DNA from: a virus
DNA length: 24,422 bases
Reading direction: 5' to 3' (one strand)
Virus record (IMG/VR): IMGVR_UViG_3300017951_000125
Coordinates: 1-24,422 of that record
Each line of letters starts with the position of its first letter. The first letter of the stretch is position 1. Positions 1 through 24,422 of the stretch are shown piece after piece. The notes under the pieces are model-generated. The model was not told where the DNA came from. It did not search any database and saw only the letters and a list, made by a program, of their open reading frames with translations. Position numbers and translations under genes: made by a program.

Positions 1-1
1 G

Positions 2-3000
2 AAAGATGAGGACGGGCGAACGCTTGCCAGCGTTGACCTAGTGCATCAGACACTCCGCACGATTGAATACTTCAAGCCCAATATCTGGGCAGTAGAGAAT
101 CCCGTTGGTCGCATCGAAAAGATGGGCGGTCTTCCTCCCTGGCGCTTATCGTTTGACCCCTTCCACTTCGGTGAAGATTACACAAAGAAGACTTTGCAAT
201 GGGGCCGATTTAACGCGGACCTACCTATTGCTCCTACAGAGCCAACAATGGGCTCTAAGATGCACAGCCAGTACGGCGGCAAGTCACTCGCAACAAAGAA
301 TGCCAGAAGCGAAACTCCAGAGGGTTTTGCCTATGCGTTTTTTGAGGCCAACAATGCAGTAGACAACCCGATTATGGCCGTGGGGAACAAGTACGACATG
401 ATGGATGCGCGAGTTATCCAGAACGCGCTTGATGAGGGGTTCACTGAGCAGGACATCTCTGAGGTTGTTGACGATCCTTACTATATGGAGCAGGACTTCG
501 AGGCCGCAGATCGCGCCCTGGCTAACGCTATTAACGAGCCTACAGCCGAAGGTGTTGACGTTGACGAAGGATTTACGCTCCAGTCATACACAGAGCAGGA
601 TATCCAGAACATTGAGTCCCGCGATATTGAGGCTCTTGAGAGAGAGGCGCAGATAGACAGAGAGCGCGAAAACTTCACCCTTGATTCGCGCAGGGAGTCT
701 ATTGCTGGAACTAACGACCCACTTCAAAGGCCCCAAGGCACCGACTTGTTTGGATTCTCGGATGTGCAGCAAGAGGCTCGCCGTGATTATGGGTTCGAAG
801 AAGAGCGCACTCGCCTCACGTCTGTCCTTAATGGAAAGGAAGATCAGGAGGTTGACAGACTTCTCAGAGACGCCGGACTCCAGGTCTCTGGTAGCAAGCA
901 GGAGAAGATTGAGCGCATAGTATCCAGCCTTGAAGCTAAGTTTGTAGTAGAGAGCGCAGGCTTTGAAAGCCAACAGCAGATTGAAGAGGCCGTGCGTAAT
1001 GGCGACATCGACGCTAGGGATATGGCGCGGTGGGCATCTGGCGTATCTACGTCACAGCAAAGCGTATCAACCCCTCAGTCTGCTACAGAGATGACTGGAT
1101 CATCCGCCAATATTGGGTTAGTTGTTCAATCCCTTTCGCGCATTACCGGCAGATCCATACCTTACCGCACAGACTCTGAGCAGGAAGCTTTTGAGTCGAG
1201 CCCAGAGCAGGTTCAGGCGAGAGACCGCCTTGAGGTGGAGCGCTCTCAGGCGCAATCCACAAAACAGAGTCAAGATGATTGGTTTGAGTCTAATCGAGTA
1301 GGGTTCGGCCTATGGTGGTCTGAGGCCTCTGAGCAGATGAGGGCTGATGTCCTCAGCAAGGCTAATGCTTTAGGTGATACAGAGCGAACAGCAAGCCGCA
1401 GAATTAAAGCCGCAAGGCCTTCAGCGCTTCCCAATGCCGCCACAAGAGCAATCATTGAATGGGGCGCTCGTACAGGCACAAGCTTTACTGACGGTGAGAT
1501 GAGTCAGAGCGATGACCCAGCGCTATTCCAGCGAGGGCGGGGCGCCACTAGAACTGCTATTGGAGACGAAAAATTCAATGCGGTCATTGATCGGGTCGTC
1601 GGTCGGGACGGGAATGCCCGTAATCGAGTAGACGTGCGGTCTTCGTCTAGTGAGCTTCCTCAAGAAATCATTGAGTCTGCTAGGCAGCAGGGCGTAGATC
1701 CAGCTTCTATTAACGCGGTTTACCATAGGGGCAGAGTTTATCTGGTCAAGGATAAGCTTACCACAGAGTCGCAAGTGGAGGAGGCGCTCCTGCACGAGGG
1801 AACTCACGGCGGCATAGACGCGATGTACAAAGACGAGGGTGTTAAGAAGGCACTCAACCGTATGTGGGCGGCTATGGGCGGCAGAAAGGGCTTTGATAAG
1901 CTATCACGCGAGCTTGGCATTGAGGAAAACATACGGCCATACCTAGAGGGATCTAGTCTCGATGAAGACGTGCGGAATGCCGTATTGGTCAATGAGATGC
2001 TGGCATATACCGGCCAGCAGGGGTCGAAGAAGCTGCGCCAGCGCACTCGCGAAGTTATTGGCGCCATCCGAGAGTGGTTGCGTAACAACACATTCCTGAG
2101 ACTCTCTCGCATGAGGGCCAGCGATATTTCGTTGATTGCCAAGAGAGCAAGAGACAACTTCATAAACAACCGCGCTAATGCAGAATCTGGAGCGCCGTCA
2201 TTTATTGTTGGCGAGCGAGAGCGAGCGGCGGTTGAGGACGGTCTTTACTCCAACGCAGAGCAAGTGCTTCTCGATGAAGGCGGCAAGATATTTAAGGCCT
2301 CCAATAAGAATCCAGAAGCTCGCGTACTGGGACCGCAGATTTATTCATTCCTCAAGGCTCGAGGGCTCAAGTCTGACGAGGATCGCTACACTGGCCTCGA
2401 AGAGTTTCTTACAAGTGATCCAAAGCAACGGTTTACCCGCGATGAGGTGATTCAGCATCTGCGAGAAGAGGCGGTCATGCTTGAGGAGGTTTATAGCAGC
2501 CGAGAATCAGGGGCTATTACGGAAGAGGATCTTGAGTGGGGCGATTCAGTGCCAGACACGAATCAAGCCAACTACGAATACCTTTGGGAGGATATGGCAG
2601 ATAACCTGGCTAATGGGTATTACGATAATTACGGTACTGGAAAAGCCGTAGAAAAAGCGATATTTGACGATTCTGACAGAGCCATCGACATTGCCGTTGG
2701 CGCTTTGGACCTGAGCGATGAGCAACAATCACGCTTGAGCGACAGGTACACCTCAGATGACAAGATGCGTTATCTCCTGCAAGAGTTCGGCAATGACGCC
2801 GTATACAGCGCCGTTAAGGAGGAGATGTACGACGAGATCGACGAGAATATGTGGCAGATAGCCGAAGATATATATCTCGAAAATCCATACACAAACACCG
2901 AATTAGACACCGAGCTTGCGAGTGTAAACTACGTCACCATTTCTGGTAACGACGAAATAGGTTACAGCACAAGAATTGGGTATGCAGCCAGATCCCCTGA

Positions 3001-6000
3001 TGTGCTGGAAGACGGGGTTTACTCTCTCGAAGAGGCGAAAGTTCAGGCTCAGCAGTATCTTCTAGAGCAAGGCTATCTTGAGTTTGAAGATGGAGAGACA
3101 GAGGTATATCAATACTTCAACGATCTGCAAAACGAGACCTGGGATCAGTACCGCGAAATTCGCATGACGACTGATGGCAAGTGGGGCACTTACCCTCGCT
3201 ACAGAGGCCACTTCCCTGAAGACAATGTTCTTTACAACGTCATTTCCACGGATAGAAAAACCGACCTTGGGGATACGTTTGTCATCGAAGAGATGCAGTC
3301 TGACTGGCACTCTCAGATAAGAAAGGCAGGACGCACTCAAGATGCAGAACGTCTCGCGCAAGTAAGAAGAGATCGGAACGAAGCCGATGACAAGGAAAGG
3401 GCGCTTTTCGATGAGCGGAGCGAGATCGAAGAGGATATACAAGAGCCTTCTATTGAAGAGTTTAAAATAATTCGAAACGCATTCAGGAGGATTGACCCCT
3501 ACCTGACAGAGTTCGGCAGAGAGGCTCTGTTCAATGAAAGCACACCTGGCTCCACTGCGATAACAGCAGACATACTTGATGTTGATAAAGTGCGTTCAGG
3601 CGCCAGCGGCTACGAGAATTTCGATGACTCCTATGTAATTCAGGATTTCTTACGGAACAACCGAACAGGTCTAAAAGATTACGGTGAAGCTGCACAACTT
3701 GTTGCTGGTTATGGAATTGAAGATAAAGCTCGAGCGCTTTCTGATAAAACTTATGAGTACGATGTCGCATCAGCAAGAAGAGAAGCGCTAAGAAAAGAGG
3801 AGAGAAACGAAGAGGCCGCTCCCCCTGACTCTCCATTCCGCGATGACCGCTACCTTGAGCTTGCTGTAAAGCGAAGCATCATTACCGCTATTGAGGAAGG
3901 CAAGACGGCGCTCGCTTGGTCTCAGGCTGATCGTGTGCAGGCTCGTTGGTCTGAGAGATTTGATTACGAAGCGCAGTACAACCGCAAGATACCTAAGATC
4001 GTTCAGAAGATTACAGGGCAAAAGCCTGTTCGCCTCGATGTAAACGGCAATGAAATGTTCACTGTGTTTGATGACAACGGTGAATTTTGGGCGGTGCCGC
4101 TCACCGACGAGCTGAAGCAAAAGGTTACTTTTGAAGGGCTTCCAATGTACCAGCTTGACCCAGAAGCCGGTCGCGTCTACCCGAAGATCCCTGTAGAAGA
4201 ATCAATGGCTGACTTCTACATTCGGAAGTTGCAGGATAAGTTTGTTCCAATAAAGCGTGTTATTCAGTCGATCGAAGAGCAGACTGGTCGTCCGATTGCT
4301 AGGCAGCAGAATACATATCGGGTCGAAGAGGCCTTCTACAACAAAACAGAAGAGGACTTAAGGCAGGTAGAAATAAGGCTTGTCAAACCGCTTATTAACA
4401 CCCTTGATTCAACAAACATATCAATCGCGCAGTTAGATGAGTACGTTTACGCTCGGCACGCCGAAGAGCGCAACAGAGAGATGGCTGCGATAAACCCCGC
4501 ATTGCCTGACGGCGGATCGGGCATGATGAATGCTGAAGCAAAAGAAATACTTGATAAGGTGGCAAAGTCTGGAAAGCAATCAGATTACGATAACCTAGCG
4601 AATCAAGTCTACGCGATCATAGAGCTCACTCTGGAGTTGCAGCTTGCTGGCGGCTTGATATCTGAAGAGACCAATAGCTCTTGGCGTGATGGATACGACT
4701 ACTATGTGCCGCTTAAAGGCTTTGCTGTCGATGAGAAAGATAGCAACGGGAACGCAATACCAAGAACTGGGAAAGGGTTTCAGGTTACAGGGCCGGAAAG
4801 TTTCCGCGCTATGGGCAGATCGTCACGAGCGGCAAGCCCAACAATTCAAGCTATTTCGGACTTAACAGAAAAGATAATTAGAAATCGAAAGAACGAGGTT
4901 GGCCAGTCATTCCTGGCTTTGGTCGAGCAATACCCTGACCCAGAGGTATGGCAGGTATTTACAGCGCAAAATCCTGATACAAAACGGCGATTTAAGAATG
5001 GCAAGGTAGACGCTGGCTCCCGAATGACTGAGCTTGAGATGGCGCAAAGCGATGATTACTTTGGGGTCAAGCGCGACGGCGTTGGTTACTACATCAAGAT
5101 TGCAGACAAGCGCATTATAAACGCGATGAAGAACGTCGGACCCGATCAGTTAGATGGTGTCACTAAATATATTCGGCCGATAACTCGATATCTAGCCTCG
5201 ATCAACACAGCCTATAACCCTCAGTTTGCCTTTACCAACTTCGCAAGGGATATTCAGACTGCGGTTATGAATATTGCTGCGGAAGGCTCTATGGAGGGCG
5301 GACTGATTGAGGGAGAAAAGATTGCTGCAAAGGCCGCTGCTAACGTCAAAAAAGCAATTTTTGCGATTGAGTCCGCAATCAGAGAGGATGCTGTCAACGA
5401 TGACAAAGATCCAGAGGCCTCTGAATATCGCAGATATTATCAAGAGTTTTTGAATGATGGCGCGAAGACAGGATATTTCGATTCTCCAGATGTGGACAAA
5501 ATAGCCAAGAACATAGAGTCTCAACTGAGAAGCTCGCAGCCAGGCACTCTCAACAAGTTCAGAAGGGGCGCTGTCCAGATTGGAAAGTTTGTTGAAAGGT
5601 GGAACTCTGCCATCGAAAACGGCGTCCGGCTTTCCACTTATGTAGAGGCAAGGAAAGCGGGTGTTGATCGAGACTTGGCTGCATCAATGGCAAAAAACCT
5701 AACCGTCAACTTTAACCGTAAGGGTGAGGTCGGCAACAAGTTGAACGCTTGGTATATGTTCTTTAACCCAGCAGTACAGGGAACCGCCAATTTCTTACGA
5801 ACGCTGAGTCCAATACAAGTCAACAGCCAAGGAAATCTAAGGCTTCAGAAGAAAATGAATCTGGCACAAAAGATTGCCGGTGGAATTACTGCCTCAACTA
5901 TTGGTTATGCCTCTTTTATGAGGGAGTTTGGTGGTGAGGATGATGACGGCGAAGCATATTGGGACAAGATTCCTTCTTCGATCAGGGAAAGGAATCTTGT

Positions 6001-6967
6001 TATCCTAAAGCCAGGCTCAACAAAGTTAGACTCGCAAGGAAACCTTGATGAAGGGTCATACTACAAGTGGCCGCTACCTTACGGATACAACTTCTTCTAC
6101 AACATTGGAGACGCAATTGAAGGAGCGCTTAAGGGGTCTCGTAGAAGAAAAGAAAAAATACTCGGAGACCTAGTTGCAAGCTTCTTAACTTCGTTTGCCC
6201 CACTGAGCGCTCGTAGTGGCGAAAATTTATCGGAAGATATTTTGCTTACCGGATCGCCAAGCTTCTTAGTACCCGTAACGGAGATTGCTATTAACCAAAA
6301 CTTTTTTGGCAACAAGATTTACCCTGAGAACTTCCCTGCGGGAGCCCAGAAGGCAGACGCCTATCTTTACTACCCATCAACAAAAGAGGGCTTTAAGCAG
6401 GTAGCTCAGTTTTTGAATGACGTTATTGGCGGCGGATCTCAGTACAGATCTGGCGAGTTTATGGGCATTTCTACAGACGTTAGCCCAGAAACATTAGAGG
6501 CGGTTATTGAGTATGCTGGTGGCGGCTTGTTGCGGACTGCCACTGGAGCAGTTGATACGGTAGCCAGGGCGGGAACAGGGCGAAAGCTTGAGCTTTCTAA
6601 TATCCCCTTTGCTCGTATCTTTGTTGGTGCGGATAGCTCAGATTACTCAGATATAGACACCTTCTATAAGCGGCGACAAGAAATCATTAATGCTCGCAAG
6701 GAGTACAAGGATTCTATGACTCCTGAAGAGAGAGATGCTAGTGATTTAGGGTTTAAAGGAGTACGCACTCTTTATCCAAGAATGAACAACACGTATAACC
6801 AGCTCAAGCGAATCAGGGATAGGGAGATGAGTATAAGGGATCGCGATGACATTAGCCCTGCCGAGAAAGAGGAGATGCTAGACGATCTGCGAGAGCAAAA
6901 AGATGACTATGTTGATCGGTTCAATCTGTACTATGACCAACATATCGAGCGAATGTCGGTCCAATAA
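2..6967 (+). CDS. Giant polyvalent protein, fused to a C5-methyltransferase-like domain (5' end outside window)
   Basis: This is a partial gene: the frame is open from base 2, so the GTG at 41 is not the real start. Residue numbers below count from that GTG. Residues 1-105 resemble the C-terminal part of a C5-cytosine methyltransferase (WAVENPVGR at ~16-24, YTKKTLQWGRF at ~47-57, and a C-terminal block ending TPEGFAYAFFEAN). Next come a long charged, Gln-rich linker, a SAP-like DNA-binding segment (~262-300), and a zincin-type motif HEGTH (H585, E586, H589). The EEMQSDWH (~1083) and ELAVKRSI (~1265) blocks are typical of polyvalent proteins, and the C-terminal third (YNPQFAFTNFARDIQ ~1725, MFFNPAVQGT ~1906) resembles the LPD38-type module. 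The end (~2206-2308) is charged and helical. Polyvalent proteins are thought to enter the host with phage DNA and counter defences or prepare the template. That role is inferred from the family. MTase motifs I and IV lie outside the window, so activity cannot be judged. Confidence 0.85.
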   Translation, partial: KDEDGRTLASVDLVHQTLRTIEYFKPNIWAVENPVGRIEKMGGLPPWRLSFDPFHFGEDYTKKTLQWGRFNADLPIAPTEPTMGSKMHSQYGGKSLATKNARSETPEGFAYAFFEANNAVDNPIMAVGNKYDMMDARVIQNALDEGFTEQDISEVVDDPYYMEQDFEAADRALANAINEPTAEGVDVDEGFTLQSYTEQDIQNIESRDIEALEREAQIDRERENFTLDSRRESIAGTNDPLQRPQGTDLFGFSDVQQEARRDYGFEEERTRLTSVLNGKEDQEVDRLLRDAGLQVSGSKQEKIERIVSSLEAKFVVESAGFESQQQIEEAVRNGDIDARDMARWASGVSTSQQSVSTPQSATEMTGSSANIGLVVQSLSRITGRSIPYRTDSEQEAFESSPEQVQARDRLEVERSQAQSTKQSQDDWFESNRVGFGLWWSEASEQMRADVLSKANALGDTERTASRRIKAARPSALPNAATRAIIEWGARTGTSFTDGEMSQSDDPALFQRGRGATRTAIGDEKFNAVIDRVVGRDGNARNRVDVRSSSSELPQEIIESARQQGVDPASINAVYHRGRVYLVKDKLTTESQVEEALLHEGTHGGIDAMYKDEGVKKALNRMWAAMGGRKGFDKLSRELGIEENIRPYLEGSSLDEDVRNAVLVNEMLAYTGQQGSKKLRQRTREVIGAIREWLRNNTFLRLSRMRASDISLIAKRARDNFINNRANAESGAPSFIVGERERAAVEDGLYSNAEQVLLDEGGKIFKASNKNPEARVLGPQIYSFLKARGLKSDEDRYTGLEEFLTSDPKQRFTRDEVIQHLREEAVMLEEVYSSRESGAITEEDLEWGDSVPDTNQANYEYLWEDMADNLANGYYDNYGTGKAVEKAIFDDSDRAIDIAVGALDLSDEQQSRLSDRYTSDDKMRYLLQEFGNDAVYSAVKEEMYDEIDENMWQIAEDIYLENPYTNTELDTELASVNYVTISGNDEIGYSTRIGYAARSPDVLEDGVYSLEEAKVQAQQYLLEQGYLEFEDGETEVYQYFNDLQNETWDQYREIRMTTDGKWGTYPRYRGHFPEDNVLYNVISTDRKTDLGDTFVIEEMQSDWHSQIRKAGRTQDAERLAQVRRDRNEADDKERALFDERSEIEEDIQEPSIEEFKIIRNAFRRIDPYLTEFGREALFNESTPGSTAITADILDVDKVRSGASGYENFDDSYVIQDFLRNNRTGLKDYGEAAQLVAGYGIEDKARALSDKTYEYDVASARREALRKEERNEEAAPPDSPFRDDRYLELAVKRSIITAIEEGKTALAWSQADRVQARWSERFDYEAQYNRKIPKIVQKITGQKPVRLDVNGNEMFTVFDDNGEFWAVPLTDELKQKVTFEGLPMYQLDPEAGRVYPKIPVEESMADFYIRKLQDKFVPIKRVIQSIEEQTGRPIARQQNTYRVEEAFYNKTEEDLRQVEIRLVKPLINTLDSTNISIAQLDEYVYARHAEERNREMAAINPALPDGGSGMMNAEAKEILDKVAKSGKQSDYDNLANQVYAIIELTLELQLAGGLISEETNSSWRDGYDYYVPLKGFAVDEKDSNGNAIPRTGKGFQVTGPESFRAMGRSSRAASPTIQAISDLTEKIIRNRKNEVGQSFLALVEQYPDPEVWQVFTAQNPDTKRRFKNGKVDAGSRMTELEMAQSDDYFGVKRDGVGYYIKIADKRIINAMKNVGPDQLDGVTKYIRPITRYLASINTAYNPQFAFTNFARDIQTAVMNIAAEGSMEGGLIEGEKIAAKAAANVKKAIFAIESAIREDAVNDDKDPEASEYRRYYQEFLNDGAKTGYFDSPDVDKIAKNIESQLRSSQPGTLNKFRRGAVQIGKFVERWNSAIENGVRLSTYVEARKAGVDRDLAASMAKNLTVNFNRKGEVGNKLNAWYMFFNPAVQGTANFLRTLSPIQVNSQGNLRLQKKMNLAQKIAGGITASTIGYASFMREFGGEDDDGEAYWDKIPSSIRERNLVILKPGSTKLDSQGNLDEGSYYKWPLPYGYNFFYNIGDAIEGALKGSRRRKEKILGDLVASFLTSFAPLSARSGENLSEDILLTGSPSFLVPVTEIAINQNFFGNKIYPENFPAGAQKADAYLYYPSTKEGFKQVAQFLNDVIGGGSQYRSGEFMGISTDVSPETLEAVIEYAGGGLLRTATGAVDTVARAGTGRKLELSNIPFARIFVGADSSDYSDIDTFYKRRQEIINARKEYKDSMTPEERDASDLGFKGVRTLYPRMNNTYNQLKRIRDREMSIRDRDDISPAEKEEMLDDLREQKDDYVDRFNLYYDQHIERMSVQ

Positions 6968-7128
6968 TCTGGTCCAACTTTTATGATTTGCATTGTCCGT
7001 GGCGAAAGCGGAAGTGAGTAGCTACGGGCATTGCAGTGCACTACAGGGCACCCGAACGCAGGTTCGAGTCCTGTCGGGCGCTCCATTTAAATCAATGAAT
7101 TGTGGGGTCTTGGTCCAACTCCGGTCCA
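6958..7128. repeat. Paired GGTCCA repeats flanking the attP core (candidate integrase arm sites)
   Basis: GGTCCA occurs at 6958, 6971, 7112 and 7123. That is two direct copies left of the tRNA-like core (13 bp apart) and two right of it (11 bp apart). The inner pair is extended to ten identical bases, TGGTCCAACT, at 6970-6979 and 7111-7120. Spacing near one helical turn and symmetric placement are what arm-type integrase sites show in lambda-type attP regions. The outer copies lie inside the 3' ends of the adjoining genes. Binding is inferred. Confidence 0.5.
7057..7085 (+). other. attP: Presumed attP core: 3' end of a tRNA-Arg-like gene
   Basis: The segment folds as the 3' end of a tRNA: T-stem GCAGG/CCTGT around a TTCGAGT loop, then a seven-base acceptor strand CGGGCGC, a T discriminator and CCA (7083-7085). 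The matching 5' half (an acceptor strand GCGCCCG about 75 bases upstream, a D-arm and an anticodon arm) is absent, so this is not a functional tRNA gene. The acceptor and T-arm resemble proteobacterial tRNA-Arg genes whose 5' acceptor is GCGCCCG. It lies between the polyvalent gene and the integrase operon, the usual place for an attP that rebuilds the tRNA 3' end on integration. The exact core limits cannot be set without the host attB. Confidence 0.8.
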
Positions 7129-7349
7129 TCTTCGGCTTCTACTTCGAAGCCAAAGCCTCGATCTTCACAGCCTTGATGCCAGGCTGGCTCCTCGTCAATA
7201 AGGAGCCAGTTTAATTCGTCGTCCGTCAAATTTTTGGCGGCTATCTCCAGTGGAGTTCCACTCATCCAGTCGTAGAGCTGAGCTGAGTTTATTGGTATTT
7301 CCCTTCCCTCATAGTCTCCGCACTTCTGGCAAAACCTTACTATCTTCAC
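7092..7349 (-). CDS. Small acidic Cys-containing protein downstream of integrase
   Basis: An 85-residue protein starting at a GTG that overlaps the integrase stop (GTGA), with an AAGGGGG Shine-Dalgarno upstream. The N-terminus carries a zinc-ribbon-like knuckle (FCQKCG at residues 6-11) and there is one later Cys, too few for an obvious complete zinc site. The C-terminal half is acidic and rich in Trp, Glu and Asp. I do not recognise the family. It is the last gene of the leftward operon, and its 3' end runs into the right arm of attP. In the integrated state it would therefore lie next to one att junction. Confidence 0.7.
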   Translation of the reverse strand: MKIVRFCQKCGDYEGREIPINSAQLYDWMSGTPLEIAAKNLTDDELNWLLIDEEPAWHQGCEDRGFGFEVEAEDGPELDQDPTIH

Positions 7350-8371
7350 GCTATCCCCCTTAGTATGTTCTTTTGCTCCCTATCCTTAACGCCGTCGATC
7401 CACTCTGCGTAAACATTTAAAAACATCTGAATCGAGTGCCCCAGTTGTCGAGCTGCAAACGCTGGCTCCACTCCAGCCATAAGCATTTCGGATGCTCTTG
7501 TATGCCTACAAGTGTATGGCCTCCGGTAAGTAATGCGAGCTTTTTTTAGCGCACTGTGCCACGCCCTTCTAAACTTATCGTCATCCCTGTGGTGACTTCC
7601 TTTTTGCGTTTGGAATATAAACCCTCCCCTAAACCTATTTGCACTCCCTGAAAGCTCCTTGTGAAGCCCAGGAGACACGAACACTGATCTGGCGGAGTAA
7701 GTCTTCAGGCTGCCAATTCGTCGCCTAACAATGGATCTGGTGACGTTTATGGTATCGCCGGACCAATCCTCCCACTTCAAACCAAGGATCTCTCCTGTCC
7801 TCATGCCTGTATCAAACGCAATCAAATAGAACAGGTGGCAGTCTCCGCTCAATCGAGCAAGTATCTTTTCCTTTTCTTGGGGGGTGAACCTAATGACCGG
7901 CGGCTTCTGGTGACGGCGAATCTTTACTGCGTCTACAGGGTTGACGTCAGCCAGCTCCTCTTCGATTGCAAGCTCAAAAACTCCCCTTAACGGTATAAGG
8001 GCATTCCGCTTTGTCTTGCCGGTAACGTCATAGTCTTTAAGTATCTGCCGTATAACCGCAGGCTTGATCGTGTGAATGGGTTTTGTTGCGAGCCCTGGCA
8101 TCCACACATTGTTTAAGTCGTTCCGATAGACAATGTAGGTTGAATGCTTGATGTCTACTTGATTCAGGTATTGCTGGGCTACCTCACCAAAGGTGGCGGA
8201 TTGAGGTGAGCTGCCAGACTTTAGCTGGTCAACCCACTCCTCTCTTTCTTTTATGGCCTTCCTCAGACCAGCTTGAGTATCGGGGTAGTCGAGCGTGAGG
8301 GTGTGCGCTTTACCTTGGACTGTGACTCGTAGTTGCCATTTGTCTCGCCAGCGCCTGATGCCCTTAGCCAC
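7346..8371 (-). CDS. int: Tyrosine-family site-specific integrase
   Basis: This 341-residue tyrosine recombinase would join phage attP to the host tRNA site. Residues 1-50 (KGIRRWRDKWQLRVTVQGK) look like an arm-DNA-binding domain. Residues ~58-150 form the SAM-like core-binding domain, and ~160-335 the catalytic domain. Visible catalytic residues are R191 (RTGEILGLKW), K223 (SLKTYS), R289 in YTCRHT (with Y in place of the usual first His of HxxR, a common phage variant), H312 in LGHS, and the nucleophile Y321 (NVYAEW). The start is a GTG preceded by GGGAG. The N-terminal 109 bases overlap the excisionase gene, but the N-terminal motif supports this start. The attP lies just beyond its 3' side. 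Confidence 0.95.
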   Translation of the reverse strand: MAKGIRRWRDKWQLRVTVQGKAHTLTLDYPDTQAGLRKAIKEREEWVDQLKSGSSPQSATFGEVAQQYLNQVDIKHSTYIVYRNDLNNVWMPGLATKPIHTIKPAVIRQILKDYDVTGKTKRNALIPLRGVFELAIEEELADVNPVDAVKIRRHQKPPVIRFTPQEKEKILARLSGDCHLFYLIAFDTGMRTGEILGLKWEDWSGDTINVTRSIVRRRIGSLKTYSARSVFVSPGLHKELSGSANRFRGGFIFQTQKGSHHRDDDKFRRAWHSALKKARITYRRPYTCRHTRASEMLMAGVEPAFAARQLGHSIQMFLNVYAEWIDGVKDREQKNILRGIA

Positions 8372-8514
8372 TTATCCATCTCCCTTGAGTCAACGTAGGT
8401 TGATCTGCCATTAACAAAGTAGTGCTGCCCTTTGACAAGCTTCTTCTTCCATCCTCTGAAGGTTGTCTTGGGAGTGCCTGTCACATAAAGCCACTTATCC
8501 AGATGAATCAGCAT
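8263..8514 (-). CDS. xis: Excisionase-like winged-helix protein
   Basis: An 83-residue protein with the excisionase layout: an N-terminal helical segment (LYVTGTPKTTFRGWKKKL), a basic turn, and a wing (GQHYFVNGRSTYVDSREMDKWL). Xis proteins bend attP DNA and direct the integrase towards excision. The start at 8514 has an AGGGAG site. The gene overlaps the integrase gene by 109 bases in another frame, much more than the four-base overlaps elsewhere in this operon, so their expression is probably linked. The last ~30 residues, entirely within the overlap, are low in complexity and may be dispensable. The functional name rests on fold pattern and position. Confidence 0.75.
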   Translation of the reverse strand: MLIHLDKWLYVTGTPKTTFRGWKKKLVKGQHYFVNGRSTYVDSREMDKWLRASGAGETNGNYESQSKVKRTPSRSTTPILKLV

Positions 8515-8731
8515 AAAACGGCTCCCTGGTTAGTGGTCGCTCTTTGCAAGACTTTGCCCAGTCAGGGCGCTTGAACGCGACTGGCTCACACTTGCCAGCC
8601 GCATACCAAATTCCCTCGCCCAGTCGGGCGTGTGGTTTTTTCTCGAAGTAGACCAAAACACCGTCTGAGTTTTGTGCAACGTACCTCGCCCAGTTTGGGG
8701 CCCTTCTCCAAATGTCAGGTTCGTGAATCAT
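8495..8731 (-). CDS. Small aromatic-rich phage protein of unknown function
   Basis: A 78-residue protein with a strong GGAGGA site five bases before the ATG. The pattern APNWARYVAQNSDGVLVYFE, then KPH and GIWYAAG, is of a type seen in many short phage proteins of unknown role, with a conserved PxWAxY start and alternating aromatic strands suggesting a small beta fold. A second similar block (RPDWAKSC) occurs near the C-terminus. It overlaps xis by 20 bases and the upstream DUF3310-like gene by 17 bases, so it belongs to the operon. No function can be assigned. Confidence 0.7.
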   Translation of the reverse strand: MIHEPDIWRRAPNWARYVAQNSDGVLVYFEKKPHARLGEGIWYAAGKCEPVAFKRPDWAKSCKERPLTREPFYADSSG

Positions 8732-9026
8732 TATGGTCCTCCAGTATTTGCATTAGCGCCTCGATGTGAAATCGAGATTTCTTCAAATCCTGCAAAGGAT
8801 TGCCTTTCCGGTAAGCCCTGAGCAGGTATTTGATAGCATTACCATAGTCGCAGGCAGGCAAGCCAGAGAGGTTTTCGCAAAGCTCCTCCTGAATATCTCT
8901 GACTTCAATCCCTGCCACCTTGTAGTGGTAAGGCGAAGTGACTGGGTTGTCATCCATTTCGGCCCTAACCTTCTTGCGAGCTTGACGTTGGCTTTCTCTA
9001 GCCAGCTCCAGTCTAGCTTTACTCAT
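8715..9026 (-). CDS. DUF3310-family phage protein
   Basis: A 103-residue protein. After a basic helical N-terminus comes the DUF3310 signature: NPVTSPYHY, GIEVRDI, and ACDYGNAIKYLLRAYRKGNP followed by LQDLKKSRFHIEAL. The family is widespread in phages and is sometimes labelled nucleotide-kinase-like, but its biochemical role is not established. The ATG at 9026 was chosen because it forms an ATGA overlap with the upstream stop and has AAGGGA seven bases before it. A TTG at 9047 would add seven residues and has less support. Confidence 0.85.
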   Translation of the reverse strand: MSKARLELARESQRQARKKVRAEMDDNPVTSPYHYKVAGIEVRDIQEELCENLSGLPACDYGNAIKYLLRAYRKGNPLQDLKKSRFHIEALMQILEDHNDSRT

Positions 9027-9379
9027 TTGAATATCCCTTTTAGCCAATTAACTATACGGTCCCAAAGGCTTTCAGGCCTAATAACGTAGCCGGTAGACGA
9101 TCCTCGCCTGCCGTAATTTTCCTCTAGGAATTTTTCGTTACGATTTGCAACAAGAACTATCTCAGTCCACATCCCAATTTTCTTGAGCTGCCTGACGCCT
9201 GGGCATTCGCCCTCTCTACCTTCCGACTGCCACGCAAGCTCGAGCAGCCTGTTAATAACAAATCGCACTGTAGCGGGATTGTTGCTTGTTTCTCTAGCCA
9301 CATCCTCAACAGATTTACCCTTGGCGTACTCATTGAACATAAACATTCGTTCTTTGTGCGCTGTCTGTTTGTATTCCAT
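9023..9379 (-). CDS. HTH-containing protein of the recombination operon
   Basis: A 118-residue protein. Residues ~14-42 (KGKSVEDVARETSNNPATVR, then FVINRLLELA) read as a helix-turn-helix. A middle segment holds VRQLKKIGMWTEIVLVANRN, and the C-terminus ends in an amphipathic helix (WDRIVNWLKGIFK). The ATG at 9379 has AGGAGA upstream, whereas the longer TTG start at 9409 has none. It lies between ssb and the DUF3310 gene and overlaps the latter by an ATGA. It could be a local regulator or DNA-binding accessory protein. The HTH is a pattern reading, and no specific family is recognised. Confidence 0.7.
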   Translation of the reverse strand: MEYKQTAHKERMFMFNEYAKGKSVEDVARETSNNPATVRFVINRLLELAWQSEGREGECPGVRQLKKIGMWTEIVLVANRNEKFLEENYGRRGSSTGYVIRPESLWDRIVNWLKGIFK

Positions 9380-9425
9380 TACTTCTCCTAAAAAACTTCT
9401 GGCGCCCAACTATTGGACGCCCAAC

Positions 9426-9851
9426 TTAAAATGGTATGTCGTCCTCTGGAAAATCTTTTGTAGGCTGAGGCTCTGGCTTTCGGGCAGGCTGACGCGCAGG
9501 AGCTGGGCTTCCTGAAGGTTTTGAGTCAAGCATCTGCATATCTCGGACAGCGATCTCTGTGGTGTAACGGTCATTGCCATCACTGTCCTGCCATTTCCTA
9601 GTCTGAATCTCACCCTCGACGTAAAGCTTGGAGCCCTTTGTGACGTAGCTTTCAACTACGCCGATAAGGCCACCGCGAAAGACAAGGTTGTGCCATTCTG
9701 TAGACTCCCTTTTCTCTCCGGTCTGCTTGTCTTTCCAGCTCTTGGAGGTAGCAAGGCTCACCTTTGCAATCTGCCCACCGTTGTCAAACGACTTAACTTC
9801 AGGATCTGTGCCGACATTGCCGACAAGTATTACTTTATTAACTGACATCAT
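9426..9851 (-). CDS. ssb: Single-stranded DNA-binding protein
   Basis: A 141-residue bacterial-type SSB. The OB fold is clear at residues 1-110: SVNKVILVGNVGTDPEVK, then STEWHNLVFRG, then GSKLYVEGEIQTRKWQD. It is followed by a Pro/Arg/Gln linker and the acidic tip DDIPF, which in bacterial SSBs recruits partner proteins. The ATG overlaps the exonuclease stop (ATGA), with AGGA upstream. It follows the annealing protein and exonuclease, completing a phage recombination set that would protect and hand over single strands. The intact tip suggests it can engage host SSB partners. Confidence 0.97.
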   Translation of the reverse strand: MMSVNKVILVGNVGTDPEVKSFDNGGQIAKVSLATSKSWKDKQTGEKRESTEWHNLVFRGGLIGVVESYVTKGSKLYVEGEIQTRKWQDSDGNDRYTTEIAVRDMQMLDSKPSGSPAPARQPARKPEPQPTKDFPEDDIPF

Positions 9852-10744
9852 TTATTCCTTTTGATGTTTACAACTTCGGTTGATTTCCCTCGGAAGGGCT
9901 CTAGATCGGCTTCGATCTTGAGTTCTTTGAACGCCTTTGCGTATGAAATATTTCCTTGCCGCATAAACGTGCTAACTTGGTATTGCCTGCCAATCACGCG
10001 ACGACCATTCGCAAAAGCTGCGGCAAGCGCACGGATGTCCTCGTACTTCTTTTTTGCTGACTCAAGCTCACTTTCTGCGGCGCTAAGGCTCTCTTCCATA
10101 TCGAGCCAAGACTTGTCTTCTGAGCAGTCGATGACGCTGTACTGCTCAAGATCTTTTAGCCAGGACATCCATCCATCGAGTATCCGCATTCTCAGCTCCA
10201 TATCTGGCTCATGCCATTGGAAGCACATCTCGCCGTTATCTGGGTCTGATGCCATAAACAATGCCTTCTGGGCGCCGCTAATGAGCATCTGTTGCTCCAT
10301 TTGAATGCGATACTGGATAGGTATATGGCCAACGTCTATGCGCTCCTGTATCGCTGGCTTCCAAAGCTTATGCTCCCAAATAATGCTTTTATCGAAGCTC
10401 AGTCCATCAAAGCTGGCTGTAAGCCTGCCATCAAGCTCCTTGATGTGGTCGAGACTTGCCTCTTGCGGAAAGTCTGTATCCTCTATTTGCCCCGTAACGG
10501 GTAACAGCTCTTCGCCAGCAATCTCATAGGCCTTTTTTCTAGCAGCCTCCTCTGCTCTGTGGCCGCGATCAAATAACTCCTGCAAGAAAGGGCTGACCTC
10601 AATATCCTTCCCGAAGTTTTCGATGCTGTGCTTCCTAGACTTGTACCCCTGGCCCATCATCTCAGGAGCCATTGAGGCGCTAAGCTTGTTGCGCCTCCAA
10701 TCTTTCCACGTCTCAGAGCCCTGCCTGTAATTGATGGTAATCAT
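9848..10744 (-). CDS. YqaJ/lambda-exonuclease-type recombination nuclease
   Basis: A 298-residue nuclease of the YqaJ-like viral recombinase fold. It begins with the characteristic QGSETWKDWRRNKLSAS segment. The catalytic core shows GHRAEE (E65), SFDGL (D113) and WEHKLW (E124, K126), matching the D...ExK site of PD-(D/E)XK exonucleases, then a conserved YRIQMEQQM helix. The C-terminal third is partly coiled coil (ESLSAAESELESAKKKYEDI). By analogy with lambda Exo it would resect double-strand ends for the annealing protein encoded immediately upstream. The ATG at 10744 was chosen over a start ten codons earlier because AAGGAGG lies just before it and it overlaps the erf stop. Confidence 0.92.
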   Translation of the reverse strand: MITINYRQGSETWKDWRRNKLSASMAPEMMGQGYKSRKHSIENFGKDIEVSPFLQELFDRGHRAEEAARKKAYEIAGEELLPVTGQIEDTDFPQEASLDHIKELDGRLTASFDGLSFDKSIIWEHKLWKPAIQERIDVGHIPIQYRIQMEQQMLISGAQKALFMASDPDNGEMCFQWHEPDMELRMRILDGWMSWLKDLEQYSVIDCSEDKSWLDMEESLSAAESELESAKKKYEDIRALAAAFANGRRVIGRQYQVSTFMRQGNISYAKAFKELKIEADLEPFRGKSTEVVNIKRNK

Positions 10745-11358
10745 GCGGATTCCTCCTTGGCTTTCTCGTTGCAAAGTTTTTCTGCTTCTGCCATACGGGC
10801 CTGTATGGTCGCGTCTATTTCGTACTTGGAAAGAAGATAGTTAATAGCGCTCTCGGCTGTTCCAGCGCCTGCTATAACCTTCTTTTCAAGCTTCTTCAGA
10901 AGCGACTCTGGGGGCAGGTTCGGCTCCTCGATGACGACCTCATCCTGTTCGTACTGGATAGCATCTGGATCTTGACCTTCGAGAGGTATGCAAAGCAGTT
11001 GGAACATTGTTGTTTTGTAGGCCATTGACAGAGCTTTGCTTGTTGATTTGTCGGCGTTATCGAACGCTTCACCGCAACCCGTAATGACCAACGCTTCGCC
11101 AGACTTGCAGCCAAGCGTGTACTCAACAGTCACTTTTGTGTGGAACTGAATCCCGCCCTTTGCGCCTTTGCGCTCTACGGTATCCCAGTGAACCACCTTG
11201 GGTAGGACAACCAAGCCACAACTGGCAAAGATTGGAGATAGTGTGTTGTAAACCTGATCTATCCCCCTGAATTTAAATTGATATCCCGATTGGTCTTTAG
11301 CTATACCCTTCTCAGATACCTCTTTCTGTACAGCAGATATTGTTTCCCAAATACTCAT
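10741..11358 (-). CDS. erf: ERF-family single-strand annealing protein
   Basis: A 205-residue ERF-superfamily protein. The core has SGYQFKFRGIDQVYNTLSPI and then FASCGLVVLPKV, followed by beta strands and TGCGEAFDNADKSTSKALS with SMAYKTTMFQLLCIP. The linker is acidic and the C-terminal domain is a small helical segment (~150-205). Erf proteins anneal complementary single strands in phage recombination and genome circularisation. The start at ATG 11358 follows AGGAGG by seven bases. The alternative GTG two codons earlier sits too close to it. ATGA overlaps on both sides couple it to the upstream gene and to the exonuclease. Confidence 0.92.
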   Translation of the reverse strand: MSIWETISAVQKEVSEKGIAKDQSGYQFKFRGIDQVYNTLSPIFASCGLVVLPKVVHWDTVERKGAKGGIQFHTKVTVEYTLGCKSGEALVITGCGEAFDNADKSTSKALSMAYKTTMFQLLCIPLEGQDPDAIQYEQDEVVIEEPNLPPESLLKKLEKKVIAGAGTAESAINYLLSKYEIDATIQARMAEAEKLCNEKAKEESA

Positions 11359-11636
11359 TCCCACTCCTCCTCTTGAGCGTGTTCACCCTCTGCATACCCG
11401 TAGGCATAACCTGCCTCGTAACCCTCTGACAAATCCCAGTCTTTAGGCAAACACATCCCTGCCTGACTGTATCCAATAAGCCAGGATTCGATGGTAGAAT
11501 TAGAGACTTGCTTCCCGTCTATGAAATGAGAGTCCTGCAAGCAGCGCATGAGGACTTCCATACTCAAAGAATAGGTTGTGTGAGGGGTTGGATGTATGTC
11601 TATATTTATTCCGAGACTATTTTTCAGTCTGTTCAT
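11355..11636 (-). CDS. First gene of the leftward operon, unknown function
   Basis: A 93-residue protein with a strong AAGGAG site before ATG 11636. The central part is helical (SMEVLMRCLQDSH, STIESWLIGYSQAG) and the C-terminus is Gly/Tyr/Glu rich (GYEAGYAYGYAEGEH), resembling the YxxGYxxG tails of small phage early proteins. I do not recognise a family. It is the gene nearest the operator-covered leftward promoter, so it should be made earliest and in quantity on induction. Confidence 0.75.
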   Translation of the reverse strand: MNRLKNSLGINIDIHPTPHTTYSLSMEVLMRCLQDSHFIDGKQVSNSTIESWLIGYSQAGMCLPKDWDLSEGYEAGYAYGYAEGEHAQEEEWE

Positions 11637-11676
11637 ACTCACTCCTTAGCGGCTAGTAAATTAAGCGGCTGAACAA

Positions 11677-11705
11677 ATAGTAAACGGAAATGGTTAGGCG
11701 ATCAA
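11677..11705 (-). promoter_or_regulatory. Leftward early promoter (PL-like)
   Basis: On the minus strand TTGATC (11705-11700) and TACTAT (11682-11677) are separated by exactly 17 bases, four of six matches to each sigma-70 consensus box. Transcription would begin about 35 bases before the first ATG of the recombination/integration operon. The -35 box lies inside the 18-bp inverted repeat at 11691-11708, so a bound repressor would block RNA polymerase. Confidence 0.6.
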
Positions 11706-11708
11706 CCA
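11691..11708. promoter_or_regulatory. Candidate repressor operator, left
   Basis: An imperfect inverted repeat, TGGTT-N8-AACCA. The core GGTT-N8-AACC (11692-11707) has the same length and arms as the site at 12237-12252 on the other side of the repressor gene. It covers the -35 box of the leftward promoter. Two matching sites flanking a phage repressor gene strongly suggest the repressor's own operators, but binding is inferred. Confidence 0.6.
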
Positions 11709-11739
11709 AAATAGGACATACAGGACGAGAATTTGCTAA

Positions 11740-11898
11740 ATGATAGAGAATAACTTAGAGAAGAAAAAGATAATGCAGAGTCAAAATGATGTGCCGATGC
11801 ACGACATCGTACACAAAATGTTGTTGCTTGATGATGACGACTTCCAGCTAGTCTGGCTGCTGATAGAGCGGCTTTCTAGTCAACTTGACAGTAATTGA
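11740..11898 (+). CDS. Possible 52-residue ORF convergent with the repressor
   Basis: A short ORF (MIENNLEKKKIMQSQ to the end ...LSSQLDSN) between the leftward promoter and the repressor, on the strand opposite to both. Its C-terminal half (HDIVHKMLLL, then FQLVWLLIERLSSQ) resembles in pattern the repressor's own C-terminal helices (IIEKINLL, then KEVIEKLVDQLLSS). No convincing Shine-Dalgarno precedes the first ATG (an internal ATG at 11773 follows a purine-rich stretch), and no promoter is evident. Its last 19 bases overlap the repressor gene. It could be a small modulator of repressor multimerisation or a chance ORF. Confidence 0.3.
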   Translation: MIENNLEKKKIMQSQNDVPMHDIVHKMLLLDDDDFQLVWLLIERLSSQLDSN

Positions 11899-12194
11899 TC
11901 TACCAGTTTTTCGATAACTTCTTTTTGGTCTGGTGAAAGCAGGTTTATTTTCTCAATGATCTGCTCGGCGGTTGCGTGTTCGCAGTCTAGCCAGCCAGTC
12001 TCCAAGCCAGAAGCAGCCTCAATTGCACGGGCCAGCTTGTCTCCCAGGCCTCGTGGCACCGGCCCCTTCAGCACTCTAGCTATCTGGTTTTGATGTACGC
12101 CAGCGGCGTTAGCTAAGCGATTAGGTACGCCAGCGTATCGGGTTCTTATAAGGTACTCGAGGTTGTCGCGCCGTATGTCTTTTATTGTTCTCAT
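11880..12194 (-). CDS. Phage repressor, HTH type without peptidase domain
   Basis: A 104-residue protein with an XRE-type DNA-binding domain at residues ~8-70 (RRDNLEYLIRTRY, NRLANAAGVHQNQIARVLKG, GDKLARAIEAASGLETGWLD). A short C-terminal helical tail (EQIIEKINLLSPDQKEVIEK and on) probably serves dimerisation. Full-length CI repressors are about 200-240 residues with an S24 autocleavage domain, which is absent here, so SOS-driven self-cleavage is not expected. The gene is flanked by matching 16-bp palindromes and diverges from the replication operon, the classic immunity arrangement. A Cro-like role cannot be excluded, but no second repressor gene is visible. Confidence 0.85.
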   Translation of the reverse strand: MRTIKDIRRDNLEYLIRTRYAGVPNRLANAAGVHQNQIARVLKGPVPRGLGDKLARAIEAASGLETGWLDCEHATAEQIIEKINLLSPDQKEVIEKLVDQLLSS

Positions 12195-12236
12195 CGGTCT
12201 GTGCGTTTTGAGCTGAGCAAAGTTTAGTTTCTAGTG

Positions 12237-12252
12237 GGTTGATTGTCCAACC
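12237..12252. promoter_or_regulatory. Candidate repressor operator, right
   Basis: GGTT-N8-AACC, with inner arms extending to GGTTG/CAACC, lies in the intergenic region between the repressor (leftward) and the zinc-protein/replication operon (rightward). It matches the left site at 11692-11707 in arms and length. It overlaps the best -35-like hexamer for rightward transcription. Confidence 0.6.
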
Positions 12253-12266
12253 AAAATAATTATTGA
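12239..12266 (+). promoter_or_regulatory. Possible rightward early promoter (PR-like)
   Basis: TTGATT (12239-12244), 16 bases, then TATTGA (12261-12266) is the most promoter-like pair ahead of the replication operon. The -10 is weak (three of six), though an AT-rich stretch surrounds it. The -35 falls in the operator palindrome, as at the leftward promoter. No clear promoter for the repressor itself could be picked out. Confidence 0.35.
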
Positions 12267-12302
12267 TAAGGTCGACAAAAATGGTCTATTCTCGGTCCTC
12301 TT

Positions 12303-12698
12303 ATGTTTATAAAAACTCGGGGTGATATGGTGACAGGCATAGACTCTTTTCTTTCGCGCCTAGAAAAAGTGCGATCTCGCGGTAACAACAAATGGCAGGC
12401 TTGCTGCCCCTCTCATAACGATAGAAACCCATCGCTTCACATCACCCTGACGGGATCAGGAAAGATCCTTTACCACTGCAAGTCCGGTTGCGATCAGTCG
12501 TCAGTGATAAGCGCAATGGGACTTACGTTCTCTCAAATAGGTGATGGCGATTACCAGCCAAAACAAAAAGAACCCACCGTTGATGACTATGTGATCGAGA
12601 TCGGAAGGTCTACTGCGCGAAGAGGAGATCGACTTAATAGAACTGACATAGCGAGATACAAGCAGGCAATAGTCGCTGTGTCTCGGAGATCAAGATGA
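12303..12698 (+). CDS. CHC2-type zinc-binding primase-like protein
   Basis: A 131-residue protein. Residues ~20-75 form the zinc-ribbon of bacterial and phage primases: WQACCPSHNDRNPSLHI with Cys and His ligands, then GKILYHCKSGCDQSSVI with the second Cys pair. The C-terminal half has no TOPRIM polymerase domain and ends in a basic tail (VSRRSR). It may bind DNA or help load a primase or helicase rather than synthesise primers itself. It is the first gene of the replication operon and overlaps the next by ATGA. The start is uncertain: ATG 12303 lacks a Shine-Dalgarno, while ATG 12327 follows GGGGTGAT directly. Confidence 0.8.
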   Translation: MFIKTRGDMVTGIDSFLSRLEKVRSRGNNKWQACCPSHNDRNPSLHITLTGSGKILYHCKSGCDQSSVISAMGLTFSQIGDGDYQPKQKEPTVDDYVIEIGRSTARRGDRLNRTDIARYKQAIVAVSRRSR

Positions 12699-13363
12699 GC
12701 TTCGTTGCTAGTGGGTGGGCCTGGCAGGCTGAGGTCAGTCGATCATCTGCCAAGTTGGTTTTGCTCGCGTTGGCCGAATGCCATAACGGCGAGACTGGTT
12801 TGTGTTGTCCTTCAATTAAGTTCATTAGTCAGCTCACGAGTCTCGACAGAAAGGCGATCATGAGGGCCATAAAAATACTGGAAAATGGCGGGTTCATTTT
12901 GGTCGATAGAACTGATGGAAGACACAACCGATACGTCTTGCAAATCAGTACCGTTTTGGGGACCGGTGCCGAAGTGGGACCAGTGCCCAAAAGGTACAAA
13001 ACCAGTGCCCAAAAGGTACAAAGCCAGTGCCCAAAAGGGGACACTAACCTAGAAATAACCAAGAAAGAACCTAAAGGCTGGTTTACACAAGAGAATCAGG
13101 ACACTCAGGTCACTCAAGATAAACAAGAAAAACAAGTCAAAAAGAAGAGGTCTTTACCTAACGGTTTCAAGGTCTCCGAAAGCACACAAAAGTGGGCAAA
13201 AGAAAAAGGCTTTGATCGGCTGGACGAGCATCTCGAATATTTCGTGGGCTATGCGCTGGCTAACGGTAGGCAGTACGTGGATTGGGACAGAGCGTTTCAA
13301 AATGCAGTGCGCGGGAACTGGGCAAAGTTGCCGCCAAAACAAAAAACGGATGAGTATCTATGA
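12695..13363 (+). CDS. O-like replication initiator with internal origin
   Basis: A 222-residue protein built like lambda O. The N-terminal winged helix (residues ~5-85) includes SAKLVLLALAECHNG, CCPSIKFISQLTSLDRKAIM and ILENGGFILVDRTDGRHN. A low-complexity Lys/Gln linker (~90-150) follows, then a C-terminal domain (FKVSESTQKWAKEKGF to YVDWDRAFQNAVRGNWAKL) of the type that contacts the helicase or its loader. The linker DNA carries 22-bp repeats that look like origin iterons. ATGA overlaps join it to the zinc protein before it and the helicase after it. The initiator function is inferred from architecture and context. Confidence 0.8.
   Translation: MSFVASGWAWQAEVSRSSAKLVLLALAECHNGETGLCCPSIKFISQLTSLDRKAIMRAIKILENGGFILVDRTDGRHNRYVLQISTVLGTGAEVGPVPKRYKTSAQKVQSQCPKGDTNLEITKKEPKGWFTQENQDTQVTQDKQEKQVKKKRSLPNGFKVSESTQKWAKEKGFDRLDEHLEYFVGYALANGRQYVDWDRAFQNAVRGNWAKLPPKQKTDEYL
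12963..13038 (+). repeat. Iterons: candidate phage replication origin
   Basis: The 15-mer CCAGTGCCCAAAAGG occurs exactly at 12980, 13002 and 13024, a strict 22-bp period. The first two copies continue identically through TACAAA. A degenerate copy (11 of 15 matches) begins at 12963. As 22 is not a multiple of three, each copy is read in a different frame, so the conservation is at the DNA level. A strongly A-rich, one-sided stretch (about 13040-13150) follows, like the unwinding region beside the lambda ori iterons. All of it lies inside the initiator gene. Confidence 0.75.
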
Positions 13364-14295
13364 CAGTAGATTTTAGGGACATTAACGTAAACGAGGAGCT
13401 TGCTGAGACTGAGGCGATCGAGATGCTGAGCGCTAACGATCTGATCGACCGGCTCGAGTCGCGTCGAAGTCAGCATCAGATAGGAATCAATACACCTTGG
13501 GCAAAGCTTCACGGGTTGTTTGCCTTCAGGCCTGGCGAAATGGTGTTGATGGGCGGGTACACGGGGCACTTCAAGTCAACCATCACAACGCAGGTTGGGC
13601 TTTCGGCAATGCAGCAGGGCTACAGTGTTGGCGTGGCTAGTCTCGAGCTTCTGGCGGAGGATGTTATTGAGCAGTATGCGGAGATAGCTGCAACAAGGTC
13701 CGGCCCACCGCTCGACTGGGTAAAGCGATTCGCTGGCTGGTGTGAGGGGAGGCTTCACATTTACGACAGGGTTGATGCAATCAAGCCTGACGAGGCTATT
13801 CAGATGACGATTGCATTTGCGAAGTATCGCGGGTGCCAATTGGTTGTTTTAGATGCCTTGATGATGATGGGCGTTTGCGATGACTTGGAACGCGAAAGGG
13901 ACTTCACGCAGACACTGGCGGCAGTCGCCAAAAAGTTCAACATCTGTGTGCTATTAGTTCATCACGTTAGAAAACCGCAAGGTGAGGCTGGTGAGAATCG
14001 GATACCTGGGAAATACGATTTCATTGGGTCTAGTCATTTGGCGAATATCGCGGCAAGTATCCTGATCGTCTGGCATGACAAACGCAAAGCAGCGAAGCGC
14101 AATCTTTTGGATCAGGGGATTTCAATTGACGACTTCGATGACAAGAAGCCAGATTTGGTGGTCAAGGTGGCTAAGCAGCGCTATCACAAATTCGAAGGAT
14201 CGGCTGGGCTTTGGCAGCACGAGCGTTGTCGGGCGTTTTGTTCTAATCAAGATCGGCGGCTAGTTCCTGTAAGTCTACAGGGGGTGAGTGCATGA
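13360..14295 (+). CDS. DnaB/RecA-fold replicative helicase-like ATPase
   Basis: A 311-residue SF4/DnaB-C-type ATPase. The Walker A motif is GGYTGHFKST (residues ~65-74), an unusual version of the DnaB P-loop. ASLELLAEDVIEQ (~93-105) fits the catalytic Glu region, Walker B is CQLVVLDAL (D165), and LLVHHVRKP plus GSSHLANIAASILIVW fit the later helicase motifs. No N-terminal DnaB collar domain is present, so it is about two thirds of DnaB length and corresponds to the motor domain alone. It follows the initiator and would unwind the origin. It could also be a loader-independent helicase of the phage type. It overlaps both neighbours by ATGA. Confidence 0.85.
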   Translation: MTVDFRDINVNEELAETEAIEMLSANDLIDRLESRRSQHQIGINTPWAKLHGLFAFRPGEMVLMGGYTGHFKSTITTQVGLSAMQQGYSVGVASLELLAEDVIEQYAEIAATRSGPPLDWVKRFAGWCEGRLHIYDRVDAIKPDEAIQMTIAFAKYRGCQLVVLDALMMMGVCDDLERERDFTQTLAAVAKKFNICVLLVHHVRKPQGEAGENRIPGKYDFIGSSHLANIAASILIVWHDKRKAAKRNLLDQGISIDDFDDKKPDLVVKVAKQRYHKFEGSAGLWQHERCRAFCSNQDRRLVPVSLQGVSA

Positions 14296-14711
14296 GCGAG
14301 TTTTGGGTAATCGAAAGAAAGGATCAGGCGCAAAAGCTCTGCGATTTTGTGATGAGCAATGCTGAGGAGCGAAAGGTTAGGACGTATCACGTCAAAGCCG
14401 GTAAGCCCCGCACGACAAAGCAGCAATCAGCCCTTGAGGTTTGGTGTCGAGCGACCGCAAAGTTTTTTAATGACTCTGGTTTTACTCGGGAGATCAGATG
14501 CTCGATCTTCAAAGATGGTTCGTTCGAGTGCGATTGGACTCGTAGCTCTGTCAAGGATGAAGTCTGGAGGCCGGTGCAGGTGGCGCTCACTAAAAAGGAG
14601 TCAACTACTGAAGCTGATACTGTTGACTACGCTTTGGTTTATGAAACGCTCGTTAGAGCTTTCGGCGGTAAGGGCATAACGCTTCCTCCGTGGCCGACGA
14701 GGCACGGCTAA
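14292..14711 (+). CDS. NinB/Orf-like recombination protein
   Basis: A 139-residue protein. The segment TTKQQSALEVWCRATAKFFN, then FECDWTRSSVKDEVWRPVQVAL, then TVDYALVYETLVRAF and LPPWP is a pattern seen in a large family of phage proteins often annotated NinB-like. Lambda NinB (Orf) is a recombination mediator. The similarity here is judged from pattern and from its place in a Nin-like cluster, so function is tentative. It overlaps the helicase stop and its TAATG couples it to the next gene. Confidence 0.65.
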   Translation: MSEFWVIERKDQAQKLCDFVMSNAEERKVRTYHVKAGKPRTTKQQSALEVWCRATAKFFNDSGFTREIRCSIFKDGSFECDWTRSSVKDEVWRPVQVALTKKESTTEADTVDYALVYETLVRAFGGKGITLPPWPTRHG

Positions 14712-15130
14712 TGCCAACTTACGAAACCAAGACAGACCGAGAGAAGGAGCGAAGGTTAGTTCATCTGCTATCGGCAAAGTGGAAGGTTTTTCCGATGGAG
14801 TTTCCTGAGTTTGCAAGAGCAGACTACACGCTAATCAAGGAAGGCCAGGGGGTCGCTCTGCTTGAGGCCAAGGTGAGGACTATACCAATGGGTGAGTATC
14901 AGACGACGATTATCCCTGAGCAAAAAGTGCAGGATCTTAAAACGGGGTGCGAGCTGTTCGGTCTCAAGCCAATTTTTGTTTGTCAGTGGTCAGATAAAAC
15001 AGGATGGGTAAATCTTAACGAAGCAACCGGAAGCGTCAGGGATGTTGAGAGGCATGATCGCCCTGGCGTCAGCGCTCCGCACCTGTTCATTCCGATAAGT
15101 CAATTCACGGAGGTTAGATGGGAGGCATAA
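14711..15130 (+). CDS. PD-(D/E)XK-fold nuclease
   Basis: A 139-residue protein with the minimal VRR-NUC-like pattern: an N-terminal helix (TDREKERRLVHLLSAKW), ADYTLIKEG (metal-binding Asp in AD), LLEAKVRT (the ExK motif), and a helix after YQTTIIPEQKVQDLKTG. It could resolve or trim recombination intermediates, or act as a small endonuclease. The ATG at 14711 overlaps the preceding TAA (TAATG), and the 14690 start seven codons earlier has no support. Its 3' end overlaps the NinG-like gene by 13 bases. Confidence 0.75.
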   Translation: MPTYETKTDREKERRLVHLLSAKWKVFPMEFPEFARADYTLIKEGQGVALLEAKVRTIPMGEYQTTIIPEQKVQDLKTGCELFGLKPIFVCQWSDKTGWVNLNEATGSVRDVERHDRPGVSAPHLFIPISQFTEVRWEA

Positions 15131-15570
15131 AAAGAACGCCAGCAGATATTGCTTTTTCGCTTTGTGTGCGAGAACGTGCAAACTGGAAATGTGAACGGTG
15201 CGGTACGCAGTACGCTGAAAAGGCGCGAGGTTTAGAGTGCAGTCACGGGCATACTCGCGGCAAGTGGGGGGTTAGATTCTGTGGGCTCAATGCTGAGGCG
15301 CTATGTACTGGCTGTCATTTCCTCGAGGGAGGTCTTGCAAGACTAGAGAAGCGCTGGACCGACTGGGAAAGAGAAAGAGTCCTAGAGCTTGCTAATGATG
15401 TAATGTGGGGCAAAGAGGTTCGCAAGACAAAGGGCAAAGGGGGCATCGCAAAACATTATCGCGATGAATACGATCTAATGCGCCAGGCTCGAGAGGCTGG
15501 TCACACGGGGCGCATTGAGTTTGAGGATTGGCACGGTGACTTCACAAGTACAAGATCCGGCGCAGATTGA
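15118..15570 (+). CDS. ninG: NinG/Rap-like HNH recombination nuclease
   Basis: A 150-residue protein following GGAGG at a good distance. The N-terminus reads like lambda NinG (Rap): ADIAFSLCVRERANWKCERC (zinc knuckle), then GLECSHGHTRGKWGVRF and NAEALCTGCHFLEGG with the second Cys pair and the conserved His/Arg/Asn residues. Rap is a structure-specific endonuclease acting on recombination intermediates. Its place beside the NinB-like and PD-(D/E)XK genes supports a Nin-type recombination block. The C-terminal ~60 residues are charged and helical. Confidence 0.82.
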   Translation: MGGIKRTPADIAFSLCVRERANWKCERCGTQYAEKARGLECSHGHTRGKWGVRFCGLNAEALCTGCHFLEGGLARLEKRWTDWERERVLELANDVMWGKEVRKTKGKGGIAKHYRDEYDLMRQAREAGHTGRIEFEDWHGDFTSTRSGAD

Positions 15571-15769
15571 ATGGGAACAGCAGATGGCTCAGTATCGGGA
15601 GACACTGGGGCCAATGCCGCAACATGCAAGACCGGAGACTATCTGGGCGGCTATCAACGCAACCGCACTATCAATTCAGCAGGCATCAACGGTAGAGCAA
15701 TATGAGACTGATAAGCGAAACATCAGATACCTTCGCGCACTCTATGAGTATGCTTCAAATGGTTCCTAA
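15536..15769 (+). CDS. Small phage protein of unknown function
   Basis: A 77-residue protein starting at a GTG inside the end of the NinG-like gene, with GAGG nine bases upstream. It is Gln- and Ala-rich and probably all helical (PAQIEWEQQMAQYRETL, WAAINATALSIQQASTVEQY, RNIRYLRALYEYA). I do not recognise a family. It sits between the recombination genes and the Q-position gene and overlaps the latter, consistent with co-translation. Confidence 0.65.
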   Translation: MTSQVQDPAQIEWEQQMAQYRETLGPMPQHARPETIWAAINATALSIQQASTVEQYETDKRNIRYLRALYEYASNGS

Positions 15770-16097
15770 GTATGCGGCAGTTCAGCTGTTGATTGAATGG
15801 GGAGCTGCTGAACGGAGCGAGGTGTCAAAGCTCGATTACCCTTCAGTGTCTCCGGCTTTCAAGGACTACCACTCGGGCTATAGAAACACGGTGGTGATGA
15901 CTGATCGTGATGTTGATATCGAGCGCACTGGGCTCGCGGTAAACTCACTACACCCTGCGCTGAGAAAAAGCTTGCGCCTTGTCTTTATTGAAGACAAAAA
16001 AATCCCCCGACGAGCGAGGGATATGGCGATAGATGCGTTCCGGCGAGAGTACGATTCACTTCCTGAAGACTTCCGCAGCTCTACGACAAACTGTTGA
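15744..16097 (+). CDS. Last gene of the rightward operon, candidate late regulator
   Basis: At most 131 residues from an ATG at 15702. I list the ATG at 15744 (117 residues) because the longer form overlaps the previous gene by 68 bases, and ATG 15759 is also possible. No start has a clear Shine-Dalgarno. The conserved-looking part begins VPKYAAVQLLIEWGAAERSE. The C-terminus, HPALRKSLRLVFIEDKKIPR then RARDMAIDAFRREY, resembles the C-terminal helices of ArpU/RinA- or Q-type phage activators. It occupies the position of lambda Q, the last gene before the late region. Function is a positional inference. Its last 42 bases overlap the convergent zinc-finger gene. Confidence 0.6.
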   Translation: MSMLQMVPKYAAVQLLIEWGAAERSEVSKLDYPSVSPAFKDYHSGYRNTVVMTDRDVDIERTGLAVNSLHPALRKSLRLVFIEDKKIPRRARDMAIDAFRREYDSLPEDFRSSTTNC

Positions 16098-16325
16098 GCA
16101 GTAGCTTATCCGCTTGTCATTGGTAAACATAACGGAGCCGCAAGCCTTGCACGGCTTATCAAAATACTCCGCTTCATTCCTGGCTCGACTGGCCTTTGAT
16201 CTACAGGCATCTGAGCAATACTTCGCTCGCTTATCCTTTGCCCTGAACTCAGCTCCACACATACCGCAGGGAAGCACTCGAGTCTTTCGCATAGCCTGCA
16301 ACGCTTTGGCGGCTTCACTCTTCAT
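16056..16325 (-). CDS. Tandem zinc-finger protein
   Basis: An 89-residue basic protein made of two copies of the same zinc motif, each C-x2-C-x13-C-x3-C. The first is at residues ~20-41 (CGMC ... YCSDAC) and the second at ~59-80 (CKAC ... YCSTVC), and both have the YCSxxCR ending common in small treble-clef and ribbon proteins. The linker is rich in Lys and Arg, suggesting nucleic-acid binding. It is the last gene of the 16-18 kb leftward operon and overlaps its upstream neighbour by 11 bases. It converges with, and overlaps, the end of the rightward operon. Confidence 0.75.
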   Translation of the reverse strand: MKSEAAKALQAMRKTRVLPCGMCGAEFRAKDKRAKYCSDACRSKASRARNEAEYFDKPCKACGSVMFTNDKRISYCSTVCRRAAEVFRK

Positions 16326-16473
16326 TCACAGATTCCTGAGACTTGCTGGCCTTCCACTCGATGTAACCCATCGGCTCCTCTTCGAAGCAAGACGCCTTGT
16401 AGACCTGATAATCCAGATCAAGCTCGGCCATCTCGGCTTCCATCCTATTAAGCAGTTGTTGAACAGATTGCAT
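16315..16473 (-). CDS. Small helical acidic protein
   Basis: A 52-residue protein from the ATG at 16473, which is preceded by GAGGAG. A longer open frame continues upstream to 16767 but crosses two other genes and lacks a ribosome site. Residues 1-25 form an amphipathic, coiled-coil-like helix (QSVQQLLNRMEAEMAELDLD). The rest is acidic and aromatic. Nothing in it identifies a function. Confidence 0.55.
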   Translation of the reverse strand: MQSVQQLLNRMEAEMAELDLDYQVYKASCFEEEPMGYIEWKASKSQESVNEE

Positions 16474-16475
16474 AA

Positions 16476-16655
16476 TCACTCCTCGATTTCTTTTGGGTAC
16501 GGGGTGAACATTGAATCCCCGTAGGTTCGGTAGTTGCGAAGGTATCTCCGCATTGTGTCGTAGTGAACACTGAACATCTGAGCCAGAGCCCAGAGCTGTA
16601 CGCCCTTGGACTCTAGTTCGAATGCCTCTTTGACTTGGCTTGGTGACAGTTTCAC
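16476..16655 (-). CDS. Small helix-turn-helix protein
   Basis: A 59-residue protein starting at a GTG that overlaps the preceding stop (GTGA), with AGGA seven bases upstream. Residues 2-45 read like a Hin/resolvase-type HTH: KLSPSQVKEAFELESKG, then VQLWALAQMFSVHYDTMRRY. There is no effector or catalytic domain. It might regulate its own operon or another phage promoter. The same HTH type is used by transposases and resolvases, but the protein is far too short to be one. Confidence 0.65.
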   Translation of the reverse strand: MKLSPSQVKEAFELESKGVQLWALAQMFSVHYDTMRRYLRNYRTYGDSMFTPYPKEIEE

Positions 16656-16813
16656 GAGACATCCTTTTCGCAGATGTACCACTCGCGATCTGGTTCTGAC
16701 TTCTGGAGCTCCTGCAAAGTCTCCTCTGCTTCACTCCAGTTGTAACAGCAGTGCTTGTAGGTATCACCAGAACCCTGGCCTCGGTAAAGCACTAGGTAAA
16801 CGATTGCGTCCAT
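16652..16813 (-). CDS. 53-residue protein of unknown function
   Basis: Starts at ATG 16813 after a strong GGAGGG and ends in a GTGA overlap with the HTH gene. The sequence (MDAIVYLVLYRGQGSGDTYK, then a Cys-Cys pair, an acidic helix SEAEETLQELQKSEPD, and WYICEKD) predicts a small alpha/beta protein with three Cys. It is short enough to be missed by ORF-length cut-offs, but the ribosome site and tight overlap support it. Confidence 0.6.
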   Translation of the reverse strand: MDAIVYLVLYRGQGSGDTYKHCCYNWSEAEETLQELQKSEPDREWYICEKDVS

Positions 16814-16814
16814 T

Positions 16815-16892
16815 TTATCCCTCCACCAGCGAGTACGCCGTAATGATTAGGGCCGCCCATACAATGGCCTTGATTAGCTCTCTGTTGCTCAT
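16815..16892 (-). CDS. 25-residue single-span membrane peptide
   Basis: A 25-codon ORF: four or five polar N-terminal residues, then LIKAIVWAALIITAYSLV, one transmembrane helix, and a short acidic end. Its ATG overlaps the preceding stop (ATGA), GAGGGG lies before it, and it ends one base before the next gene's ATG. The packing on both sides suggests it is translated. Function unknown. Confidence 0.5.
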   Translation of the reverse strand: MSNRELIKAIVWAALIITAYSLVEG

Positions 16893-17080
16893 AAACCCCT
16901 CGCGTGCTTTATAGCTATTATCATTTGCTCGAGGTCTTCAACATCAAACTCATTGAGTCCCCAATACTTTTTGACGCCTTCGATTGTTAACGCTATCTCA
17001 TCAGGTCGGTATCCGCCTTTAAGCATTACCTCGATGTTATCCATCAGGGTTCCTGTACGCATGACTTTTCCTTTACGCAT
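16889..17080 (-). CDS. Small protein of unknown function
   Basis: A 63-residue protein from ATG 17080, with GAGGAG upstream and an ATGA overlap downstream. It is basic at the N-terminus and helical: LMDNIEVMLKGGYRPDEIAL, then GVKKYWGLNEFDVEDLEQMI. The YRPDEIALTIEG segment could be a short HTH-like hairpin, but the match is too weak to name. Confidence 0.6.
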   Translation of the reverse strand: MRKGKVMRTGTLMDNIEVMLKGGYRPDEIALTIEGVKKYWGLNEFDVEDLEQMIIAIKHARGL

Positions 17081-17315
17081 AATCTCTCCTCAAGCTCCCA
17101 AGGAAGCTGTTGACTGTTCCCGCGTAATGACTCGCGGCCTCATTAAACTCTACGATGTCGCACCAATAAACGGCTTCAGGGTCAAGTATCCCCTGGGCCA
17201 TTGCTTCGGCAATCACCTCTTGCCACTCATCGTTATCACCGTTGGCGTAGACGCTCCGGCAAATGCGATCCCAGATTGGCGCCTTGTTGGTGCGAAGGTA
17301 TCCGACTTTATTCAT
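17073..17315 (-). CDS. Small protein of unknown function
   Basis: An 80-residue protein starting at ATG 17315 with AGGGGAGC upstream. It overlaps the next gene by eight bases. The sequence has a basic N-terminus and an acidic helical centre (DNDEWQEVIAEAMAQGI, DPEAVYWCDIVEFNEAASHY). No motif I can name. It has the look of the small host-directed proteins found in phage early operons, but that is context only. Confidence 0.6.
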   Translation of the reverse strand: MNKVGYLRTNKAPIWDRICRSVYANGDNDEWQEVIAEAMAQGILDPEAVYWCDIVEFNEAASHYAGTVNSFLGSLRRDYA

Positions 17316-17433
17316 CGCGCTCCCCTTTCATTAGGTTGATGATGTAACGCTCTTCCGCAAGCAAAAGGGCCAGTAATACTGACCCCGCAGTGAGAAGAAT
17401 GGTTAGAGACAAACCGAACCATAGGTAGCTCAT
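17308..17433 (-). CDS. 41-residue single-span membrane protein
   Basis: Starts at ATG 17433 after GGAGGAGG, overlapping the upstream stop by ATGA. A longer frame to 17499 has no ribosome site of its own. It contains one hydrophobic span (LWFGLSLTILLTAGSVLLAL, residues ~4-24) followed by a charged tail (EERYIINLMKGERDE). It is probably an inner-membrane peptide with its tail in the cytoplasm. Function unknown; superinfection exclusion or host-membrane modulation are possibilities without direct evidence. Confidence 0.6.
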   Translation of the reverse strand: MSYLWFGLSLTILLTAGSVLLALLLAEERYIINLMKGERDE

Positions 17434-17801
17434 GCAGCCTCCTCCAGCTCTTCGAGTGCCGTCCGAACATCGGCAAGCACTAAGAAGTGATAAGCCCAAT
17501 AAGTAATCTGGGTCATGTAGGTATCCAATGAGAAGTCTGAAAAGTCGGTTATCTCTGCTACAAGTTCCTCCACGTCATTCAACAGGCCTGAATGGTGATT
17601 CTTCAGGGAGGTGACAATATCCCAGGCGCGGGAGTAATAGATCACGTCCTGAATGCCGTCGATGACTTCGTGAACGATGTCGCACTCGTCGCCATCGCAG
17701 AACGTATCGTCAAGCCTACGCTCAGCGATTAACTCCATCGCCTCAGTGACTAGGCTGTCACTGGTGGAAAGGAACTCTTTGTAAGTTGTAAATGTATCCA
17801 T
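17430..17801 (-). CDS. Acidic helical protein of unknown function
   Basis: A 123-residue, strongly acidic protein, the largest in this operon. It is rich in Asp and Glu with few basic residues, for example LDDTFCDGDECDIVHEVIDG and LNDVEELVAEITDFSDFSLD. Such charge is common in DNA mimics and anti-defence proteins, but nothing in the sequence specifies a target. Ribosome site GGAG lies within AACGGAGTGTT upstream of ATG 17801, and the same 12-bp leader precedes the gene before it. Confidence 0.65.
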   Translation of the reverse strand: MDTFTTYKEFLSTSDSLVTEAMELIAERRLDDTFCDGDECDIVHEVIDGIQDVIYYSRAWDIVTSLKNHHSGLLNDVEELVAEITDFSDFSLDTYMTQITYWAYHFLVLADVRTALEELEEAA

Positions 17802-17830
17802 TGTTAAACACTCCGTTGTTGTGAGGCCGC

Positions 17831-18016
17831 TTATGCGACCTCGATGTTGTGGATGCTTTCGACCCTGAACAGGGCCATCTCTCGAGCTTTCTCGCTTATG
17901 CCCTCAATGCCATTAGCAGTTGCTAAGAGAGCGCTATGAGTTACTGCCATCCCCGCCTGCTCTAAAAGCTCAGCTCTGGCGTTAATGATTGCGATTGCGA
18001 GATAAAGGTTTTTCAT
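17831..18016 (-). CDS. First gene of the 16-18 kb leftward operon, unknown
   Basis: A 61-residue Ala-rich helical protein (LYLAIAIINARAELLEQAGM, HSALLATANGIEGISEKARE). The N-terminal run is mildly hydrophobic but too polar for a clear membrane span. It is nearest the TTGACA promoter, about 50 bases downstream of the predicted transcript start, with the CAACGGAGTGTT leader before its ATG. No family recognised. Confidence 0.6.
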   Translation of the reverse strand: MKNLYLAIAIINARAELLEQAGMAVTHSALLATANGIEGISEKAREMALFRVESIHNIEVA

Positions 18017-18070
18017 ATGAACACTCCGTTGGTTATGGTTTTAAAGCCGACCAAATTGGCCGCATCTCTG

Positions 18071-18099
18071 AGTGAATCACGGTAGCGTTACTGTGTCAA
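18071..18099 (-). promoter_or_regulatory. Promoter of the 16-18 kb leftward operon
   Basis: On the minus strand a perfect TTGACA (18099-18094), a 17-base spacer and TTCACT (18076-18071). The -10 is weak but is preceded by TGA, giving an extended -10 element (TGn). Transcription would start near 18064 and lead into the small-gene operon. The GGTTGA repeats at 18126 lie about 27 bases upstream of the -35. Confidence 0.55.
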
Positions 18100-18125
18100 C
18101 TCTTTCCAAAATAAATTTATATGTC

Positions 18126-18162
18126 GGTTGAAAGATCGACTTAAAAGGTTGACAATCGGGAC
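18126..18162 (+). promoter_or_regulatory. GGTTGA repeats and possible late promoter
   Basis: GGTTGA occurs at 18126 and 18147, 21 bp (two helical turns) apart. The first reads GGTT-N8-GACT, related to the GGTT-N8-AACC sites beside the repressor gene. The second contains a perfect TTGACA (18149-18154) facing right, but no good -10 follows at 16-18 bases. TTGAAA (18128-18133), 17 bases, GACAAT (18151-18156) is an alternative. This would drive the leader and late genes. It may be a repressor-controlled or activator-dependent promoter. Confidence 0.4.
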
Positions 18163-18271
18163 TGGCGAGAATTGCGTCCGGTAGCTGTCACTGCCAGACA
18201 ACCCCGATTTAAGCCAGGTCAAGTTTTTTTAAACACTCCTTTTAGTGCCCCGCTTGTCGGGGCTTTTTTTT
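18157..18271 (+). ncRNA. Putative late leader RNA ending at an intrinsic terminator
   Basis: No gene is present between the repeats and the first late gene. The segment contains a hairpin with arms GTCCGGTA (18176-18183) and TGCCAGAC (18192-18199), one mismatch and an eight-base loop, a T-run at 18224-18230, then the strong terminator at 18247-18271. CCCCGA at 18202-18207 can pair with TCGGGG at 18257-18262 and would disrupt the terminator. The layout resembles lambda pR' and its short 6S RNA before Q-dependent late genes. Transcript limits are guessed. Confidence 0.4.
18247..18271 (+). terminator. Intrinsic terminator before the late operon
   Basis: GCCCCG, five-base loop CTTGT, CGGGGC, then eight T. 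A GC-only six-base-pair stem followed by a T-run is a textbook rho-independent terminator for rightward transcription. It lies only 10 bases before the first late ATG, so late expression requires reading through it. Confidence 0.9.
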
Positions 18272-18281
18272 GGTTGCGTAT

Positions 18282-18569
18282 ATGGCTAGAGACATCAAGG
18301 GATTGCTGGAGCGCGTAGGCGTGTCTGGCGTGAACAAGCCCAAGCGCACACCCAATCACCCCACGAAGTCACACGTCGTTGTGGCTAAACAAGGGGATGA
18401 GGTGAAGACCATTAGATTCGGACAGCAGGGCGTCAAGGGCGCTGGTAAAAACCCCAAGACGGCAAAAGACAAAGCAAGGCGGAAAAGTTACTACGCCAGA
18501 CATAATGCTCAGGACTCGAGCCCTAGCAAACTGTCGGCGCGGTACTGGTCGCACAAGGTGAAATGGTAA
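18282..18569 (+). CDS. Conserved phage protein, first late gene
   Basis: A 95-residue strongly basic protein. The block KSHVVVAKQGDEVKTIRFGQ, then QGVKGAGKNPKTAKDKARRK, and the ending SPSKLSARYWSHKVKW are shared (from memory) by a small family found next to lysis genes in many phages, possibly DUF6321. Function is not known. The ATG at 18282 is used because homologous-looking sequence begins there (MARDIKGLLERVG). It has no Shine-Dalgarno and starts just after the terminator T-run, so translation initiation is unusual. Confidence 0.75.
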   Translation: MARDIKGLLERVGVSGVNKPKRTPNHPTKSHVVVAKQGDEVKTIRFGQQGVKGAGKNPKTAKDKARRKSYYARHNAQDSSPSKLSARYWSHKVKW

Positions 18570-18610
18570 TGAGCTGCGGAAAGAAAAAACGAAAGGGTCG
18601 GGGCAAGTGA
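18569..18610 (+). CDS. Possible 13-residue basic peptide
   Basis: A tiny ORF (MSCGKKKRKGRGK) whose ATG overlaps the previous TAA (TAATG) and whose stop overlaps the next gene's GTG (GTGA). AAGGTG lies eight bases upstream. It may be a real peptide or a coupling device that carries ribosomes from the first late gene to the holin. The amino-terminal Cys after Ser could carry a lipid only with a signal peptide, which is absent. Confidence 0.35.
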   Translation: MSCGKKKRKGRGK

Positions 18611-18798
18611 CTGTTAGGCAGGCGCTAAAGTCTCGGACCGTACAGTACGGCGTAGCAATTGCGGTGCTGTCAGTGCTTCAGGGCTTTGTGGGGTTCATCC
18701 CCGCGAATCCAGCAGTGCAGGCGTTTATCGGTTGCGCGATTGCGGCTGGCATCGTGGTTCTGCGGTTTATGACCACTCAGCCCGTGGGCGATAAGTAA
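18607..18798 (+). CDS. Small two-span membrane protein, holin candidate
   Basis: A 63-residue protein from a GTG that overlaps the preceding stop. Two hydrophobic segments (about residues 12-31, VQYGVAIAVLSVLQGFVGFI, and 37-55, VQAFIGCAIAAGIVVLRFM) are joined by a short turn with Pro and Asn. The N-terminus is basic and the C-terminus short, which fits a class II holin. The lysozyme gene follows one gene later. A second, GTA-type holin is encoded at 20777, so one of the two may be an antiholin or have another membrane role. Confidence 0.65.
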   Translation: MTVRQALKSRTVQYGVAIAVLSVLQGFVGFIPANPAVQAFIGCAIAAGIVVLRFMTTQPVGDK

Positions 18799-18968
18799 TG
18801 CCAGGGCTACTAGAGCGGCCAGGGCTGTACGCCAACATCCACGCAAAGCGCAAGCGGATTGCAAATGGGTCAAAGGAGCGGATGCGTAAGCCTGGCTCGA
18901 AGGGCGCTCCAACTGATGAGGCGTTCGAAAAGGCCTCTAAAACAGCGCGTAAGCGAAAAGACGACTAA
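18798..18968 (+). CDS. Short basic conserved phage protein
   Basis: A 56-residue protein. The pattern GLYANIHAKRKRIANGSKER then MRKPGSKGAPTDEAF is found (from memory) in many phages of this type, encoded near the lysis or packaging genes, without a known role. Its ATG overlaps the holin stop (TAATG). It is very Lys/Arg-rich and probably unstructured, so it may bind nucleic acid or the capsid interior. Confidence 0.7.
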   Translation: MPGLLERPGLYANIHAKRKRIANGSKERMRKPGSKGAPTDEAFEKASKTARKRKDD

Positions 18969-18981
18969 CACCCAACAATCT

Positions 18982-19404
18982 ATGGCTGTAACCCTTATCG
19001 ACCGTCTGAGAGCGTTTGAGGGCTACAGGCGGTATGCGTACCGATGCAGTGAAGGCAGACTCACCATCGGATACGGGACAATGATCGAAGAGGGTGGGCA
19101 CGGGGTTCCTGATTACGTTGCCGAGATCCTTCTGCAAGACTACATAAAAACATTGAGGGCACGGTTTGGTGCGCTTGATTGGTTTAATGGGCTAGATCCT
19201 GATCGACAGGACGCCATCCTAGAGATGGGATACCAAATGGGATACGACGGAGTGCTTGGCTTCAGGCGGATGATAACCGCCATCGAGCATTCTGACTGGG
19301 GGAGAGTTCGCGAAGAGGCTCTCGATTCACGCTGGGCAAAGCAGACACCTGCTAGGGCTCGCGATGTAGCAGAGAGGCTTGCTTATGGTAGGGCATCGAC
19401 TTAG
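18982..19404 (+). CDS. GH24 lysozyme (endolysin)
   Basis: A 140-residue T4-lysozyme-type muramidase that would cleave the glycan backbone of peptidoglycan. The N-terminus shows RAFEGYRRYAYRC then SEGRLTIGYGT. E13 aligns with T4 E11, T28 with T26, and C22 occupies the position of D20, as in the many phage GH24 enzymes with a YxC motif. The rest is helical (RQDAILEMGYQMGYDGVLGF, then WAKQTPARARDVAERL, matching the conserved RA.EV region). No signal or SAR segment is visible at the N-terminus, so it needs a holin for release. The frame is open upstream to 18859, but ATG 18982 is the start that gives a GH24 N-terminus. Confidence 0.93.
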   Translation: MAVTLIDRLRAFEGYRRYAYRCSEGRLTIGYGTMIEEGGHGVPDYVAEILLQDYIKTLRARFGALDWFNGLDPDRQDAILEMGYQMGYDGVLGFRRMITAIEHSDWGRVREEALDSRWAKQTPARARDVAERLAYGRAST

Positions 19405-20581
19405 CTACCTTGAACCGTTTGCTGAGACCGTCGCAGAGCATGAGCTTTTGGATGCGCTTGCGGCAACTGACGGCAACGTCGCTCAAGCGATTGTGTTGCT
19501 TGGGGTTGACGAGCGAGGCATTAAGCGCAGGGTTGCAAAGCTAAAGAAAAAGGCGGCACTCAAGGGTATTGCCCCCGAAAACGATATGGTGCATCAGGTC
19601 GCAGAAGGCTTTGCGGTCAAGGGTACGTCAACGCTTTATGCAGATGACGGCTCAGTCAAAGTCCAATGGGTCAAGACTCAGCAGTCGCAGGAAGACAAGC
19701 TTTCCAGCCTTAACGAAGCAATCGCCGATGCGATGGAAGGCTTCAAAGGGATCTACAAGCCACGCAAGGCTCCGGTATCCGACAGCGAGGATCTGATGGC
19801 CTGTTACGTGATGGGTGATCCGCACATTGGATGCTATGCCCACGCGGAGGAAGCAGGCGAGAACTTCGACGTAGACATAGCGCGAGAAGACCTCATTAAC
19901 GCTACGTCTCGATTGGTTGATGTGGCGCCCAAGACAGACCGAGCATTGATCGTCAATCTGGGCGACTTCTTTCACGCTGATAACAGCTCTGAGCGCACAA
20001 CGCGATCAGGGGCGAAGCTTGACGTTGACTCAAGGTGGCATCGGGTACTGCAAGCTGGCTGCATGTTGATGGTCGATCTAATCTCGATGGCGCTGTCAAA
20101 GCACCCAACGGTCGAGGTCATCAACTGCATTGGCAATCACGACGATCATTCGAGCGTGATGCTGTCGGCATTTCTTGCGGCGTACTTCCACAAGGAGCCA
20201 AGAGTTCTGATCCACTCAACGGTCAACAAATTCAATTACATAACGCACGGCAAGGTGCTGATTGGCACAACGCACGGCGATACGGTTCGCACTAACGCGC
20301 TGTCAGAGCTGATGGCTACGGATGAGCCTCAACTGTGGGCAGAGTCTGAGCACCGATACTGGTATACAGGTCATATTCATCATACGACTCGGCAAGAGCT
20401 GAGGGGGTGCGTTCAGGAGTCGTTCCGCACTATGGCAGCTAAAGATGCCTGGCACCACAATTCAGGCTACCGATCGGGTCGCGATATGTACTGCATCGTG
20501 CAGTCCAAAGAGTACGGCGAAGTAGAGCGTTATCGCTGTGACATTCGGAGGGCGCGCAGTGGGCGACTTAAAAGTTCTTGA
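19385..20581 (+). CDS. HTH-metallophosphoesterase fusion
   Basis: A 398-residue protein with an N-terminal Fis/terminase-small-subunit-like HTH (about residues 20-55: LLDALAATDGNVAQAIVLLG then VDERGIKRRVAKL). A linker leads to a calcineurin-like phosphoesterase with all metal motifs: GDPHIG (~144), NLGDFFHADN (~190), GNHDDHS (~250), THGDT (~295) and GHIHHTT (~329). It resembles the Mre11/SbcD superfamily and is probably a DNA-acting nuclease or phosphatase. A HTH and nuclease together before the structural genes could point to genome-end processing or packaging. The ATG at 19385 follows AGAGAGG, and the gene overlaps the lysozyme by 20 bases. Confidence 0.9.
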   Translation: MVGHRLSYLEPFAETVAEHELLDALAATDGNVAQAIVLLGVDERGIKRRVAKLKKKAALKGIAPENDMVHQVAEGFAVKGTSTLYADDGSVKVQWVKTQQSQEDKLSSLNEAIADAMEGFKGIYKPRKAPVSDSEDLMACYVMGDPHIGCYAHAEEAGENFDVDIAREDLINATSRLVDVAPKTDRALIVNLGDFFHADNSSERTTRSGAKLDVDSRWHRVLQAGCMLMVDLISMALSKHPTVEVINCIGNHDDHSSVMLSAFLAAYFHKEPRVLIHSTVNKFNYITHGKVLIGTTHGDTVRTNALSELMATDEPQLWAESEHRYWYTGHIHHTTRQELRGCVQESFRTMAAKDAWHHNSGYRSGRDMYCIVQSKEYGEVERYRCDIRRARSGRLKSS

Positions 20582-20777
20582 CGGCGGAAAGCCTGAAGAG
20601 CCTACCATCAATATGAGCCAGGTGATCTGCGCTCAATGCAGCTCAGGCTTGTTTAACTGGAAGGCAGACGATACCGGCAAGGTTCACGTTATCGCTTGTT
20701 CTGTTTGCGGCAATTTGTTCCCAATGCTTGAGTCGGAAAACAGCAACGTCCTCGAACACTGGGAAGAGCGTGACTGA
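20559..20777 (+). CDS. Small zinc-ribbon protein
   Basis: A 72-residue protein with two Cys pairs, CAQC and CSVC, about 25 residues apart, forming a zinc ribbon of four cysteines around short beta strands (GLFNWKADDTGKVHVIACSV). The GTG at 20559 follows GGAGG by seven bases, and the start seven codons earlier has none. It overlaps the metallophosphoesterase gene by 23 bases and its stop overlaps the holin ATG (TGATG). Function unknown, perhaps a partner of the nuclease upstream. Confidence 0.7.
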   Translation: MGDLKVLDGGKPEEPTINMSQVICAQCSSGLFNWKADDTGKVHVIACSVCGNLFPMLESENSNVLEHWEERD

Positions 20778-21232
20778 TGGCTAATCTGCTATCTAGAATA
20801 TTCGGAACGGACAAGGCTCTGGAGAGCGCTGTAGACGGCGTAACCAAAGGTCTCGATGCGCTGGTATATACCGATGAGGAAAAAGCTCAGGCGGCATCGC
20901 AGGACAGGGCTGAGGCTAGGGCACTGCTGGTGCAGTGGCTTGAGGCTACATCAGGGCAACACCTAGCGCGCCGATTGATTGCGCTATCCATCACAACGGT
21001 GTGGTTGCTCCAATACATTTTTTCGTGGCTTGCATTAACGGTCGCTGTCTTTATCGAGGACCGCGCAGTGCAGGATCAACTCAACAAAGCGTCACAGCTC
21101 ACTACACAACACGCTGACGGAATGACTGGCGCAGTAATGCTGATCCTGTCTTTTTATTTTGCCGCACCGCATATGGACAAGATCGTAGGCGCGGCTATGA
21201 ATAGGTTCTCGGGAGGGACCAAGAATGGCTAG
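20777..21232 (+). CDS. GTA-type 3TM holin
   Basis: A 151-residue protein of the gene-transfer-agent 'holin of 3TMs' pattern. It has a charged helical N-terminus (VDGVTKGLDALVYTDEEKAQ), the conserved W-x-R-x(n) region before hydrophobic spans (LARRLIALSITTVWLLQYIF, SWLALTVAVFI, residues ~62-93), and a last span (GAVMLILSFYFAAPH, ~118-132). It would form membrane lesions for endolysin release. It is separated from the endolysin by two genes. Its ATG overlaps the preceding TGA. Confidence 0.85.
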   Translation: MANLLSRIFGTDKALESAVDGVTKGLDALVYTDEEKAQAASQDRAEARALLVQWLEATSGQHLARRLIALSITTVWLLQYIFSWLALTVAVFIEDRAVQDQLNKASQLTTQHADGMTGAVMLILSFYFAAPHMDKIVGAAMNRFSGGTKNG

Positions 21233-21836
21233 AGATACTGATATGGCTCAGATGAGTAGAGGAATGGGCGCCCCAAGTGACGACCCCAGAAACACTGGTG
21301 CCGCACGGAGAGCGCAGGCCAGAGCCAGACGAGACCGAATGGCCAATGCGGCTGAGCGCTTTCAAAACGCCAGACCAAGACGTGGGATTCGTCGTCCTAC
21401 GCCTTCTCGTGGCAGGCCAATGCGCCCACAAGATCCCGTTGCAGGTGGTATGCCTGACTTTGCGGGAAGCCCAGGAGGTCCAAGCCAAGGGATAGGTCGA
21501 AGCACTGTAATACCTGATCGCGGACCCAGCACTGTCAGACCTGCAACGCCTCGACCAATGCCAACACCAAACAAGGCTATGTCTAATCAGCCCCCAAGTA
21601 TGGGTGGTACGGCAGGTCAGGCGGCGCCCTCTCAGCCACTGGGCGCTCCAGTTGGCGTTGGCGGTCAACCTGTATCAATGACGCCAGGAGCGGCCCCAGG
21701 ATTCAACCAACAAGGCGGACCAAGCCTTGGTCAAGGCCGACCAATGATGAATCAACAGATTCCGCAGAACGCAAACGGCAGGACAATTAACACTACCGGC
21801 CCTGGTCTTCTTCAACGCGATTACAGACCGTTCTAA
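21225..21836 (+). CDS. Disordered Pro/Gly/Arg-rich protein
   Basis: A 203-residue protein. The N-terminal ~70 residues are Arg-rich (GAARRAQARARRDRMANAA, RPRRGIRRPTPSRGRP), and the rest is a Pro/Gly/Gln/Asn-rich tail without hydrophobic core, so it should be intrinsically disordered. A reverse-strand frame across it reflects composition. The start follows GGGAGG and overlaps the holin by eight bases. It could be a virion-internal or scaffold-like protein; no family is recognised. Confidence 0.65.
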   Translation: MARDTDMAQMSRGMGAPSDDPRNTGAARRAQARARRDRMANAAERFQNARPRRGIRRPTPSRGRPMRPQDPVAGGMPDFAGSPGGPSQGIGRSTVIPDRGPSTVRPATPRPMPTPNKAMSNQPPSMGGTAGQAAPSQPLGAPVGVGGQPVSMTPGAAPGFNQQGGPSLGQGRPMMNQQIPQNANGRTINTTGPGLLQRDYRPF

Positions 21837-21845
21837 GGGGTAGAT

Positions 21846-22121
21846 GTGAGCGATTACGATACGCGGCTAGGCAGGATCGAAAACAAACTAGATTCACTGG
21901 CAAAAACATTAGAAGCGCTGGCTCGTGTTGAAGAGCGTCAGATTGCCGCTAACAAGCGTATGGATCGCTTTGAGTTTCGGTTAGACACTTACGAATCGGA
22001 GATGGACACACACAGGCACAAGTCATCTGAGAACGCGCACACGTTGCGCTTAGCAGAGCGAGCTATCTGGACTCTGTTTGCCGCAGGGCTCTCAATACTT
22101 TCGGTCTACCTGTCCAAGTAA
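21846..22121 (+). CDS. Coiled-coil protein with C-terminal membrane anchor
   Basis: A 91-residue protein from GTG 21846 with AAGGGGT upstream. Residues 1-65 form a heptad-rich coiled coil (TRLGRIENKLDSLAKTLEAL, VEERQIAANKRMDRFEFRL). A single span follows at ~73-89 (AIWTLFAAGLSILSVYLS). The layout matches XhlA-like holin-associated proteins, which act with a holin in lysis. A spanin is less likely because the anchor is C-terminal. Confidence 0.75.
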   Translation: MSDYDTRLGRIENKLDSLAKTLEALARVEERQIAANKRMDRFEFRLDTYESEMDTHRHKSSENAHTLRLAERAIWTLFAAGLSILSVYLSK

Positions 22122-22124
22122 GCT

Positions 22125-23666
22125 ATGGCGGCTCCGAGCTACACCACAGACCTAACGTCGATTATCGACCAGAACACGGGCAACACGAACAACTTTGCTC
22201 TTGTCACTGATGGCGGTGGCGGCCAGAACGCGCTAACAGCGGTTGATACGGATGACTTTATCGAAGGCACGAGTTGCGCGTCACGAAACCCGTTCTCTAG
22301 TTCAACGCGGGGAATACTTTACGACAACGGCGCTACGACTGTTGCTTCAGGTGATGCGGTATTTATCTGGACCAAGGCCGATGTAGCGCAGGCTATTGAC
22401 TCAAAGGCCAATGGTGGCATTCAGTTAATCATCGGCAACAACGCAAACACCAAGTCGCGGTGGTATGTAGACGGGAATGACACGTACCAGATCGGCGGTT
22501 GGAAGTGCTACCCGATTGACCCAACGGTAACGCCCAGTACGGGGTCGCACAGCTCCACAGCAATATTTGGCTGTATGTGGAACGTACCCGCATCAGGTCC
22601 GACAAAGGGCCAGCCATTTAAGCTGGATGCGATACGCCACGGTCGGTCATTAATTATTACCGATGGCGATCTAGCTAACGGCTACTCGACTTTCTCGGGA
22701 GCGGCGACCTTTGACAATGACACAACCCGACAGTGGGGTCTGTTACGTTTTAGTAACGGCGTTTATACGTTTCAAGGTTTATTACAGTTTGGATCTACCG
22801 GCGGGAACAGTGTTGACTTCAGAGACAGCAACAAGGCTTGCTTCGTAGCAGAGACCGACTTTGTTGGTAGCACGTTTAATGGCGTAGAGGTGCAGAATGC
22901 GGCCAGCCGAGTAGACTGGACTGGCATCTCTATCAATGCGATGGGCACTGTAAGCCGAGGCTACTTCGAGGCTGTCGATAACGCAGATATCAATTTTGAT
23001 TCCTGCGCGTTTCGGGATATGGATACGTTCATATTTCAATCGAATAGCACGATCGACGATACGACGTTTGCTCGATGCAATCAGGTGACGCTAGGTGGCG
23101 CCACAATGATGGGTTGCATATTTAGCAACAGCACAGCGGCAACAGCCCTAAACGCAGGTAGCTCCGTAACGTCGCTATCGAACACGCAGTTTATTAGCTC
23201 TGGTACAGGACACGGGTTGGAAATTACTGGCGGGACAAGCCACACCCTTACCGGATTGACGTTTACAGACTATGCGGCTTCTAACGGCTCTACGGGCAAC
23301 GAAGCTCTTTTTGTCAATATTGGATCTGGGACGGTAAACATCACTGCCGACTCAGCGCTTAGTTATAGGACTGCTGGCGCAACGGTGAATCTTACTGTTG
23401 GCCAGAAGACTCTTACGATCTCTAACGTGATTGCCGGCTCAGATGTTGTTATTAAGTCCGCAGGAACCACAACAAAACTGCAAGACGATCAAGATATTGC
23501 AGGAACATCAACAACTTACAGCTACACATTTAGTGCTGGGACGTTTGTTGACATAGCGGTATATGCGGAAGGTTATGTTCCGTTTTATGTAAACAATTTT
23601 GAGTTAGGTCCAGACGGAGGTTCCATTCAGGTATCTCAGTCTGTTGACCGCAATTACGTGCCTTAA
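22125..23666 (+). CDS. Tail-fibre or tailspike-like structural protein
   Basis: A 513-residue Gly/Ser/Thr/Asn-rich protein. Residues ~1-210 form a conserved-looking N-terminal region (SYTTDLTSIIDQNTGNTNNF, SCASRNPFSSSTRGILYDNG). Residues ~210-420 have the repeating short-strand pattern of a right-handed beta helix (GLLQFGSTGGNSVDFRDSN, FRDMDTFIFQSNSTIDDTTF, CIFSNSTAATALNAGSS). A beta domain ends the protein. No signal peptide. It is probably an adhesin or fibre-associated protein of the virion. The N-terminus is like proteins (from memory) common in marine phage sequences. Specific receptor or enzyme activity cannot be read. Confidence 0.7.
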   Translation: MAAPSYTTDLTSIIDQNTGNTNNFALVTDGGGGQNALTAVDTDDFIEGTSCASRNPFSSSTRGILYDNGATTVASGDAVFIWTKADVAQAIDSKANGGIQLIIGNNANTKSRWYVDGNDTYQIGGWKCYPIDPTVTPSTGSHSSTAIFGCMWNVPASGPTKGQPFKLDAIRHGRSLIITDGDLANGYSTFSGAATFDNDTTRQWGLLRFSNGVYTFQGLLQFGSTGGNSVDFRDSNKACFVAETDFVGSTFNGVEVQNAASRVDWTGISINAMGTVSRGYFEAVDNADINFDSCAFRDMDTFIFQSNSTIDDTTFARCNQVTLGGATMMGCIFSNSTAATALNAGSSVTSLSNTQFISSGTGHGLEITGGTSHTLTGLTFTDYAASNGSTGNEALFVNIGSGTVNITADSALSYRTAGATVNLTVGQKTLTISNVIAGSDVVIKSAGTTTKLQDDQDIAGTSTTYSYTFSAGTFVDIAVYAEGYVPFYVNNFELGPDGGSIQVSQSVDRNYVP

Positions 23667-23679
23667 AGGGGAATAGGAA

Positions 23680-24422
23680 ATGGCAAAAATTATTGATGGT
23701 GACGATTTAGTTGTCAGTTCATCAGCAGGCAATCTTGGTGTCGATGGAAACATCTGGATTGACACAACTGCTCGCACATTTGAGCTAGATGTTTTTGGAT
23801 CGCTTACGTCTCTCAAAGAGGGCGTCACCTTACAGGCGCTTTACTCAAAGTTTATTAAGCTTTGGGAGACATCGACATACAACCAGTTTCCTTTCCCGAT
23901 GTATGCGATTGACGCAAAGTCGGGACAGTTCGAATTCGGTTTCGACGGTTCGCGTTACAGTGATTGGGGTCCGGCCAACGATGCTACCCGTAACGCGCTA
24001 AGAGACGGCGGCTGGAACGAATATCAGGCAGGCGGAACACCAGACGTCGCAGGCACTAGCGCGACAGGTGATCTAGCACGTCGATATGTCGGCATTGTTT
24101 CTCTGGGCGAGGTAAGCGCAGGAGCTCAGCTTTACTATCAGACGGTTGATGCTGATGGCGGCCAAGTCAATTTTGTATATCAAGACGAAGCTAACCAAGC
24201 GGTTCAGGTTGTCGGTGATGCAACGGTGGATGCAACTACAACCACGTTTAACAACCAAACATTCTTTAAAGCGTTCTGTCGTGAAGCAGGTAAGACTTAC
24301 AGTGATTCGGTTCTTGCGGATACTGGTCAGACTGGTACGGGAGCCTTTACGGTCAACGTCCTGCTTTCAAACGCAGACGACCTGAAGATTGCGAACACAG
24401 ACGCGGAGATCACGGGATCAGA
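23680..24422 (+). CDS. Fibre-associated structural protein (3' end outside window)
   Basis: At least 247 residues, open to the right edge. AAGGGG and AGGA precede ATG 23680. The N-terminus (MAKIIDGDDLVVSSSAGNLG) leads into IDTTARTFELDVFG and VTLQALYSKFIKLWETSTYN, then FPFPMYAIDAKSGQFEFGFD and ATRNALRDGGWNEY. This block arrangement is, from memory, that of large fibre or baseplate-associated proteins of environmental phages. It follows the beta-helix protein by 13 bases and is likely part of the same adsorption structure. Its C-terminal domain is not visible. Confidence 0.75.
   Translation, partial: MAKIIDGDDLVVSSSAGNLGVDGNIWIDTTARTFELDVFGSLTSLKEGVTLQALYSKFIKLWETSTYNQFPFPMYAIDAKSGQFEFGFDGSRYSDWGPANDATRNALRDGGWNEYQAGGTPDVAGTSATGDLARRYVGIVSLGEVSAGAQLYYQTVDADGGQVNFVYQDEANQAVQVVGDATVDATTTTFNNQTFFKAFCREAGKTYSDSVLADTGQTGTGAFTVNVLLSNADDLKIANTDAEITGS

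Follow-up and report, generated by a model that had tools for sequence, protein, structure and literature searches.

The window, which is the whole stretch of 24,422 bases analysed here and at the same time the entire viral record, opens with what is, judged by homology, the right-hand two thirds of a giant multidomain phage protein of the packaged or injected kind, in which a cytosine-C5 DNA methyltransferase (MTase) shares one reading frame with a peptidase and with modules of the polyvalent class. The explanation that we favour, and hold to be fairly probable, is that the gene belongs to a temperate tailed phage and encodes a polyvalent protein which would be packaged in the virion, ejected, cut by a zincin and able to methylate the phage genome at C5 against restriction. 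This explanation is based on the domain content, on the same fusion in relatives, on the conservation of catalytic residues, on a predicted fold and on the late position of the gene in a related contig (G002, the contig of locus L111), while we infer the steps leading from packaging to anti-restriction.

The gene lies at 2..6967 on the + strand, the frame being free of stops from base 2 until it ends in the TAA at 6965-6967 and specifying 2321 aa; this agrees with the preliminary description of the DNA, which had reported one stop-free frame, open at the left edge, from a C5-MTase C-terminus onward. The 5' part of the gene is off the contig and thus outside the record. Residues 1-122 (2..367, +) match the phrog_757 profile 'DNA methyltransferase' at its positions 109-223 of 247 (E 6e-19), that is, in the C-terminal half only, and are 63-70% identical to complete MTases that carry the SLFD and PC motifs; in the window protein itself motif I and the PC dipeptide fall off the contig. 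The strings singled out earlier, ENP, YTKKT and TPEGFAYAFFEAN, are all present, and within 2..367 (+) ENP corresponds to motif VI, YTKKT is motif VIII-like and NARSETPEGFAYAFF motif IX-like. By sequence, then, residues 1 to about 120 form the C-terminal half of a DNA MTase of the C5 type. The MTase is followed by a conserved extension (368..541, +), as it is in most relatives and in the plasmid solo forms, and 62 of the 74 large open reading frames (ORFs) described below match this extension.

As the contig starts within the MTase, any break left of base 1 would be hidden, and the MTase and the polyvalent part could be separate genes that appear joined for this reason alone. We rejected this extremely improbable reading on the single frames of the nearest relatives, and the window itself has no stop that would part the MTase half from what follows it. 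L116 (IMGVR_UViG_3300006919_000533), the nearest relative of full length, encodes 3458 aa in one complete frame that is mostly collinear with the window protein: window residues 1-242 align with its residues 1336-1587 at 63% identity, and residues 498-2317 with 1577-3455 at 43%, the latter value, over 1916 columns, pointing to coding constraint on the window frame. The MTase of L116 includes the half that the window lacks, with SLFDLTG as motif I and LAACPCTDFASSG as motif IV. G002 shares synteny with the window, with eleven gene products that match in the same order at 32-69% identity; in G002 the replication genes are followed by TerL, portal, major head protein, tail fibre and then the polyvalent gene. 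In the maximum-likelihood tree the window MTase groups with those of L116 and L111 (support 100/97), and in both of these the frame is single on either side of the MTase or up to the contig end. Since 1335 residues in L116 and 1553 in G002 precede the position of the window's first residue, about 1335-1553 aa would be missing N-terminally from the window protein, and we estimate its full length at about 3,650-3,900 aa.

The same arrangement extends well beyond these two relatives. The window's own MTase half gave no match as a search pattern, but the MTase of Pseudomonas phage 8P succeeded as a query and led to 14 viral loci, in all of which the MTase lies within long frames; a search with an alignment brought 80 viral loci and 23 loci in bacterial genomes, and 90 MTases were left after removal of identical ones. 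The PC dipeptide, with Thr or Ser as the next residue, is present in all 90 distinct MTases, as is ENP, the form in which the window too has the motif VI glutamate (ENV/ENP), and motif I is found in nearly all aligned sequences. At least 74 of the 90 are inside ORFs >1000 aa, and in 68 of these 74 the MTase is preceded by at least 900 aa, the exceptions being four frames cut by the contig end together with L070 and L071; the remaining MTases stand alone as solo genes (about 190-450 aa). The neighbouring domains in the MTase-bearing relatives, InPase, LPD1, LPD5, LPD39, ART-PolyVal, ddrB-ParB and RadC, correspond to the standard polyvalent set. With the same MTase, PC included, inside one long frame in L116, in G002/L111 and in the 74 large ORFs, the fusion that the preliminary description had put forward is, on this comparative evidence, real. 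At each end of a 4.5-Mb contig of Polaromonas sp. CG9_12 (L070, L073) there is a long frame with this MTase, and one of the two frames starts just 12 residues before the MTase.

For the class of the MTase we rely on fold, because the search of PDB sequences with the MTase profile (alignment A2) was noisy, coiled-coil noise ranking above a weak C5-MTase hit (3g7u, E 0.18); PF00145 narrowly exceeds its cut-off in L050, L137 and 8P and comes near it in other relatives. The structure predicted for the L116 domain (pLDDT 87) has exclusively C5-MTases as its top PDB matches in Foldseek, and VIA-align superimposes it on M.HhaI with Z 13.2 over 195 residues and on DNMT3A with Z 13.4, so that in the model the domain has the C5-MTase fold. 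Motifs VIII and IX are separated by a very short recognition region of about 30 residues, and there is no clear motif X, which leaves the specificity, the activity and even the product of the enzyme uncertain. One could suppose in this context that the domain is catalytically idle, serving as a DNA-binding or base-flipping module that organises DNA in the capsid or during entry, and the minimal recognition region, the unclear motif X and the absence of the catalytic half from the window itself would all suit such a module; yet the retention of PC and ENP in 90 of 90 distinct sequences despite great divergence, and of motif I nearly always, makes it quite improbable. A C5-transferase with another target or donor, which would mark host DNA or transfer a non-methyl group in the manner of CmoX, a phage C5-carboxymethyltransferase of a published enzyme type (PMC12783734), seems to us very improbable: CmoX (8yf3) is indeed among the fold matches with Z 12.4, but this fold is common to all C5-MTases, and whereas CmoX is marked by an SPPC motif and a C-terminal Arg (PMC12783734), the corresponding motif in the MTases considered here is CPCT, TPCT, NPCT or PPCT.

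Downstream of the MTase the frame continues into a linker (572..1486, +) with an SAP-like motif, the core of which is at about 860-928. The 'SAP-like segment' of the preliminary description survives in part: the surrounding region (residues 263-503) is conserved, with 28% identity to L116 878-1126 and 39% to L111 1024-1326, but the motif is weak, being detected on the isolated segment only, by PF02037 (E 0.025; 14.7 bits against a Pfam cut-off of 23.9) and by SAP_new25 (E 0.01). Because in L116 and L111 this region precedes the MTase, whereas in the window it is downstream of it, the module has been shuffled between positions.

The following domain (1523..2236, +) contains HEGTH at residues 598-602 (1793-1807), which had been noted previously as a zincin motif, and Glu665 (1994-1996) as third ligand. 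A profile seeded from window residues 485-760 finds the domain in 36 ORFs, and the 27 copies aligned, whose mean identity is about 21%, all have the two His, the Glu between them and the downstream Glu, some with HExxxH instead of HExxH. All 27 thus conform to the definition of the polyvalent-protein MPTase in the text of Iyer et al. 2017 (PMC5512222), namely HEXXH or HEXXXH together with a Glu in the second helix. Foldseek gave no hit below 0.001 with the zincin model, and VIA-align returned mostly zincins, with Z of about 6 to lethal-factor-type proteins, IrrE, PPEP and selecase and Z 4.0 to the antirestriction protein ArdC. Since a Z of 6 alone is not decisive, we accept the domain as a real zincin-type metallopeptidase on the invariant ligands and the predicted fold together. 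The profile matches 22 of the 74 MTase giants, so that autoprocessing by this zincin would not be general to the MTase-giant architecture.

Two unnamed stretches come next, a region at 2237..3001 (+; 'mid1') common to L116, L104 and a few others, and a conserved domain at 3122..3991 (+; residues 1041-1330). Among 17 aligned sequences the latter has invariant H1070, R1085, G1090, E1097 and QSDW1099-1102, and is present in 16 other phage giants, some of them without the MTase; it looks like an enzyme, and a Pfam scan matched it to no known one. The frame ends in a module of about 920 aa (4187..6946, +) that is common to the giants of Stx-type, Vibrio and Bcep22-like phages, residues 1398-2315 matching phrog_616, a family of giants unassigned as to function (E 7e-210). 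Inside the module LPD38 (PF18857, E 2e-35; 5960..6613, +; residues 1987-2204) is the sole domain that Pfam recognises in a scan of the whole protein, and no NCBIfam model matches the protein; of the 'polyvalent modules' claimed earlier, LPD38 is accordingly firm and the rest are without a Pfam name. The C5-MTase part, the zincin and LPD38 nevertheless place several unrelated domains in one polypeptide, as expected of the polyvalent class.

That such a protein would reach the next cell within the virion is suggested by both of its ends. The N-terminus of L116 (residues 88-486) matches phrog_2206, a virion RNA polymerase (173-557 of 3406, E 3e-16), and phrog_10089, DarB-like proteins (E 5e-25), and similar N4-vRNAP/DarB-like matches occur in L104 and L137 and, weakly, in L044 and L045, though all fall in Ala/Gly-rich helical sequence and the signal may be partly compositional. 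In the N4 vRNAP the N-terminal region serves injection and the C-terminal region encapsidation (Iyer et al., PMC5512222). A T7-like single-subunit RNA polymerase domain was not found in the Pfam scan of L116, phrog_2206 being matched in its N-terminal part only. At the other end, the window C-terminal module matches JC1 gp69 over 82% of the module length (E 6e-55), a protein identified by 51 unique peptides in mass spectrometry of CsCl-purified virions (PMC9144972). The polyvalent gene adjoins the integrase region and would be the last gene of the late operon of a temperate phage, a late position among virion genes being seen in the syntenic G002 and in 8P. On this homology virion delivery of the window protein is likely, packaging being well supported on the same ground and an anti-restriction role plausible; the earlier picture of a multidomain virion protein is upheld as to the single frame with several domains and, as to the virion, at the level of a class that is packaged and of a C-terminal module shared with JC1 gp69.

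On the explanation favoured here the chain would comprise, from N to C, an N4-vRNAP-like leader, which is off the window contig and which we infer from the relatives, the C5-MTase, the zincin, the unnamed modules and the LPD38 C-terminal module, the last probably for packaging. The protein would be made late, from the last gene of the structural operon, be built into the particle and then enter the cell along with the DNA, where the zincin would probably cut the chain into working units and the MTase would methylate C5 of cytosines in the phage genome, so shielding it from restriction. C5-MTases are slow enzymes, and for this reason the few MTase copies per virion may not methylate the arriving genome before a nuclease acts. 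The MTase might instead act in the producing cell, on progeny DNA before or during packaging, such that its presence in the virion is a by-product and the next host receives DNA already modified. The slow turnover speaks for this timing, as do the position of the polyvalent gene in a late operon, the far greater amount of enzyme and time that late synthesis should provide compared with a few injected copies, and the existence of the same MTase as a solo, expressed gene on plasmids. For action in the producing cell, however, a free-standing gene would suffice, whereas this MTase is embedded together with an N4-vRNAP-like N-terminus and the C-terminal module of a virion protein. This embedding in a protein of the ejection type speaks for methylation of the arriving genome, and we regard action on progeny DNA as rather unlikely.

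Packaged antirestriction enzymes are best known from DarB of P1, the MTase of which is of the adenine class, and the widespread C5-MTase version, with 74 distinct giants, would extend packaged antirestriction to cytosine modification. The polyvalent proteins of Iyer et al. 2017 (PMC5512222) are likewise giant late-gene products with a zincin MPTase (HEXXH and downstream Glu), LPD38 and a DNA MTase, and share the N4-vRNAP/DarB-like N-terminus with the relatives of the window protein. In the main text of that paper, however, the polyvalent MTases are adenine enzymes akin to EcoKI and TaqI, 'mostly monophyletic' and in nearly every case fused to LPD36 and an SNF2 helicase, and 'cytosine' occurs in a reference title only (PMC5512222), whereas the MTases of the window and its relatives are of the cytosine-C5 class. 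Among open-access papers we found none on a C5-MTase in polyvalent or virion proteins. The suggestion that the domain set may be new is therefore to be narrowed to the C5-MTase, which we did not find described among polyvalent domains, since giants combining zincin, LPD and MTase are known from the text of the same source (PMC5512222). The class of polyvalent proteins is a known one, and the C5-MTase a real and widespread domain variant in it.

Individual phage giants show how these domains are distributed. The DarB-like proteins of Bcep22-like podoviruses (JC1 gp69, 4515 aa; Bcep22 gp75) have the same LPD38 C-terminal module and the same place at the end of the morphogenesis operon, but carry a lytic transglycosylase, an adenine-type methylase and a HepA-like helicase, with no C5-MTase reported. 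Neither the window part nor the complete L116 has a Pfam domain for an adenine MTase or an SNF2-type helicase, and membership of DarB was rejected for want of this pair in L116. Pseudomonas phage 8P_023 (5145 aa; database label 'structural protein') has a C5-MTase of the same clade at 1068-1259, with APPCTDF at 1128 and ENP at 1176, as well as HExxH domains, and its gene is in a late operon before holin, lysozyme and integrase; in contrast to the window protein it also contains LPD23 and an adenine MTase-SNF2 helicase part but gives no hit to LPD38, and in BLAST the MTase region alone aligns with the window (49% identity). Conversely, the LPD5/LPD38 giants of Stx-converting P27 (gp51) and of Vibrio phage 252E42.2 are 37-39% identical to the window over the C-terminal ~920 aa, and the N-terminal leader profile is also found in them, but the window MTase gives no match, P27 having LPD5, LPD1 and MuF-C instead. 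Of 50,697 phage records, that of 8P is the only one with this MTase clade at >50% identity, the viral metagenomes being rich in it, and with 8P as a cultivable phage the action of an injected MTase on incoming DNA is directly approachable.

The clade also occurs apart from polyvalent proteins. Plasmid solo genes annotated 'DNA cytosine methyltransferase' (pGRT1, pAtCFBP6625c, Acinetobacter plasmids) are 62-70% identical to the window MTase and phage MTases of phrog_757 30-40% identical to its MTase domain, both with the same motifs, but as free-standing genes of 190-450 aa they are unlike the embedded window MTase. Of 268 records with a match in the plasmid collection, 131 have the MTase at 60-80% identity, and those among the matches listed are mainly from Pseudomonas and Acinetobacter. 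Solo plasmid and polyvalent MTases are intermixed on the tree, well-supported branches forcing at least 5 changes of state, and because of this mixing it would appear that plasmids and phages exchange one entry-stage MTase module. The plasmid solo MTases could be leading-region antirestriction genes. A broader proposal, that a clade of tailed phages ejects a C5-MTase marking the entering genome before any expression, and that its solo form on conjugative plasmids makes it a shared arrival-stage anti-restriction module, we offer as tentative, possible but doubtful. In the two conjugative plasmids examined, pGRT1 (L157) and pAtCFBP6625c (L158), the solo MTase is close to parA/parB, and in pAtCFBP6625c genes for an SSB and for a DUF3560 protein are close by as well.

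Beyond the polyvalent gene, ARAGORN predicts a tRNA-Pro(cgg) of 93 nt at 6993-7085 (+), with a good 3' half (TTCGAGTCC arm and CGGGCGCTCCA end) and a poor 5' half; this tRNA-like stretch adjoins a tyrosine integrase gene (7346..8371, -; PF00589 E 1e-13), and is probably an attP core and not a working tRNA. At the right end two ORFs (22125-24420; 513 aa and at least 247 aa), which match neither Pfam nor PHROG, occupy the place that terminase and portal have in the syntenic G002 and are unrelated to those. The 513-aa ORF was considered as a terminase, as in G002, and rejected on a comparison that shows no similarity; it reads like a repetitive, beta-helix-like spike. G002 itself has, amid its structural genes, a tryptophan halogenase (L156:8146-9708; phrog_2928, E 1e-102).
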